From NCBI RefSeq assembly GCF_022524345.1, contig NZ_JAKWJU010000002.1, forward strand, positions 4,192,501-4,256,500: a stretch of DNA of 64,000 nt, written 5' to 3'. Source of the stretch: Streptomyces marispadix (GTDB lineage: Bacteria > Actinomycetota > Actinomycetes > Streptomycetales > Streptomycetaceae). The notes beneath the pieces were generated by a model. That model was not told where the DNA came from and did no database searches. It was given only the letters and a program-made list of their open reading frames with translations. Of this stretch, positions 1 to 64,000 are shown in pieces (the first letter of the stretch is position 1; each line of letters starts with the position of its first letter). The translations under genes and the position numbers were made by a program.

Positions 1-66
1 TCCCTCTTCGGCACGGTCGGCGCGCTGACGGTGGCGAACATCTTCGTCGCCGTCCTGTGGACGTGA
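1..66 (+). CDS. C-terminal end of an unidentified membrane protein (partial)
   Basis: Only the last 21 codons are inside the window, read in frame 1 to a TGA at 64-66. The residues are strongly hydrophobic (ending VANIFVAVLWT), as expected for a final transmembrane helix with almost no cytoplasmic tail. Codons are rich in third-position G/C, so this is very likely genuine coding sequence. The family cannot be named from so little. It converges on the NlpC/P60 gene on the other strand. Confidence 0.6.
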   Translation, partial: SLFGTVGALTVANIFVAVLWT

Positions 67-307
67 CGACGAAGCCTGCAAGTCGCCTTCGCCTGCGGAG
101 GGTTGAGCCGCCGTGCCCGCCCTGCCCCCGGGCCCGGCACTGCTCGGTCTCCGGAGTCCCGCTGCTGCCCGGCCCCTCGTCGGGCCCTCGACCGGGCTCC
201 GGTCAGGCCCTCACCGGGCCCTGACCAAGCCCTGACAGAGCCCTGAACGGGCCCTGGCCGGGCGGTGATCCGGGCCCGGCCGCAGGGCCGCCGGGCCCGC
301 GGACGGC
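67..307. other. Convergent intergenic region with imperfect GGCCCTGAC-type repeats
   Basis: No gene is seen. Between about 180 and 270 the sequence is a run of imperfect copies of a 10-15 base unit resembling GGGCCCTGACC, spaced irregularly. The repeats can fold into many alternative G/C stems and may act as a diffuse transcription terminator between the two convergent genes; that role is inference. Confidence 0.4.
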
Positions 308-1405
308 TCAGCCCGGCCGCACCGCCGAGTGGTACGGCATGTAGCTGACGTCCTCGTACGTCACGTCCGCGCCGGGCTTCGGCGCGTGGATCATCTGCCC
401 GCCGCCCACGTAGATGCCGACGTGGCTGATGTCGTCGTAGAAGAAGACCAGATCGCCCGGCTTCATCTCGGACTTGGCGACCTTCGTGCCGACCTTGACC
501 TGGTCCCAGGTCGTACGGGGCAGCGAGATGCCCGCGGCCTTCCACGCGCCCTGGGTCAGCCCGGAGCAGTCGAAGGAGTTCGGGCCGGTGGCTCCCCACA
601 CATACGGCTTGCCGAGCTGGGCCTTGGCGTAGGCGAGCACCTTCTCCACCTGCGAGGACTGCGAACCGCCCGGCTGGGAGCCGTCGCCCTTCTCGGCCTC
701 GCGGCGCGCCTCTTCGGCCCGTTCGGCGGCCTTGCGCGCCGCCTCCTGCTTCCTCTTCTCGATCTTCGCCAGGCGCGCCTTCTCCTCCGCCGTCAGCTTC
801 GACAGCAGCTTGCGTGCCTCGGCGAGCTTGTCCTGCACTTCCTGCTTGTTCTTCTTCAGCGCCTTCTGCGACGCGGCGAGCGAGGCCAGCTCCTCGGTGG
901 CGTGCTCACGCTTGCTCTGCGCCGCCTTCCGCTGCTTCTCGAAGTCGGTGACGGCCTCCTTCTGACGGCCGGTCATCCGGTCGAGCATGTGCGACTGCTG
1001 GAAGAACTGCTGCGGGTCCTCGGTCAGCAGGAGGGTCGCCGTCTGGGACATGCCGCCGGTCCGGTACTGGGCCGTGGCGTAGTTGCCGAGCGTGCGGCGC
1101 GCGTCGTTGAGCTTCGCGGTCCGCTCGGCGGCCTCGTCGAGGGATCTGTCCGCCTTCTTGCGCTGGGCGTCCGTCTTCTCCTTGGCCTCGTTGTACTTCT
1201 GCGTCGAGGTCTCGGCCTGCTGGTAGAGCTTGTCGACCTTCTTCTTGACCTCGGAGATCGACGGCTTGCCGTCGTCCGGTGCGGCCTGGGCGCTCTGGGA
1301 GAGCAGGGAGACGGAGGCGAGTGCGGCGGTGGTGACACCGATGACACCGCGCTTCTTAGAGGCGGACTTCAGTATCCGGGTGCGCGGCTTGCGATGGGAC
1401 GCCAA
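308..1405 (-). CDS. Secreted NlpC/P60 peptidoglycan endopeptidase with coiled-coil N-terminus
   Basis: A 365-residue secreted cell-wall hydrolase of the RipA/NlpC-P60 type. It starts at a TTG preceded nine bases upstream by AAGGAG; the open frame continues upstream but through the riboswitch leader and opposite pcrA, so that part is not coding. Residues 1-45 form a signal peptide ending SAQAA. Residues 50-235 are a charged coiled coil, followed by a Gly/Ser linker. The NlpC/P60 domain fills 250-365 with catalytic Cys280 (FDCSGL), His328 (HVGIYVGG) and His340 (IHAP). Such enzymes cleave the D-Glu to meso-DAP bond of stem peptides, and the coiled coil often keeps them inactive until released. 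Expression is predicted to be under c-di-AMP control through the adjacent riboswitch. All catalytic residues are present. Confidence 0.93.
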   Translation of the reverse strand: MASHRKPRTRILKSASKKRGVIGVTTAALASVSLLSQSAQAAPDDGKPSISEVKKKVDKLYQQAETSTQKYNEAKEKTDAQRKKADRSLDEAAERTAKLNDARRTLGNYATAQYRTGGMSQTATLLLTEDPQQFFQQSHMLDRMTGRQKEAVTDFEKQRKAAQSKREHATEELASLAASQKALKKNKQEVQDKLAEARKLLSKLTAEEKARLAKIEKRKQEAARKAAERAEEARREAEKGDGSQPGGSQSSQVEKVLAYAKAQLGKPYVWGATGPNSFDCSGLTQGAWKAAGISLPRTTWDQVKVGTKVAKSEMKPGDLVFFYDDISHVGIYVGGGQMIHAPKPGADVTYEDVSYMPYHSAVRPG

Positions 1406-1425
1406 GACCGGCAACTCCTTCCGTG

Positions 1426-1588
1426 AACCGCCTACCGGGTTAGCTGACGGGTTCGGGCTCTCGGAAGGCGGCCCTACGGGTCGTGCGCGGTGCTTCCGCG
1501 GTGCGACTTCCCGATTCACCCCGGGTGCGTACGCGGTCTCACGTTCTCCGCTGCACGCGGTGGGTCCCCGGCTCCGGCGAAGCGCTCC
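1426..1588 (-). promoter_or_regulatory. c-di-AMP (ydaO/yuaA-type) riboswitch leader of the NlpC/P60 gene
   Basis: The leader contains, in the correct order on the minus strand, the signature blocks of the ydaO aptamer: CGCTT (1580-1584), GGGGACCCA (1561-1569), GGGGTGAATC (1513-1522) and CCCGTCAGCTAACC (1438-1451), closing with GTAGGCG near 1429. This class binds cyclic di-AMP and in actinobacteria commonly precedes genes for cell-wall hydrolases. Only about 24 bases separate the aptamer from the start codon, so there is no room for a separate downstream terminator. Control by hiding the ribosome-binding site, or by termination inside the aptamer, is more likely. An aptamer segment CCTTCCG (1462-1468) is perfectly complementary to CGGAAGG (1417-1423), which overlaps the Shine-Dalgarno sequence. 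Confidence 0.88.
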
Positions 1589-1766
1589 TGGGAGGCCCGT
1601 CGGACGTCCGTCGGATTCGGCGGAGGCGGCCCGTGCCGACGCTTTCGCCGGACATTGGTGCGGACCGCCTGGCACGGCACCGTAGCGAGATGTGGGGCGT
1701 CTGTGAAGGCCGATAGGTGATACGTCCGATATCTGTTCGTTATCCCGTGCGGGACGTGGCCGTGCG

Positions 1767-1789
1767 GTGTCGGAGCGGCAATCTAGACT
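1767..1789 (+). promoter_or_regulatory. RecA-NDp/PafBC-like promoter of pcrA
   Basis: GTGTCGGAG, eight bases, then TAGACT fits the actinobacterial LexA-independent DNA-damage promoter (TTGTCRGTG-N8-TAnnnT) with two mismatches in the upstream element and a full match in the -10. The start of transcription would fall about 7-10 bases on, at or next to the ATG at 1799, which has no Shine-Dalgarno sequence, so a leaderless mRNA is likely. Recognised by motif only. Confidence 0.5.
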
Positions 1790-1798
1790 CGTTCGACG

Positions 1799-4366
1799 AT
1801 GAGCAGCCTCTTCGACGACGAGTTCCTGGCAAGCCTCGCGCCCGTGCGCGCGCAGGACGGTTCCGCGTCCGTGGAGGGCCCAACGGGCCCCGGCGGAGCG
1901 GGGATCGGGCCCGACGACGGCCCTGCGGCCGGCCCCGCGGGCGCCGGCGGCTCGTCCTCGCATCACAGGGGAGGCACGCCCCGTACGGTCGTCGATCCGG
2001 ACGCGCTGCTGGAGCAGATGAACGAGGCACAGCGCGCGGCCGTGGTGCACACCGGCTCGCCGCTGCTCATCGTCGCGGGCGCGGGATCGGGCAAGACGCG
2101 GGTGCTCACCCACCGCATCGCCTATCTGCTCGCGGCACGCCGCGTTCACCCCGGGCAGATCCTCGCCATCACCTTCACCAACAAGGCCGCGGGCGAGATG
2201 AAGGAGCGCGTCGAGGAGCTGATCGGGCCGCGTGCGCAGTCGATGTGGGTGTCGACCTTCCACAGCGCGTGCGTTCGCATCCTGCGCCGCGAGAGCAAGA
2301 AGCTCGGCTTCACCTCGTCCTTCTCGATCTACGACGCGGCCGACTCGAAGCGGCTGATGGCCCTGGTCTGCCGGGACCTGGACCTCGATCCGAAGCGCTA
2401 TCCGCCGAAGGCGTTCAGCGCGAAGATCTCGAACCTGAAGAACGAGCTGATCGACGACGAGGACTTCGCGGGCGCCGCGTCCGGGGCGTATGAGAAGACT
2501 CTCGCCGAGGCGTACACGATGTACCAGGCGCGGCTGCGCGAGGCCAACGCGCTGGACTTCGACGACATCATCATGACGACCGTCCATCTGCTCCAGGCGT
2601 TCCCCGACGTCGCCGAGCACTACAGGCGGCGCTTCCGGCACGTGCTCGTCGACGAGTACCAGGACACGAACCACGCCCAGTACACGCTGGTTCGGGAGCT
2701 GGTGGGCACCGGCGAGGCGGGACCCGAGGGCGGACCCGAGGCCGAGGCCGGACCCGAGGGTGGTCAGGAGCGGCAACGCCCCGCCCCGCAACGTGCCGAA
2801 CTGTGTGTCGTAGGCGACGCCGACCAGTCCATCTACGCGTTCCGCGGCGCCACCATCCGCAACATCCTCCAGTTCGAGGAGGACTATCCGGACGCCACGA
2901 CGATCCTCCTCGAACAGAACTACCGCTCCACGCAGACGATCCTCAGCGCCGCCAACGCCGTCATCGAGCGGAACGAGAACCGCCGCCCGAAGAACCTGTG
3001 GACCCAGTCCGGCGCGGGCGCACCCGTCACCGGCTATGTGGCCGACACCGAGCACGACGAGGCGCAGTACGTCGCCGACGAGATCGACCGCCTCACCGAC
3101 GCGGGCGAGGCCAGGGCAGGCGACGTCGCGGTCTTCTACCGCACCAACGCACAGTCGCGTGTCTTCGAGGAGGTCTTCATCCGCGTCGGCCTGCCCTACA
3201 AGGTCGTCGGCGGCGTCCGCTTCTACGAACGCCGCGAGGTGCGCGACGTACTGGCCTATCTGCGGGTGCTCGCCAACCCGGAGGACGCGGTGCCGCTGCG
3301 GCGCATCCTCAACGTGCCCAAGCGCGGCATCGGCGACCGTGCGGAGGCAATGATCGAGGCACTCGCGCTCCGCGAGAAGATCACTTTCCCGCAGGCGCTG
3401 GCCCGTGTGGACGAGGCGTACGGGATGGCCGCCCGCTCGGCCAACGCCGTACGGCGGTTCAACGTGCTGATGGAGGAGCTGCGTACCGTCGTCGAGTCAG
3501 GGGCCGGGCCCGCGACGGTGCTGGAGGCCGTGCTCGAACAGACGGGATATCTGGCCGAGTTGCAGTCCTCGACCGACCCGCAGGACGAGACACGCATCGA
3601 GAACCTTCAGGAACTGGCCGCCGTCGCCCTGGAGTTCGAGCAGGAGCGCGGCGAGGACGAGCCGGGCACCCTCGCCGACTTCCTGGAGCAGGTCGCACTG
3701 GTCGCGGACTCCGACCAGATCCCGGACGAAGAGGCGGGCGAGGAGAGCGGAGTCATCACGCTGATGACGCTGCACACGGCCAAGGGCCTCGAATTCCCCG
3801 TGGTCTTCCTCACGGGCATGGAGGACGGCGTCTTCCCGCACATGCGCGCCCTGGGCCAGACGAAGGAGCTGGAGGAGGAGCGGCGGCTCGCGTACGTGGG
3901 CATCACGCGTGCGCGCAAGCGGCTCTATCTGACGCGGTCGGTGCTGCGGAGCGTATGGGGGCAGCCCTCGTACAACCCGCCGTCCCGCTTCCTGGAGGAG
4001 ATCCCCGACCAGTACGTCGACTGGAAACGCACGGGAGCGGCGGCAGGCGGCGGCGCCAGCGGCGGCGGAGGCATCGGCTCGGGCCTGGGTGCGGGGTTCG
4101 GCTCCGGGGCGTCCTCGGCGGTAAGAGGGGGCGCCGCGGGGGGCGTTCAGCGGCGCGGCGGGCCGAGCGGCTTCGCTACGCGGCGTACGTCGGACCGTCC
4201 CGTCGTCTCGCTGTCCCCCGGCGACAGGGTCACGCACGACAGCTTCGGGCTCGGCACGGTCGTCGCGGTGAAGGGCAGCGGGGACAACGCGGAGGCGACG
4301 ATCGACTTCGGCGGCGAGAAGCCCAAGCGGCTGCTGCTGCGGTACGCACCGGTGGAGAAGCTGTAG
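1799..4366 (+). CDS. pcrA: ATP-dependent DNA helicase PcrA/UvrD (UvrD1 type)
   Basis: An 855-residue superfamily 1A 3'-5' DNA helicase that acts in nucleotide excision repair and in removing RecA filaments. Visible motifs: Q-motif region NEAQRAAV near 75, Walker A GAGSGKT at 94-100, motif Ia (TFTNKAA), Walker B/motif II VDEYQD near 285, motif III GDADQSIYAFRG, motif IV QNYRS, motif V TLHTAKGLEFPVVF and motif VI YVGITRARK. The C-terminal 50 residues (GDRVTHDSFGLGTVV) form the Tudor-like domain that in PcrA/UvrD contacts RNA polymerase or Ku. An N-terminal extension of about 60 residues and a Gly/Pro/Glu-rich insert just after motif II (about 302-325) are low-complexity additions. The ATG lacks a Shine-Dalgarno site and is probably translated leaderless from the promoter at 1767-1789. 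Confidence 0.96.
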   Translation: MSSLFDDEFLASLAPVRAQDGSASVEGPTGPGGAGIGPDDGPAAGPAGAGGSSSHHRGGTPRTVVDPDALLEQMNEAQRAAVVHTGSPLLIVAGAGSGKTRVLTHRIAYLLAARRVHPGQILAITFTNKAAGEMKERVEELIGPRAQSMWVSTFHSACVRILRRESKKLGFTSSFSIYDAADSKRLMALVCRDLDLDPKRYPPKAFSAKISNLKNELIDDEDFAGAASGAYEKTLAEAYTMYQARLREANALDFDDIIMTTVHLLQAFPDVAEHYRRRFRHVLVDEYQDTNHAQYTLVRELVGTGEAGPEGGPEAEAGPEGGQERQRPAPQRAELCVVGDADQSIYAFRGATIRNILQFEEDYPDATTILLEQNYRSTQTILSAANAVIERNENRRPKNLWTQSGAGAPVTGYVADTEHDEAQYVADEIDRLTDAGEARAGDVAVFYRTNAQSRVFEEVFIRVGLPYKVVGGVRFYERREVRDVLAYLRVLANPEDAVPLRRILNVPKRGIGDRAEAMIEALALREKITFPQALARVDEAYGMAARSANAVRRFNVLMEELRTVVESGAGPATVLEAVLEQTGYLAELQSSTDPQDETRIENLQELAAVALEFEQERGEDEPGTLADFLEQVALVADSDQIPDEEAGEESGVITLMTLHTAKGLEFPVVFLTGMEDGVFPHMRALGQTKELEEERRLAYVGITRARKRLYLTRSVLRSVWGQPSYNPPSRFLEEIPDQYVDWKRTGAAAGGGASGGGGIGSGLGAGFGSGASSAVRGGAAGGVQRRGGPSGFATRRTSDRPVVSLSPGDRVTHDSFGLGTVVAVKGSGDNAEATIDFGGEKPKRLLLRYAPVEKL

Positions 4367-4525
4367 CGGCGGCGGACGCGGAGCGGAGGCGGACGCGGAG
4401 CACGCGGCGGGGACAGCGTCAAGAGCCGCTGCGCGCGGCGCAGTCGGGTCCGGGCCGCGGGGGCCGAGCGGCCTGGTCTGACCGTCGGGTGTGTGTCTGC
4501 TGCGGGCGACCGGCTTGTGCCGTGC

Positions 4526-6211
4526 CTACTCGGGGTTGAGGCCCTTGCCGCGCAGCCATGGCAGCGGGTCGATGGCGTCGCCTCCGCCCGGGTGCACCTC
4601 GAAGTGGAGATGCGGGCCGGTGGAGTTGCCCGAGGTGCCGGAGTAGGCGATGGTGTCGCCGGCCTTGACCTGACCGGAGCGGATCTTGGTGCTGCTGAGG
4701 TGGCAGTACCAGGTCTCGGTGCCGTCGGGTGCGGTCACCACGGCCATGTTGCCGAAGGACACGTCGTACTTGGTGGTGACGGTGCCGTCGGTCGCCGCCA
4801 TCACGGGCGTGCCTTCGCTCACGGGGAAGTCGATGCCCGTATGGACGGACATCCAGTTGAGGCCCGCCTGCCCGTAGGTGGCGCTGAGGCCGTGCTCCTT
4901 GACGGGGAGCGCGAACTTCGGCCGCAGGGCCTCCTTGCGGGCGGCCTCCCTCGCCTTGCGTTTGCGTTCGGCCTCCTGTCGTGCCTGGAGGTCGAGGCGT
5001 TCCTGGGTACGGCTGGCCCGGTCGGCGAAGTCGTCGGCGTCGGCGGAGAGTCCGGCGAGCTGTGTGTCGAGCTTCTTGTTGGCCGGTTTCACGGGAACGT
5101 CGGCCGAAGCCTGCGTCGTCGTGTCGTCCTGGGGCGCGTTGCCGGCGACGGAGGCCGCTGCGGCCGCGGCCACGCCCATCACGGCGACGGACGGAACGGC
5201 CACCGTGAGAAGCGCGGACCGCCTGGGTCTCGCGGAGCGGCGGCGGCCTGGCAGGTGCGCGACCCTGAGGTCCCGCTGGGGGTGTACGTCGGGGGCGTCG
5301 GCGCCGCGCGGCACGGGGTTCTCCGCGCCGTAGGCGTCGGGAGTGTCGTTGGCGCCGGGGGCGTCGATGCCGTCGATGCCGGTGTGTGCGTCGACGCCGT
5401 CGAGTCCGTCGTAGCTCTCGTACCCGTCGTAGGCGGGGAGAGCGGTCGTGGCGTCCAGGTCGCCGCCATGGGCGAACGTCTCGTCGGCGTACGGCTGTTG
5501 CTGCTGCTCGCCCGTGTCCGCGGTGTCGTAACCGTCGTAGCCGTCATACGACTCGTAGCCCTCGTAGGCCGATTCCGCGTAGGCCGCGGTGGTCTCGTCG
5601 CCCTGCGCGGGGACGGACTGCGCTGCCGCCTGGTCGTAACCGTAGGCGTCCCAGCCGCCGTTGGGGCCGGGCGTGTCCCACTGGCCGCCCGTCTCCCATT
5701 GATTGTCGCTCCACTGCGAGGCGTCCCACTGGCCGCTGTTCCAGCCGAATTCCGCCTGGTCCGCGCCGGGTTGGGCGGAGAAGTCGCCGGCCTGTAGGAA
5801 ACCGGCCTGCGTCCAGGCGCCGTTCGTGTCGTAGGAGCCCGTGCCGTAAGTGCCGGTGTCGTAGCCGCCGGTGTCGTACGTGCCCGTGTCGTACGTACCT
5901 GTGCCGTATGCCCCGGTCTCGTAAGTGCCGGTGTCGTACGTGCCTTGGTCCGAGTAGGCGTCATATGTGCCGGACGTCCAGCCCGCGCCGTCCGTGCCGG
6001 GCATCGAACCGAAGAGCGGGTCCTGGTCGTAGGAGAAGTCCTGGCCTGCGAAGGTTCCCGTGGAATAACCGTCGTACGCGGCGGGTTGACCCTGCTGGGC
6101 GTAGACGCCGTGCGCCGCCTGCTCGTACTGCCCGGCGCCGGAGGCCGCGTACGAGAAGCCAGGAGAGGTGTCGGCCGGGAACGAGGTTCCCGACGGGTGA
6201 CTGTCGTTCAC
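4526..6211 (-). CDS. Membrane-anchored M23 (LytM) metallopeptidase with repetitive N-terminal tail
   Basis: About 561 residues, with a start taken at GTG 6211 (VNDSHPSG) behind a purine-rich AAAGAGAAG; a second GTG lies one codon upstream. The first ~300 residues are low complexity, rich in Tyr, Asp, Gly and Gln, including nine near-identical TGTYD-type repeats. One transmembrane helix (about 330-355) follows a basic stretch, then a short coiled coil rich in Arg/Glu, then the LytM domain at about 440-555. Zinc ligands are intact: HTGID near 455, and the HLHFE motif near 535, with HLSSTK between. The enzyme should cleave peptidoglycan cross-bridges or stem peptides outside the cell, with the long tail in the cytoplasm. 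The gene is divergent from the mutase subunit gene. The equivalent position in mycobacteria also holds an M23 protein. Confidence 0.88.
   Translation of the reverse strand: MNDSHPSGTSFPADTSPGFSYAASGAGQYEQAAHGVYAQQGQPAAYDGYSTGTFAGQDFSYDQDPLFGSMPGTDGAGWTSGTYDAYSDQGTYDTGTYETGAYGTGTYDTGTYDTGGYDTGTYGTGSYDTNGAWTQAGFLQAGDFSAQPGADQAEFGWNSGQWDASQWSDNQWETGGQWDTPGPNGGWDAYGYDQAAAQSVPAQGDETTAAYAESAYEGYESYDGYDGYDTADTGEQQQQPYADETFAHGGDLDATTALPAYDGYESYDGLDGVDAHTGIDGIDAPGANDTPDAYGAENPVPRGADAPDVHPQRDLRVAHLPGRRRSARPRRSALLTVAVPSVAVMGVAAAAAASVAGNAPQDDTTTQASADVPVKPANKKLDTQLAGLSADADDFADRASRTQERLDLQARQEAERKRKAREAARKEALRPKFALPVKEHGLSATYGQAGLNWMSVHTGIDFPVSEGTPVMAATDGTVTTKYDVSFGNMAVVTAPDGTETWYCHLSSTKIRSGQVKAGDTIAYSGTSGNSTGPHLHFEVHPGGGDAIDPLPWLRGKGLNPE
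5827..5945 (-). repeat. 15-bp tandem coding repeat (TGTYD units)
   Basis: About eight or nine imperfect copies of a 15-base unit resembling GTCGTACGTGCCGGT on the plus strand, encoding (T/A)GTYDTG-like pentapeptide repeats in the cytoplasmic tail of the M23 protein. The reading frame is preserved through all copies, so selection is on the protein. Copy number is likely to vary between strains. Confidence 0.7.
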
Positions 6212-6839
6212 CACCAACTTCTCTTTCGCCTCGACAGCAGGGGCGGAGCAGTGCGGTGACTGTACCCGGGGGTACGTGACGACGACAATCTTCAACAGGT
6301 TTTACAGCCCGGAGAAACGGGCATTCGGTGGCCTTTCGGGGCTCCAAGAACGCGATTTTGGCCTGGCGTTCGATGAATGTTCGACTAACTTCCGCGCCTG
6401 GGCGGGGTCCTGGCCGCTTCCCGTCGCGTGATTCCGGATGTCTCTCGTGCCGCCGGACGGCGGCCCAACTCCGTTGCGGCGCACGCCCGATGCGCGTTCT
6501 GGCGGCTTATGTCTGCATCTGTGCCCCTGCTTTACCGGTATCGCGGGAGACGTCCTGTACGGGCTGTCACCAGCGGAGGGCGGATGCGAAGCGGAAGGGC
6601 GGGGGCGCGCAGCGGGAGGGCTGCTGCGGCTGGGGCGTTGCGGCTGGGTGTGAAGGGGCGGCCGAGGGGTGCGGACCGGGCGCCGCCGTCGTGTGATTTC
6701 CCCCTCCCTTCCCGGTCGGGAGGGCCTCCGTGCGGGATGCTGGGGATAACGTTCGTTCACTCCGGCAGTCATGGTCCTCCGCGCCGACGAGGACCGCCGT
6801 AGAAACAGACCCCGGAGAGCCGTCGAGATGGAGGCAGTG
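6212..6839. other. Divergent promoter region, no gene seen
   Basis: A 628-base gap between the M23 gene and the mutase subunit gene. Open frames on both strands have non-coding codon usage. A small hairpin (GCCCG/CGGGC, 6307-6322) lies near the M23 side. The riboswitch signature found upstream of the NlpC/P60 gene was searched for here and is absent. No convincing promoter elements were identified. Confidence 0.4.
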
Positions 6840-7250
6840 ATGAGTGTGCCGGGTCCGATCCGCGTGGTGGTCGCCAAGCCTGGGCTCGACGGTCACGACC
6901 GAGGGGCGAAGGTCATCGCCCGTGCGCTGCGGGACGCGGGCATGGAGGTCATCTACACCGGGCTGCACCAGACGCCGGAGCAGATCGTGGACACCGCGAT
7001 CCAGGAGGACGCCGAGGCCATCGGCCTGTCCATCCTCTCCGGCGCGCACAACACGCTCTTCGCCAAGGTGCTGGAGCTGCTGCGCGAACGCGACGCACAG
7101 GACATCAAGGTCTTCGGCGGCGGCATCATCCCCGAGGACGACATCCCCCCGCTCAAGGAGAGCGGAGTGGCGGAGATCTTCACTCCCGGCGCGACGACCA
7201 ACGAGGTCGTCGAGTGGATTCGCGCGAACGTCGGACGGCTCGCGGCCTGA
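6840..7250 (+). CDS. icmB: Cobalamin-binding small subunit of isobutyryl-CoA (acyl-CoA) mutase
   Basis: A 136-residue stand-alone B12-binding domain. The ATG is placed by a strong GGAGG at 6830-6834, five bases upstream. The diagnostic base-off/His-on motif is present as LDGHDRGAK near residue 15, followed by SGAHNTL and the Gly-rich GGGIIP loop of the Rossmann-like fold. In Streptomyces this type of subunit pairs with a separate large catalytic subunit (IcmA or related) to interconvert isobutyryl-CoA and n-butyryl-CoA. The large subunit is not in this window, so the partner must be encoded elsewhere. Methylmalonyl-CoA mutase-like roles with other large subunits cannot be excluded. Its only neighbours are on the opposite strand, so it appears to be a single-gene unit. 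Confidence 0.9.
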
Positions 7251-7295
7251 CGAACGGCCCCGGGCCCCCGGGCCGCGGCTCACAGGCTCATCGGC

Positions 7296-9163
7296 TCAGC
7301 ATTCAGGATTCCGCGGATGTGCGTCGCTGCCGCCGCGCAGTTCGGCGAGCATCGTCTCCCGTAGCCGCAGGGTCGCCACAAGCCGCTGGAAGGACTCCGC
7401 CCAGTAGGCTCCCGCACCCGGTGAGCCTCCTTCGGGCTCGTCGGGCACGGCTGCGAGCGGCTCCAGCCGACCCGCGTCGGCCGGCGGGAGACAGCGCTCG
7501 GCCAGGCCCAGGACCCCGCTGAAGCTCCAGGGGTAACTGCCCGCGTCCCGTGCGATCTCCAGGGCGTCGACCACGGCCCGGCCCAGCGGTTCCGCCCACG
7601 GCGCCGCGCACACGCCCAGCACGCGGAACGCGTCCGACAGCCCGTGTGCCTCGATGAAGCCCGCCGCCCACGCGGCTCGTTCGGCTTCGGGCAGCACTGC
7701 GAGAAGCCTGGCCGCGTCCCCCGCGCTCCCTTCCGGCGGAGCCGTGGGGGCGGCCCGATCAGGGCACGCGCCCACTCCGCGTCGCGCTGGCGTACGGCGG
7801 CACGGCACCAGGCCGTATGGAGGTCCCGCTTCCACTCGTCCGCGACGGGAAGGCCGACGATCTCCTGAGGGCCGCGCCCGCCGAACTGGTCCGGCCACGC
7901 CCACAGCGGTGCCGCCTCCACCAACTGCCCCAGCCACCAGGCACGTTCGCCCTTTCCCGCGGGCGGCTTGGGCACCACCCCGTCGCGCTGCATCTCCGCG
8001 TCGCACTCGTGGGGCGCCTCCACCGATATCCGCGGCGCCGTGGCGAGAGGGTCCGGAGTGACGTATGTACGGGCACGGGCCGCCATGCGGGCGGCGAACG
8101 CCGACCCCGGAAGGCAGGCGAGCAATTCCGCGGCGGTCGCGCGCACGGTACGGGAACGGTCGCCGAGCGCCCGCTCCAGAAACTCCTCGTCATGAACGCC
8201 GATGCTCTCGCGCAGCGAATCGAGGAACATCAGCCGGTCCTCGGCGCGCTCGTTCGCCCATGTGCCGGTCAGCAGGGCCAGCCCGGCGGCAGGGTCCCGG
8301 CGGCGCAGCGAGACGAGCAGGGCGACCCGCTCCGCGAACAGGCCCTCCTGCCACAGCCGTTGGGCCTCGCCCGGCGGCCGGTCCGTACCGGCTGGCGGCT
8401 CGGGCGCGCCATCGCCCGGCGCGGGCTCGGGACCGTCCCCGGCTCCGTACCGGTCCGCGCGTGCGGCGGCCCGGGCGGTCCGTCGGGTCCGGTCGTCCGT
8501 GGGTGGCAGGGCGTGGCGGAGCGCGAACCTCCACTCCGGGTTCAGACCGGCCAGCCACATCCCGCGAGGACCTGCGAACGCCAGCGTCTCGGCGCGCAGA
8601 TCGGTACGGGCGCGGGCCGCGTCCAGCAGGGCAGGAAGCTGTCCCTCGGGGGCGCGGTATCCGTGCTCGTTGGCGGCGGCAAGCCACTGCGGCAGCAGCT
8701 CCGCAAGATCCGGCGCCGTGCCGCGCCGGCCCCCTCCGGGGCCCTGGCCTCCGGGACGGCCCGCGAGCAGCAGCGTCAGCCGGTGCGCCGCCGCGGCGGG
8801 CAGCGGCGGGCGCGGGTCCTCGGGGGCGAGGGCGAGGCGCGGCCCCGCCGGTGCGGGCAGCAGCCCCGCCCGGTGGCGGACGGTCTCCACCGCCGCCGCG
8901 TCCAGCAGGGCCGCTGTGCTGCCACCCGGTGGCGTGCGCCGCTCGCTCCCCAGCAGCGCAGCCGTCACCAACGCGCCCCATGCAGTGGTGAGTTCGTCTG
9001 TGGGGTCCGCCGTGTCGTTGCCGTCCTTGCCGTCCTTGCCGTCCATGGCGCCAAGCACGTCGGGATTGGCCGGTCCATCGGGGGCTTCCGAGACCGCACC
9101 GGGTGCCGCCGTCGGCTGTGGCGGTGGTTGCGGCGGCGGCGTGGCCCTCGTCGTCCGGCTCAT
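7296..9163 (-). pseudogene. DUF5691 family protein, interrupted by a frameshift
   Basis: The start is ATG 9163 behind GGAGG with good spacing. The frame reads a Pro-rich N-terminus followed by an alpha-helical, HEAT-like protein for about 470 codons to ARALIG, then continues as nonsense. From about 7750 down to the stop at 7296 the family-like sequence resumes in another frame (GDAARLLAVLPEAERAAW, then helical text to NPEC). One base is missing, or two extra, in the G/C run near 7744-7760. Joined, the product is about 620 residues. DUF5691 proteins typically sit beside SWIM, MoxR, DUF5682 and VWA genes, as here. Both halves keep normal coding bias, so the lesion is recent or a sequencing error. 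The molecular function is unknown; it probably forms an operon with the SWIM gene 98 bases upstream. Confidence 0.8.
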
Positions 9164-9261
9164 CGCTCTCCCTCCGTACGGACGGCTCGCCGCCACCCGC
9201 CTTGCTGCCGACACTCGGCCCCGTTGCGGGCGAACGCTCGCGCCCGTGTGCTGAGACGGGC

Positions 9262-10905
9262 TCACAACGGCACCGCCTCTCCCTCGCTCCAGACCGTGTA
9301 CGGGGCGAAGCCCCTGTGGCCGCATTCACCGAACACCGTCACCGGGCGGCCTCCGGAGACCGCCGTAAGCCTCCACAGCGACGCGGGGGAGACGCCGGGA
9401 GCCACGGGGAGCGCGAACTCACCGCCCGCGTCCGCCAGTTGCCGTACCCCTGGGCTTCCGTGCGCCGCGCTCTCGCTGCCGCCACCGGTGCCGTCGCCGT
9501 GACCGGCCGCCGTACCGTCCCCGTACTCGCCGAGGACCGGCACCACATCGCTCAGTACCGCGGGCCAGGCGTCCAGCCAGGGGTCGTCGCACAGCGCCTG
9601 CCCATACGAGGCGAGCGAGTCGGTGACCGTGCCCCCTTCCGGCACGTGCCCGGCCGCCGAGGGCGTCCCATGACTCTCGCCGAGCACGGCACGCAGCGGA
9701 CGCGCTCCCGGGTGGTACGCCAGCTCCGCATCGATCGACGAGCCGACAGGCAGGGCCTGTTCGGGCGCGCGGCCCCCTGCCGCATACGACAGCAGCAGCG
9801 CCGGACGCCCCGACGCCAGACCCTTCAGCCAGATGCGCCGGGCCGTAAGCCGCCCTTCCTCGGTGTCGCGCTGTGCGAGCACCAGCCACTCGTCCCTGAC
9901 CTTCTCCGCTCCGCCCGCCAGCAGCTCCGCGGAGTCGACGGTGAGCCCGACCCTCGTCCTCACTGTCGCGGCGAGAGGTTCGGGCAAGCTGTCCAGGGCC
10001 AGCACGCCGCGATTCAGCAGATGGAGAAGCGCGCACTCCGACAGCAGCCTGCCGGGCCAGCCTCCGGCAGCGTCACCCGCAGGCGACGACGTACGTCCGG
10101 AGACGGGGACCGCGCCCAACTCCCGTATGCGCGCGGCCAGTCCGGGGGCCTGGGCGTCGACCATGCGCGAGGCCGTCTCCTCCCACTGTCCATAGCCGCC
10201 CTGCTCCGCACCGGCCAGACCCGCGCGCAGCATGTCCGCCAGCCGTTCCTCAAGCTCCGTGGCCCCCGCCGTGATCCGCCGCATCCGCCGCTGCGCCCGG
10301 CGGCGAGCGGCCTCCGGATCCGCTGGGCCGCGCGCCCCGCCACTCCCGGCGCCGGCGTCTGCCTCGTCTGCCGAGTCTCCGCCCGCGCGCCCCGGCCGGC
10401 CCCCGGCGGCCCTGCGCGCGGCCCGTTCGCGGCGGCCGGCGAGCCATTCGTTCGCCCACTCCGGCGGACGGCCGCCGGACCGTACGACCTGCGGGCTACC
10501 CGTTTCCCGCTCACCGGCCCACAACAGCAGCAGCCCCAGCGCGTGCTTGCACGGGAACTTACGGCTGGGGCAACTGCACTTGTATCCCGGCCCGTGACCC
10601 CTCCCGTAGCCCTTGTCCTGCCCGGGATCTCCCACCGGCCCGTCACCAGGCCCGTCACCAGGCCCTTCACCCGGTCCGTCTCCCGGCACGTCGGCCGAGC
10701 CGCCGTGCGGGCCGCCGAGATCCACCACCGTGCGATACGGCCTGCTCCCGCTGCCCTCGCACAGCCCCCACACCGCGCCGTCGCCGGAGCCCGCCTCCGA
10801 CCACGGGCCGGGCGAGGAGAGCTTGCTCCCCGCCCTGCGTGACGCGTCGTCAGGAGCCAGTGCCAGCACCTCTTCCGCCTTCCAGCGGACCCCCGGTCCA
10901 TCCAT
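9262..10905 (-). CDS. SWIM zinc-finger protein
   Basis: A 547-residue protein with a canonical SWIM motif, Cys110-x-Cys112-x6-Cys119-x-His121 (CSCPSRKFPCKH), which binds zinc and is generally a nucleic-acid or protein contact module. The N-terminal 80 residues (VRWKAEEVLALAPDDASRR) are typical of the Streptomyces family. A Gly/Asp/Pro-rich insert sits just before the finger, and a long helical region of unknown function follows. The ATG at 10905 is chosen because it lies seven bases after the -10 of a RecA-NDp-type promoter and has no Shine-Dalgarno site, implying a leaderless mRNA; a TTG 30 bases upstream is in frame but would lie inside the promoter. Divergent from the MoxR operon and upstream of DUF5691. 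Confidence 0.85.
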   Translation of the reverse strand: MDGPGVRWKAEEVLALAPDDASRRAGSKLSSPGPWSEAGSGDGAVWGLCEGSGSRPYRTVVDLGGPHGGSADVPGDGPGEGPGDGPGDGPVGDPGQDKGYGRGHGPGYKCSCPSRKFPCKHALGLLLLWAGERETGSPQVVRSGGRPPEWANEWLAGRRERAARRAAGGRPGRAGGDSADEADAGAGSGGARGPADPEAARRRAQRRMRRITAGATELEERLADMLRAGLAGAEQGGYGQWEETASRMVDAQAPGLAARIRELGAVPVSGRTSSPAGDAAGGWPGRLLSECALLHLLNRGVLALDSLPEPLAATVRTRVGLTVDSAELLAGGAEKVRDEWLVLAQRDTEEGRLTARRIWLKGLASGRPALLLSYAAGGRAPEQALPVGSSIDAELAYHPGARPLRAVLGESHGTPSAAGHVPEGGTVTDSLASYGQALCDDPWLDAWPAVLSDVVPVLGEYGDGTAAGHGDGTGGGSESAAHGSPGVRQLADAGGEFALPVAPGVSPASLWRLTAVSGGRPVTVFGECGHRGFAPYTVWSEGEAVPL

Positions 10906-10912
10906 GGTCACG

Positions 10913-10935
10913 ACCGTACGAGCCGCCACTGACAA
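10913..10935 (-). promoter_or_regulatory. RecA-NDp/PafBC-type promoter for the SWIM-DUF5691 genes
   Basis: Reading leftward: TTGTCAGTG (10935-10927), eight bases, TACGGT (10918-10913). This is an exact fit to the actinobacterial LexA-independent damage promoter consensus TTGTCRGTG-N8-TAnnnT, which is activated by PafBC in mycobacteria and is also described in Streptomyces. Transcription should begin at or beside the ATG at 10905. Confidence 0.75.
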
Positions 10936-11008
10936 TCGCCTGGCGCTGCACCGTCCACGACTGATCAGCGCAGGTCAGGGCGGGTACAGAGGTGATTGTC
11001 AGTGGCGG
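10923..11008. repeat. 15-bp perfect inverted repeat in the SWIM/MoxR divergent promoter region
   Basis: CCGCCACTGACAATC (10923-10937) is repeated exactly in inverted orientation as GATTGTCAGTGGCGG (10994-11008), 56 bases apart. Each arm holds one outward-facing TTGTCAGTG element, so the arrangement looks like two back-to-back activator/promoter sites serving the two operons rather than a hairpin. Confidence 0.85.
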
Positions 11009-11018
11009 GGTGCACGCT
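10996..11018 (+). promoter_or_regulatory. RecA-NDp/PafBC-like promoter for the MoxR operon
   Basis: TTGTCAGTG (10996-11004), eight bases, then CACGCT (11013-11018). The upstream element is perfect; the -10 differs from TAnnnT at its first base. Transcription would start near 11025, leaving a leader of about 30 bases that contains the GGAGGGGG ribosome-binding site of the MoxR gene. Confidence 0.6.
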
Positions 11019-11055
11019 TGGCGGCACATCGGCAGTCATGTGTGGAGGGGGACCT

Positions 11056-12174
11056 GTGACCATCGATTCCCGCGCCGGAGACACCGCGCAGCACGCGGCG
11101 CTGCGGCCCCATGCCGAGGACGCCTTCGCTGACGAACTGCGGGCGCTGGCCGCGGCGGACGACAGGCCGCGCCCCGAGCGCTGGCGGCTCTCGCCCTGGG
11201 CGGTCTCCATGTATCTGCTCGGCGGAGTGCTGCCCGGCGGAGGCACGGTGATCACGCCCAAGTACGTCGGGCCGCGCAGGCTCGTCGAAGTGGCCGTCAG
11301 CACCCTGGCGACGGACCGCGCGCTGCTGCTCCTCGGCGTCCCCGGCACAGCCAAGACCTGGGTCTCGGAGCATCTCGCGGCGGCCGTGAGCGGCGATTCG
11401 ACGCTGCTCGTGCAAGGCACCGCGGGCACCGCGGAGGAGGCGGTGCGCTACGGCTGGAACTACGCGCAGCTACTCGCCGAGGGGCCCAGCCGCGCCGCCC
11501 TCGTACCGAGCCCCGTGCTGCGAGCGATGGCGGAGGGCAGGACGGCGCGCGTCGAGGAGCTGACGCGCATCCCGGCGGACGTACAGGACAGCCTGATCAC
11601 CGTGCTGTCGGAGAAGACGCTGCCGATACCGGAGCTGGGCGAGGAGGTCCAGGCAGTGCGGGGCTTCAACCTCATCGCGACGGCCAACGACCGTGACCGC
11701 GGGGTGAACGAGCTGTCGAGCGCGCTGCGCCGCCGGTTCAACACGGTGGTGCTCCCGCTGCCCGAGACGGCCGAGGCGGAGGTCGACATCGTCGCCCGCC
11801 GTGTCGATCAGCTCGGCCGCTCCCTCGACCTGCCCGCCGCGGCGGACGGTACGGCGGAGATCCGGCGCGTGGTGACGGTCTTCCGCGAGCTGCGCGACGG
11901 CGTCACCGCCGACGGGCGTACGAGGATCAAGTCGCCCTCGGGGACGCTCTCCACGGCGGAGGCGATCTCGGTCGTCATGGGCGGCATGGCGCTGGCGGCC
12001 CACTTCGGCGACGGCGTGCTGAGGGCCGGTGACGTGGCCGCGGGCGTGCTCGGCGCGGTGGTGCGCGACCCGTCGTCCGACCGTGTGGTGTGGCAGGAGT
12101 ACCTGGAGGCGGTCGTGCGTGAGCGTGACGGCTGGAAGGACTTCTACCGCGCCTGCCGTGAGGTCTCGGCATGA
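11056..12174 (+). CDS. MoxR-family AAA+ ATPase
   Basis: A 372-residue AAA+ ATPase starting at GTG 11056 behind GGAGGGGG. Walker A is GVPGTAKT at 94-101. The Walker B segment reads RVEELTRIP, with Glu in place of the usual Asp of the DE pair. Sensor 1 is LIATANDRD, and an arginine-finger region follows (ALRRRFN). MoxR proteins are hexameric chaperone-like ATPases that work with VWA-domain partners to remodel or mature target complexes. Here the VWA partner is two genes downstream in the same operon, and translation is coupled to DUF5682 by an ATGA overlap. The upstream damage-type promoter suggests induction by DNA damage. The substrate is unknown. Confidence 0.9.
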   Translation: MTIDSRAGDTAQHAALRPHAEDAFADELRALAAADDRPRPERWRLSPWAVSMYLLGGVLPGGGTVITPKYVGPRRLVEVAVSTLATDRALLLLGVPGTAKTWVSEHLAAAVSGDSTLLVQGTAGTAEEAVRYGWNYAQLLAEGPSRAALVPSPVLRAMAEGRTARVEELTRIPADVQDSLITVLSEKTLPIPELGEEVQAVRGFNLIATANDRDRGVNELSSALRRRFNTVVLPLPETAEAEVDIVARRVDQLGRSLDLPAAADGTAEIRRVVTVFRELRDGVTADGRTRIKSPSGTLSTAEAISVVMGGMALAAHFGDGVLRAGDVAAGVLGAVVRDPSSDRVVWQEYLEAVVRERDGWKDFYRACREVSA

Positions 12175-15098
12175 CGGCTGCACAGGCCCGCGCTCCCGGG
12201 CACGGCGCGCCGGGGCGCGATGCTCCCGGGCCTGCCGCCTCCGAACTCCCCGACGCGCCGCTGCTGTTGGGCGTGCGGCATCACGGCCCCGGGTCGGCGC
12301 GTGCCGTGCGGGCGGCGCTGGAGGCCCGTCGCCCGAGGGTGCTGCTCGTAGAGGGGCCGCCGGAGGCGGACGGAGTCGTCGAGTTCGCGGGCGACGAAGC
12401 CATGCGTCCACCGGTGGCTCTCGTCGCACATGCTCCGGACGAGCCGGGCAGGGCCGCGTTCTGGCCGTTCGCGGCGTTCTCGCCTGAGTGGGTCGCGATC
12501 AAGTGGGCGCTGGAGCAGGGAGTCCCGGTCCGCTTCATCGACCTCCCCGCAGCGAACAGCCTTGCCGCACGTACGAGTGAGGACTCACGCACAGGCGAAA
12601 ACGACGAGCGGGACGTCGACGGGCGGGGGGCCGACGGCAGGGGGACTGACGGGCAAGAACCTGACGGACGAGGGGGCGATGGACAAAGCGGCGACAGCGA
12701 ACGAACCCCCGGGGAAGGGGAGTTCGCCACCGCGTACGGCGACGAGCGGAGCGGCCCCCCGGCGGCCGATCCCGTGCGCGTCGATCCGCTCGCGGTCCTC
12801 GCCGAGACGGCCGGTTACGACGACGCCGAACGCTGGTGGGAGGACGTAGTCGAGCATCGTGGAGCGCGCACGGGCTCCGATCCGTACGCGCCGTTCGCCG
12901 TGCTGGGCGAGGCGATGGCCGCCCTGCGGGAGGAGCACGGCGAGGCGGAGGGCACCCGTCCCGCGGGCGACGCCGGTGACCGCCGCGACGAGGTCCGCGA
13001 GGCCCATATGCGTCTGCGACTGCGCGATGCGGTAAGGGAGTTCGGCGCGGGCGGAGTCGCCGTCGTCTGCGGTGCGTGGCACGTTCCGGCACTCACCGCG
13101 AAGACGAGGGTCGCCGACGACAGAAGGCTGCTCAAGGGCCTGCCGAAGGTGAAGGCGGAGATCACCTGGGTGCCGTGGACCCATCGCAGACTCGCACGCC
13201 ACAGCGGCTACGGCGCGGGCATCACCTCTCCCGGCTGGTACGGGCATCTTTTCGAATCGCCCGACCGCGTCGTCGAACGCTGGATGACGAAGGTGGCCCG
13301 GCTGCTGCGCGACGAGGACCGCGGGGTGTCGTCGGCACACGTCATCGAGGCCGTGCGTCTGGCCGACGCGCTGGCCGTCATGCGGGGCAGGCCGCTCGCA
13401 GGGCTGACCGAGACCCTCGACGCGGTGAGGGCCGTGATGTGTGACGGTTCCGACGTGCCGCTCGTCCTGATACGGGACAGGCTCGTCGTCGGCGACGTGC
13501 TGGGCGAGGTCCCGGAGGCGGCGCCCGCGGTCCCGCTCCAGCGGGATCTGGCCAGGCAGCAGCGCACCTTGAGGCTCAAACCCCAGGCCGGTGAACGGGA
13601 GTTGGACCTCGACCTGCGCAAGGAGACGGACTCCGCCCGCAGCCGTCTGCTGCACCGGCTGCGCCTGCTGGGCATCGGCTGGGGGACGCCCGTGCACTCC
13701 CGTACGGGCAGCACCGGCACGTTCCGCGAGAGCTGGCGGCTGATGTGGGAGCCGGAGCTGTCGGTTCGTACGGCCGAGGCGGGGGTGTGGGGCACGACCG
13801 TCGAATCGGCGGCGACGGCCAAGGCCGTGTCGCAGGCCCAAGAGGCCGTCGAGCTGACGGAGGTGACCGCCCTCGCCGAGCAGTGCCTGCTCGCGGAGCT
13901 GCCGGACGCTCTGACGGTCGTCATGCGCGCGCTGGCGGACCGTGCCGCCCTGGACTCCGACGTCGGGCGGCTCGCAAGTGCCCTTCCGGCGCTGGTGCGT
14001 TCGGTGCGGTACGGCAATGTGCGCGGCACCGACTCGGCGGCGCTCACTGAGGTCGCGTACGGGCTGGCGGAGCGGGTCTGCGTGGGGCTGCCACCCGCGT
14101 GCGCGGGCCTCGACGCGGACGGCGCCGCACGGATGCGTGACCATGTCGACGCCGTGCATCGCAGCGTGGCGCTGCTGTCGCAGTCGTCCGGTGCGATGGA
14201 GGCGGACGCAACGGACCCTGACGCGGCGCACGTTGACACGGACGAGGCCGATGCAACGGAGCTTGCTGCGCGGGACGTTGCTGCACTGGGCGTAGCGGCA
14301 CCGGGCGTTGCTGCTGGGGAGGCCGATGGAGCCGAGTCCTCCGGCCGGTCCGCCTCTGCCGAGTCGCCTCGGCCGCACCGGCCACACCGGCCCAGCGGCA
14401 TCCGGTCACGCTGGCGTGCGGTGCTGGGCAGGCTCGCCTCACGCGACCGCATACCGGGCCTGATCCGCGGCCGTTGCGTCCGACTGCTGCTGGACGACGC
14501 CCAGTTGACGCACTCGCAGGCCGCACGGCTGATGGGGCTGGCGCTCTCGCCGGGCACGGCTCCGTCGGAGGCGGCGGCATGGATCGAAGGGTTCCTCGCG
14601 GGCGGCGGCCTGCTGCTCGTACACGATGAACGGCTTCTCGGCCTGGTGGACGGCTGGCTGGCGTCCGTACCGGGGGAGTCCTTCACGGACGTACTGCCGC
14701 TGCTGCGCAGGACGTTCGCGGAGTTCGAGCCGGGAGTGAGGCGCACCGTCGGCGAACTCGTGCGGCGCGGCTGCCACTTCACGGCGGCGGACATGGGAGT
14801 GGGGCAAGGGGGGCCGACGGGCGCTTCCGGCCTGGCACCGGGGTTTCCGCTACGGCGGATACGGCCGGGGCTCGAAGGCTTCGGTCAGGGGCTGGACGTG
14901 GCCCGCGCGGGCGGCGTCATGCCGACGCTGCGGCTGCTGCTCGGGCAGCCGCAGCCCGAAGGCGGCGGGCCTGCGGAGGCCAGATCGGCACAAGTACCGG
15001 CCGGAGCAGGGGACTTCGAGACGGCGACGACCCACGCGACCCACGCCGGGCGTGAGCAAGCCGGACCGGAGACGCACGATAAGGAGGCGGCCGTATGA
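12171..15098 (+). CDS. DUF5682 family protein (possible TIKI/TraB/EreA-like fold)
   Basis: A 975-residue protein coupled to both neighbours by ATGA overlaps. The N-terminal third has a conserved VRHHGPGSA motif near 35-43, then LLVEGPPEADG, RFIDLPAAN, and near 300 a second histidine motif, CGAWHVPAL. This pattern of an early Gly-His motif, a Glu, and a late GAxH motif resembles TIKI/TraB/EreA-type hydrolase folds, though that link is my inference. Two stretches are low complexity: an Asp/Gly-rich insert near 140-180 and an Ala/Asp/Glu-rich repeat near 680-740. The C-terminal part is helical. The gene lies between MoxR and VWA genes, so it is probably an effector, substrate or adaptor of that pair. 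No signal peptide or membrane helix is seen, so it acts in the cytoplasm. Confidence 0.85.
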   Translation: MTAAQARAPGHGAPGRDAPGPAASELPDAPLLLGVRHHGPGSARAVRAALEARRPRVLLVEGPPEADGVVEFAGDEAMRPPVALVAHAPDEPGRAAFWPFAAFSPEWVAIKWALEQGVPVRFIDLPAANSLAARTSEDSRTGENDERDVDGRGADGRGTDGQEPDGRGGDGQSGDSERTPGEGEFATAYGDERSGPPAADPVRVDPLAVLAETAGYDDAERWWEDVVEHRGARTGSDPYAPFAVLGEAMAALREEHGEAEGTRPAGDAGDRRDEVREAHMRLRLRDAVREFGAGGVAVVCGAWHVPALTAKTRVADDRRLLKGLPKVKAEITWVPWTHRRLARHSGYGAGITSPGWYGHLFESPDRVVERWMTKVARLLRDEDRGVSSAHVIEAVRLADALAVMRGRPLAGLTETLDAVRAVMCDGSDVPLVLIRDRLVVGDVLGEVPEAAPAVPLQRDLARQQRTLRLKPQAGERELDLDLRKETDSARSRLLHRLRLLGIGWGTPVHSRTGSTGTFRESWRLMWEPELSVRTAEAGVWGTTVESAATAKAVSQAQEAVELTEVTALAEQCLLAELPDALTVVMRALADRAALDSDVGRLASALPALVRSVRYGNVRGTDSAALTEVAYGLAERVCVGLPPACAGLDADGAARMRDHVDAVHRSVALLSQSSGAMEADATDPDAAHVDTDEADATELAARDVAALGVAAPGVAAGEADGAESSGRSASAESPRPHRPHRPSGIRSRWRAVLGRLASRDRIPGLIRGRCVRLLLDDAQLTHSQAARLMGLALSPGTAPSEAAAWIEGFLAGGGLLLVHDERLLGLVDGWLASVPGESFTDVLPLLRRTFAEFEPGVRRTVGELVRRGCHFTAADMGVGQGGPTGASGLAPGFPLRRIRPGLEGFGQGLDVARAGGVMPTLRLLLGQPQPEGGGPAEARSAQVPAGAGDFETATTHATHAGREQAGPETHDKEAAV

Positions 15099-16531
15099 CC
15101 TGGCCCAACGGCACACCCGGAACGCCGAACGGCACGCCCGGAACCGGAATCACGGGTGCACCCGGGACCCCCGGCGGGCCCGGCGCGATTTCGGCGATAA
15201 GGCCGCAGACGCCCTCACAGCCCCGGAACGCCCAGGACGGCCCCGTCGACATCACGAGTGCCGACATCTCGCCTGTCGACTTCACGCGTGCCGACATCAC
15301 GCGTCCTGAGTCCAGTCCCGCCGAGCCGACCCCCGCCGGGGAGCGGCTGCGTCGTTGGCGTCTGGTGCTCGGAGGGGCGGACGGTTCGGACGGCACCGGC
15401 TGCCGACTGGGCGGCACGGACGCCGCGATGGACCGTACGCTCCAGGCGCTCTACGGCGGCGGCCCGTCGCACGGCCCCGGCGCGGGCTCCGGCTCCGGCT
15501 CCGGATCAGGCTCCGGCAGGGGGCGGGCCGGCCGTGGCGAGCGTGCCGGTGGCCTGGGCGCCTCCGCGCCCCAAGTGGCGCGCTGGCTGGGCGACATCAG
15601 GACGTACTTCCCGAGTTCCGTGGTGCAGGTGATGCAGCGCGACGCCATCGAGCGACTCGACCTCTCCGCCCTGCTGCTGGAACCGGAGATGCTGGACGCC
15701 GTGGAGCCGGACGTGCATCTCGTGGGCACGCTGCTCTCGTTGAAGGCCGCCATGCCCGAGACCAGCAAGGAGACGGCCCGCATGGTGGTCCGCAAGGTCG
15801 TCGCGGAGCTGGAGAAGCGGCTCGCGGCCCGCACCCGCTCCGCCCTCACCGGCGCGCTCGACCGCTCCGCGAGGGTGCACCGGCCCCGGCACCGCGACAT
15901 CGACTGGGACCGTACGATCCGGGCAAACCTCAAGAACTATCTGCCCGAGCACGACACCGTCGTCCCCGAACGCCTCATAGGCCATGGGCGAGCGGCGCGT
16001 GGAGTGCGCAAGGACGTCATACTCTGCATCGACCAGTCGGGATCGATGGCGCCGTCCGTGGTGCACGCCTCGGTCTTCGGCGCCGTGCTCGCCTCGATGC
16101 GTTCGCTGAACACGCGGCTCGTCGTCTTCGACACCAGCGTCGTCGACCTCACCGAGGAACTCGACGATCCGGTGGATGTGCTCTTCGGCACCAGCCTCGG
16201 CGGCGGCACGGACATCAACAGGGCGCTGGCGTACTGCCAGTCGCAGATAAGCCGCCCCTCGGAGACGATCGTGGTCCTCATCAGCGACCTCTACGAGGGC
16301 GGCATACGTGACGAGATGCTCAAGCGCGTGGCTCAAATGAAGGCGGCGGGCGTGCAGTTCGTGGCCCTGCTCGCGCTGTCGGACGAGGGGGCGCCCGCGT
16401 ACGACCGTAGTCACGCCAGTGCGCTCGCGGCCCTGGGCGCCCCCGCGTTCGCCTGTACGCCAGACCACTTTCCCGAAGTGATGGCGGCGGCCATAGAAAA
16501 GCGACCGCTTCCCGTTCCGGACCAGGGGTGA
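15095..16531 (+). CDS. VWA-domain protein, partner of the MoxR ATPase
   Basis: A 478-residue protein with an intact metal-ion-dependent adhesion site: DxSxS as DQSGSM near 312, the Thr loop GGGTDI near 368, and the Asp loop SDLYEGG near 397. The VWA domain occupies about 305-470. The first 40 residues are a Gly/Pro/Thr collagen-like repeat, and a Gly/Ser linker (about 125-145) separates a helical middle domain. It overlaps DUF5682 by ATGA and ends the operon, followed by a hairpin. VWA proteins of this type bridge MoxR ATPases to their targets through the bound metal ion. No signal peptide is present, so it should act in the cytoplasm. Confidence 0.9.
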   Translation: MTWPNGTPGTPNGTPGTGITGAPGTPGGPGAISAIRPQTPSQPRNAQDGPVDITSADISPVDFTRADITRPESSPAEPTPAGERLRRWRLVLGGADGSDGTGCRLGGTDAAMDRTLQALYGGGPSHGPGAGSGSGSGSGSGRGRAGRGERAGGLGASAPQVARWLGDIRTYFPSSVVQVMQRDAIERLDLSALLLEPEMLDAVEPDVHLVGTLLSLKAAMPETSKETARMVVRKVVAELEKRLAARTRSALTGALDRSARVHRPRHRDIDWDRTIRANLKNYLPEHDTVVPERLIGHGRAARGVRKDVILCIDQSGSMAPSVVHASVFGAVLASMRSLNTRLVVFDTSVVDLTEELDDPVDVLFGTSLGGGTDINRALAYCQSQISRPSETIVVLISDLYEGGIRDEMLKRVAQMKAAGVQFVALLALSDEGAPAYDRSHASALAALGAPAFACTPDHFPEVMAAAIEKRPLPVPDQG

Positions 16532-16857
16532 GATGCGATTCGGGCGCGTTCTCGGAGGTGAAGCGCGCGCTTTCGGGGGATGAGGAACAGGAATGACTAA
16601 TTCCTGTTCCGGTGCCCGCCATGGCTTCGTTCCCGGATTCGTGGCCCGGTCGTTCTCGGACTCGTCCCCGGAAATCGAAACGGACTTGAGCCTCCGTGGC
16701 TGTGAGGTGAACAAGTTGTGAGGGCGGTTGCGGCCGGAACATGCAGCCGTGCAAGGATCTCTCTCGTCCGGAACGCACGGGCTCCCGGCGCGCATTCACG
16801 TCTTCGCCGCTTGTGCAGCCTGCGTCCGCATTCTCCGACCACCTGGAAGGTTCTGCG
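16532..16857. other. Intergenic region before the secreted-protein cluster
   Basis: A 326-base gap holding the operon-end hairpin (16584-16610) and, presumably, the promoter of the next gene. No coding sequence is supported. In-frame codons upstream of the chosen TTG start of the next gene exist but lack coding bias. Confidence 0.4.
16584..16610 (+). terminator. Hairpin after the MoxR-DUF5682-VWA operon
   Basis: A perfect 10-bp stem (GGAACAGGAA/TTCCTGTTCC) with a 7-base loop, 52 bases after the VWA stop codon. No U-tract follows, as is common for Streptomyces terminators. Confidence 0.65.
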
Positions 16858-17820
16858 TTGTCAGCAGCCTCGATGCCTGCCGTCGTGCGTTCGCCGCACT
16901 CAGCGGCTGCGCGCAGGGCACTGCTGACGCTGCTCTTCCTCGGCGGCTTCCTCGCGCTCGCGGTCGCCTTCGGCGGCAGTGCGAACGCCGTCTCCGACGC
17001 GGGGCACGAGGCACGGCAGGCCGGCGGCGAGGCCTCCGGACTGCTGAAGTCCGAGAAGGCGTCGGGAAAAGCGTCCGGTAAGAAGTCGGGCGAGACCCGC
17101 GACCGGGCGGAGCAGGCAGCGGCCGAGGCCGAGGCCGGGGCGAAGGGCAAGGCGAAGTCACAGGCCAAGACGGGTAAGTCGCTCACCGGGACCGAACTCG
17201 CCGAGCGGCAGCCGCAGGACGCACATCCGGCCGCCCGACGTGCGACCTCGCAGGTGCTGGGGCCCTTTGTGGACGGCGTGGACAGCGCCGGGCAGATCAC
17301 CCGCCCGGTCGGCGAAGCCGTACAGGACGTCGCGGACTCGACCGGACCGCCCGGCGGCCTGGGGCTCGGCGGACTCGGCGGCATCGGCGGCGACACCCCG
17401 GGCGAGGGCGGTCACCAGAGCCACGACGGTACGGGCGACGACTCGTGCGGCGCGGTCACCCACGGCACGGGCGACCGTCTCAACACCCCGGACCCACAGG
17501 GGAGTCGGGGCCTGGCCCCAGGGGCCTTCCTCTCGGCCGGCGCCGCCCATGCGAACGCCGAGGACGGCCTTACGGACGGAACCGGCGAAGGAGCCCCGGA
17601 CGGTCGGCTCCCGTTCGGTGACACGCCCGCCGTACCGTCCCCCAGCACGTCGCCGCAGTACACGGCCGACGGTCAGAGCCAGCGCGGCGGCCCGCTCCAG
17701 TTCGCCGCCGTCGTCGACTGCGAAGAGCACCTGGTGCCGCCGCGATCCGGCGCAGTGAGCGCCGCGGACGGTACTCCGACGCGTGAGCGCGCCGGCGACG
17801 TCCTCGAATTCCCCGGCTAG
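16858..17820 (+). CDS. Secreted low-complexity protein with Ala/Lys/Glu-rich region
   Basis: A 320-residue protein starting at TTG 16858, with GGAAGG seven bases upstream. A basic N-terminus leads into a hydrophobic segment (LLTLLFLGGFLALAVAFGG) ending in SANA, a likely signal peptide or anchor. The next 60 residues are an Ala/Lys/Glu-rich helical stretch. Then comes a segment with VLGPFVDGVDSAGQITRPVG, and finally a Gly/Asp/Pro-rich tail without recognisable domains. Pairs of Cys at DDSCG and VDCEEH may form a disulfide outside the cell. No enzyme family is recognised. It is the first of three consecutive secreted, disorder-prone proteins. Confidence 0.7.
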   Translation: MSAASMPAVVRSPHSAAARRALLTLLFLGGFLALAVAFGGSANAVSDAGHEARQAGGEASGLLKSEKASGKASGKKSGETRDRAEQAAAEAEAGAKGKAKSQAKTGKSLTGTELAERQPQDAHPAARRATSQVLGPFVDGVDSAGQITRPVGEAVQDVADSTGPPGGLGLGGLGGIGGDTPGEGGHQSHDGTGDDSCGAVTHGTGDRLNTPDPQGSRGLAPGAFLSAGAAHANAEDGLTDGTGEGAPDGRLPFGDTPAVPSPSTSPQYTADGQSQRGGPLQFAAVVDCEEHLVPPRSGAVSAADGTPTRERAGDVLEFPG

Positions 17821-18092
17821 GGCGGACTTCCACACCGCGCCACGCGCGACAAACCCGCGAAGAGCGTCAACTGCGCCGTCGGCGACGCCGGTTCGCGCGT
17901 CGCGACGTGTGCGCACGACCTGCCACGCGGGGGTGGACAGGTCCGCCCTGGCCCGGCGTCCCGGATCTACGGCAAGCCCACGCGGCGAACCGTGCGACAT
18001 CCGGGGCCCCGCGCCGCCAGATCTTCAGGATCGCCAGATCTCCAGGGATCTTCCGGATCGGAGATCCCCTCAATTCGAAGGACTTCCGCATC

Positions 18093-19418
18093 ATGCGCAA
18101 GAACATCCGACGCTCACTCATGGTCGCCGCTGCCGCATCCGGCATCTGGGCCCTGAGCACCGCCGGCGCCTCCGCGGCCGAGCTTCCCGTGTCCACCGGC
18201 ACCGGGACGACCGGCACGGTCGACGCCGTCGACGACGCGGTCGAGGAAGTGGAGCGGGCCGCGCACAACGCCGACGGCACCGCGGTCGGCACCGTGGGCA
18301 GTGCGAAGGAGACCGTGACGAGGACCCCGGGGACCGTCGAGGACGTCGTCAGCGGCGTCGCCGGCAAGCTGCCCACCAAGGGCATCCCCGAGAACGGTCT
18401 GCCCACCAACACCCTGCCGACGAACGGCCTGCCGACCGGTTCGTTGCCGTCCGGTTCGCTGCCGTCCGGTGCGGCGCACGATGTGACCGGCCCGCTGCAC
18501 GGCACGGACGCGCCGGGCGCCGTCGAGGGCGCCCGGACCGCCGTTCAGCACGCGTCCCACCACGCCGGGCAGGCGAACAAGGCCGTCAAGGAGGCCCGTA
18601 AGGACCTGCGTTCGGCCACTGCGGGTCTGCCCGCCGAGGCCGCGCTCCCGGATCTCTCCGCCGTTCCCGGCGAGGTGACCCGTCATCTGCCTCCCCACAC
18701 GCTGCCCGCCGTGTCCGTTCCGGGCGCGCCCGTCGTCCCGGGCCTGCCGGAGCCCGGCGTACCGGCGGTGCCCTCCGCAACGGGGGTCCCCTCCGTGCCC
18801 GGGGTCGGCTCCGTACCGGCAACCGGTGAGATCGCCGACGGCCTGGCCGCCGCCGGTCTGCGCACCGGACGGCTCACCGCCGCGCTTGACGGCGGCAACG
18901 CACAGGACACCGTCGGCGAGGTCCGCCGGGCCGTGTCCACCGCCCACCCGATCCTCGACGGTGCGAGCGGCGCGGTGCTGCCGCCGGTGGCCCGTGGCCG
19001 TGCCCTCCACGTGCGTCCCGCCGCCTACCAGGCAGCCACCGACGTCGCCGTGACCGCCGACCACGCCTCCGCAGCGACCGCTCCGTTCGCGGAGGCCGCA
19101 TACGTCCGCTCGCAGGCCCTCGCCGACGAGGCGACCGGCGGCGAGGCCGGCGATGTGACCCGTGGCGTGGGCGACTTCGGCCGCGGTGTCGCCTCCGACG
19201 CCGTGCCCTACGCGCACACCACGGGCACCGGTCTGCACGCGGACGCTCAGGAGACCGCCTCGCACGCCGTCACCAATGTGACGGCCACCGTGGCGGCCCC
19301 GCCACGGCAGGACCTGACCGACGCCGCCAACTTCCCCGGGATGCCCGCGACCTCACAGTTCTCGGTCGTGCCGGGGGTTACGTCCGTGCCCGCGACTTCG
19401 TCCGTGCCCGGACTCTGA
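18093..19418 (+). CDS. Secreted Pro/Ala/Thr-rich low-complexity protein
   Basis: A 441-residue protein whose ATG at 18093 follows GAAGGA. The signal peptide is clear: basic MRKNIRRSL, hydrophobic core, and ASA cleavage near residue 28. The mature protein is almost wholly low complexity. It has a heptad-like charged stretch, then LPTNGLPTGSLPSG-type repeats (near 100-130), an Ala/Lys/Arg stretch (VKEARKDLRSATAGLPAEA), and PGVPAVPSATG-type repeats. There are no Cys residues, no catalytic motif, and no LPxTG-type sorting signal. It resembles extracellular or cell-wall-associated structural proteins of Streptomyces of unknown role. It shares repeat style with the genes on either side, which suggests a duplicated family. 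Confidence 0.75.
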   Translation: MRKNIRRSLMVAAAASGIWALSTAGASAAELPVSTGTGTTGTVDAVDDAVEEVERAAHNADGTAVGTVGSAKETVTRTPGTVEDVVSGVAGKLPTKGIPENGLPTNTLPTNGLPTGSLPSGSLPSGAAHDVTGPLHGTDAPGAVEGARTAVQHASHHAGQANKAVKEARKDLRSATAGLPAEAALPDLSAVPGEVTRHLPPHTLPAVSVPGAPVVPGLPEPGVPAVPSATGVPSVPGVGSVPATGEIADGLAAAGLRTGRLTAALDGGNAQDTVGEVRRAVSTAHPILDGASGAVLPPVARGRALHVRPAAYQAATDVAVTADHASAATAPFAEAAYVRSQALADEATGGEAGDVTRGVGDFGRGVASDAVPYAHTTGTGLHADAQETASHAVTNVTATVAAPPRQDLTDAANFPGMPATSQFSVVPGVTSVPATSSVPGL

Positions 19419-19507
19419 GCGCCCGTACACGGACTCTGAGCGTCCGTACGGCCGTACGCACGCCGTACCCGACGCCGCACTGAACGAAAAGCGCTGAGCA
19501 CGGGGCC

Positions 19508-19544
19508 GCGGGGTGGCCCATGAAGGGGGGAAGGGCCACCCCGC
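19508..19544 (+). terminator. Strong hairpin between two secreted-protein genes
   Basis: A perfect 12-bp stem, GCGGGGTGGCCC (19508-19519) with GGGCCACCCCGC (19533-19544), and a 13-base loop. It lies 90 bases after the stop of the preceding gene and 56 before the next start. It lacks a U-tract. Confidence 0.7.
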
Positions 19545-19599
19545 ATCTCCACCCATCGCTCATCGCTTCACCACCACACGACATCGGAATGAGGCAACC

Positions 19600-20193
19600 A
19601 TGCACATGAGCAGGAGCGTTCGCCGCGGGGGCATCGTCGCGGCGGCAGCTTGCGGGCTACTGGCGCTGAGCGCCGGCAGCGCGTCGGCGGCCCAGCCGCC
19701 GAAGGCCACGGCGGCCAGAGGCACCGCCTTCGACGTGACGCACGTGACGGATGTGGAGCACGTGACGAGCGACGTGACGGCGGACGCTACGGACGCGGCG
19801 AAGTCGGGGCACGCCGCTGCCGAGCGCACACTCGACGACGCCGGAGCGGCGGCACCCCGGTCCGTGGAGCGCCGCCTGACGCGGAGCCTCACGGACGTTT
19901 CGAGGAAGGCGCAGCAGACCGGGCCCGACGTACGAGACGGTGCAGGGAAGGCGAGCAGGAATGTCACACAGGAGGCCGGTGAGGCCGTGTCCGAGGCGTC
20001 TTCGGCTTCCACGGATACGTACTTGGGCGCTCTGTCCCGCATCCCGGCTCAGGCGGCCCCATCGTCCGCGCCGGGGTTGCCGGAAGACCTTGTGATCGAG
20101 ATACCCGAGGTCGTACCGGGCGTGCCGAGCATCGGCATCATTCCCCTCTCCCTGCCGGCCCTGCCCGTCACTCCGGGCATCCCGTCCCTGTGA
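19600..20193 (+). CDS. Small secreted low-complexity protein
   Basis: A 197-residue protein, ATG 19600 with GAGG five bases upstream. The signal peptide (MHMSRSVRRGG, hydrophobic core) ends in SASA near residue 30. The mature part opens with Val/Thr/Asp-rich repeats (DVTHVTDVEHVTSDVTAD), continues through an Ala/Arg-rich helical region, and ends with a hydrophobic, Pro-rich tail (LPALPVTPGIPSL). No domain is recognised. The style matches the preceding gene: signal peptide, Ala-rich helices, then Pro-rich segments. The two are likely paralogous or functionally linked. Confidence 0.72.
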   Translation: MHMSRSVRRGGIVAAAACGLLALSAGSASAAQPPKATAARGTAFDVTHVTDVEHVTSDVTADATDAAKSGHAAAERTLDDAGAAAPRSVERRLTRSLTDVSRKAQQTGPDVRDGAGKASRNVTQEAGEAVSEASSASTDTYLGALSRIPAQAAPSSAPGLPEDLVIEIPEVVPGVPSIGIIPLSLPALPVTPGIPSL

Positions 20194-20829
20194 CGTAACC
20201 GCGGCTGCGACCTGTGGCTGTGGCTGTGGCCGTACGGGCACGGCAACGGCACGGGCACCGGCGCCCGCCCGCATACGGGTCCGCCCGCGCACGTATACGG
20301 GAAGAATGTGGACGCGATGAGTCCTCGTCGGCAACGCACGAAGCACGGCGCGATGCGACGAGGACTCACGCGGTCCGCGCGGAAACTCTCGGTACCCCGG
20401 AACGCACGCGCACAACGGTCCCGTATCCGCTCGTCGTCAAGTGGCCCCGCACGCGGCCGTACTGCTCCGAACCGTCCCCAAGTCCCTTCGTGCGGGCGGC
20501 CGTTCGCGTCCGTACAGGGAGAAGCAGGAGAGACCCGGGAACCGGATCGAGGCCGGGCGGGAGGCCGTTCACGGGAACTCCCAGGCCCCGGCCCCGCCGT
20601 GTGCGGGCGGCCCGCCGAAGCGTAGATTCCGTCCGCACGACATGTACGTGCCGCTGTGACCGTTGTCACCGCGAAGGTGTGAGCTGGAATTTATGCACCG
20701 CTCACGTGCAGGGCTAACCTGCAAGGCGGACATGCCGCGCCTCGTCGTGACGCCGCGGCCACGCGGCACGCCCATGATCACGCTGACACGCTGACAACCG
20801 CGAACCACTGATTAAGGGGACGTACGCGC
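20194..20829. other. 636-base region upstream of sucC, no gene supported
   Basis: Open frames exist on both strands but show poor coding bias. The first 80 bases contain short GGCTGTGGC and GGGCACGG-type repeats. The last 140 bases are less GC-rich and carry the likely sucC promoter. Confidence 0.4.
20691..20720 (+). promoter_or_regulatory. Candidate sucC promoter
   Basis: TTATGC (20691-20696), 18 bases, TAACCT (20715-20720), about 110 bases upstream of the sucC start. The spacing and the -10 suit the housekeeping sigma factor; the -35 is only a partial match. Assigned by eye. Confidence 0.4.
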
Positions 20830-22002
20830 GTGGACCTGTTCGAGTACCAGGCGAGGGACCTCTTCGCCAAGCATGACGTACCGGTACTGGCCGGCGAAGT
20901 CATCGATACGCCCGAGGCGGCGCGCGAGGTGACCGAGCGACTCGGCGGTCGCGCGGTCGTCAAGGCGCAGGTGAAGACCGGCGGCCGGGGCAAGGCCGGC
21001 GGTGTGAAGCTCGCCGCCGACCCCGCGGAAGCCGTCGAGAAGGCCAGGGCCATCCTCGGCATGGACATCAAGGGCCACACGGTCCAGAAGGTCATGCTGG
21101 CTGAGACCGCGGACATCGCGGAGGAGTACTACGTCTCCTTCCTGCTTGACCGCACCAACCGCACCTTCCTCGCCATGGCCTCCGTCGAGGGCGGCGTCGA
21201 GATCGAGGAGGTCGCCGCGACGAAGCCCGAGGCCCTCGCGAAGATCCCCGTCGACGCCATCGAGGGCGTCACGGACACCAAGGCGCGAGAGATCGCGGAG
21301 GCCGCGAAGTTCCCGGCCGAGCTGATCGACCAGGTCGCCGAGGTGCTGAAGAAGCTGTGGGACGTCTTCGTGCGTGAGGACGCGCTGCTCGTCGAGGTCA
21401 ACCCGCTCGTGAAGACGGGCGAGGGCAAGGTCATCGCCCTGGACGGCAAGGTCTCGCTGGACGCCAACGCCGAGTTCCGGCAGCCGGACCACGCGGCGCT
21501 GGAGGACAAGGCCGCGGCCGACCCGCTGGAGGCCGCCGCCAAGGCGAAGGACCTCAACTACGTCAAGCTCGACGGTCAGGTCGGGATCATCGGCAACGGC
21601 GCTGGTCTGGTCATGTCGACGCTCGACGTCGTGGCGTACGCGGGCGAGGCGCACGACAACGTCAAGCCGGCCAACTTCCTCGACATCGGCGGCGGCGCCT
21701 CCGCCGAAGTCATGGCGAACGGCCTGGAGATCATCCTCGGCGACCCCGACGTGAAGTCGGTCTTCGTCAACGTCTTCGGCGGCATCACCGCCTGCGACGC
21801 GGTCGCCAACGGCATCGTCCAGGCCCTCGAACTGCTCAAGAGCAAGGGCGAGGACGTCAGCAAGCCGCTGGTCGTACGCCTCGACGGCAACAACGCCGAG
21901 CTGGGCCGCAAGATCCTCACGGATGCGGACCACCCGCTCGTGCAGCAGGTGGACACCATGGACGGTGCGGCCGACCGCGCTGCCGAGCTGGCCGCGAAGT
22001 AA
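20830..22002 (+). CDS. sucC: Succinyl-CoA ligase (ADP-forming) beta subunit
   Basis: A 390-residue subunit, starting at GTG 20830 after AAGGGGACG. With SucD it converts succinyl-CoA to succinate in the TCA cycle, with formation of ATP or GTP. The N-terminus [15 protein letters not shown] and the ATP-grasp Gly-rich loop GGRGKAGG near 47-54 are diagnostic. VEVNPLVKT near 195 supplies metal and nucleotide contacts, and the C-terminal flavodoxin-like domain contains [12 protein letters not shown] and the loop [10 protein letters not shown]. Length is normal for the family. sucD follows after 38 bases, so the two are co-transcribed. Confidence 0.97.
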
Positions 22003-22040
22003 GCGGACGAGACCGAGATCTGCGAGGACATCGACACACC

Positions 22041-22925
22041 ATGGCTATCTTCCTCAACAAGGAGAGCAAGGTCATCGTCCAGGGGATGACCGGCTCCGAG
22101 GGCCAGAAGCACACCAAGCGCATGCTGGCCTCGGGCACCAACATCGTCGGCGGCGTCAACCCGCGCAAGGCGGGCACGAACGTCGACTTCGAAGGGACCG
22201 AAGTACCGGTATTCGGCGGCGTGAAGGAGGCCGTCGACGCCACCGGCGCCGACACCACCGTCATCTTCGTACCGCCGAAGTTCGCCAAGGACGCCGTCGT
22301 CGAGGCCGTCGACGCCGGGATCGGCCTGGCCGTCGTCATCACCGAGGGCATCGCCGTGCACGACACGGCCTACTTCTGGGACTACGCCTCCCAGAAGGGC
22401 AACAAGACCCGCATCGTCGGGCCCAACTGCCCCGGTCTGATCACCCCCGGCCAGTCCAACGCGGGCATCATCCCGGCCGACATCACCAAGCCGGGCCGCA
22501 TCGGGCTGGTCTCCAAGTCGGGCACTCTGACCTACCAGATGATGTACGAACTGCGGGACATCGGCTTCTCGACCTGCGTCGGCATCGGCGGCGACCCCGT
22601 CATCGGCACCACGCACATCGACGCGCTCAAGGCTTTCGAGGCCGACCCCGACACCGATCTGATCGTGATGATCGGGGAGATCGGCGGTGACGCCGAGGAG
22701 CGTGCCGCGGACTTCATCAAGGAGCACGTCTCCAAGCCGGTCGTCGGCTACGTCGCGGGCTTCACCGCCCCCGAGGGCAAGACGATGGGCCACGCGGGAG
22801 CCATCGTCTCCGGTTCGTCGGGCACCGCCCAGGCGAAGAAGGAGGCCCTGGAGGCCGCGAACGTGAAGGTCGGCAAGACCCCTTCGGAGACGGCACGGCT
22901 GGCGCGCGAACTGCTGGTCGGCTGA
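22041..22925 (+). CDS. sucD: Succinyl-CoA ligase alpha subunit
   Basis: A 294-residue subunit that binds CoA and carries the phosphohistidine intermediate. The N-terminal CoA-binding Rossmann domain shows VQGMTGSEG near 15 and NPRKAG near 42. The active-site histidine is His251 in GHAGAIVSG, and [10 protein letters not shown] near 216 contributes the conserved Glu. It is normal length, second in the sucCD operon, and is followed by a strong hairpin. The tail end of its sequence is overlapped on the opposite strand by the open frame of the sigma-like gene, but that overlap is probably not functional. Confidence 0.97.
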
Positions 22926-24091
22926 GGCGAGTCGGAGTCCGCCGCGAGCGGCGAGCCCGGCCAGGCCCCTTGCGGGAGCCGGGAGTTGCCGGGTCTTCTC
23001 GCGTGCTGTTCCACGAGCGGGCCCGTTCCCTGTCGGCAGAGGCAGGGAACGGACCCGTCGGCTTGCGCGGGGGGCGCCGCGCCGCCGGGTCGTGCGCCCC
23101 CTGGGTGTACGGGCGTTCCGGTTCGCAGGGCGGTTCCGGTTCGTGGGGCGTTCCGGGTTCGTACGGCGGTCACGGACCGGAGGGTGAGCGGTGCCGCGGC
23201 CGTCGTCGGCCGCAGACGGCCCGGCTGGCGGTCCGGTGCGAGCGTCGCGGAGGGACTCTCGTGGCCAGGCAGCGGTGGCGGCGCGTTCCGCTCCCGCTCC
23301 GAGGCGACGAAGGCGAAGGCCGCAGCGGTCAGGGCCCCGACGAGCCCCAGCGACGCGGCCGTCGCACAACGGGTGCGCACCTCGCTGCTGACGCGCGCAC
23401 GCCGTGCCGACGGCGGCTTCACCGGCTGCGGCGCCGCCAACGGCCCCATCAGCAGCGCCGTTTCCCGCGGCAGCTCCCTCACAGGTACGTCACGCAGCGT
23501 GGGCACACTCGCGGCCAGCGCCTCGCGAGCGTGACGCAGGCGGCCCGAGGTCGCAGCGCTGCCCGCCTCCAACTCCGCCGCCGTATCGCCGAGTCGGAGC
23601 CCGAGCCCGTCGTGCAGCAGAAGCGCCGCGCGGTAGGTGCGCGGCAGCATCAGGAACGCTTCGAGCAACGGCCGGTCGCCGGGCGGTACATGACGCAGGG
23701 CCCGCTCGCGGCGCACAGACCGTACGAGCCGGAAGTCGTGCCAGGGAGCGAGCGCATGACGGTGCGCCACCGCACGCACCCACTCGCCCGGGTCGGGATC
23801 GGCGGCCACCTGAGGCCAGCGGCGCCATGCGAGCCGGAAGGCGTGGGCGACGGCACGGCGGGCGAGCCCGGTGCTGCCGCACAGAAGAAAGGTCTGCCGT
23901 AGGAGAGCGGGCGCGTGCTGCTCGTGGAGCATGTCGAAGGCGCCGGCGGCGGTCACGGGGATGCGGGGAGAGGAGTCTGCGGTCGTCTGCTCTCGCCGTT
24001 CGGTCCGTCCGGTCCGTCCGGTCCGTCCGGTCCGTCCGGTCCGTTCGGTCCTGTCGTCCCGGTCGGTCCGTTCGTGCCGGTCGCCGCTCAT
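22748..24091 (-). CDS. Sigma-70 region 4-like protein with membrane segment; stop codon displaced
   Basis: The start is probably ATG 24091; an in-frame ATG lies 66 bases further upstream, and neither has a good ribosome-binding site. After an Arg/Thr/Gly tandem repeat, residues about 45-210 resemble the sigma-factor-like family of Streptomyces ([20 protein letters not shown], then [14 protein letters not shown], then a region 4-like helix-turn-helix [17 protein letters not shown]). A single membrane helix follows ([16 protein letters not shown] near 260), then a Pro/Arg-rich tail with three 18-base repeats. The frame then runs through the terminator hairpin and 178 bases into the antisense of sucD before stopping. 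That end is unlike normal coding sequence, so a lost stop or frameshift near 23100 is likely. The N-terminal part is confident; the C-terminal end is not. Confidence 0.65.
23018..23057. terminator. Bidirectional hairpin between sucD and the sigma-like gene
   Basis: A 15-bp stem, CGGGCCCGTTCCCTG (23018-23032) with CAGGGAACGGACCCG (23043-23057), has one A-C mismatch and a 10-base loop. It suits termination of both convergent transcripts. Confidence 0.7.
24001..24050 (-). repeat. 9-bp tandem repeat encoding Thr-Gly-Arg
   Basis: Four perfect copies of CGGTCCGTC plus one degenerate copy. They are in frame in the sigma-like gene and encode repeated TGR tripeptides. Expansion by strand slippage would keep the frame. 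Confidence 0.8.
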
Positions 24092-24210
24092 GTCCGGGGC
24101 CAGCGGTCGCGTGTGCTTTGTCGTACAAGGTGCATGCGGACATATTGGGCGACACATCGACGACTGGCGCGTTACCCGGACAGAACGTGTGTTGTTGACA
24201 GCATGTCGAC

Positions 24211-25764
24211 GTGAGTCAAGTGACGCAGCGCAGCGCGACGTTGTCCCCCTACGGCCGGAGCACGGAACCGGACCTGCCGCCGAAAGCCGCCTGGTTCTTC
24301 GAGGGCGTGCTGGCCGCCGGCCTCGGGCTCGGGTCGCTCGCCGTCCTCGTGCTTCTGCTGTGGATCATCTCGCCCTACCCGGAGAGCGGCGCGGGCGGAG
24401 CCCTGCACATCGCCGCCGATCTCTGGCTCCTGGGCCACGGCAGCAGCCTCGTACGCACCGACACGCTCTCCGGCGTCCCCGCCCCGATCGCGCTGACGCC
24501 GCTGCTGCTGGCGATCCCACCGGTGTGGCTGCTGTACCGCGCATGTGTGCAGGCACTGGCCCACGGCGGAGAGCCGAGCGGTGACGAGGACCCGAAGAGC
24601 GAGACAGGCAGCGCCCCGGCGGACGGTGCCGGCCGGGAGCCGATGGGGCCGCTGACGCCGCTCGTCTTCGTGGCGGGGGGCTATCTGCTGACCGGCGCCG
24701 TCACCGTGCTGTTCGCCTCCGGCGGGCCTGTACGGGCGGACGCGCTCAGCGCGTTGGTGCGGCTGCCGCTGTTCGTACTGTGCGTCGTCGCGGCGACGCT
24801 GTGGCCGCTCGGCGGCGACGTCCCACCCGAGCCGGGGCGGCAGCCGGGGACGGAAGCAGCGGACGCGAGTGTCAACTCCCATGACGGCTCGGCCGGTTCG
24901 GCCCGCGCGGCAGGCTCGGCGCCCGAGGCGGCGGCGGCGCGACGGCGCCTCTCCTCGCTCGTTCCGTACGACGCACGGCTCCTCGCACGGCGGCTGCCCC
25001 GGCTGCGCACCGTGCTCACGGCGACGGCCGTGCTCTTCGGCGGCGGCCTCCTCATCACGCTCGGCGCGCTGCTGTGGCACGTCGACGATGTGCGGGCGGC
25101 CTTCCCGAGACTCGCGGGGGACTCCTGGACGGGACAGTTCGCGGTGCTGCTGCTCGTCGTGGCGCTGCTGCCGAACGCCGCCGTGTGGGCGGCAGCGTAT
25201 GTACTCGGGCCGGGCTTCGCCCTCGGCGGGGGCTCCTCTGCGGGACTGCTGGTGGACGGCGACGCCACAGGGCTGCCGCCGTTCCCGCTGCTGGAGGCGC
25301 TGCCCGCGCAGGCAGGCGGCCATGGCTTCCTGACGTCACTCGCGGCGGGTACGGTGCCGCTCGCGGCAGCGGCCACCGTCGGCTGGTACGTGGCACACGC
25401 CGCCGTACCGGAGCCGGGCCGAGCACCCGGCGCGGCGAGCCGACAGGGCACGGTCTGGGTCGTAGCCCTCGTGGCGTGCGAGATCGGAGCGGGCGTCGCG
25501 GCACTCGCGGCGCTCTCAGGCGGTGCGCTCGGCACGGAGGCCATGGCCTTCCTGGGGCCCAACTGGTGGCTGACCGGCGGGGCGGCGTGTGCTTGGACGC
25601 TGCTGGTCGGTGCTCCGGTAGCGCTGGCGGTGCGGTCTTGGCGGCTACGGGGGCGCGGACCCGACGACGACTGGCACCAGACGCTCGCACGGCGCGCCCG
25701 CTGGGCGGAGCTGAAGACGGCCTCCGGCGGGCTGATGCCGGACTTCGAACCCCGCCGCGACTGA
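24211..25764 (+). CDS. perM: PerM-like cell division membrane protein (DUF6350)
   Basis: A 517-residue polytopic membrane protein. Several hydrophobic helices are visible: AWFFEGVLAAGLGLGSLAVLVLLLW near 30, LTPLLLAIPPVWLLYRA, LFVLCVVAATLWPL, TATAVLFGGGLLITLGALLW, VLLLVVALLPNAAVWAAAY, and further ones to the C-terminus. A polar loop lies near 205-245. In mycobacteria the homologue directly upstream of purN is PerM, which stabilises the divisome and is needed in stress and chronic infection; the same gene order here supports the call. The start is GTG 24211, without a clear Shine-Dalgarno site; a GTG three codons later is possible. It is separated from purN by an opposite-strand gene. Confidence 0.78.
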   Translation: MSQVTQRSATLSPYGRSTEPDLPPKAAWFFEGVLAAGLGLGSLAVLVLLLWIISPYPESGAGGALHIAADLWLLGHGSSLVRTDTLSGVPAPIALTPLLLAIPPVWLLYRACVQALAHGGEPSGDEDPKSETGSAPADGAGREPMGPLTPLVFVAGGYLLTGAVTVLFASGGPVRADALSALVRLPLFVLCVVAATLWPLGGDVPPEPGRQPGTEAADASVNSHDGSAGSARAAGSAPEAAAARRRLSSLVPYDARLLARRLPRLRTVLTATAVLFGGGLLITLGALLWHVDDVRAAFPRLAGDSWTGQFAVLLLVVALLPNAAVWAAAYVLGPGFALGGGSSAGLLVDGDATGLPPFPLLEALPAQAGGHGFLTSLAAGTVPLAAAATVGWYVAHAAVPEPGRAPGAASRQGTVWVVALVACEIGAGVAALAALSGGALGTEAMAFLGPNWWLTGGAACAWTLLVGAPVALAVRSWRLRGRGPDDDWHQTLARRARWAELKTASGGLMPDFEPRRD

Positions 25765-25925
25765 CGTACGCGCTGCGGCACGCGCAGGTAAGCGTCGGGA
25801 GGCGCCCCGCCGCGAGCCCAACGCCCGTACCGCATCGATGAGTTGGAGCGGTACGGGGGCTGTGCGCTGAAGCCGGGCCGCGTGCCCGGCGGAGCAGGTG
25901 CGCGCGACCGCGCCCCCGTGTGACC

Positions 25926-26966
25926 TCAGTGCACCCGGAAGTCCCCGGGCCCCTGGAGGCCGTGCGCTCCCTGGAGTCCTCCCACTCCCTGAAGCCCGCT
26001 CGCGGACGACGACCGGTTCTCCAGCAGCGGCCGCAGTTCCTTCGGCAGCAGATCCTTGCAGTCCTCACGCGAGGACTGCGTCAGCGCGTCCTCCGTACAT
26101 GTGAAGTACTCGCTGTAGACCTGCTGGAAGGTGAAGGTCGCCGCGACGATCGCCAGCGCGAGCGTCGCCGTGATCAGACCGCTGATCGCCGCCGTCGTAC
26201 GGGACTTGGCCGCCTGCGCGGGAGTGACCGCGACCGGGATCTGCGACACCGTCCTCGGCGGCTCCTCCGCGGCCGCACTGCCCGGAGTCGTACGGTCCGT
26301 GCCCGCCACGTCCTCCGCTGTCGCGCCCGCCCCCGAGCGGCCACGGCGGCCCGTGGACTTGCCCGAACTCCCCGCCCCGGACGAGGACTTGCCCGCCCGC
26401 AGCGCGCTGATCCCCCAGTACACGGACAGGGCGCCCAGGAGCAGTGCGACCTCGGGAAGGCTGAAAAGGGAGAAGAACAGCGCCCAGACGCCGGTGTGGA
26501 GGGAGTAGCGCGCATGCCGCTGCGGGGGGTCCGTGGGGTCCCAGCGCATGCCGCGGCCCAGCCCGCCGGCCGGTCCGGCGCCACGGCCGCCGGGTCCGTC
26601 GCCATCGCCGTCTCCGCCTTCCGGGCCTCCGCCCGGGGAGTCGCCTCCGAAGCCGCCGCTCTGACGGCCCGGCTGCTGGCTGCTCCACCGGCTGCCCCAC
26701 GAGGAGCGGTCCCGGCCCTTGTCACGGTCCCGGTCCTGGCCGGTGCCACGCCCGTCGCCTCCCGGGCCCGCACCGGTGTCAGTGCCCGTGCCGGTCTGTC
26801 GTCCCTTCCCGGAGCCGTCGTCGCCGTTCGTACCGTTCCGTGCGCCCGATGAGCGGCGCGGCTGCCAAGGCTGGTCCGGCTGCCCCTCCGGTGGTGCCGC
26901 GAAGGGGTTCTCCTCGCGCGAGGCGTCGTCCGATGGGGCCGCACGGCGGCGGCGTCGGTCGGTCAT
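25926..26966 (-). CDS. Two-helix membrane protein with long Gly-rich N-terminus
   Basis: A 346-residue protein, ATG 26966, with AGGGGAAG 11 bases upstream. The first 150 residues are disordered, rich in Gly, Asp, Arg, Ser and Gln. They are followed by a helical hairpin (LFFSLFSLPEVALLLGALSV near 175), a charged cytoplasmic linker, and a second membrane helix (ISGLITATLALAIVAATFTF near 275). The C-terminal domain, presumably outside the cell, holds two Cys (FTCTEDA and EDCKDLLP) that can form a disulfide, and ends in Gly/Leu/Gln repeats. No domain of known function is recognised. The gene is divergent from purN. Confidence 0.75.
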   Translation of the reverse strand: MTDRRRRRAAPSDDASREENPFAAPPEGQPDQPWQPRRSSGARNGTNGDDGSGKGRQTGTGTDTGAGPGGDGRGTGQDRDRDKGRDRSSWGSRWSSQQPGRQSGGFGGDSPGGGPEGGDGDGDGPGGRGAGPAGGLGRGMRWDPTDPPQRHARYSLHTGVWALFFSLFSLPEVALLLGALSVYWGISALRAGKSSSGAGSSGKSTGRRGRSGAGATAEDVAGTDRTTPGSAAAEEPPRTVSQIPVAVTPAQAAKSRTTAAISGLITATLALAIVAATFTFQQVYSEYFTCTEDALTQSSREDCKDLLPKELRPLLENRSSSASGLQGVGGLQGAHGLQGPGDFRVH

Positions 26967-27274
26967 GTGGAGTGTGTCTTCCCCTTGCCCTGTCGTCCCT
27001 CGTACTGCCTGCACGGGCCGTGGTGCCGTCGTGCGTCCTGCCGTGCGGCGGCGGCCCTCCGGCGCCGGATGCGCCCGTGCCATGACGGGCACGTGCCTCT
27101 GACGCTACCTGGCACATGCGCCCCCGTCCCGAGGGGGCCGCGTCATGGGCCGGTATGGTTGCCGACGGTCGGACGCTTCGTAGAGTTCCCCGGAATTCAC
27201 CGCTCCATGAGTTCGTACGACCACACAATCCGCTGCTCCCCGCATCCGGCACCCCACCGTGCCGGAGGAAACCC
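26967..27274. other. Divergent promoter region upstream of purN
   Basis: A 308-base gap. The purN side carries a good candidate promoter (27159-27186). The other side has no clear elements. No gene or riboswitch-like fold is recognised. Confidence 0.4.
27159..27186 (+). promoter_or_regulatory. Candidate purN-purH promoter
   Basis: TTGCCG (27159-27164), 16 bases, TAGAGT (27181-27186). This is a reasonable housekeeping promoter about 85 bases upstream of the purN start. Confidence 0.45.
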
Positions 27275-27958
27275 GTGAGAGAGAGCCTCGCCGTGGCTGC
27301 GCACCAGAGCCCGAGCCGCACCGGACGCGAACCCGCCCGTCTCGTCGTACTCGTCTCCGGCTCCGGTACGAATCTTCAGGCGCTGCTCGACGCCATCGAC
27401 GCGGAGGGACCGGAGGCGTACGGCGCCCGCATCGTGGCCGTAGGCGCGGACCGCCACGGGATCGAGGGCCTGGAGCGTGCCGAGCGCGCGGGAATCCCCA
27501 CCTTCGTCTGCCGGGTCCGTGACCACGCCACCCGTGACGAGTGGGACGAGGCGCTGACCGAGGCGACCGCGGCGTACGAGCCCGACCTGGTGATCTCCGC
27601 GGGCTTCATGAAGATCGTGGGCAAGGAGTTCCTCGCCCGCTTCGGAGGGCGGGTGGTCAACACCCATCCCGCGCTCCTTCCCAGTTTCCCGGGCACTCAC
27701 GGCGTACGCGACGCGCTCGCGTACGGCGCGAAGGTGACCGGGTGCACCGTCCACTTCGTCGACGACGGTGTCGACACGGGACCGATCATCGCGCAGGGCG
27801 CGGTGGAGGTCCTGGACGAGGACGACGCCGACGGAGGCGCCGCTCTGCACGAGCGGATCAAAGAGGTCGAGCGACGGCTGCTCGTCGATGTCGTGGGACG
27901 AATCGCCCGCGACGGCTATCGCATCGAGGGACGAAAGGTACGGCTGCGGGATGGGTGA
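27275..27958 (+). CDS. purN: Phosphoribosylglycinamide formyltransferase
   Basis: A 227-residue enzyme that transfers a formyl group from 10-formyl-THF to GAR in purine synthesis. The GTG at 27275 is fixed by GGAGG with ideal spacing; a later GTG would give a length nearer the family norm. Motifs: SGSGTNLQA near 32 (phosphate binding), FMKIVG near 110, catalytic Asn129 and His131 in [12 protein letters not shown], and Asp167 in DTGPI. All catalytic residues are present. purH follows at once, its chosen ATG lying 7 bases beyond the purN stop, so the two form an operon. The 10-formyl-THF donor is made by FolD, encoded 4.4 kb downstream. Confidence 0.96.
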
Positions 27959-27965
27959 GGGTGGC

Positions 27966-29672
27966 ATGCGCCAGAGCCAGAACGAGGACCGCAACGAGGA
28001 CGCCGACGACAACCAGGCACGGGGCCGGGCACGGGAGCAGGCGGGAGACCGTGGCCGGGACGTGGAGTCGAGGCTTCCTCTCCGGCGGGCGCTGATCAGC
28101 GTCTACGACAAGACGGGGCTGGAGGAGCTGGCGCGGGGCCTGCACGAGGCAGGGGTGAGTCTGGTCTCCACCGGTTCGACGGCCCGGCGGATCGCCGCCG
28201 CCGGAGTGCCGGTCACGGCTGTCGAGGAGCTGACGGGCTTCCCCGAGTGCCTCGACGGACGGGTCAAGACCCTGCATCCGCGTGTGCACGCGGGCATCCT
28301 CGCCGACCGCCGACTGCCCGCACACCGCGAGCAGTTGGAGGAGCTGGACGTCGAGCCGTTCGACCTCGTCGTGGTCAACCTCTACCCCTTCCGCGAGACC
28401 GTCGCCTCCGGAGCCGCCCCGGACGAGTGCGTCGAACAGATCGACATCGGGGGCCCGTCGATGGTGCGCGCGGCGGCCAAGAACCATCCGTCGGTCGCGG
28501 TCGTCGTCAACCCCGGGCGCTACGCGGACGTGCTGGCCGCCGCCGGCGGCGAGGGCTTCGCGCTGGCCGAGCGCAAGCGGCTCGCGGCCGAAGCGTTTCA
28601 GCACACGGCGGCCTACGACGTGGCCGTGGCCTCCTGGTTCGCCGACGGCTACGCACCCGACGAGGCCGGGGACGCGGCCGCCACGGACGCGGGGGAGGCG
28701 ACGGACGCCGCCAAGGGGAACCGGCTCCCCGCCTTCGCCGGTGCGGCCCTCACCCGCAGGGGCGTGCTGCGTTACGGCGAGAACCCGCACCAGCCGGCGG
28801 CGCTCTACACCGACGGCAGCGGCACGGGCCTGCCCGGCGCCGAGCAGTTGCACGGCAAGGAGATGTCGTACAACAACTACGTCGACACCGAGGCCGCGCG
28901 CCGGGCCGCCTACGAGCACGGCGAGCTGCCCTGCGTAGCCATCATCAAGCACGCCAACCCCTGCGGTATCGCCGTCGGTTCGGACGTGGCGGAGGCACAC
29001 CGCAAGGCGCACGCCTGCGACCCGCTCTCCGCCTTCGGCGGCGTGATCGCCGTCAACAGGTCGGTGTCGGTCGCCATGGCCGAGCAGGTCGCGGACATCT
29101 TCACCGAGGTGATCGTGGCGCCCGCGTACCAGGAGGGCGCCGTCGAGGTGCTCGCCCGCAAGAAGAACATCCGGGTGCTGCGCTGCGCCGAAGCGCCTTC
29201 CGCGGCACTGGAGTTCAGGCCGATCGAGGGCGGTGCGCTGCTCCAGGTCAAGGACCGCCTACAGGCGCCGGGCGACGACCCGGCCGAGTGGACCCTGGCC
29301 ACGGGCGAACCGCTCTCCCCTTCGGGTCTCGACGAACTCACCTTCGCCTGGCGCTCCTGCCGCGCGGTGAAGTCCAACGCGATCCTGCTGGCCAGGGACG
29401 GCGCCACCGTGGGCGTGGGCATGGGCCAGGTCAACCGCGTGGACGCGGCGAAGCTCGCGGTGCAGCGCGCGGGCGAGGAACGCGCACGCGGGTCCTACGC
29501 CGCATCCGACGCCTTCTTCCCCTTCCCCGACGGGCTGGAGGTGCTGACCCGCGCGGGCGTCAAGGCCGTTGCGCAGCCCGGCGGTTCGGTACGTGACGAG
29601 GCGGTCGTGGAGGCGGCGAAGGCGGCGGGCGTGACGATGTACCTTACCGGTACGAGGCACTTCTTCCACTGA
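27966..29672 (+). CDS. purH: Bifunctional AICAR formyltransferase / IMP cyclohydrolase
   Basis: A 568-residue enzyme for the last two steps of IMP synthesis. ATG 27966 is chosen because GAGGG lies just upstream; an ATG at 27951 overlaps the purN stop and is an alternative. The first 35 residues are a charged, Asp/Glu/Arg/Gln-rich extension not usual in the family. The MGS-like cyclohydrolase domain follows ([46 protein letters not shown]). The formyltransferase domain carries the catalytic Lys328-His329 pair in [11 protein letters not shown] and ends [13 protein letters not shown] 33-residue Ala/Asp/Gly-rich insertion sits near 235-260. It is the second gene of the purN-purH operon, followed by a hairpin. 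Confidence 0.96.
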
Positions 29673-29681
29673 GGTCCACCC

Positions 29682-29722
29682 AGTCGCGTGCGGGCAGCGG
29701 GGCACTGCGCCCGCACGCGACT
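29682..29722 (+). terminator. Hairpin after purH
   Basis: A perfect 14-bp stem, AGTCGCGTGCGGGC (29682-29695) with GCCCGCACGCGACT (29709-29722), with a 13-base loop, begins nine bases after the purH stop codon. It lacks a U-tract. Confidence 0.75.
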
Positions 29723-29828
29723 CGACGTCCACCGCCTGCGGCTCCCGGCTCGCCGTCCGCCGCCCGTGGTCCCATGCCCGTGGCCCGCCCGCTGACGTGC
29801 CGCATCCCGTACGCCATACTCGGTTGCC

Positions 29829-30353
29829 ATGAAGGACGGACCGACGCCGGGACAGGGCGGATTCGGACCGGCGGAGCCCACGCCGCCTCCCGACGACGGA
29901 GCGGCGTACGGATACCCCGGTCCGCAGGGGGGCTACGGATATCCGGCCGGCGCCGGACCCATGGGACCCGCGGGACAGATGGGCGTGCCGGGCCACGACG
30001 GCGGATACGCGCAGCCGCTGGTCGTCATCGGCGACATCACGGTGACGGCCGACGGCATCGTCACGCCCGCGGGCAAGATGCCGCTGAGCGGCGCCACTTG
30101 GACGGTCACGGACATGTCGCGCACGGAGGAGCGGATACCCACGCACGCGATCGTGCTCGCCGTGGTCTTCGTGTTCTTCTGCTTCCTGGGGCTGCTCTTC
30201 CTGCTGATGAAGGAGCGCACCACGGCCGGTCACGTCCAGGTGACCGTGAACAGCGGCGGGAAGTTCCACTCGACGATGATCCCGGTGCACGACCCGATGG
30301 CGGTGCACCACATCATGCAGCAGGTCAACTACGCCCGTTCGGTGAGCGTTTGA
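29829..30353 (+). CDS. Single-pass membrane protein with Gly/Pro-rich N-terminus
   Basis: A 174-residue protein of unknown function. Residues 1-65 are a Gly/Pro/Tyr-rich flexible tail. Residues 65-105 (VVIGDITVTADGIVTPAGKMP) look like a small beta domain. One membrane helix, IVLAVVFVFFCFLGLLFLL, lies near 117-137, followed by a second small beta-like segment (GHVQVTVNSGGKFHSTMIPV) and a short helical end. There is no Shine-Dalgarno site before the ATG; a CATACT about nine bases upstream of it could be the -10 of a leaderless transcript. It is flanked by hairpins and convergent with the next gene. Confidence 0.75.
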   Translation: MKDGPTPGQGGFGPAEPTPPPDDGAAYGYPGPQGGYGYPAGAGPMGPAGQMGVPGHDGGYAQPLVVIGDITVTADGIVTPAGKMPLSGATWTVTDMSRTEERIPTHAIVLAVVFVFFCFLGLLFLLMKERTTAGHVQVTVNSGGKFHSTMIPVHDPMAVHHIMQQVNYARSVSV

Positions 30354-30468
30354 CGGGCCGGCAGTCCGACGGCAGTCCGCCGGCCGGCCGGTCCGGCGGC
30401 GTGAGGGCCGTACGCCGCGAAGTCGTGCCGCGTCTCGCACGGCCCTCGTCGCCGGATGCCGCGGGCGC

Positions 30469-31086
30469 TCAGTAGCGCGTGCGGTTGAACCACTGCGAGC
30501 CGTCTTCCTTCGCCATGAAGACGATGATCAGGATGCCGAGCGCGAGCGGGACGATGCCGATGACGACGATCAGGCTGATCAGCCCGCCGAGGGCCATCAG
30601 CGACCCGTAGACGATGGTCCATATGCGGACGCCGTTGCCGCCGGTGTTGAACTGGGTCGCCAGGAAGATAGCCCCGGCGCTGACGATGAGCCCGAACACT
30701 CCGATGGCGACGATGAGTCCGGCTCCGACGTCGGCGAAGTCCGAGCTGTTGGCGCTGAACATCGCGGCCTGTACGAAGTTGCCGATCGCGCCCAGGATGC
30801 CCAGGCCGCCCATGATGAACAGGATGATCCGTACGGCGTTGACCGTGCCCGGCATCGTCACAGGGGCGTTCGGGTAGTTGAAGCCGGGCTGCTGCGGATA
30901 GCCGCCCTGTACCGGCTGCTGGAAACCGCCCTGGGGGAAGCCGTACCCGGGCTGGGCGGGCTGCTGCGGGAACCCTCCCTGCGGCTGCTGCGGATAGCCG
31001 TAAGGCTGCTGCGGAGGCGGCTGCTGAGGGGGCCGCTGGTACGGGTTGCCGCCCTCATAGGGGTTCTGTGGCGGTGGATAACTCAA
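30469..31086 (-). CDS. Four-helix membrane protein with Pro/Gln/Gly-rich tail
   Basis: A 205-residue protein starting at TTG 31086 behind AAGGG. The N-terminal 75 residues are Pro, Gln, Gly, Tyr-rich (MSYPPPQNPYEGG then GGFQQPVQGGYPQQPG). Four hydrophobic helices follow (IILFIMGGLGILGAIGNFV, GLIVAIGVFGLIVSAGAIFL, WTIVYGSLMALGGLISLIVV, IVPLALGILIIVFMA). A short charged end closes the protein. The function is unknown. The adjacent upstream gene has the same MSYPPP start and tail style on a different membrane domain, which suggests a shared localisation signal or shared interacting tail. Confidence 0.78.
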   Translation of the reverse strand: MSYPPPQNPYEGGNPYQRPPQQPPPQQPYGYPQQPQGGFPQQPAQPGYGFPQGGFQQPVQGGYPQQPGFNYPNAPVTMPGTVNAVRIILFIMGGLGILGAIGNFVQAAMFSANSSDFADVGAGLIVAIGVFGLIVSAGAIFLATQFNTGGNGVRIWTIVYGSLMALGGLISLIVVIGIVPLALGILIIVFMAKEDGSQWFNRTRY

Positions 31087-31253
31087 CGCTATGACCCTTC
31101 AGTCGGGGATGGCGTGCGAGAGGGCGTACGAAGGGCCGCGCCCCCGGTGTCCCGCGGCACGGCCCCCGTACGGTGACGCTGCGACGGGACAAACGATACG
31201 GTCCCGCGTCCCCGGCACACCGTCCGGTGCGCCGGAGAAGGCTCACAGCGCGG

Positions 31254-32021
31254 TTACTTCTTGATGACCACCGTCCCCGCGGCGCGGTCGTGCCAGCCCT
31301 GGAGCTTCCCGCTGTTGTCGAAGAACGGCGAGAGCACGACGAGCAGCGCGCCGATGTAGCACGCCAGGGCGCCGGCGACCGGGATGATGTAGCGGATGAA
31401 CCCGCCGCCCACGCCCGGCACTTGACCGTCCGCCTCACGGATGACGCGGAGCCCCATCGCCATCTTCCCGAACGTCGCGCCCCTGAAGGCGATCATCAGC
31501 CACTCGTAGAGGGCCATCATCACGGCGATGATCAGGAACATCACGATGAAGATCCCGAACGCGCCCATCCCCGCCTCCTGCGCGTCCTGGACGCACTGGC
31601 TGTAGCCGGGGTCGGTGTAGGTGCCGCAGTCGTCGACGGACGAGCTGGTGATGCCGATCGCGCTGCCGACACCGGCGACCATGACGATCGTGTAGACGGT
31701 GCCCAGGATCAGGCCGTCGATGAGCCGTGCCAGGAACCGCTGGCCCATCGTGGCCAGTTGCACCGTGCCGAGGTAATTGATGTTTATGTAGCCGTTGTTG
31801 GCCTGCACCGTGCCGGGCGCCTGCTGCGGATATCCGTACCCGGGCTGGCCCGGGACGCCGCCCGCCTGCGGCTGCTGCGGGTACCCGTAGCCGGGCTGGC
31901 CGGGCTGCTGCGGGACTCCCTGCTGCTGCGGATAGCCGTACGCCTGCTGCTGCGGCTGTTGCGGCGGCTGCTGCGCGTAGGGGTTGTTCGGGTCCTGGCC
32001 GGGCGGTGGTGGATAGCTCAC
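31254..32021 (-). CDS. RDD family membrane protein with Pro/Gln/Gly-rich tail
   Basis: A 255-residue protein, GTG 32021, with GGAGG nine bases upstream. Residues 1-75 form a Pro/Gln/Gly/Tyr tail (GYGYPQQPQ-type repeats). The RDD domain starts near 90 with MGQRFLARLIDGLILG, giving the Arg and first Asp, continues through three helices and GATFGKMAMGLRVI, and ends with LQGWHDRAAGTVVI, which gives the last Asp. RDD proteins are small transporter-like or channel-like membrane proteins, some linked to Na+/H+ handling; the substrate here is unknown. Two Cys (DDCGTY and YSQCVQ) lie in the long loop outside the membrane and could pair. Confidence 0.88.
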   Translation of the reverse strand: MSYPPPPGQDPNNPYAQQPPQQPQQQAYGYPQQQGVPQQPGQPGYGYPQQPQAGGVPGQPGYGYPQQAPGTVQANNGYININYLGTVQLATMGQRFLARLIDGLILGTVYTIVMVAGVGSAIGITSSSVDDCGTYTDPGYSQCVQDAQEAGMGAFGIFIVMFLIIAVMMALYEWLMIAFRGATFGKMAMGLRVIREADGQVPGVGGGFIRYIIPVAGALACYIGALLVVLSPFFDNSGKLQGWHDRAAGTVVIKK

Positions 32022-32324
32022 GAGTACGTTCCTCCGGGCTTTCGACTGGGGACGGAATGGGCCGAAGTTCTCGAGGAAACGACAGTTCCGCCCCCGCAGG
32101 TGCCGTAATTGGGCTGCGTGAGCTGCGCGCTTTGCACGATGTGCCTCCCCCGATTTGCGACGCCGGCCGTCGGCCCGTCATGGTGCGGTGGCGGCGTCGG
32201 CGAATCATGTTGGTAGGCCGAAGGTGATGCTGTCCAGCTAGATCTCGGAATGTGGCGAATCCGCAACTCGACGCTCACCCCGCCCCGATTTCGGCCGCGC
32301 CGCCGCATCCGGGAGTATGGACGC
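32022..32324. other. Divergent region between the RDD gene and folD
   Basis: 303 bases. It holds the ribosome-binding sites of both divergent genes (GGAGGAACG leftward; GGGAGTATGG rightward). No clear hairpin, riboswitch or gene is recognised. Confidence 0.4.
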
Positions 32325-33182
32325 ATGACGGCGCAGATTCTCGATGGCAAGGCCACGGCAGCAGCGATCAAGACCGGTCTGAAGGAGCGCGTCGACGCGC
32401 TGCGCGCCCGGGGCGTCACACCGGGCCTCGGCACCCTGCTCGTGGGCGACGACGTCGGCAGCCGGAAGTACGTCGCGGGCAAGCACCGCGACAGCGAACA
32501 GATCGGCGTGCGTTCCATCCGGCACGAGCTGCCCGCCACCGCCACTCAGGACGAGATCGAAGCGGTCGTACGGGTGCTGAACGAGGACCCGGAGTGCACG
32601 GGCTACATCGTGCAGCTTCCGCTCCCGGCGGGCATCGACACCAATCGCGTCCTCGCGCTGATGGACCCCGACAAGGACGCCGACGGGCTGCACCCCACCA
32701 GCCTGGGCCGTCTCGTGCTGAACGAGCCGGGCCCGCTGCCGTGCACCCCGCGCGGGATCATCGAGCTGCTGCGTGCGCACGGCGTCGAGTTGAACGGTGC
32801 GCACGTGGTCGTCGTCGGCCGCGGCATCACCGTGGGGCGCTCCATCCCACTGCTGCTGACGCGCCGCAGCGAGAACGCCACGGTGACGCAATGCCACACC
32901 GGCACCCGCGACTTGCCCGCGCTGCTGCGGCAGGCGGACGTGATCGTGGCGGCGGCCGGAGTGCCGCATCTGATCAAGCCGGAGGATGTACGTCCGGGGG
33001 CCGCCGTGCTGGACGTGGGCGTCAGCCGCGACGAGAGCGGCAAGATCGTCGGCGATGTCCACCCGGGTGTGGCCGAGGTCGCCGGGTGGCTCTCGCCGAA
33101 CCCGGGCGGTGTCGGCCCGATGACCCGCGCACAGCTCCTCGTCAACGTCGTAGAGGCGGCCGAGCGCGCCGCCGGGGAGTGA
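32325..33182 (+). CDS. folD: Methylenetetrahydrofolate dehydrogenase / cyclohydrolase
   Basis: A 285-residue bifunctional enzyme that converts 5,10-methylene-THF to 10-formyl-THF, the one-carbon donor for PurN and PurH. Catalytic Lys53 is in [10 protein letters not shown], and the substrate loop is [12 protein letters not shown] near 95. [13 protein letters not shown] near 120 has Ser where many homologues have Asn. The NADP-binding region is [15 protein letters not shown] near 160, and the C-terminal signature [12 protein letters not shown] near 260 is complete. ATG 32325 has GGGAG upstream. It is five bases from the DUF3017 gene, so the two form an operon. Confidence 0.96.
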
Positions 33183-33187
33183 TCGGC

Positions 33188-33595
33188 ATGGGGGCGGAAG
33201 GGAGTTCGCGGCCGTCGCGCCGCTTCCCGTCGGTCACGCGTGACACGGCGCGGCCGGCGGGCGGACAGCGGGCGATGGGCGCCTACCACGCGGCTCCGTA
33301 CCGGCAGTGGCCGTTGCTGGCGGTCTGCTGCGGGGTGCTGATCGGGCTGCTGGTGACGGTCGCCGAGTTCCGCGCGGGGACGCTGATCATCGGGGTGTCG
33401 CTGCTCGGCGGCGCGGTGATGCGCTGGCTGATGCCGTCGGTCGGGATGCTGGCCGTGCGCTCCCCGTACACGGACATGGTCACCTACGGCGTGCTGGGGC
33501 TGTCGATCGTTCTGCTGGCGATGATGGCGCAGCCCAACCCGTGGCTGAACCTGCCGATCCTGGAGAAGATCGTGCACTTCGTGGTGGGCAGATAG
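33188..33595 (+). CDS. DUF3017 family three-helix membrane protein
   Basis: A 135-residue protein; ATG 33188 with GGGGAG eight bases upstream, inside the end of folD. After about 35 polar, Arg-rich residues come three hydrophobic helices: WPLLAVCCGVLIGLLVTVAE, TLIIGVSLLGGAVMRWLM and MVTYGVLGLSIVLLAMMA. It ends with a short amphipathic segment. DUF3017 proteins regularly follow folD in Streptomyces; their function is unknown. Co-transcription with folD is implied by the five-base gap. Confidence 0.88.
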   Translation: MGAEGSSRPSRRFPSVTRDTARPAGGQRAMGAYHAAPYRQWPLLAVCCGVLIGLLVTVAEFRAGTLIIGVSLLGGAVMRWLMPSVGMLAVRSPYTDMVTYGVLGLSIVLLAMMAQPNPWLNLPILEKIVHFVVGR

Positions 33596-33929
33596 CGGGC
33601 GGCAGACAGCGGGCCGGACGTCACACAGCGGCAGACGGCGGGTTTCGGTCGCCGCGCAGGGACTCGGCTTCGCGGACCCGGGACCGGGCCAGGCGTCCGG
33701 TTGCGGCGACTCCGCCGCCTGTGCCCCGGCCCGTCACGCTCCGTCCGGCACCCCAGAGCACATGCCCCGACACGTGGTGTGACGTGTGGCGAAAGCCCGT
33801 ATGGCGGCCCGTACTTCCCGGTGGAAGTGCGGGCCGCAGCCATGGATGCACTCCCCGGACGGGGTGGCAGACTAGGTGATGATCTGGCGCGGGAATTGTC
33901 GATGAACTCGGGGGACGAGGGGGAGGCAC
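33596..33929. other. Intergenic region between the folD operon and the XRE gene
   Basis: 334 bases, containing the 33804-33837 hairpin and a short ACACGTGGTGTGACGTGT stretch with imperfect dyad symmetry near 33770. No gene is supported. Confidence 0.4.
33804..33837 (+). terminator. Long hairpin after the folD operon
   Basis: A 15-bp stem (33804-33818 with 33823-33837) has one G-U pair and a CGGT tetraloop. It lies about 210 bases after the DUF3017 stop and 93 before the next gene. It may terminate the folD operon or be a leader structure for the next gene. Confidence 0.6.
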
Positions 33930-35735
33930 ATGCCTCGGTGGAGGCCGCTACCGGAGGAACTGGACCCGCAGATCCGGGAGTTCACCAGCCAGCTGCGGCG
34001 GCTGGTCGACCGCAGCGGAATGAGCGTCGCGACCATCGCGGACCGTACGGGCTACAGCAAGTCGTCCTGGGAGAGGTATCTGGGCGGACGGCTGCTGCCG
34101 CCGCGCGGGGCCACCCATGCGCTGGGGGACGTCACGGGGACCGACATCCGTCACCTGGAGACGATGTGGGAGCTGGCCGAACGGGCGTGGAGCCGCGACG
34201 AGATGCGGCACGACCAGACGATGGAGGCCATCCGCGTCGCCCAGGCACGTGAGGCGCTGGGCGAGTTCTGGGACGACGAGCCCGCCAAGGGCCGCAAGTG
34301 GGGCCGCAAGGAGAAGAACCGGACCAGGAACCGCGAGAAGAACCGGGACAAGGACGGCGCCCGCGGTCAGGAGGAGGCGCACAGCGGCGGCGAGACCGCT
34401 GTGAAGGAGGAGGAGTGGAAGGAGAAGACGGGGGAGATCCCCGTGTTCTCCGAGAACTCGCAGCACCGGGCGGCCTCTTCGGGGTTCCTCGCCCCGCCGT
34501 CCGCCTCGTCTCTGCCGGGCGCGCGCACCGGCGCCTCCGCCCCGTCCGGCTCAGGGAACTCCCCGGACTCCCCGGATTTCGCCCATTCCCCCACCTCCTC
34601 GAACCCCTCCGACTCCTCCAACTCCTCGACCTTCTCGTTCTTCTCCCCTTCGGCATCCGCGTCCGCCGCTCAGCCGGAGACCGGCCGCCCGCCGATGGAC
34701 GACGAGACGGCCGTGCTGCGTCCGCGGCCGCTGCCGGGACGGGGCGGTCGAGGAGCCGACGGCGGACGAGGCACCAAGGGCGGCGACGGCGCCGGTTCCG
34801 CACCGGGCGGCTTTCCCGCGCAGCGGGTCGACGTCTCCTCGTGGGGCGCACCGGTGGAGCACCGCTCCGGCGCACCCGCGGGCACCGGCGGCAGGCCGGG
34901 GCCGGGCCGTACGGAGCCTGTTCGTACGGGTACGGGACCGCCCGCGTATCCGTCCAACTCGGAGGCGTCCCACGCGAGTCGGGCCGCGGCGGGCGACGGC
35001 CACGGCGACCCGGACGCCCCTGACGGCGTAGCCGCGCCGCACGGCCACGGACGTTCCTCGCGTGGACGCCGGGTCGCGGCGCTGCTCGGTGGAGCGCTGG
35101 CGGTGTTCGCGGTGCTGGGCGCCGGAGTGATGGTCTTCGGTCTGCCCGGCGGTGCGAAGGACTCCTCCGCGTCGCCCGCGCCCTCGGCGACGAACAAGCC
35201 GCCCGACCTTCCCGCCGGTGTGAAGTGCCGTGGCAAGAGCTGCTCGGGCAAGGACCCGGAGAAGATGGGCTGCGGCGGCCAGAACGTCAAGAGCAGCAAC
35301 TCCGCCTTCGTGGGACCGAGCAGGGTGGAGGTGCGCTACAGCAAGGTGTGCCAGGCGGCTTGGGGCCGTATCACCGGCGCGGCACAGGGCGACAGCCTGA
35401 AGATCAGCGCGAAGGGCCAGGCCGAGAGCGACAAGGTCGACGCCACGAACGACGCCTACACGGAGATGGTGTCCGTCAGTTCGGCGACCGAGGCACGTGC
35501 GTGCGCGACCCTCGTGGCCGGTACGACGGGCTGTACGAAGGTGAACGCGGCGGGTCAGGCGGGCACCGACGCAAGCACGGACGCGGGGGCGGACGCGGGC
35601 GCGGGCGCCGAGGGGACCGCGGAGACGGCCGGTACGACGGGTACGACGGGAACGGTGGGCAGGGCGGACACGCGCGACGGCGCTACGACATCCGGCACCG
35701 AAGAGACGGCGGGCGCAGGCGACGCCGTCCCCTGA
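33930..35735 (+). CDS. XRE-type helix-turn-helix protein with membrane helix and extracellular DUF2690 domain
   Basis: A 601-residue regulator-like protein; ATG 33930 preceded by GGGGGAGG. The N-terminal HTH domain (residues about 10-75) has the typical RRLVDRSGMSVATIADRTGY and SSWERYLGGR segments. A very basic and acidic, then Ser/Pro/Gly-rich linker runs to about 370. One membrane helix (VAALLGGALAVFAVLGAGVMVF) follows, then the DUF2690 domain (VKCRGKSCSGKDPEKMGC near 430) with several Cys, and a low-complexity Ala/Gly/Thr tail. In Streptomyces this layout puts a DNA-binding domain inside and a Cys-containing sensor outside. The target genes are unknown; the isolated position suggests possible self-regulation. 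Confidence 0.85.
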   Translation: MPRWRPLPEELDPQIREFTSQLRRLVDRSGMSVATIADRTGYSKSSWERYLGGRLLPPRGATHALGDVTGTDIRHLETMWELAERAWSRDEMRHDQTMEAIRVAQAREALGEFWDDEPAKGRKWGRKEKNRTRNREKNRDKDGARGQEEAHSGGETAVKEEEWKEKTGEIPVFSENSQHRAASSGFLAPPSASSLPGARTGASAPSGSGNSPDSPDFAHSPTSSNPSDSSNSSTFSFFSPSASASAAQPETGRPPMDDETAVLRPRPLPGRGGRGADGGRGTKGGDGAGSAPGGFPAQRVDVSSWGAPVEHRSGAPAGTGGRPGPGRTEPVRTGTGPPAYPSNSEASHASRAAAGDGHGDPDAPDGVAAPHGHGRSSRGRRVAALLGGALAVFAVLGAGVMVFGLPGGAKDSSASPAPSATNKPPDLPAGVKCRGKSCSGKDPEKMGCGGQNVKSSNSAFVGPSRVEVRYSKVCQAAWGRITGAAQGDSLKISAKGQAESDKVDATNDAYTEMVSVSSATEARACATLVAGTTGCTKVNAAGQAGTDASTDAGADAGAGAEGTAETAGTTGTTGTVGRADTRDGATTSGTEETAGAGDAVP

Positions 35736-37383
<1,648 letters not shown>

Positions 37384-37893
37384 CGCGACGGCCAGGCGCG
37401 CACGGCGCGGTCACGGTGCGCTGCCGGCGTGCTCGAGTGCCCTCCTGGTACGCGACATCCCGAACGGGCCCGCGTGGCCCGGGAGTCAGGCTCCCGGTGC
37501 TCGCGGGCCCGTCTCGCTGTGGACGTCGTCGCGATCGTGGCCGTGGCCGGGGTCGTACCCATGACCGCGACGACCGTGGGCGTGGACGTAGCCGTATGCG
37601 GACGTGCCCCGGCCACGGACGTCGCGCCCTGCTCTTACGGGTGACGGTCTGTCGTACCGATGGGATCGGCGGCACGCGGCGACCGTGCGGAACGGTGCGG
37701 TCCGTACCACGATGAAACGTCAGTTCACCTTCTCCCAGGGGAAGTTGGCGCATTCCCCGTACTCGGAGCCGACAACTCCGGTGCGTTCCCGAAGCGTTAT
37801 CCACAGGCAATTTGCTCTCGTGGTCGAGGCGCTGTCACCTCCGGTATGTTCAAGGCCAATCCCTGGACGAACCGTGGGAAATCGGGGCTACTC
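37384..37893. other. 510-base region between mdh and the next operon
   Basis: It contains the mdh terminator hairpin. On the minus strand, an open frame of 74 codons (37486-37710) is rich in His and Gly near its end (HAHGRRGHGYDPGHGHDRDD) and has partly coding-like codon usage, but no start or ribosome-binding site convinces. The last 150 bases before 37894 are less GC-rich and presumably hold the promoter of the next operon. Confidence 0.4.
37464..37512 (+). terminator. Nested two-part hairpin after mdh
   Basis: An outer perfect 11-bp stem (ACGGGCCCGCG, 37464-37474, with 37502-37512) encloses an inner 7-bp hairpin (CCGGGAG/CTCCCGG, 37479-37497). It lies 80 bases downstream of mdh. Confidence 0.65.
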
Positions 37894-39810
37894 ATGAGTT
37901 ACTCAATGCGCACGCCTGCTCACAGTGAGGCGACGCGTCTGCTGTGCGCCGGTGCGCGCTTGAACGCCGGTTTTCGTCAGCGCGTCATCGACGAGCTGGT
38001 CGGTCACGCCGAGCGTCCTGTCGCGCCGTCGCTGGGTGTGGACGTGCGCCCGGTGCTCGCCCACGCGCTTCAGGCGCGTCGTCAGGAGATGCAGACGGCG
38101 CTGGCGCTGCTGGCCGTGTGGATCGGTTTCTTCCTCGTCTCCGTGCTGCTCGCGTGGGATTCGCTGGACGACCGTTTCGGCGGCAATCTCGACCTGTCCC
38201 CAGACGAACTCCTCTTCCCCACGGCGTACGTGGGCGACGATCCCTCCTCGCTTTCCCTCCAGCCTGCCGAGTGGGTCCTCTTCTACGCCGGTGTCGTTCT
38301 CGCGCTGTGGGCGGGCCGTGCGATCTCGGGCCGTGCGACGCTGCTGTACGCGGGTGCGAGGACGTCGCCGCGGTCCCTGCGTTCGGCGATACGGCGCAGG
38401 CTGGGCGCGGTCGTCACCTATGCGGCGCGAATCGCCGCCGCCGTCTACTGGATCAGGGCACTCGGCTCCGTCGCCGACAATCCCTATCCCGTGATCTTTC
38501 CGCTGCTGATGGCGGCGGTGGTGTGGATGCACCGGATCAGGGTGACGGCGGTGCTGCGGGAGCAGCTCAGCCGGGAGAACTTCGCCACCGCACAGCAGCC
38601 CGTCCTTCCCTACGCCGAGCGCTATCGGCGCATCGGTGACGCGATCGACCGCGAGCAGCACGCCGCGGCGACGCTTTACGACGCGAACCGCCCGTTCGTC
38701 GGTGCCGGCGTCCCGCACAAGCCGTGGTCCTTCGCGCTGGAGCTGCGCCGTAAGAAGGAGTCCCCGTTCGCCGAACCGGCAGGTGCCGTGCCGCCCCAGG
38801 CGGTGCACGCATCGACGGCGACCGGCACGACGAAGGGCCAGGACCAGGCGCAGCAGGCCGAGTTGGCGCAACGGTATCCGGCGCCGCCCCACCCCGGCGC
38901 GATGCCGAATGTGCAGGGCGCGGAAGTGCCGTACCCCGACGGGCAGTTCGCCGAGGAGCAGCCTCCCGACGGGCAGTCGCAGCAGACACAGCCGCAGCAG
39001 CGGCCCGCGTACCACCTCTCCAGCCGCCACATCATCGACATGATCACGCCGAGGCTCGTCGCGCTGCGGGAGTCGACCGCGCGGACCAGCCGCGACAGCC
39101 TCCGCGGCCTGGAGATCGAGGAGTTCGTCTATCTGCCGTCCGGTGTGCGCCGCGACAGCGGCGTCTACAAGGCGGAGAGCGTGCAGCAGCATCTCTCCGA
39201 GGCGGCCGACGACGGCGGTGAGGCACGCCGGCACTTCCTTCGCGTCCGTGTCGGCTCGTGGCACGAGCAGGTGGTCGTCTCGCTGCTCGTACGGATCCAC
39301 ACTCAGGGCGGGATGCTCGTGCTGGAGGTCGTCCCGCATGTACTGGGGCCGGTGGCCGAGGAGTTCAGGGAGATCGACGCGATCGTCGAGCGCCATGCGG
39401 CCGGACCGCTGCGCGAGGGTGTGCTCGCGTTCCTCACGGCACCCGCGGCCACCGCGGCGGCGGGCATCGCCACCGCGCGGACGCTGATGTCGGTCGTACG
39501 CGTCTGGTTCAGCGCCCCGGAGTACGCGGCGCCGGACGCCCCGCTGGTCTCCGTAAGGGAGTTGGCGAGTACGAACGAACTCTCGCTGTTCCAGGAGATG
39601 GACGTCAGCCGGTACATCAAGACCGTCCAGGACCGGATCGCCAGCGGCGTGCGGGACGCCCTGGAGCAGCGCGGCTTCCGTACCGACCGTTTCGAGCAGC
39701 AGATCGTGAACGTACGGGACGGCGGCGTGTACATCGAGGACATGAGCGGCGGGGCCGTGGCCACGGGAGACCACGGCACGGCGCAGCACATGGAGAGGAG
39801 CCCGGCGTGA
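37894..39810 (+). CDS. Multi-pass membrane protein of unknown function, ending in an MSGGA motif
   Basis: A 638-residue protein, ATG 37894. After a soluble N-terminus come four hydrophobic helices (LLAVWIGFFLVSVLLAW near 75; WVLFYAGVVLALWAG near 130; VVTYAARIAAAVYWI near 175; YPVIFPLLMAAVVWM near 200). A Gln/Pro-rich linker (about 300-375) leads to a soluble C-terminal domain with a HEQVVVSLLVRIHTQGGMLVLE segment and two weak hydrophobic stretches. It ends with GVYIEDMSGGAVATGDHG. The next gene, overlapping by GTGA, carries nearly the same motif, so the two proteins probably interact or share a domain. I do not recognise the family. Confidence 0.8.
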   Translation: MSYSMRTPAHSEATRLLCAGARLNAGFRQRVIDELVGHAERPVAPSLGVDVRPVLAHALQARRQEMQTALALLAVWIGFFLVSVLLAWDSLDDRFGGNLDLSPDELLFPTAYVGDDPSSLSLQPAEWVLFYAGVVLALWAGRAISGRATLLYAGARTSPRSLRSAIRRRLGAVVTYAARIAAAVYWIRALGSVADNPYPVIFPLLMAAVVWMHRIRVTAVLREQLSRENFATAQQPVLPYAERYRRIGDAIDREQHAAATLYDANRPFVGAGVPHKPWSFALELRRKKESPFAEPAGAVPPQAVHASTATGTTKGQDQAQQAELAQRYPAPPHPGAMPNVQGAEVPYPDGQFAEEQPPDGQSQQTQPQQRPAYHLSSRHIIDMITPRLVALRESTARTSRDSLRGLEIEEFVYLPSGVRRDSGVYKAESVQQHLSEAADDGGEARRHFLRVRVGSWHEQVVVSLLVRIHTQGGMLVLEVVPHVLGPVAEEFREIDAIVERHAAGPLREGVLAFLTAPAATAAAGIATARTLMSVVRVWFSAPEYAAPDAPLVSVRELASTNELSLFQEMDVSRYIKTVQDRIASGVRDALEQRGFRTDRFEQQIVNVRDGGVYIEDMSGGAVATGDHGTAQHMERSPA

Positions 39811-40316
39811 GACCGCCCGGCGAGGAGACTTCCGGCGGCCCGGAGCCCGGCGCTCGTATGCTGGACGCCGGTCCTGGCGCGCAGGAGCCCGGCCAGGGCG
39901 ATCGTCGAGGCGAGTCCGGCGGCCGTCCGCACGGCGGGGGCCGTCCCGCAGGCGGCGGTGGCGGCGGAGTGCACATCGGCAACATGTCGGGCGGCGCGAT
40001 CGCCACCGGCGCCTACGGGCAGGCGACTTCGTACAGCTACGCCGCCCCGCCGCCGCAGACGGACGAGGCGACGCTGGCGCTTCTGGACGCGGTGCGGGCG
40101 CTTCGCGCGGACATCCGCGTCCTCACCGCGACCGACGAGACGGCCGCCGTCGACGGTGAACTGGGTGAGATCGAGGGCGAGATCACGCGTTCGGGCCGCG
40201 CGGAGGCGGGCCGTCTCGCCCGGCTCCGCGACCGCCTGGAGGCGGGCGCGAGCGCGGTCGGTCTGCTCGCGTCGGCGACCGCGGTCGTGCAGGCCGCCGC
40301 ACAGGTGCTGGGGTGA
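39807..40316 (+). CDS. Small protein with GVHIGNMSGGAIATG motif
   Basis: A 169-residue protein, translationally coupled to the preceding gene by a GTGA overlap with GGAG upstream. The first 50 residues are Gly/Pro/Glu-rich and disordered. The motif GVHIGNMSGGAIATGAYG is at about 54-71, followed by a helical region with hydrophobic heptads (ALLDAVRALRADIRVLTATDE) and a C-terminal Ala-rich helix that could pack against a membrane or oligomerise. No enzyme motif is seen. Such Gly-Asn-Met-Ser-Gly-Gly motifs recur in Streptomyces proteins linked to signalling or conflict-type operons, from memory; the function is unknown. Confidence 0.72.
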   Translation: MRPPGEETSGGPEPGARMLDAGPGAQEPGQGDRRGESGGRPHGGGRPAGGGGGGVHIGNMSGGAIATGAYGQATSYSYAAPPPQTDEATLALLDAVRALRADIRVLTATDETAAVDGELGEIEGEITRSGRAEAGRLARLRDRLEAGASAVGLLASATAVVQAAAQVLG

Positions 40317-40338
40317 GCGACATGAGGGGTGGTGGCCG

Positions 40339-41157
40339 GTGATCCGATTCGATGCGGACCAGCAGAGATGGGTCGACCAGGACGCGGATGTGCTGCTGGC
40401 ACAGCGGCACACGGAGTCGGCACGTCAGCAACGGCACGTGGCGAAGGGCGCGTTGGCGGTGCTGGCCGTGTGCGGACTCGCCTTCGGGGCGTGGGCGCTC
40501 GGCTGGAAGGACGAACCGGTCCCGCCGGACGACCGTGCGCAGCCGTCGGTGGTCAGCCCCGATCCGAGTGATTCGTCCCGGCCGGGCAGGAGCGCGCCGG
40601 GAGGTTCGGAGGGGGCGTCCGGGACCACCGATCCGGGCGCTTCGGGCCCGCCGGAGGGGTACGAGATCGCCGAGGACCCCGAGGGGTTCAGCCTGGCGGT
40701 CCCCGAGGGCTGGGAGCGGCGCACCGAGGAGCGTGACGGCCCGCAGGCCGTCTTCTATGAGAACTCCGACGCCAGCAAGCAGCTTCAGGTCTTCTGGGTG
40801 GAGGACGCCGACCCTTATGAGTCGCTGGAGCTGGCGGAGAAGAACGCCGAGAAGAACGACAGCTACGAACGTGACTCCCTCGACCGGCTCGACGGCGGCG
40901 ACGGAGCCGCGGCCAGGCTCGAATACACCTATGACTCCGACGAGCACGGCGGTCCGCGACGCGTCATAGACCACCGTTTCGAGGCGGCGGACGGCGAGCT
41001 GTACGCAGTCATCGCCTACGGACCCGACAAGGACGGTGCCTCGGAGGAGCAGAAGGAGCGGCTGGACACGGCGCTGACCTTCTTCTGCCCGACGGGGGTG
41101 GACTGCCAGGCGCAGAGCGGCGGCGGTGACGGCGACGACGGACTGGGCGGCCCGTGA
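40339..41157 (+). CDS. Single-pass membrane protein with extracellular PsbP-like domain
   Basis: A 272-residue protein; GTG 40339 with GAGGGG upstream, 22 bases after the previous gene. A cytoplasmic start of about 40 residues is followed by a membrane helix (GALAVLAVCGLAFGAWAL) and a Ser/Pro/Gly-rich linker. The extracellular domain begins GYEIAEDPEGFSLAVPEGWE near 112, resembling the PsbP/Mog1-like alpha-beta fold seen in actinobacterial surface proteins; that similarity is by eye. A single Cys pair is near the end (FFCPTGVDCQ). It is the third gene of a probable three-gene operon beginning at 37894. Confidence 0.75.
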   Translation: MIRFDADQQRWVDQDADVLLAQRHTESARQQRHVAKGALAVLAVCGLAFGAWALGWKDEPVPPDDRAQPSVVSPDPSDSSRPGRSAPGGSEGASGTTDPGASGPPEGYEIAEDPEGFSLAVPEGWERRTEERDGPQAVFYENSDASKQLQVFWVEDADPYESLELAEKNAEKNDSYERDSLDRLDGGDGAAARLEYTYDSDEHGGPRRVIDHRFEAADGELYAVIAYGPDKDGASEEQKERLDTALTFFCPTGVDCQAQSGGGDGDDGLGGP

Positions 41158-41678
41158 GCCCCTGACTCCGTGACCTCACGGCTTCCGGCCGCCCGCCGCA
41201 AGGCACCGGGTCCCGGCACGGCCGCAAGGCACCGGGTCCCGGCGCGGGCCCCACGGCACCGGCCTCACGCACCCGCGGACGGCCCCGCACTCGCCGCCCG
41301 AGGACACCTCCGTAATCGCACCCGCGCCCGTCGACCACATCCACGAGGCCGCGACGTCGATCATGGAACCGGCCATCCGCGGGCGACCCCGGCGACGTCA
41401 ATGCCGCCTCCCCGAGAAGGCGACAGATCAGGCCAAGCCGACGCGCACAAATCGTTATGAACGTCGATGCACGGCTTCTATCGGCCTCTTTGCCGTGCTC
41501 CACCGCACATCGGCCGTGAGGAACCCCACTTATCTTCGCCCGGCGGACATGCAAACGACTAGACGGGGCAGGGTTCGCTCTTGTCATGTGACCAGTGCAT
41601 GGCCTTATTTCAGCGTGATCGCGATGTGACTTTGTCGTGACACGATGCGTCATGACAGCTCGGAAGGCAGTAGAGAAG
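41158..41678. other. 521-base region upstream of the betaine operon
   Basis: No gene is supported. The first 200 bases are GC-rich and repetitive (two copies of AAGGCACCGGGTCCCGGC near 41210 and 41225). The last 200 bases are much more AT-rich and hold several GTCA/TGAC palindromes close to the betB start. Confidence 0.45.
41583..41656 (+). promoter_or_regulatory. Palindrome cluster, candidate operator of the betaine operon
   Basis: Three short dyads occur in 74 bases: GTCATGTGAC (41583-41592), TGTCGTGACA (41633-41642) and GTCATGAC (41649-41656). They share the half-site GTCA/TGAC. The last one lies 22 bases before the GTG chosen as the betB start. The arrangement suggests a dimeric repressor controlling osmoprotectant synthesis; the regulator is not encoded here. 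Confidence 0.45.
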
Positions 41679-43181
41679 GTGTCCGAAACCGAAAGCATTC
41701 ATATTGACGGCGACTGGCGCGCTGCGCAGGCCGGCGGGAAGAGGGAGATCCTCGACCCCGCCGACGCCACCACGCTCGCGGTCGTCGCAGACGGCGGCGC
41801 CCCGGACGCCGACGCCGCCGTCGCCGCCGCCCGCCGCGCCTTCGACGAGGGCGAGTGGCCCCGTACACCCGTCGCCGAGCGGGCCGCCCTGCTGCGCAGG
41901 GTCGCCGACCTGCTCCAGCGCGACCGTGAGGAGATCGGCCTCACCGAGTCCCGGGACGCGGGCAAGACCCTGGAGGAGGGGCGCATCGACGTCGACGACG
42001 TCACGGCGGCCTTCCGCTACTTCGCGGACCTCGTCGCCGGCGAGTCCGGCGGCCGCGTCGTCGACGCAGGCGACCCGGATGTGCACAGCGTCGTCGTGCA
42101 CGAGCCCGTCGGCGTCTGCGCCATGATCACGCCGTGGAACTACCCGCTGCTCCAGGCCAGTTGGAAGGTCGCCCCCGCGCTGGCCGCAGGCAACACCTTT
42201 GTGATCAAGCCCAGTGAGATCACCCCCATGACCACGATCCACCTGGTGAAGCTCCTCGCGGAGGCCGGTCTCCCCGCGGGCGTCGCGAACCTGGTGACCG
42301 GGCCCGGCGACCCCGTCGGGGCCCGCCTGGCCGAGCATCCCGACGTGGACCTGATCTCCTTCACCGGCGGCCTCGTCTCCGGCACGAAGGTGGCCCAGGC
42401 CGCGGCGCCCGGCGTGAAGAAGGTCGCCCTGGAACTCGGCGGCAAGAACCCCAATGTGGTCTTCGCCGACGCCTGCGCCACCGAAGAGGGCTTCGACACC
42501 GCCGTCGACCAGGCGCTCAACGCCGCCTTCATCCACAGCGGCCAGGTCTGCTCCGCCGGTGCGCGCCTCATCATCGAGGAATCCGTCCGTGAGCGCTTCG
42601 TCAGCGAACTCGCCGCCCGCGCACAGCGCATCCGGCTCGGCCGCGGCACCGAGGAGGGCGTCGAGTGCGGGCCGCTCGTCTCGGCCCAGCAGCTCGCGAA
42701 GACGGAGGCGTACGTGGCGTCCGCCCTGGACGAGGGCGCGGTGCTGCGCAGCGGCGGCGAGCGCCCCGAGCCGTCCGACGTGCGCCCGGCCGACGGCTAC
42801 TTCTACTCGCCGACGGTCCTGGACAACTGTCACCGGCGTATGAAGGTGATCCGGGAGGAGACCTTCGGGCCTATCCTCACCGTCGAGACCTTCCGCACGG
42901 AGGACGAAGCGGTGTCGCTCGCGAACGACACCGAGTACGGCCTCGCCGGCGGCGTATTCTCCGCCGACACCGCCCGGGCCCGCCGAGTCGCGTCCCGCCT
43001 GCGGCACGGCACCGTGTGGATCAACGACTTCCACCCCTATCTGCCGCAGGCGGAGTGGGGCGGCTTCGGCAAGTCCGGCGTGGGCCGCGAGCTGGGTCCG
43101 CACGGCCTCGCCGAATACCGGGAGACCAAGCACGTGTACGAGAACCTGCGTCCCGCACCGGTCCGTTGGTTCTCGGGCTGA
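41679..43181 (+). CDS. betB: Betaine aldehyde dehydrogenase
   Basis: About 500 residues from GTG 41679 (VSETESIHIDGDW). An ATG at 41652 and a GTG at 41637 are in frame but fall in the operator region, and the codons between them are AT-ending and non-coding in style. It is an NAD(P)-dependent aldehyde dehydrogenase: PWNYPLLQASWKVAPALAAGN near 150, the NAD-binding KPSE and FTGG motifs, general base Glu in ALELGGKNP, catalytic Cys291 in SGQVCSAG, and EETFGPIL near 395. It should oxidise betaine aldehyde to glycine betaine, the second step after the GMC dehydrogenase encoded next. The neighbouring transporter genes fit an osmoprotection role. Confidence 0.9.
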   Translation: MSETESIHIDGDWRAAQAGGKREILDPADATTLAVVADGGAPDADAAVAAARRAFDEGEWPRTPVAERAALLRRVADLLQRDREEIGLTESRDAGKTLEEGRIDVDDVTAAFRYFADLVAGESGGRVVDAGDPDVHSVVVHEPVGVCAMITPWNYPLLQASWKVAPALAAGNTFVIKPSEITPMTTIHLVKLLAEAGLPAGVANLVTGPGDPVGARLAEHPDVDLISFTGGLVSGTKVAQAAAPGVKKVALELGGKNPNVVFADACATEEGFDTAVDQALNAAFIHSGQVCSAGARLIIEESVRERFVSELAARAQRIRLGRGTEEGVECGPLVSAQQLAKTEAYVASALDEGAVLRSGGERPEPSDVRPADGYFYSPTVLDNCHRRMKVIREETFGPILTVETFRTEDEAVSLANDTEYGLAGGVFSADTARARRVASRLRHGTVWINDFHPYLPQAEWGGFGKSGVGRELGPHGLAEYRETKHVYENLRPAPVRWFSG

Positions 43182-43203
43182 CGGCGGCCGACGGAGTGTC
43201 CGC

Positions 43204-44964
43204 ATGACCACGTCCTCCCGGCCGGAACACGTGAATCTCAAGGAGCACAGCACGGAAATGGCCAGCCACGACATGTCCACCTACGACTACGTCATAGTCG
43301 GCGGCGGCACTGCCGGATCGGTGATCGCCTCACGCCTCACCGAGGACCCGGAGGTGACCGTCGCTCTCATCGAGGGCGGGCCGTCCGACGTCGACAGGCC
43401 CGAAGTGCTCACGCTGCGCAGATGGCTCGGCCTGCTCGGCGGTGAACTCGACTACGACTACCCCACGACCGAGCAGCCCCGCGGCAACTCCCACATCCGG
43501 CACAGCCGCGCCAAGGTGCTCGGCGGCTGCTCCTCGCACAACACGCTGATCTCCTTCAAGCCGCTCCCCTCCGACTGGGACGAGTGGGAAGCGGGCGGCG
43601 CCGAGGGCTGGGGCGCCGCCGCCATGGACCCGTACTTCGGCAAGCTGCGCAACAACATCGTGCCGGTCGGCGAGCAGGACCGTAACGACATCGCCCGCGA
43701 CTTCATCGCGGCGGCGAAGGACGCCCTCGACGTCCCCGAGGTCGACGGCTTCAACAAGCGGCCCTTCCACGAGGGCGTCGGCTTCTTCGACCTCTCCTAC
43801 CACCCGGAGACCAACAAGCGCTCCTCCGCCTCCGTCGCCTATCTCCACCCCCACATCGAGGCCGGCGACCGCCCCAACCTCCACATCCTCCTGGAGACCT
43901 GGGCGTTCAGGCTCCAGTTGGAGGGCGCGAGGGCCACGGGCGTACACGTACGCGGCAAGGACGGGCAGGAGCGGCTGATACGGGCCGGGCGCGAAGTGCT
44001 CGTCTGCGCGGGCGCCGTGGACACCCCGAGGCTGCTGATGCACTCCGGCATCGGTCCGCGGCAGGACCTGGAGGCGCTGGGCCTTCCGGTGGCGCACGAT
44101 CTGCCGGGCGTAGGCGAGAACCTGCTCGACCACCCTGAGTCGGTGATCGTCTGGGAGACGGACGGGCCCATCCCCGACAACTCCGCGATGGACTCCGACG
44201 CGGGCCTCTTCCTGCGCCGGGACCCGGAGTCGGCCGGACCCGACCTGATGTTCCACTTCTACCAGATCCCCTTCACCGACAATCCGGAGCGGCTGGGCTA
44301 CGAACGGCCGCCGCACGGAGTGTCGTTGACGCCGAACATCCCCAAGCCCCGCAGCCGCGGGCGGCTTTACCTCACGTCGCCGGACCCGGCCGTCAAACCG
44401 GCCCTGGACTTCCGTTACTTCACCGACGAGGACGACTACGACGGCCGCACCCTCGTCGACGGCATCAAGGCCGCACGGAGGGTCGCGGAGACCGAGCCGT
44501 TCGCCGGCTGGCTCAGGCGCGAGGTGTGCCCCGGGCCCGGGGTGACGTCCGACGAGGACATCAGCGAGTACGCGCGGAAGGTGGCCCACACGGTCTACCA
44601 CCCCGCCGGCACCTGCCGGATGGGCGCCGCCGACGACGAACTCGCCGTCGTCGACCCCCTGTTGAGGATCCGCGGCCTGGAGGGCATCCGCATCGCGGAC
44701 GCCTCGGTCTTCCCCACGATGCCCGCCGTCAACCCGATGATCGGCGTGCTCATGGTGGGGGAGAGGGCGGCCGACCTGATCAGGGACGACCGTTCCGGCG
44801 GGCCCGCGTCCACCACGAGCACGAGTACGCCCGGCGCCACGAGCACGAGTACGTCCGGCGCCACGAGCACGAGTACGCCCGGCGCCACGAGCGCCGCGAA
44901 CACTTCGAGCAAGACGACCACGACGACGAATCCGACGACTACGGCACCGGGAGGTGTTGCGTGA
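43204..44964 (+). CDS. betA: GMC oxidoreductase, probable choline dehydrogenase, with repetitive Ser/Thr tail
   Basis: A 586-residue FAD enzyme; ATG 43204 with GGAG seven bases upstream. An ATG at 43258 is an alternative and would remove an atypical N-terminal extension. The dinucleotide-binding loop is [17 protein letters not shown] near 30-45. GMC signatures follow: [15 protein letters not shown] near 100, and [16 protein letters not shown] near 275. The catalytic His is in [11 protein letters not shown] near 470, and the closing FAD segment is [17 protein letters not shown]. The last 50 residues are a Thr/Ser-rich tail with three identical-length repeats, unusual for the family. With betB it should make glycine betaine from choline, but GMC substrates are hard to predict from sequence. 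It overlaps the ABC ATPase gene by one base (TGATG). Confidence 0.85.
44815..44886 (+). repeat. 24-bp tandem repeat in the GMC oxidoreductase tail
   Basis: Three copies of a 24-base unit (ACGAGCACGAGTACGCCCGG plus CGCC) differing at one base. The unit encodes [12 protein letters not shown] octapeptides. It is in frame, so expansion would lengthen the tail by eight residues per copy. Confidence 0.88.
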
Positions 44965-46073
44965 TGTCCGAGACCCACGAGTCCGCCCCGGTCACCCCGG
45001 TGTTCTCCGTACGCAATCTGTGGAAGGTGTTCGGTCCCAAAGCACATCGGGTGCCCGGCGACAAGGAACTCGCCGGGCTCTCCGCCGCCGAACTGACCAA
45101 GCGCACCGGCTGCACCGCCGCCGTACGCGACGTCTCGTTCGACGTACGCAAGGGCGAGGTCTTCGTCGTCATGGGCCTCTCCGGCTCCGGCAAGTCCACG
45201 CTCGTGCGCTGCCTCACCCGCCTCATCGAACCGACCGCCGGCGTGCTGGAGATGGACGGCGAGGACGTCCGCGGCATGGACAGGCACCGCCTGCGTGAGC
45301 TGCGCCGCCACCGCACCGCCATGGTCTTCCAGAACTTCGGCCTGCTGCCGCACCGCACGGTGACCGACAACGTCGCCTACGGCCTGGAGATACAGGGCGT
45401 CTCCAAGCAGGAACGCCGCGCCAAGGGCAACGAGATGGTCGAGAAGGTCGGCCTGGCGGGCCTGGGCGACCGCCGCCCCGTGCAGCTCTCCGGCGGCCAG
45501 CAGCAGCGCGTCGGCCTGGCCCGCGCGCTCGCCGTGGACCCCGAAGTCCTGCTGTTCGACGAGCCGTTCAGCGCCCTCGACCCGCTGATCCGCCGCGACA
45601 TGCAGGAGGAGGTCATCAGGCTGCACCGCGAGGAGGGCCGCACGATGATCTTCATCACCCACGACCTGTCCGAGGCACTGCGGCTCGGCGACCGCATCGC
45701 GCTGATGAGGGACGGCGAGATCGTGCAGCTCGGCACGCCCGAGGAGATCGTCGCCAACCCCGCCGACGACTACGTACGGGACTTCGTCCGCGACGTCCCC
45801 CGCGAACAGGTCATATCCGTGCGCCGCGCCATGCGCCCCGCCGACAAGGCCGAGGCCGACCGCGGCGCCGAACTCTCACCGGACACGCTGGTCTCCGACG
45901 CGATCGAGGCCGTCGCCCGCAGCGGCGAGAACCTCCGCGTCGTCGACGACGGCCGGACCATAGGCGTCGTCGACCACGCCTGCCTGCTCAACGTCGTCGC
46001 GGGCCTCGACGGCGACGACAACGGCAACGGCGAAGGCGACGCGGGCAAGGACAAGGAGGTGGCCGCCGTATGA
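44964..46073 (+). CDS. Glycine betaine/proline ABC transporter ATPase (OpuAA/ProV type)
   Basis: A 369-residue ATPase; ATG 44964 overlaps the previous stop, with GGGAGG about 10 bases upstream. Walker A is GLSGSGKST near 73, the Q-loop is [12 protein letters not shown], the ABC signature is [15 protein letters not shown] near 174, and Walker [13 protein letters not shown] and the H-loop FITHD are all intact. The N-terminal WKVFGP and the insertion before Walker A are typical of the OpuA/ProV branch. The C-terminal 90 residues resemble a single CBS-like module, which in OpuA senses ionic strength; the second CBS module is weak or missing. It energises uptake of betaine through the permease encoded downstream. 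Confidence 0.93.
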
Positions 46074-46186
46074 GCATCCGCTTCGTGGCGCCCGCGCCCG
46101 TAGGACGGCGGGGCCGCTTCGGGCACGCTCCCTTCGGGGACGGCCGATTCCGGGACGACGACGGGACGGCGGTGACGAGCGAATGA
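46070..46186 (+). CDS. 38-codon small ORF coupled to both transporter genes
   Basis: This ORF starts at ATG 46070 in an ATGA overlap with the ATPase stop and ends at TGA 46184-46186 in an ATGA overlap with the permease start. It fills the gap between the two genes exactly. The product is basic at first, then acidic ([18 protein letters not shown], ending [10 protein letters not shown]), with no membrane helix. AAGGAGG lies 11 bases before the start. The two-sided coupling argues that ribosomes do pass through it. It could be a real small protein or a translational coupling device for the permease; no homologue is known to me. Confidence 0.6.
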
Positions 46187-48222
46187 GCACCCCCACCATT
46201 CCGGAGCAGGGCGAGAAGGTCACCGACGCCCCCGCCCCGAAGGCCGACGAGCGGCCCGAGCAGCCGAGCGCGCCCGGCGGCCTCGCCGTGCTCGCCCGCG
46301 ACCCCAAGGTGCTGGCGGTGCTGTTCGCACTGCTGGTCGTGGTCGTCAGCGCCGCCGTGACCGGGTCCGGCGTATGGCCCGGCGGCTGGACCGTCGACAT
46401 CAAGACACCGCTGAACGACCTGGACAACTGGCTCGTCGACAACCGCGAGAAGAGCCCGATCTTCCTCTACTTCCTGCTGCACATCAGCAACTCCGCCGAG
46501 TCCTCGGTGGACGCCATCGTCAGCCTCTTCGACGCGATGGGCTGGGTCGGCGTCACCGTCGTCGGCACGCTGGTGGGCTGGGCGGCCGGAGGCTCCGACC
46601 TCTCCCGCCGTGCCCTGCGCACGGGCGCCACGACGCTCGGCGTCTTCGTCGCTTGCGGTGTGCTGGAGATGTGGGAAGCCACGATGGAGACGCTGGCCCT
46701 GATGACGGTGGCGGTCTTCGCCTCCGCCGTGCTGGGCCTGCTGCTGGGCCTGGGAGCCGGACTCTCCGACCGCTTCGAGAAGATGCTCCGCCCCGTCTTC
46801 GACACCATGCAGGTCATGCCGGCCTTCGCCTATCTGCTGCCGCTGCTGCTGATGTTCGGCGTAGGGGTGCCCTCCGCGCTGATCGCGACCGTCATCTACG
46901 CGGCTCCGCCGATGGCACGCCTCACCTCGCTGGGGCTGCGCAGCGCCGACCCGGCGGCGCTGGAGGCGTCCGCCTCGCTGGGCGCCAGCTCCTGGCAGCG
47001 GCTGTGGACGGCCCGGCTGCCGCTGGCACGCAAGCAGATGATGCTCGGCCTCAACCAGGCCATCATGATGTGCCTGTCGATGGTCGTCCTCGCCTCCCTC
47101 ATCGGCTCCGAGGGCCTGGGCGACGAGATCTACCAGGCGCTCGGCAGCCTCGACGTCGGCACCGCGCTCACCGCGGGCGTCGCCGTCGTGCTGATCGCGG
47201 TGCTGCTGGACCGTACGACCGCGGCCGCGGGGGAGCGGCTCGACGCCACCGTCAACGTCGGGGCGACGAAGCTCATGACCCGCGTGCGGCTCGCCGTCTG
47301 GGGCCTGGTCCTCGTACTGATCGGCGTGTTCTCCGCGATCGGTTCCTCCCTCGGTGAGCGCGAGTGGCCGGAGGCGTGGACGGTGGACCTGACGCGTCCG
47401 CTCCAGGACGCCGTCGACTGGCTGACCGACACGATCGGTTCCGGCGTCCCGGTGGTGGGAGGCACCGAGGTGTGGGCGCACGGCTTCACCGACTACATGC
47501 TCAATCCCCTCCGCTCGGGCCTGCTCACCACCCCCTGGTGGGCGCTGGCCCTCCTGGTCGCCGTCGTCGGCTGGGTCGTCAGTACGTGGCGGGCCGCGCT
47601 GACCGGCGTGATCTGCCTCGGCCTGATCGGCGTGATGGGCCTGTGGGAGAAGTCGATGGACACCTTCTCCCAGGTGCTCGGCGGCCTCGTGGTGACCGTG
47701 GCCATCGGCATCCTGTTCGGCATCCTCGCTGCCCGTATCGAGCGCGTGGAGCGGATGATGCGTCCGGTGCTCGACACGATGCAGACGATGCCGCAGTTCG
47801 TGTATCTGATCCCGGTGATCGCCCTCGTCGGCCTCAGCCGCAGCGCGGGCATCATCGCGGCCGTCATCTACGCCTGTCCCGCCGTCATCCGCATCACCGC
47901 GCAGGGACTGCGTTACGTCGACCCCGCGGCGATGGAGGCGTCCCGCTCCCTCGGTGCGACCGGCAGGCAGCAGCTTCTCGGCGTCCAGCTTCCGCTGGCC
48001 CGCAAGTCGCTGCTCGTCGGCGTCAACCAGGGTGTCGTACTGGTGCTTTCGATGGTCGTCATCGCCGGTCTCATCGGCGGCGGCGCGCTGGGCTACGACG
48101 TCGTGCAGGGCCTGTCCAAGGGCGACCTCTCGCAGGGTCTGCCCGCGGGCGTGGCCATCGTCTGCCTCGGCATCATGCTCGACCGGATCTCCCAGCCCGC
48201 CGGAGCGCGCCCCCGTGAGTAG
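46183..48222 (+). CDS. Betaine ABC transporter permease, double-length fusion
   Basis: A 679-residue membrane protein made of two tandem ProW/OpuAB-like permease domains. Each half has its own EAA loop (EASASLGASSWQRLW near 265; EASRSLGATGRQQLL near 585) followed by ARLPLARKQMMLGLNQAIMM and VQLPLARKSLLVGVNQGVVL respectively. Each half also has the VFDTMQVMPAFAYLLP / VLDTMQTMPQFVYLIP signature. Most family members are single-domain and work as dimers, so here the dimer is fused into one chain. There is a proline-rich N-terminal tail of about 35 residues. It is coupled to the small ORF by ATGA. Confidence 0.93.
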   Translation: MSTPTIPEQGEKVTDAPAPKADERPEQPSAPGGLAVLARDPKVLAVLFALLVVVVSAAVTGSGVWPGGWTVDIKTPLNDLDNWLVDNREKSPIFLYFLLHISNSAESSVDAIVSLFDAMGWVGVTVVGTLVGWAAGGSDLSRRALRTGATTLGVFVACGVLEMWEATMETLALMTVAVFASAVLGLLLGLGAGLSDRFEKMLRPVFDTMQVMPAFAYLLPLLLMFGVGVPSALIATVIYAAPPMARLTSLGLRSADPAALEASASLGASSWQRLWTARLPLARKQMMLGLNQAIMMCLSMVVLASLIGSEGLGDEIYQALGSLDVGTALTAGVAVVLIAVLLDRTTAAAGERLDATVNVGATKLMTRVRLAVWGLVLVLIGVFSAIGSSLGEREWPEAWTVDLTRPLQDAVDWLTDTIGSGVPVVGGTEVWAHGFTDYMLNPLRSGLLTTPWWALALLVAVVGWVVSTWRAALTGVICLGLIGVMGLWEKSMDTFSQVLGGLVVTVAIGILFGILAARIERVERMMRPVLDTMQTMPQFVYLIPVIALVGLSRSAGIIAAVIYACPAVIRITAQGLRYVDPAAMEASRSLGATGRQQLLGVQLPLARKSLLVGVNQGVVLVLSMVVIAGLIGGGALGYDVVQGLSKGDLSQGLPAGVAIVCLGIMLDRISQPAGARPRE

Positions 48223-48292
48223 GCGCCCACAGAACGCACCCCCCACCCCCGACGGAATCCCCGTACCCGAGAAGAGAAAACAGGTCACAGAC

Positions 48293-49252
48293 ATGCAGAA
48301 GAAGCAGATACGCACCACACTCGTCGCCGGTATCGGAATCCTCGGCGCCCTCTCCCTCAGCGCGTGCGGCGCCGCCGACACCAGCAGCAGCGGAGGCAAG
48401 GACGACAAAGTCGTGCTCGCTGAACCTTCCTGGGTAGGCGCGCAGGCCAACGCCGCCGTCGTGAAGAAGCTCATGGAGGACGAACTCGACGTCAAGGTCG
48501 AGGCCAAGCAGATGGACGAGCCGGTCGCCTTCGACGCGCTCGACAGCGGCAAGGCCGACGCCATCCTCGAGGACTGGCACGGCGTACCGAAGAAGCAGAA
48601 GAAGTACGTCGACGAGAAGAAGACCGTCGTCTCCGGCGGCGACCTCGGAGTCGTCGGTCACATCGGCTGGTTCGTGCCGAAGTACTACGCGGACAAGCAC
48701 CCCGACATCAAGAACTGGAAGAACCTCAACAAGTACGCGAAGGACTTCCGCACGTCGGAGAGCGGCGACAAGGGCCACTTCATCGGTGCCGCCCCGTCGT
48801 ACTCGCAGCACGACAAGGAACTGATCAAGAACCTCAAGCTGGACTACAAGCACATCCCCAGCGGTGCCGAGGCGGCGCAGCTCAAGGAGATCCAGCGGCT
48901 CTACAACGCCAAGAAGCCGTTCCTCACCTACTGGTGGGAGCCGCAGTGGATGAACAACAAGATCGACATGACCGAGATCGAGCTGCCGAAGTACACGCCG
49001 GGCTGTGAGGAGCCGCCGGCGAAGGCCAAGTGCGGCTACGAGACGAACCAGTTGGAGAAGTTCCTCAACGCCGACTTCGCCAAGGGCAACAGCGACGCCG
49101 CGAAGTTCATCAAGAACTTCAAGTGGACCACCAAGGACCAGAACGAGGTCGCGGGCAACATCGCCGGCAAGAAGATGAAGCCGGAGGACGCGGCCGAGAA
49201 GTGGATCAAGGCGAACAAGTCCACGTGGGAGAAGTGGCTGCCGAAGAAGTGA
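48293..49252 (+). CDS. Glycine betaine-binding lipoprotein (OpuAC/ProX type)
   Basis: A 319-residue substrate-binding protein; ATG 48293. The lipobox LSAC places the lipid-modified Cys at 25. The mature part is an ABC-type periplasmic-binding fold (KVVLAEPSWVGAQANAAVV near 39). Trp/Tyr residues that can form the aromatic cage for a quaternary amine are plentiful (DWHG, TYWWEPQWMN near 225, SYSQHD). It ends in Lys-rich helices. It is the last gene of the operon, 70 bases after the permease and followed by a very strong hairpin. The ligand is inferred from the adjacent betaine biosynthesis genes. Confidence 0.92.
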   Translation: MQKKQIRTTLVAGIGILGALSLSACGAADTSSSGGKDDKVVLAEPSWVGAQANAAVVKKLMEDELDVKVEAKQMDEPVAFDALDSGKADAILEDWHGVPKKQKKYVDEKKTVVSGGDLGVVGHIGWFVPKYYADKHPDIKNWKNLNKYAKDFRTSESGDKGHFIGAAPSYSQHDKELIKNLKLDYKHIPSGAEAAQLKEIQRLYNAKKPFLTYWWEPQWMNNKIDMTEIELPKYTPGCEEPPAKAKCGYETNQLEKFLNADFAKGNSDAAKFIKNFKWTTKDQNEVAGNIAGKKMKPEDAAEKWIKANKSTWEKWLPKK

Positions 49253-49289
49253 CGCCGCCGCGCCTCGGCTGAGGCGCTCGCCCACTCAC

Positions 49290-49333
49290 GCCGACGGGCC
49301 GGGACACCGCTGAGGATGTCCCGGCCCGTCGGC
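49290..49333. terminator. Perfect 17-bp hairpin between the betaine operon and the phosphoesterase gene
   Basis: GCCGACGGGCCGGGACA (49290-49306) pairs exactly with 49317-49333 around a 10-base loop. It serves as a bidirectional terminator for two convergent transcripts. A smaller CGCCTC/GAGGCG hairpin lies just before it at 49261-49276. Confidence 0.85.
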
Positions 49334-49351
49334 GGTCGGTGCCCCTTCGTC

Positions 49352-50698
49352 TCACGCCTGCTTCGACGCCAGCCGTACGACCGTGACGTCGGGGTCCGCT
49401 CCGACCCGTACCGGAGGGCCCCACGCGCCCGCGCCCCGCGTCACATAGAGCTGGGTGTCGCCGAAGCGGTCGAGTCCGGCGACCGTCGGATTGGCGAGGG
49501 CGACGACCGCGTGGAAGGGGAAGATCTGGCCGCCGTGCGTGTGGCCGGAGAGCTGGAGGTCCACTCCGTGCCTGACCGACTCGTGGATCTGTACGGGCTG
49601 GTGCGCGAGGAGCACCGATGCGCGGGCGGGGTCGCGGTCGCCCAGTGCCTTCCCGAAGTCCGGGCCCTCGCCGCTGTCCTCGCCGCGTACGTCGTTGACG
49701 CCTGCCAGGTCGAAGCCGGGCAGTTCGACGCGTGCGTTCTGAAGCGGGTGCACATCGAGTTCCGGCAGGTACCCGACCCACTCGGCGGCGTCGCCGAAGT
49801 ACTCGTGATTGCCGGTCACGAAGAACGAACCGTGCCGCGAACGCAGTCGGCGCAGCGGCTCTGCCGCCGGGCCCAGGTCCTCCACGGTTCCGTCCACGAG
49901 GTCGCCGACGATGGCGACCAGATCGGGCTGGGCGCTGTTGATCGTTTCGACGATGCGCTCGGTGTGGGAGCGGCCCAGCACGGCGCCGAGATGGATGTCG
50001 CTGACGACGGCGATGCGGTAACCGTGCGCGGAGCGCGGCAACTTGGCGAGCGGCACGGTGACGCGCTTGAGCGTGGGCCCGTTGAGCAGGTTGTACGCGC
50101 CGCCGCCGACCGTGCCCGCGGCGGCGACGGCGGCACCGGCCGCGACGGTACGGGCCACGAAGAGCCGCCGCGACGTCACGCGGGAGTCTTCGGTGCCGCC
50201 GGTGTGGGACTCCGCGGCGGTGGATGCGGCCGCGCCGGGTTCCGTACCGGGCCCCGTGCCTTCGCCGTCCGCGACCGCGCCCGTGCCTGCGGCCGATTCG
50301 CCGGCCGGCACCGCGACCGGGCCCCCGCCTCCTTCCATCCCCGTAGCCGTAGCCGTAGCCGTAGCCCCGGCCGCGTCCCGCCGTTCCAACACCCGCCGCA
50401 GCAGCGGCCGTACGGCCTCACCCACCGCCAGCGCCATCAGCAGATACAGCAGCAGCGCCATCCAGAAGTAGCCGGGCCAGGCCAGCACCCGCTGCAACGT
50501 GAACGGCGTCTCGCTGCGCCCCACCGCCACATTCACGATCACCAGCACGGGCAGCGCGAACGCCAGCACCGTCCCCGTACGCCGCCAGACGCTCCCGCGT
50601 GCGGAGACGTCCCGTACGAGGCGTCGCCACAGATACCAGTGGGCGCACCCCAGCAGCACGAAGACCGTGAGCGCGATCGACACGAAGACAACGGCCAT
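49352..50698 (-). CDS. Membrane metallophosphoesterase (YaeI/calcineurin-like)
   Basis: A 448-residue protein; ATG 50698 with GAGGGGGG upstream. Three to four N-terminal membrane helices are followed by an Ala/Gly/Glu-rich linker (about 115-165) and a twin-arginine-like or anchor segment (SRRLFVARTVAAGAAVAAAG near 175). The catalytic domain has the complete set of dimetal motifs: VVSDIHLG near 230, GDLVDG near 262, GNHEY near 296, HQP near 365 and SGHTHGG near 384. Members of this family hydrolyse phosphoesters such as UDP-diacylglucosamine or other membrane substrates; the substrate here is unknown. Confidence 0.92.
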   Translation of the reverse strand: MAVVFVSIALTVFVLLGCAHWYLWRRLVRDVSARGSVWRRTGTVLAFALPVLVIVNVAVGRSETPFTLQRVLAWPGYFWMALLLYLLMALAVGEAVRPLLRRVLERRDAAGATATATATGMEGGGGPVAVPAGESAAGTGAVADGEGTGPGTEPGAAASTAAESHTGGTEDSRVTSRRLFVARTVAAGAAVAAAGTVGGGAYNLLNGPTLKRVTVPLAKLPRSAHGYRIAVVSDIHLGAVLGRSHTERIVETINSAQPDLVAIVGDLVDGTVEDLGPAAEPLRRLRSRHGSFFVTGNHEYFGDAAEWVGYLPELDVHPLQNARVELPGFDLAGVNDVRGEDSGEGPDFGKALGDRDPARASVLLAHQPVQIHESVRHGVDLQLSGHTHGGQIFPFHAVVALANPTVAGLDRFGDTQLYVTRGAGAWGPPVRVGADPDVTVVRLASKQA

Positions 50699-50711
50699 GG
50701 CCGTCCCCCCT

Positions 50712-50999
50712 CTACTCTCCGGGTCTGCCCCGGAGCGCCTTCAGCCCCCGGAGCCCGATGACGCCGATGGCGGTGCCCAGCAGGAACGACACGATCGCCA
50801 GCAGCAGATGGACCCAGAAGTAGCCGGTCGGGTCGCCGTGATCGTCGAAGGCGAGCCCGCTGCCGTCGCCCCACAGGTTCTTGACGAACGTGATCCAGAT
50901 GAACCACGACCAGACCCCGAAGGCGAACAGGAACCAGGACACGCGACGGCTCAGTTGGAGGGGCCGCCCTGGAGAGGACGCACCCGGAGACTGACTCAT
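50712..50999 (-). CDS. SCO4848-type small membrane protein
   Basis: A 95-residue protein; ATG 50999. It has a polar start, then two hydrophobic helices (RVSWFLFAFGVWSWFIWITF and YFWVHLLLAIVSFLLGTAIGVIGL) joined by a loop with NLWGDGSGLAFDDHG, and a basic end. This is a conserved two-helix family of Streptomyces of unknown function. It lies 13 bases upstream of the phosphoesterase on the same strand, so the two are co-transcribed. There is no Shine-Dalgarno site; a CATACT just before the ATG may be the -10 of a leaderless promoter. Divergent from the D-Ala-D-Ala carboxypeptidase. Confidence 0.85.
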   Translation of the reverse strand: MSQSPGASSPGRPLQLSRRVSWFLFAFGVWSWFIWITFVKNLWGDGSGLAFDDHGDPTGYFWVHLLLAIVSFLLGTAIGVIGLRGLKALRGRPGE

Positions 51000-51111
51000 G
51001 TGGTCAAGTATGGCTATCGGCCCAACCGAGTAGCCCGGGAGGGGCCGAATGAAGGGCCCCCTGAGGGACTGCGCTGTCCACAAGTGTTCGAAGGGCATGT
51101 AATTTCGCTCT

Positions 51112-52539
51112 GTGCCGACTTCCTCACTTCGCGCCGTCCGGACGTCCGCGACAGCCGCAGCCGCCGTGTCCCTCGCACTCATCGTCCCCGCATCGCTCAG
51201 CGGCACAGCACACGCCGCGTCGCCGGTGAAGGACCCCGAGCCGCCCTCCCGCATGTCGACGGTCGGCGGGAAACCGCTCGGCTCACCCGGTACGCAGATG
51301 AAGGCGAAGCCGGGCCAGAAGCCGCCGGAACTTCCGAAGGACCTCACCGCACGCTCCTGGATCGTCTCCGACGCCGAGTCGGGCGAGGTGCTGGCCTCGC
51401 ACAACGCGCACTGGAAGCTCCCCCCGGCCAGCACCCTGAAGATGCTCTTCGCCGACACCGTGCTGCCGAAGTTCCCGAAGACCAAGACGCACAAGGTCAA
51501 GGCGTCCGACCTGGAGGGGATGGGCGAGGGCAGCAGCCTCGTCGGCGTGAAGGAGGACCAGACCTACAGCGTGCGCGATCTGTGGCGCGGAGTCTTCCTG
51601 CGCTCCGGCAACGACGCGGTGCACGTCCTCGCCGCCATGAACGGCGGCAAGGACAAGACCGTGAGGGAGATGAACGAGGTAGCGGAGAAGCTGCACGCCG
51701 AGGACACCAACGTCGTCAGCCCCGACGGCTACGACAAGAAGGGCCAGGTCTCCTCCGCGTACGACCTGACGCTCTTCGCACGCTCCGGCATGCAGAAGGC
51801 CGACTTCCGCGAGTACGCCTCGACGGCACGCGCCGAGTTCCCCGGTGAGGAGAAGAAGGGGAAGAAGCGCGAGACGTACGAGATCCAGAACACCAACCGG
51901 CTGCTGACCGGGGACTTCGGGCTCGACCCGTACCCGGGCATCGCCGGGGTGAAGAACGGCTCGACCACGAACGCGGGGGCCACCTTCACAGGCGTCGCAC
52001 AGCACGGCGACCGCGTGCTGCTGGTGACCTGCATGCACCCCGACGGCGGTCAGGGCGGGCTCGAGGTCTACAAGGAGACCGCCAAGCTCTTCGACTGGGG
52101 CTTCAAGGCCGCCGGCAAGGTCAAGCCCGTCGGCGAACTCGTGGCACCGGCAGGCGCGGGCGAGTCCGGCAAGTCCGGCGACGCGGCCGACCGCAAGAAG
52201 GGCGCCGGGCAGGCCGCCGCCGGCAGCGGCGACGACGAGGGCTCCGGCGGAGCGGGTGTTGCTCTCGGCATCACCGGCGCCTGTCTGGTGCTGGTGGCCG
52301 TCGTGGCCTACGCGGTGCACCGCCGGTGGCCGATCCCGGATCTGGCACGGCTGCGCCGCCTGCCGTTCGGCCAGGGCCCCGGGACCGGTCCGGATGCGGG
52401 CGGCGCGGTGTCCGGCCGGGACGCGAAGGCGTCGGAGCCTGCCGGCTCCGGGCCGGGCCCCGAGTCCGGTTCTTCGTCCGGGTCCGGTCAGGAGCCGGAG
52501 GCCGGCACGGACCCCGTGGGCGCCCGCAAGCCCGACTGA
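51112..52539 (+). CDS. D-alanyl-D-alanine carboxypeptidase (penicillin-binding protein, S11)
   Basis: A 475-residue secreted, membrane-anchored enzyme that trims the terminal D-Ala from peptidoglycan stem peptides. The signal peptide ends THAA near 36. Catalytic motifs are Ser107-x-x-Lys110 (STLK), Ser165-Gly-Asn167 (SGN) and Lys281-Asn-Gly (KNG, where many homologues have KTG). A C-terminal membrane helix (LGITGACLVLVAVVAYAV near 395) and an acidic, Gly/Ser-rich tail follow. The GTG at 51112 has no ribosome-binding site, and TAATTT (51100-51105) lies seven bases upstream, so a leaderless mRNA is likely. Confidence 0.93.
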   Translation: MPTSSLRAVRTSATAAAAVSLALIVPASLSGTAHAASPVKDPEPPSRMSTVGGKPLGSPGTQMKAKPGQKPPELPKDLTARSWIVSDAESGEVLASHNAHWKLPPASTLKMLFADTVLPKFPKTKTHKVKASDLEGMGEGSSLVGVKEDQTYSVRDLWRGVFLRSGNDAVHVLAAMNGGKDKTVREMNEVAEKLHAEDTNVVSPDGYDKKGQVSSAYDLTLFARSGMQKADFREYASTARAEFPGEEKKGKKRETYEIQNTNRLLTGDFGLDPYPGIAGVKNGSTTNAGATFTGVAQHGDRVLLVTCMHPDGGQGGLEVYKETAKLFDWGFKAAGKVKPVGELVAPAGAGESGKSGDAADRKKGAGQAAAGSGDDEGSGGAGVALGITGACLVLVAVVAYAVHRRWPIPDLARLRRLPFGQGPGTGPDAGGAVSGRDAKASEPAGSGPGPESGSSSGSGQEPEAGTDPVGARKPD

Positions 52540-52609
52540 CGCCCCCCGACCCGCACTGCTCCTGCGACTTCGACCCGCGCCGCTCCCAGGACTTCGCCCC
52601 GCACTGCTG

Positions 52610-53632
52610 CTAGGACTTCCTGCCGTCCCTTGGCTCGTCCTGTGAAGTCGCCTCGCCGGGACCGTGCTCGGGGTCCGTTTCCTCCCCGGGCGGCTCCTCG
52701 TCCTCGGGCGGGGGAGCGGCGCGTTCGGTCTCGACCGGTTCGGGTGCGCCGCTGCCGAGCGCGTCGATCTCCTCGATGGGTCTGCGTGTGCGCTCCGTCG
52801 CCGTCCACGAGGCGCAGAACAGCATCAGCTTCGCCATGAAGCTGATCCACAGCAGCAGCGCGATGGGCGTACCGAACGCCCCGTAGAGACTCTTGGTGGC
52901 CACGCCCTGGAGATAGCCGCCCAGCAGCAGCTTCAGCAGCTCGAAACCGACGGCGCCCATCGTGCAGGCGAGCACCACCGCCCTGCGCGGCGGCCGTACT
53001 CCGGGCAGCACCGTCAGCGCGTACCACAGCAGCGCGAAGTCGGCGGCCACGGCGGCCCCGTAGCCGGCGGCGGTCAGCAGGAACGAGCCGATGCCGTTCT
53101 CGCGGATGCCGGCCTGACCGGCGGCCCAGCCGACCGCCGAGACCGCGAACGCGGAGCCCGCCAGCGAGAACAGCCCCACCAGGCCCAGTCCCGCGAGCGC
53201 CCCGAGGTCCTTCAGCTTCAGCACGACCGGGTTGCCCGGGTCCTCCTCCAGGTCCCACAGGGCGCGCAGGCTCTCCCTGAGCGTGCCCACCCAGTTGACG
53301 CCGGTGACGACCAGCAGCAGACCGGCTACGAGCCCGATCGTCCCGGCGTTGTCGGCGAGGGACCGCAGGTCCAACTCGTGGGAGATGCCCGGGACTTGAC
53401 GGTCGATCGTGTGCTGCACGGTCCGCAGGCGCCCGGACGTCAGCAGTGAGGCCCCGACGGCGGCGAAGACCGCGAGCATCGGAAAGAGCGAGATGAAGCT
53501 GGTGAAGGTGACGGACGCGGCGTGCCGGTTCCACTTGCGCTCGTCCAGGTGCTGGTAGACCCGCCAGACGCGGGTACGGAAGAACCACGCCGCCAGGGGA
53601 CCGATCACCGGCAGCCTCGTCAGCCACTCCAT
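52610..53632 (-). CDS. YihY/BrkB family membrane protein
   Basis: A 340-residue protein with six predicted helices (for example ASVTFTSFISLFPMLAVFA near 40, TIGLVAGLLLVVTGVNWVG near 100, and IALLLWISFMAKLMLFCASW near 255). The short Gly/Pro motif AFGTPIALLLW near the end is typical. The C-terminal 70 residues are acidic and Pro-rich. The family has been called BrkB or ribonuclease BN in older annotations, but it is a transporter-like membrane family of unclear function. No clear ribosome-binding site is seen before the ATG. It is convergent with the carboxypeptidase gene. Confidence 0.9.
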   Translation of the reverse strand: MEWLTRLPVIGPLAAWFFRTRVWRVYQHLDERKWNRHAASVTFTSFISLFPMLAVFAAVGASLLTSGRLRTVQHTIDRQVPGISHELDLRSLADNAGTIGLVAGLLLVVTGVNWVGTLRESLRALWDLEEDPGNPVVLKLKDLGALAGLGLVGLFSLAGSAFAVSAVGWAAGQAGIRENGIGSFLLTAAGYGAAVAADFALLWYALTVLPGVRPPRRAVVLACTMGAVGFELLKLLLGGYLQGVATKSLYGAFGTPIALLLWISFMAKLMLFCASWTATERTRRPIEEIDALGSGAPEPVETERAAPPPEDEEPPGEETDPEHGPGEATSQDEPRDGRKS

Positions 53633-53742
53633 GATCGCCGGTTACCCGCTGCACGCCCGCTCATCCGGCGGTGTGCGCAGCGGGCCGGTTCGACGAGTCA
53701 GGCCGTGTACGTCCGGCGGGCCGCCTCAGTCCGGCGTGCGTC

Positions 53743-54366
53743 TCAGTGCAGCGGCGCGAAGGAGTCCGCGCCGTCCTCACGCAGCGGGAACGTCTGCGGC
53801 ACCTGACGGGGCACGCCCGACACCGAGAGCGGAGTGTCCTCGCCGGACCCGAAGACGAACTTCCGCTGGAGCCGCCACACCAGGTCCGAGCCCTGCTCGT
53901 AGAGCGCGAAGCCCGTGGCCGTCCAGGACGCCTCGAAACCGGCCAGCTCCTCCTGCGCCCGGTCCATCGACTCCTCGGAGATGCCGTGCGCGACCGTGAC
54001 GTGCGGGTGGTACGGGAAGGCCAGCTCACGCGCCACCGGGCCCTCCGGCGCACGCACCTGCTCCTGTAGCCACGAGCACGCCGACGCGCCCTCGACGAGT
54101 TTCACGAAGACCACCGGCGAGAGCGGCCGGAAGGTGTCCGTGCCGGACAGCCGCAGCCTGAACGCACGACCCGCCGCCGCCACCCGCGCCAGATGCGCCT
54201 CGATCCGGGGACGGTCGGCCGGAGCGGCCTCGGTCGGCGGAAGCAGCGTGATGTGGGTGGGGATGCCATGAGCCGCCGGGTCGCCGAAGCTCGCACGCCT
54301 CTGCTGGAGCAGGCTGCCGTGCGGCTCGGGGACGGCGATCGATACGCCGAGCGTGACGGTCCCCAC
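53743..54366 (-). CDS. 2'-5' RNA ligase-like (2H phosphoesterase) protein
   Basis: A 207-residue protein; GTG 54366 with AAGGAG six bases upstream. The two histidine motifs of the 2H superfamily are present: HIT in THITLLPPT near 42 and HVT in YHPHVTVAHG near 128. These catalyse 2',3'-cyclic phosphodiester or 2'-5' linkage chemistry on RNA or nucleotides. The C-terminal ~40 residues are a family extension without known role. Which substrate it uses cannot be told. It may be transcribed after trpS, from which it is separated by 170 bases. Confidence 0.88.
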   Translation of the reverse strand: MGTVTLGVSIAVPEPHGSLLQQRRASFGDPAAHGIPTHITLLPPTEAAPADRPRIEAHLARVAAAGRAFRLRLSGTDTFRPLSPVVFVKLVEGASACSWLQEQVRAPEGPVARELAFPYHPHVTVAHGISEESMDRAQEELAGFEASWTATGFALYEQGSDLVWRLQRKFVFGSGEDTPLSVSGVPRQVPQTFPLREDGADSFAPLH

Positions 54367-54536
54367 CTCGTGCTCCTTCCTGCTCGATGGCCGGTCCGCG
54401 GCCCGCTGTCTTGGGTTGTGCGCCGTGAGCTGCATGTACATCCGTGGTCGTGATCCGCTGTCGGCGGTCGCGCCGTGGAGGCGTGCTGTGTAGCTGTTAC
54501 GGGGCGGGACCGCGCTTCCTCCGCCGTCCCGCCGTC

Positions 54537-55550
54537 TCAGTGCTTGCCGGGGAGCAGGCCCACCTTGTCGTACGCCTGCGTCAGCGTCTCCGCCGCGACG
54601 GCCCTCGCCTTCTCCGCGCCCTTCGCCAGGAGCGAGTCCAGCGTCTCCGGGTCGTCGAGGTATTCCCGGGTGCGGGCGCGGAACGGACCGGCCCATTCGC
54701 TCACGATCTCGGCCAGGTCGGTCTTCAGCGCACCGTAACCCTTGCCCTCGTAAGTCTGCTCCACTTCCGCGATTGTCGAGTCCGTGAGCGTGGCGTGGAT
54801 CGTGAGCAGATTGCTGACGCCCGGCTTGTTCTCGGGGTCGAAGCGAATCTCGGTGCCGGTGTCCGTCACCGCGCTCTTGATCTTCTTCGCGGAGGACTTC
54901 GGGTCGTCCAGGAGGTCGATGATGCCCTTCGGCGACGACGCCGACTTGCTCATCTTGATCGTCGGGTCCTGGAGGTCGAAGATCTTCGCCGTCTCACGCA
55001 GGATGTACGGCTCCGGGACGGTGAAGATCTTCCCGTAGCGGCCGTTGAACCGCTCCGCCAGATTCCGCGTCAGCTCGATGTGCTGGCGCTGGTCCTCGCC
55101 GACGGGCACCTGGTTGGCCTGGTAGATCAGGATGTCGGCGACCTGGAGGATCGGGTACGTGAAGAGGCCCACGGAGGCGCGCTCCGTGCCGTGCCGCGCG
55201 GACTTGTCCTTGAACTGCGTCATACGGGACGCCTCGCCGAAGCCCGTGAGGCACTCCATCAGCCAGCTCAACTGCGTGTGCTCCGGCACGTGGCTCTGCA
55301 CGAAGAGCGTGCAGCGCTCGGGGTCGAGCCCCGTCGCGAGCAACTGGGCCGCTGCGAGGCGGGTGTTGTCCCGCAGCTCCTTCGGGTCCTGCGGCAGCGT
55401 CAGCGCGTGCAGGTCCACGACCATGTAGAAGGCGTCGTGGGTCTCCTGGAGAGCGACCCATTGCCGAACGGCACCCAGGTAGTTGCCGATGTGAAACGAG
55501 CCCGAGGTGGGCTGGATCCCGGAGAGTACACGCGGACGGTCGTTGGCCAT
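54537..55550 (-). CDS. trpS: Tryptophanyl-tRNA synthetase
   Basis: A 337-residue class I aminoacyl-tRNA synthetase. The ATP signature appears as HIGN ([12 protein letters not shown] near 17-28) and as KMSKS ([10 protein letters not shown] near 200). The tryptophan-binding segment is DLHALTLPQ near 46, and [19 protein letters not shown] near 139 is typical of the bacterial type. It is normal length. ATG 55550 lacks a Shine-Dalgarno site, though GGAGG occurs 19 bases upstream beside an inverted repeat that may control expression. It is divergent from rocD. Confidence 0.97.
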
Positions 55551-55561
55551 GCGCCCATTGT

Positions 55562-55607
55562 CTCAGGTCCCTCCTGCCCGGCGTGCACAGTTGTGCAGTG
55601 ACCTGAG
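55562..55607. promoter_or_regulatory. Nested inverted repeats in the trpS leader
   Basis: An outer 8-bp repeat CTCAGGTC/GACCTGAG (55562-55569, 55600-55607) encloses an inner 6-bp repeat TGCACA/TGTGCA (55584-55597). In the trpS direction the GGAGG lies within the structure. It could be an operator or an mRNA hairpin; it lacks the other blocks of a T-box leader. Confidence 0.45.
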
Positions 55608-55842
55608 GCACCGTGTCGAGCCTGCGCGCCGACTCCGCGCGGGTGCCCGCATACGCGTGCGCCGGGTCCGCGCCCCGCCGGGACGCCACGGCGGACGGAC
55701 TCCCGTCGTAACCCCGTACAGGCAGCAAAGTTTCTTCGCAGGGCGCCGGGTGGACGATAGAAAGAGGCAGCCCTCCGCTTCCGCACGGGACGACGTGGGA
55801 GCGGGAGGCGCCGCGCACCGACCAGACGAACGGAGACCCCGG

Positions 55843-57057
55843 ATGTCCACCTCGGAAAGGCTGATCGCCGCGTCCGAAGCGCGCAGCGCGCACAATTACC
55901 ACCCCCTGCCGGTCGTCGTCGCCTCGGCCGAGGGCGCCTGGGTTACCGACGCCGACGGGCGGCGCTACCTCGACATGCTCGCCGGCTACTCGGCGCTGAA
56001 CTTCGGACACCGCAACCAGCGGCTGATCGACGCCGCCAAGGCACAGCTCGACCGGGTGACCCTCACCTCCCGCGCCTTCTACCACGACCGCTTCGGCGAC
56101 TTCTGCGAGCAGCTCGCCGAGCTGTGCGGCATGGAGATGGTGCTGCCGATGAACACCGGCGCCGAGGCGGTGGAGACGGCCGTGAAGACGGCCCGCAAGT
56201 GGGGTTACCGGGTCAAGGGCGTGCCGGACGGGCAGGCGAAGATCATCGTCGCGGACAACAACTTCCACGGGCGTACGACGACGATCGTCTCCTTCTCCAC
56301 CGACCCCGAGGCGAGGGCGGACTTCGGCCCGTACACGCCGGGGTTCGTGGTCGTCCCCTACGGAGATCTCGCCGCCATGGAGGCCGCGCTCGACGAGCAC
56401 GGTGACGACACGGTCGCGGTGCTGATCGAGCCCATCCAGGGCGAGGCGGGAGTGCTGGTGCCGCCGGCGGGCTATCTGCCGGGCGTGCGCGAGCTGACGC
56501 GTGCTCGCGACGTGCTGATGATCGCGGACGAGATCCAGTCCGGGCTGGGCCGTACCGGGACCGACTTCGCGTGTGAGCACGAGGGCGTGCACCCCGACAT
56601 GTACGTACTGGGCAAGGCGCTGGGCGGCGGCGTGGTGCCCGTATCGGCGGTGGTCTCCTCGCGGGAGGTGCTGGGCGTCTACCGGCCTGGCGAGCACGGG
56701 TCCACGTTCGGCGGGAATCCGCTGGCCTGCGCCGTGGCGCTGGAGGTCATCGCGATGCTGCGCACCGGGGAGTACCAGCAGCGCGCCAAGGAGCTGGGCG
56801 AGCATCTCCACCAGGAGCTGGGCGCGCTCGCGGGCGGAGACGCCGTACGCGAGGTGCGCGGCCGCGGTCTGTGGGCGGGCGTCGACATCGACCCCGCGCA
56901 CGGTACGGGGCGTGAGCTGTCGGAGAAGCTGATGGCCCGCGGAGTGCTGGTCAAGGACACCCATGGGTCGACGATCCGGATCGCGCCGCCGCTCGTGGTG
57001 ACGAAGGAGGACCTGGACTGGGGTCTGGAGCAGCTTGAGGCCGTACTGAAGGGCTGA
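55843..57057 (+). CDS. rocD: Ornithine aminotransferase
   Basis: A 404-residue class III PLP aminotransferase; ATG 55843 with GGAG eight bases upstream. The PLP lysine is Lys258 in YVLGKALGGG. The acceptor-binding segment MNTGAEAVETAVKTARKWGY near 104, EPIQGEAGV near 200, DEIQSGLGRTG near 233, and HGSTFGGNPLACAVA near 286 fit ornithine-delta-aminotransferases. It converts ornithine plus 2-oxoglutarate to glutamate semialdehyde, feeding proline or glutamate. No arginine catabolic genes are adjacent, so it appears to be a single-gene unit. Confidence 0.93.
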   Translation: MSTSERLIAASEARSAHNYHPLPVVVASAEGAWVTDADGRRYLDMLAGYSALNFGHRNQRLIDAAKAQLDRVTLTSRAFYHDRFGDFCEQLAELCGMEMVLPMNTGAEAVETAVKTARKWGYRVKGVPDGQAKIIVADNNFHGRTTTIVSFSTDPEARADFGPYTPGFVVVPYGDLAAMEAALDEHGDDTVAVLIEPIQGEAGVLVPPAGYLPGVRELTRARDVLMIADEIQSGLGRTGTDFACEHEGVHPDMYVLGKALGGGVVPVSAVVSSREVLGVYRPGEHGSTFGGNPLACAVALEVIAMLRTGEYQQRAKELGEHLHQELGALAGGDAVREVRGRGLWAGVDIDPAHGTGRELSEKLMARGVLVKDTHGSTIRIAPPLVVTKEDLDWGLEQLEAVLKG

Positions 57058-57109
57058 CTGAAGGGCTGACTCGATCCCGTACTGATGGGCTGAAGTGCCG
57101 TCCGGACGA

Positions 57110-57138
57110 GGGGCGGAGGCGCCTGCCGCCTCCGCCCC
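57110..57138. terminator. Perfect 12-bp hairpin between rocD and the hydrolase gene
   Basis: GGGGCGGAGGCG (57110-57121) pairs with CGCCTCCGCCCC (57127-57138) around a CCTGC loop. It suits both convergent transcripts. Confidence 0.8.
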
Positions 57139-57167
57139 CTCACGTTTCCGCCGCCGCGCCCGCCCCG

Positions 57168-58526
57168 CTAGCGCAGCAGCTTCAGCACCCGCGACCAGCC
57201 GTCCTCGCGTGCCTGCTGGTCGGAGACGGACGTGCTGACGATCCGGCCGTTCGCGCCGCCCTCCTGGCCGGGCTGGCCGTAGGGGAACCAGTTCACGTGG
57301 TGGCCCGCCTTGGGATAGGTGAGCCGGCGGTGGGCGTCGCCCGAGGCGTTCCGCTGGGCGGCGATCGTCCTCGCTGACGCCGCCGAGCCCCACATCTTGT
57401 CGTTGCCGCCGGCGATCGCCAGCACGGTGCCGCGCACCCGGTCCAGCCGGATCGGCCCCGCCGGGATCGGCTGCCCGCGCTCTGCCCAGGCGGCGCGGCC
57501 CGAAGCCCCCGCCAGATAGGGCCCGTTGACCTTGTCGGACGGCGCGTAGGCGATGACGTCACGGAAGACGGACGGATGGCGCTGCCCGAGTAGCTGGGCG
57601 ATCTCGCTGCCGCGCGAATTGCCCATCACCGCAAGGCGCTTGGGGTCCGCCCCGGGCTGCTGCGCCAGCAGGCGGGCGGCTCGTAGAAAGTACTCCGTGT
57701 CGATCATGTTGAGGGCGTCGGGGCGCCCCGAGCCGTCGCCGCAGCGGAAGTAGCACAGCGACAGCGCCGGATGGCCGTGCGCGGCAAGCAGAGCGGCGGC
57801 GTACTCACCGGAGTTGCCGCCCTCCGAGCCGCCGAAGACGAGGACGGGCGCACGGCGCCGCTCGCCCTTCGGCGGGGTGTACATCTCGCCGTCGACGCGG
57901 TTCTTAGCCATGGTCAGCTTGCGGTGGCGTACGTTGCCCGTCAGCCACTGGCGGGTGATCGTGCGGCTGGTGAGCCGCTTGCCGTCCTTGCCGACGGTCA
58001 GCCGCAGGGCGTACGAGCGCTTCTCGGCCGGTGAGGGCGGGTGGTAGGAGAAGGCGTCGCCGCTGCCGATCTTCCTCACGCCCGTGCCCGCTGTGGGCAG
58101 CATGGCTCCCAGCAGGCCGGTGCTGTCCGCCTTCGCATACGGGCGTCCGCCGCGCGGCGCCTGCTCGTCCAGGTCGATTCGGCCGTGGGCGTCGGCGGTG
58201 AAGTCGCCCTGGGCGCGCCAGGGTTGGCGGCGCTGGTCCACGGCGTGCGCGGCGACGGTGACGCGGTCGTGCGCGCCGAGGCCGCCGATCCGCACATGGA
58301 TGTCCTGGTCGGCGAGGGCCACCGGGCGGTCGACGTGGATCGCCGGGCCCTTGTCGTCACCGTCACCGCTGCCGTGCCCGCTGTCGTGACCGCGTACCTG
58401 TCCGGCGTCGGGCCTGCGGGCGTCGTCGGAGCCCCCGCCGCCGGAGCAGGCCGCCGTCGCGGCCAGCATCATCAGCGCGGCGAGGCCCGCCCCTGCTTTC
58501 GGAATGCGTCCCACCCGGGGCACCAT
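57168..58526 (-). CDS. Lipoprotein acyl-CoA thioesterase/BAAT-like hydrolase
   Basis: A 452-residue lipoprotein; ATG 58526 is preferred because AAGGGG lies five bases upstream, and a GTG six bases earlier is in frame. The lipobox LAATAAC puts the modified Cys at 27. An Asp/Gly/His-rich linker leads to an N-terminal beta domain of the acyl-CoA thioester hydrolase/BAAT type (ALADQDIHVRIGGLGAHDRV near 70), then an alpha/beta hydrolase domain. The nucleophile motif is GNSRGSE near 295, the acid is in GGNDKMWG near 375 and the His is in AGHHVNW near 412. The natural substrate is unknown. It is divergent from the transglutaminase-like gene. Confidence 0.85.
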   Translation of the reverse strand: MVPRVGRIPKAGAGLAALMMLAATAACSGGGGSDDARRPDAGQVRGHDSGHGSGDGDDKGPAIHVDRPVALADQDIHVRIGGLGAHDRVTVAAHAVDQRRQPWRAQGDFTADAHGRIDLDEQAPRGGRPYAKADSTGLLGAMLPTAGTGVRKIGSGDAFSYHPPSPAEKRSYALRLTVGKDGKRLTSRTITRQWLTGNVRHRKLTMAKNRVDGEMYTPPKGERRRAPVLVFGGSEGGNSGEYAAALLAAHGHPALSLCYFRCGDGSGRPDALNMIDTEYFLRAARLLAQQPGADPKRLAVMGNSRGSEIAQLLGQRHPSVFRDVIAYAPSDKVNGPYLAGASGRAAWAERGQPIPAGPIRLDRVRGTVLAIAGGNDKMWGSAASARTIAAQRNASGDAHRRLTYPKAGHHVNWFPYGQPGQEGGANGRIVSTSVSDQQAREDGWSRVLKLLR

Positions 58527-58555
58527 ACGCACCCCTTCACGGATCGGGAGAACCG

Positions 58556-59530
58556 GTGCTCTCCCCCGGCTGGAAATCCGGGATGAGATCGGCCACGCTG
58601 TCGCGCATGCTGCCCGCAGAGCGTGACTTCTATTTAGCGCAGAGCGTCCATAGTGATCCCGGTTCGGCGGAAAAGCTCGCGGGACTTCCCCAAGGTCCCG
58701 ACGAACTGGCCCTGCTCGTAAGGCACTTGCTCATCCACCGCGAGGAGACGGGCCGTTTCGGCTGTGCCCTGCCCGAATCCCGCTACCGTTCCGAAGCGGA
58801 GACCCGGTACGTCGACGACATCCTGGACATCGTCCTGCGGCTCGACGACGCACCGCTGACCGCGCCCCGCCGCCCCCTCGACCGATTCGCCGGTACCTGC
58901 CGGGACTTCGCGCTGCTGCACTGCGCGCTCCTGCGCCACTCCGGCACGCCCGCCCGTATCCGGTGCGGTTACGCCACCTACTTCGCGGAGGGTTTCCACG
59001 ACGACCACTGGCTCACCGAGTACTGGCATCCCGAGCGCGGATGGATCCTCAGCGACCCGCAGTTGGTGCCCGACGTGCGGATCGAGTCGCCGTACGAGCT
59101 GGACTTCGACCCGCTCGACGTGCCGCGTGACCGCTTCCTGGTGGCGGGGGAGGGGTGGCGCCGCTGCCGTAGCGGGGAGGCCGACCCGAAGACGTTCGGC
59201 GTCAGCGTGCTGGGGCTGATGGGCCTGTGGATGGTGCGCGCCAACGTCGTACGCGATCTCGCCGCCCTCAACAGGGCGGAGGTGCTGCCCTGGGACTCCT
59301 GGGGCGTCGGCGACGCGGGGCGCGACGGTGAGAAGGGAACCGACGAGGCGGGGCTCGCCCTGCTCGACGAGGCGGCGCGTGCCACCGTCCACGCGGACTT
59401 CGACGAGGTGCGGGCGCTGTACCGGGACACCCCGAGCCTGCGGGTGCCGGAGACGGTGACCTCGTACCAGTCGTACGACGGAGAGTGCGAGATACGTCTG
59501 CGCGGAGACCCGCAGGACGGGGAGAGCTGA
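58556..59530 (+). CDS. Transglutaminase-like domain protein
   Basis: A 324-residue cytoplasmic protein; GTG 58556 with GGGAG upstream, and in-frame ATGs at 58583 and 58607 are alternatives. The transglutaminase-like triad is visible: Cys in GTCRDFALLHCALLR near 120, His in HDDHWLTEYW near 150, and Asp in ILSDPQLVPD near 165. The remaining C-terminal half is a helical domain of unknown function. No signal peptide or membrane helix is seen. Such proteins may be proteases or amidases rather than true transglutaminases. It is followed by a strong hairpin. Confidence 0.87.
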   Translation: MLSPGWKSGMRSATLSRMLPAERDFYLAQSVHSDPGSAEKLAGLPQGPDELALLVRHLLIHREETGRFGCALPESRYRSEAETRYVDDILDIVLRLDDAPLTAPRRPLDRFAGTCRDFALLHCALLRHSGTPARIRCGYATYFAEGFHDDHWLTEYWHPERGWILSDPQLVPDVRIESPYELDFDPLDVPRDRFLVAGEGWRRCRSGEADPKTFGVSVLGLMGLWMVRANVVRDLAALNRAEVLPWDSWGVGDAGRDGEKGTDEAGLALLDEAARATVHADFDEVRALYRDTPSLRVPETVTSYQSYDGECEIRLRGDPQDGES

Positions 59531-59534
59531 CCGC

Positions 59535-59574
59535 CGAACCGGGCCGGTGCGAACCACCGCACCGGCCCGGTTCG
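59535..59574. terminator. Perfect 17-bp hairpin after the transglutaminase-like gene
   Basis: CGAACCGGGCCGGTGCG (59535-59551) pairs exactly with 59558-59574 around a 6-base loop. It starts four bases after the stop codon and also faces the end of the peptidase gene. Confidence 0.88.
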
Positions 59575-59694
59575 TCGGGGCGTGCTGTGCTGTGCTCTAC
59601 GAGCTGTGCCGCGTCGAGGCTCTGCGAGCCGTGCTGCGTCGAGCCCCGTTGCCGTGCCGCCGACCCTGCCCTTGCAGCCGGCGGGCGGCGCGCG

Positions 59695-60681
59695 TCAGCT
59701 CGCCTGAGCGGTCTCGTAGAGCTTCTTGGCGTCCTCGCCGAAGTACGGCCCGAACATCGTGTCCGGCAGGAAGGTGTAGCCGAAGCTGTTCACGGAGGAC
59801 TGGAGGCCCTTGCCCGTCGCCTCGTCGAACTCGGTGAACCACGGGCCGCCGCTGGAGCCGCCCGTCATGTTGCACGAGAGGCCGTGATCCTTCGTGAGCA
59901 GCACGTCCTGGAAGGTCGTACCGCTGCAATAGATCAGCTTCTCGCCGTCGTACGGGTCGGCGGCGGGGAAGCCGAACGAGTACATCGTGGTGTTGTACTC
60001 GGCGTTGAATGACAGGCCCTGGCCGCCGACGACGTCCGTGAGCTTCTTGCCGTCGAGCTCGTTCACCACGGCGGCGCCGACGTCGAAGTTCATGTCCTCA
60101 CTGGCCTCCCACTGCGGAGTGGTCAGCGTCTTCTTCGCCGTCCACTTCCCGTGCGGGGCCTCGCCGTCGTGGTAACCGGGCACGAAGACCCAGTCGGTGT
60201 GCCAGTTGCCCTGGTACTTCACGCAGTGGCCGGCGGTGATGACCGTACTGCCGTTGTCGCTGGTGACCGCGTCGCCGGAGCAAGAGGCGTCACGGTCGCC
60301 CATCTTGAAGAAGACACGGCCCGTGGTCTTCACCACGTCGCCGCCGCCGGACCAGGGGCCGCCGGGTTCGGGCTGTGCCTTGGAGCCGCCCAGCGAGCCG
60401 AGCGGCGGAACCTTCAACTCCTCGCCGCGGGGCACCGCTTTGCCGGCCCGTTCTACGGCGCGCGAACCGATGTCGAGCAGATCCTCGACCGGCGTCGCCT
60501 CACGCATGCGTTCGGCGGTCCACTGGCCGGCGGTTTGCTTCGCGGCCTTCGTCACCGTCGAACTCGGCGCGGAGCCACCGGAGTCGGCGCTCGCGGGGGT
60601 GGTTTGCAGCGCGAGGCCGAGGAGGGCGCCTACGGCCAGCAGCGCTCCTGCGCCTCGGCGCATACGTCGTGTGCGTCTCAC
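59695..60681 (-). CDS. Secreted trypsin-like serine peptidase
   Basis: A 328-residue protein; GTG 60681 with AAGGAG five bases upstream. The signal peptide (MRRTRRMRRGAGALL, hydrophobic core) ends near SADS. A pro-region of about 80 residues precedes the catalytic domain. The triad is His in ITAGHCV near 148, Asp in NFDVGAAVVN near 200 and Ser in GGSSGGPW near 275. Cys pairs (SCSGD with GHC; YCSG with LSCN) suggest two disulfides. The specificity is unknown. Streptomyces secretes many peptidases of this type. Confidence 0.92.
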   Translation of the reverse strand: MRRTRRMRRGAGALLAVGALLGLALQTTPASADSGGSAPSSTVTKAAKQTAGQWTAERMREATPVEDLLDIGSRAVERAGKAVPRGEELKVPPLGSLGGSKAQPEPGGPWSGGGDVVKTTGRVFFKMGDRDASCSGDAVTSDNGSTVITAGHCVKYQGNWHTDWVFVPGYHDGEAPHGKWTAKKTLTTPQWEASEDMNFDVGAAVVNELDGKKLTDVVGGQGLSFNAEYNTTMYSFGFPAADPYDGEKLIYCSGTTFQDVLLTKDHGLSCNMTGGSSGGPWFTEFDEATGKGLQSSVNSFGYTFLPDTMFGPYFGEDAKKLYETAQAS

Positions 60682-60813
60682 GCTTACTCCTTCTGCTGGG
60701 ATGGGGCAGATGAGTGGTGCGGTTTGACGTGCTCATTGCGTGGTGCGTCGATAGCGTGCCCCGAAATCGGTCCCGCCGAACGGGAGTCCGGGGAGTTTGG
60801 ACTTGGGCACGGC

Positions 60814-60844
60814 AAGGCGCCCGGGGCATCGCCCCGGGCGCCTT
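60814..60844 (-). terminator. Perfect 14-bp hairpin after the sdh operon
   Basis: AAGGCGCCCGGGGC (60814-60827) pairs exactly with 60831-60844 around a 3-base loop. It lies 32 bases beyond the sdhB stop codon on the minus strand. Confidence 0.85.
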
Positions 60845-60875
60845 CGTCCGCACGTATGCGCGCGGAGGGGTCCGC

Positions 60876-61666
60876 TCAGAAGCGGCGCGTGATCAGCGCC
60901 CGCTTGACCTCCTGGATCGCCTTCGTCACCTCGATGCCGCGCGGACAGGCGTCCGTGCAGTTGAACGTCGTGCGGCAACGCCACACGCCGTCCTTGTCGT
61001 TGAGGATCTCCAGGCGCTGCTCGCCCGCCTCGTCGCGGCTGTCGAAGATGAAGCGGTGCGCGTTGACGATGGCCGCCGGGCCGAAGTACTGCCCGTCGTT
61101 CCAGTAGATGGGGCACGAACTCGTGCACGCCGCGCACAGGATGCACTTGGTCGTGTCGTCGAAGCGCTCGCGGTCCTCGGCGGACTGGAGCCGCTCGCGC
61201 GTCGGCTCGTTGCCGCTGGTGACCAGGAACGGCATGACGTCCCGGTACGCCTGGAAGAACGGCTCCATGTCGACGACGAGGTCCTTCATCACCGTCAGGC
61301 CCTTTATCGCCTCGACGAGGATGGGCTTGGTGCTCTTCCCGTCCTTGATCCCGGTTATGTCCTTGATCAGCGTCTTGCACGCCAGCCGGTTGCGGCCGTT
61401 GATGCGCATCGCGTCCGAGCCGCAGATGCCGTGCGCACACGAGCGACGGAAGGTCAGCGTCCCGTCCAGCTCCCACTTGATGCGGTGGAGCGCGTCGAGC
61501 ACCCGGTCCTTGGGGTCGATGTCGAGGGTGAAGTCCTCCCACGCCGGCTCCGCCGAGACCTCCGGGTTGAAGCGGCGGATCCGGAAGGTGACGGTGACGA
61601 GATGCGACGCCGTGGGCTGCGAATCGGCCGCGGACGGACCGGACTTGTCGATGACTGCGGTGCTCA

Positions 61667-61667
<1 letters not shown>
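60876..61667 (-). CDS. sdhB: Succinate dehydrogenase iron-sulfur subunit
   Basis: A 263-residue subunit carrying three iron-sulfur clusters that pass electrons from FAD to quinone. The [2Fe-2S] ligands are in RRSCAHGICGSDAM near 75 with ACK near 96. The [4Fe-4S] motif is CILCAACTSSCP near 175, and the [3Fe-4S] motif is CRTTFNCTDACPRGI near 235. It overlaps the sdhA stop by one base (TGATG), so translation is coupled. It is the last gene of sdhCDAB and is followed by a hairpin. Confidence 0.97.
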
Positions 61668-63421
<1,754 letters not shown>

Positions 63422-63448
63422 CTGGGTTACCTCAGCCCCGTACGTGCG

Positions 63449-63940
63449 TCAGCGGATGTTCGGGTCGAAGGTGAAGATCACCAGCGTGCCCAGCAGGACG
63501 GTGAAGAACGTGGCCGTGTACAGCAGTGCCTTCAGCCACAGGCGGGTCGCGTCCCGCTCCGCGTAGTCGTTGATGACGGTCCGCAGGCCGTTGGCGCCGT
63601 GGAGCATCGCGAGCCACAGCATCATCAGGTCCCAGGCCTGCCAGAACGGGGAGGCCCAGCGTCCGGCGACGAAGGCGAAGCCGATCTTGGTCACGCCGCC
63701 GTCCAGTACGAGCTGGATCACCAGATGGCCCACGACCAGCACGACGAGGAGGATGCCGGACAGCCGCATGAACAGCCATCCGTACAGCTCGAAGTTGGTG
63801 CGGGTCGCCTTCGGCGTCCTCGTCGTACGGGCGCGGGCCGGGACGATCAGCGGCGCCGGGTTGTCCACGCTGTGGTGGCCGTCTGACTGGACGCCCTTGC
63901 CGGCGCCTTCGGAGGAGGGCTTCGCGGTCTCGGTCGACAT
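63449..63940 (-). CDS. sdhD: Succinate dehydrogenase membrane anchor subunit
   Basis: A 163-residue membrane subunit; ATG 63940 is preferred over the ATG six bases upstream because GGAGG then has nine-base spacing. A disordered N-terminus of about 48 residues is followed by three helices: WLFMRLSGILLVVLVVGHLV near 55, FWQAWDLMMLWLAMLHGANG near 98, and LLYTATFFTVLLGTLVIF near 140. His residues in VVGHLV and MLHGANG are candidates for heme or quinone contacts. It anchors SdhAB to the membrane together with SdhC. Confidence 0.93.
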   Translation of the reverse strand: MSTETAKPSSEGAGKGVQSDGHHSVDNPAPLIVPARARTTRTPKATRTNFELYGWLFMRLSGILLVVLVVGHLVIQLVLDGGVTKIGFAFVAGRWASPFWQAWDLMMLWLAMLHGANGLRTVINDYAERDATRLWLKALLYTATFFTVLLGTLVIFTFDPNIR

Positions 63941-63945
63941 GTTCA

Positions 63946-64000
63946 TCAGCCTCCGAACAGCGTGTGCAGGGTGTGCCGCAGGACGGGGTAGAAGGCGCCG
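63946..64000 (-). CDS. sdhC: Succinate dehydrogenase cytochrome b subunit, C-terminal end (partial)
   Basis: Only the last 17 full codons are in the window, ending VLRHTLHTLFGG before TGA (63948-63946). The position just upstream of sdhD and the His-rich end fit SdhC. Its stop overlaps the first ATG of the sdhD frame by one base. Confidence 0.8.
   Translation of the reverse strand, partial: GAFYPVLRHTLHTLFGG

Follow-up and report, generated by a model that had tools for sequence, protein, structure and literature searches.

The closest described relatives of the locus examined here are built around an AAA+ ATPase of the MoxR type and a VWA partner protein, as in the NorQ-NorD, CoxD-CoxE and RavA-ViaA pairs. 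MoxR proteins fall into seven subfamilies, of which YehL is one (PMC3893208), and in Escherichia coli K-12 the yehL-yehM-yehP-yehQ genes (NC_000913, 2204596-2210944) bring MoxR, DUF5682, VWA and SWIM proteins together in one block. We found no paper on the function of the YehL partner set in the literature searched, in agreement with a preliminary description of this DNA that knew of no established function; the known relatives are the E. coli genes and the YehL subfamily. Architectures that combine MoxR and VWA have been proposed as conflict systems (PMC7159879, Kaur et al. 2020), and CRISPR-linked MoxR and VWA cases have been described (PMC10910872).

The second point of comparison is the RecA-NDp/PafBC regulon, whose known description concerns mycobacteria and whose published motif is tTGTCRgtg-8nt-TannnT (PMC5656591). 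A 2022 paper stated from an initial search that this motif is apparently not conserved in S. venezuelae, and left it open if Streptomyces has a LexA-independent damage response of the PafBC type (PMC9380542).

We analyzed a divergent gene block within a window of 64,000 nucleotides from Streptomyces marispadix. Computation established which genes it holds, how they are linked and conserved and which promoter motifs they carry, and located a PafC gene next to a second WYL gene in the genome. With a probability of roughly 0.6, the block is a YehL-type core cassette of Streptomyces that is doubly controlled by a LexA-independent response of the RecA-NDp/PafBC type and functions as a damage-induced AAA+ machine for protein remodelling or processing.

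Gene content, linkage and relatives of the cassette

The preliminary description had assigned five genes to positions 9262-16531. This interval contains four, with SWIM transcribed leftward and MoxR, DUF5682 and VWA transcribed rightward, while the fifth gene, DUF5691, lies to the left of 9262 (Table 1). The back-to-back arms and the ATGA coupling of the right arm were borne out by gene calls, Pfam assignments and the overlaps at 12171 (MoxR/DUF5682) and 15095 (DUF5682/VWA). The SWIM gene probably starts at the ATG at 10905, directly 3' of its own promoter, and the listed open reading frame start at 10935 falls within the promoter sequence; the MoxR start appears to be the GTG at 11056, behind a GGAGG-like site.

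Table 1. Coordinates of genes and predicted promoter elements of the cassette, numbered from the first base of the window
Feature	Position	Strand	Details
DUF5691 gene	~7296-9265	-	Pfam PF18944, two pieces scanned separately
SWIM zinc-finger protein	9262-10905	-	547 aa; Pfam PF04434
RecA-NDp/PafBC-type promoter, SWIM-DUF5691 arm	10935-10913	-	TTGTCAGTG-8nt-TACGGT
GCAGGTCAG element, upstream of MoxR promoter	10970-10978	+	
RecA-NDp/PafBC-type promoter, MoxR arm	10996-11018	+	TTGTCAGTG-8nt-CACGCT
MoxR-type AAA+ ATPase, YehL-like	11056-12174	+	AAA_5, Pfam PF07728
DUF5682 protein	12171-15098	+	Pfam PF18934 at 971.7 bits
VWA protein (VWA_CoxE)	15095-16531	+	Pfam PF05762

The cassette is conserved, widespread and core in Streptomyces, and because of this conservation the block is more than a chance arrangement. 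All 15 Streptomyces loci compared, which were drawn from the best-scoring DUF5682 matches, have the same divergent layout, the same B12-binding neighbour and a fixed place, and DUF5682 was found in 144 of 147 order-level genomes. In a multi-phylum scan, from which 80 loci were kept, MoxR and VWA adjoin DUF5682 in 71, and in 20 a single operon holds all five genes in the same direction, so the linkage on which the preliminary description depended is tight. DUF5691 is a single open frame in each of the 15 Streptomyces loci and is split across two frames in a run of C near 7740-7760 in this strain; unless the break is a sequencing error, the cassette may therefore be impaired here.

The locus is of the YehL type in that a MoxR protein with a Walker A motif and a VWA protein stand on either side of DUF5682, with DUF5682 and SWIM in the same block. 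It differs from the E. coli block in gene order, which there runs MoxR-DUF5682-VWA-SWIM, whereas SWIM is divergent in Streptomyces. Our profiles recovered all four yeh genes but were seeded with those genes; no match to DUF5691 was obtained within the E. coli yeh stretch, and the two DUF5682 proteins share 26% identity. The divergent SWIM gene and the presence of DUF5691 lead us to class the cassette as a sister type and not as the E. coli type. Streptomyces also carries a four-gene sister operon headed by a DUF4132 gene, and a full-consensus RecA-NDp/PafBC-type site lies just 5' of this head gene in seven of eight loci, the eighth having a site with one mismatch. We regard the five-gene block and the DUF4132-headed operon as two versions with the same putative damage promoter and E. 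coli yehL-M-P-Q as a distant sister. With damage-type promoters conserved on two distinct cassettes of the YehL type, the machine would have a trigger that can be tested.

Divergent promoters and the motif in the genus

The -26 element tTGTCRgtg with its 8-nt spacer is present on both arms, the same motif and spacer as in the mycobacterial regulon (PMC5656591; PMC8151990). The -10 element of the SWIM arm, TACGGT, fits TannnT; that of the MoxR arm, CACGCT, misses it by a C for T at the first base, and CANNNT also occurs at the MoxR side in relatives. Within the window the strict TANNNT form matches the minus-strand site alone, and 100 shuffles gave no match. As the SWIM-arm promoter would lie approximately 8 nt 5' of the ATG, its transcript is likely leaderless. 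The GCAGGTCAG element is exact in 18 of 30 relatives and has at most one mismatch in 24.

The divergent motif pair was present in all 15 Streptomyces loci fetched. A strict pair occurs somewhere in the genome in 96 of 147 order-level genomes, and every one of the 30 strict pairs examined sits at the MoxR/SWIM locus. The MoxR-side motif was also found in each of 20 further genomes (14 exact, six with one mismatch) fetched from the 38 genus genomes lacking a strict pair. Damage-type motifs that are kept on both arms in relatives thus support, at the level of promoter sequence, the earlier suggestion of DNA-damage control. At the start of five-gene operons outside the Streptomycetales sample the RecA-NDp motif is absent, and damage control may therefore be a trait of the lineage. 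One of these operons (locus L209) has an exact CTGTN8ACAG at -346 and six others have looser CTGN10CAG matches, none convincingly close; no CTGN10CAG was found in the ~410 bases 5' of E. coli yehL.

In the genome of this strain a search with the looser NANNNT form gave 21 sites, compared with none in a backwards control, and the MoxR/SWIM intergenic pair accounts for two of them. Among the other 19, seven lead to recA, uvrB, polA, exo/pol, AlkZ-like glycosylase, Lhr-type and RecD2-like genes, and 12 to genes without a repair name or without a family, so that recA and repair genes carry the motif here as in mycobacteria. Standing behind promoters of this DNA-repair type, the cassette takes its place among genes predicted to be damage-responsive, and it stands out among the predicted targets because the motif is on both arms. 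All 61 Streptomyces genomes surveyed are rich in the motif (2499 sites versus 7 in the backwards control). The strain also encodes an HTH_PafC protein (PafC) adjoining a second WYL/WCX gene, which we take as PafB. These motif counts bear on the question raised in PMC9380542 and suggest that a PafBC-type LexA-independent damage response probably exists in Streptomyces, with recA, uvrB and polA among its predicted targets.

Component proteins and a candidate mechanism

Across 118 aligned rows of MoxR, the columns of Walker A, of the EE Walker B and of RRF are conserved at no less than 95%, as are the MIDAS-like DxSGSM, GGGT and later Asp columns of VWA in 117 rows, and the CxCx6CxH of SWIM is invariant across 19 aligned sequences. 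The AF2 model of an intact DUF5691 relative is nearly all helix, which suggests a HEAT/ARM-like repeat and is in keeping with the HEAT-like character first proposed for it.

DUF5682 consists of an N-terminal alpha/beta domain and a C-terminal helical-repeat part. Its N-domain contains a motif set (GVRHH 34-38, E61, D124, RE 276-277, GAWH 301-304) resembling that of the TIKI/TraB/PrgY superfamily, with two G-x-x-H motifs and Glu and Arg residues between them in the same order, and G34, R36, H37, H38, E61, D124, R276, E277, G301 and H304 are invariant in 47 aligned sequences. In the AF2 model (pLDDT 79.6) the invariant His/Glu/Asp set lies at strand ends in an active-site-like arrangement. DUF5682 differs from this superfamily in its long C-terminal helical-repeat part, and the sequence similarity is weak: hhalign against TraB gave P 0.003-0.004, a score exceeding all column shuffles (0 of 200 as high), yet a probability of only 8-11%. 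Fold searches were taken up by matches to the helical part, which swamped the N-domain, and no match with the Ere family was obtained. The TIKI/TraB-like assignment is thus suggestive only.

From these components we infer induction, a complex, a substrate and catalysis. Single-stranded DNA would activate PafBC, and RNA polymerase would then fire both divergent promoters, so that all five proteins are co-produced. MoxR would assemble into an AAA+ ring, and VWA would dock through its MIDAS to bridge the ring and a protein substrate, possibly one bound to damaged DNA, with SWIM and the HEAT-like DUF5691 aiding recognition and holding. DUF5682 may hydrolyse this substrate through its TIKI/TraB-like domain, or may itself be the remodelled client. 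We offer more tentatively, as a possibility at less than even odds, the fuller proposal that YehL-type cassettes are an unrecognised LexA-independent arm of the damage response in Streptomyces, in which MoxR-VWA feeds proteins, perhaps DNA-trapped, to a TIKI-like DUF5682 hydrolase with SWIM and HEAT-like adaptors.

Competing explanations

A metal-centre or enzyme maturation chaperone in the style of NorQ-NorD or CoxD-CoxE is a somewhat unlikely alternative, in which MoxR-VWA activates a client complex needed more under damage or oxidative stress and DUF5682 is a client or co-factor, not a hydrolase. Among solved structures, those nearest in sequence to the MoxR protein are midasin and NorQ (9qh4), VWA belongs to the CoxE family, and chaperone-like maturation roles have been described for MoxR proteins (PMC3893208). 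The cassette adds DUF5682, SWIM and DUF5691 to the maturation pair, and NCBIfam scores fell below threshold both for ViaA (21.1 bits; cut-off 500) and for GvpN (29.8; cut-off 266.8). Against this alternative, any one Pfam family is found in at most three of 94 flank proteins from five-gene loci, and the invariant residues of DUF5682 have an active-site-like placement in the model.

The repair genes that share the motif set, the midasin-like AAA+ domain, the HEAT/ARM-like prediction for DUF5691 and a WGR domain in the head proteins of some sister operons are all consistent with a complex at damage sites, in which SWIM and the HEAT-like protein bind nucleoprotein while MoxR-VWA strips off or remodels protein-DNA complexes that have stalled and no hydrolase takes part. 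However, SWIM domains bind proteins as well, and nucleic-acid binding is here putative; we consider this reading improbable.

Least likely is an anti-phage or conflict system akin to the vWA-MoxR ternary systems (PMC7159879) and triggered by phage-caused damage. The MoxR and VWA core is shared, and a weak similarity of MoxR to bpMoxR (21.3 bits, under the cut-off of 27) would favour this reading; neither a beta-propeller nor a VMAP component was recognised in the cassette. The defence role raised in the preliminary description is not supported, as DUF5682 is near-universal in the genus sample and the block is fixed in place. PADLOC was scanned at E 0.01 with SWIM, MoxR, DUF5682 and VWA whole and the N-terminal piece of DUF5691; no family was found for SWIM, DUF5682, VWA or the DUF5691 piece, and MoxR matched IetA alone (E 0.0095), so that none is a confident match. 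Five PADLOC families, which would favour a conflict role, occur in the flanks of five-gene loci elsewhere, each in one or two of 94 proteins at E 1e-10 (94 of 102 listed flank proteins, from 19 of 20 non-Streptomyces five-gene loci). Against such a role, the four-gene sister occurs on 31 of 72,556 plasmid records, some of them chromosome-sized, and a scan of 50,697 phage records for DUF5682 gave a single match, which was partial.

Layout of the block and its relatives

The window lies within contig C2 of the 6.7 Mb genome and contains a block of five genes arranged in two divergent arms. ATGA overlaps at 12171 and 15095 couple the right-arm genes, as the preliminary description had stated, and the two back-to-back operons it described are kept in the identical arrangement, with all five genes, in each of 15 Streptomyces loci (L032-L046) picked from the top-scoring DUF5682 matches. 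Its placement of five genes within 9262-16531 was partly correct, as the block does hold five but that span covers four of them and DUF5691 lies further left. The DUF5691 reading is broken across two frames near 7740-7760, next to a short C-run, and is a single frame in 15/15 Streptomyces loci read; the break is either strain-specific, in which case the strain may be without a working fifth component, or a sequencing error.

Features of the gene block and its intergenic region (window positions)
Feature	Position	Strand	Detail
Five-gene block	~7.3-16.5 kb		DUF5691, SWIM minus; MoxR, DUF5682, VWA_CoxE plus
DUF5691	left of 9262	minus	PF18944
MoxR		plus	AAA_5
DUF5682		plus	PF18934; 971.7 bits
VWA_CoxE		plus	
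SWIM-arm site	10935-10913	minus	TTGTCAGTG-8nt-TACGGT
MoxR-arm site	10996-11018	plus	TTGTCAGTG-8nt-CACGCT
GCAGGTCAG element	10970-10978		upstream of MoxR promoter

DUF5682 is present in 144 of the 147 genomes sampled at order level (134 of the same genus) and in 25 of the 296 sampled at phylum level (12 of the same genus). Of the 120 closest DUF5682 proteins listed, those that carry a name come from Streptomyces. A B12-binding gene adjoins the block in three of four sister-family loci and in 15/15 Streptomyces loci; on this evidence, the Streptomyces block is core and fixed in position, and is no island. The sister-family loci (L047-L050) and L052, L053 and L062 have the one-direction order SWIM-DUF5691-MoxR-DUF5682-VWA, with a single long frame holding both SWIM and DUF5691 matches in L053 and L062. 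Seven phylum-sample loci (L055-L061) carry SWIM, MoxR, DUF5682 and VWA in a row, the DUF5691 match being weak in two and absent in five; L054 is a short contig.

In a scan of named genomes from many phyla, covering the best 80 of 580 loci, MoxR and VWA adjoin DUF5682 in 71/80, and the complete set occurs in 20, every one co-directional. MoxR, VWA and SWIM are present and DUF5691 missing in 28, and MoxR and VWA are present with the SWIM profile unmatched in 23, of which 20 have a CxC...CxH motif in the stretch past DUF5682. Among the remaining nine, several loci are short or stop close to the match, which does not account for L186, L207 and L219. The E. coli K-12 genes yehL-yehM-yehP-yehQ correspond to the type lacking DUF5691, and YehL is described as one of seven MoxR subfamilies (PMC3893208). 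Literature searches on the names DUF5682 and DUF5691 found no papers, and those on the yeh genes, judged by title and listing, found none on function. There are additional MoxR-VWA relatives (L063-L066, L069-L071), in several of which a single long frame matches both DUF5682 and VWA. Among 72,556 plasmid records, 31 carry a DUF5682 gene of the E. coli type (from Escherichia, Rhizobium, Agrobacterium and others), and several of the 31 are as large as a chromosome.

Candidate damage promoters on two cassettes

The suggestion of DNA-damage promoters was borne out at the motif level, with a putative RecA-NDp/PafBC-type site on each arm. The LexA-independent consensus is published as tTGTCRgtg-8nt-TannnT (PMC5656591), with which M. 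tuberculosis motif variants agree (PMC8151990). The SWIM-arm site fits in full, and the MoxR-arm site has C instead of T as its first -10 base, as in relatives. These motifs represent predicted damage control, the presence of a motif being distinct from induction. The minus-strand site ends ~8 nt upstream of the SWIM ATG at 10905, which suggests a leaderless SWIM-arm mRNA. The GCAGGTCAG element, where a second regulator may bind, is exact in 18/30 relatives and within one mismatch in 24/30; up to 60 bases upstream of other sites in this genome, it is exact only at L078, which precedes a SAV_6107-like HEPN gene.

All 15 Streptomyces loci carry exact copies of both sites, with the 8 nt spacer. 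Strict divergent pairs were found in 85 of the 147 order-level genomes with a gap of 25-55 and in 13 with a gap of 56-86 (96/147 combined); MoxR and SWIM are both present at 30/30 strict pairs examined, and five listed pairs lie elsewhere. Strict pairs are lacking in 38 genomes of the genus; 20 of these were fetched, and each has the MoxR-side site (14 exact, six with one mismatch); an opposite TANNNT-type site lies in the stretch in 14, over 300 bases off in four of these. In sister-family loci L047 and L048 an exact site is accompanied by a TTGTCGGTG site despite the co-directional layout, one ahead of SWIM and the other at the DUF5691 start, so double control may predate the layout change. 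Neither site type was found in L049 and L050 of that family, and elsewhere 27 regions upstream of operons of the five-gene or a related kind, those of L048 and L050 included, gave no convincing damage box except the L048 site. Among the MoxR-VWA relatives, L070 has an exact site close to where the long frame preceding MoxR begins, L065 has two sites several kb distant, and L069 has one TTGTCGGTG site.

In Streptomyces, the four-gene sister operon is headed by a DUF4132 protein (annotated as YehI in E. coli) in 8/8 loci scanned, one from Goodfellowiella, with a WGR domain in three. A full-consensus site directly precedes the head gene in seven of eight Streptomyces loci (L067, L068, L179, L181, L183, L184, L188), and the eighth, L223, has one mismatch. 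With seven exact sites and one near, two distinct YehL-type cassettes in Streptomyces appear to share one promoter kind. The Goodfellowiella locus (L156) also has such a site before its head gene, and the Kitasatospora locus (L185) has none there. Nine consensus-type sites occur across the named loci (best 80 of 580; backwards control 0), three of them in L163, L165 and L227. A large upstream gene in most four-gene loci (L127 and 36 others) forms one single-linkage cluster, its example shadow-frame-like.

Likely function

MoxR-VWA pairs are described as remodeling or maturing client complexes (PMC3893208), and the company of damage promoters on two cassette kinds points to a machine needed under DNA damage. 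The most likely reading, to which we assign a probability of about 0.6 as a whole, is a damage-induced AAA+ machine in which SWIM and DUF5691 would recognize a client and DUF5682 would process it. Its cassette and promoter component is far more secure than the whole, and its hydrolysis component far less so. The main rival, a maturation chaperone with no hydrolase, is an unlikely but real contender. The defense role raised in the preliminary description is disfavored: a few PADLOC matches occur among flank proteins, but four of the five proteins and the DUF5691 N-terminal piece lack a confident PADLOC match, no family occurs in more than three of 94 flank proteins, phage records give one partial match, and the block is core and keeps a constant position.

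Predicted damage gene set in the genome and genus

The S. marispadix genome contains 21 motif sites (L072-L092; backwards control 0), including the block pair; together they outline a predicted set of RecA-NDp genes for a Streptomyces. Genes behind the other 19 were named by Pfam or NCBIfam, L087 being outside the scan. Seven sites precede recA, uvrB, polA and genes for a bifunctional exonuclease/polymerase, an AlkZ-like glycosylase, an Lhr-type helicase and a RecD2-like protein. The remaining 12 comprise genes for PhoH, GNAT, glyoxalase, Uma2, GalT, mycothiol-type, HEPN, BNR and TPR proteins, none a repair gene by name, together with L087 and with L079, the latter matching no family. An initial search with the M. 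smegmatis PafBC motif suggested non-conservation in S. venezuelae, and the same paper left the existence of such a response in Streptomyces open (PMC9380542). Our survey found 2499 sites across 61/61 Streptomyces genomes (6-77 per genome, median 36; control 7), which speaks to this question at the genus level rather than for S. venezuelae itself. The S. marispadix genome also encodes PafC (HTH_PafC) with an adjoining WYL/WCX gene, and the PhoH protein behind one of its sites has a weak Hint match, a possible intein.
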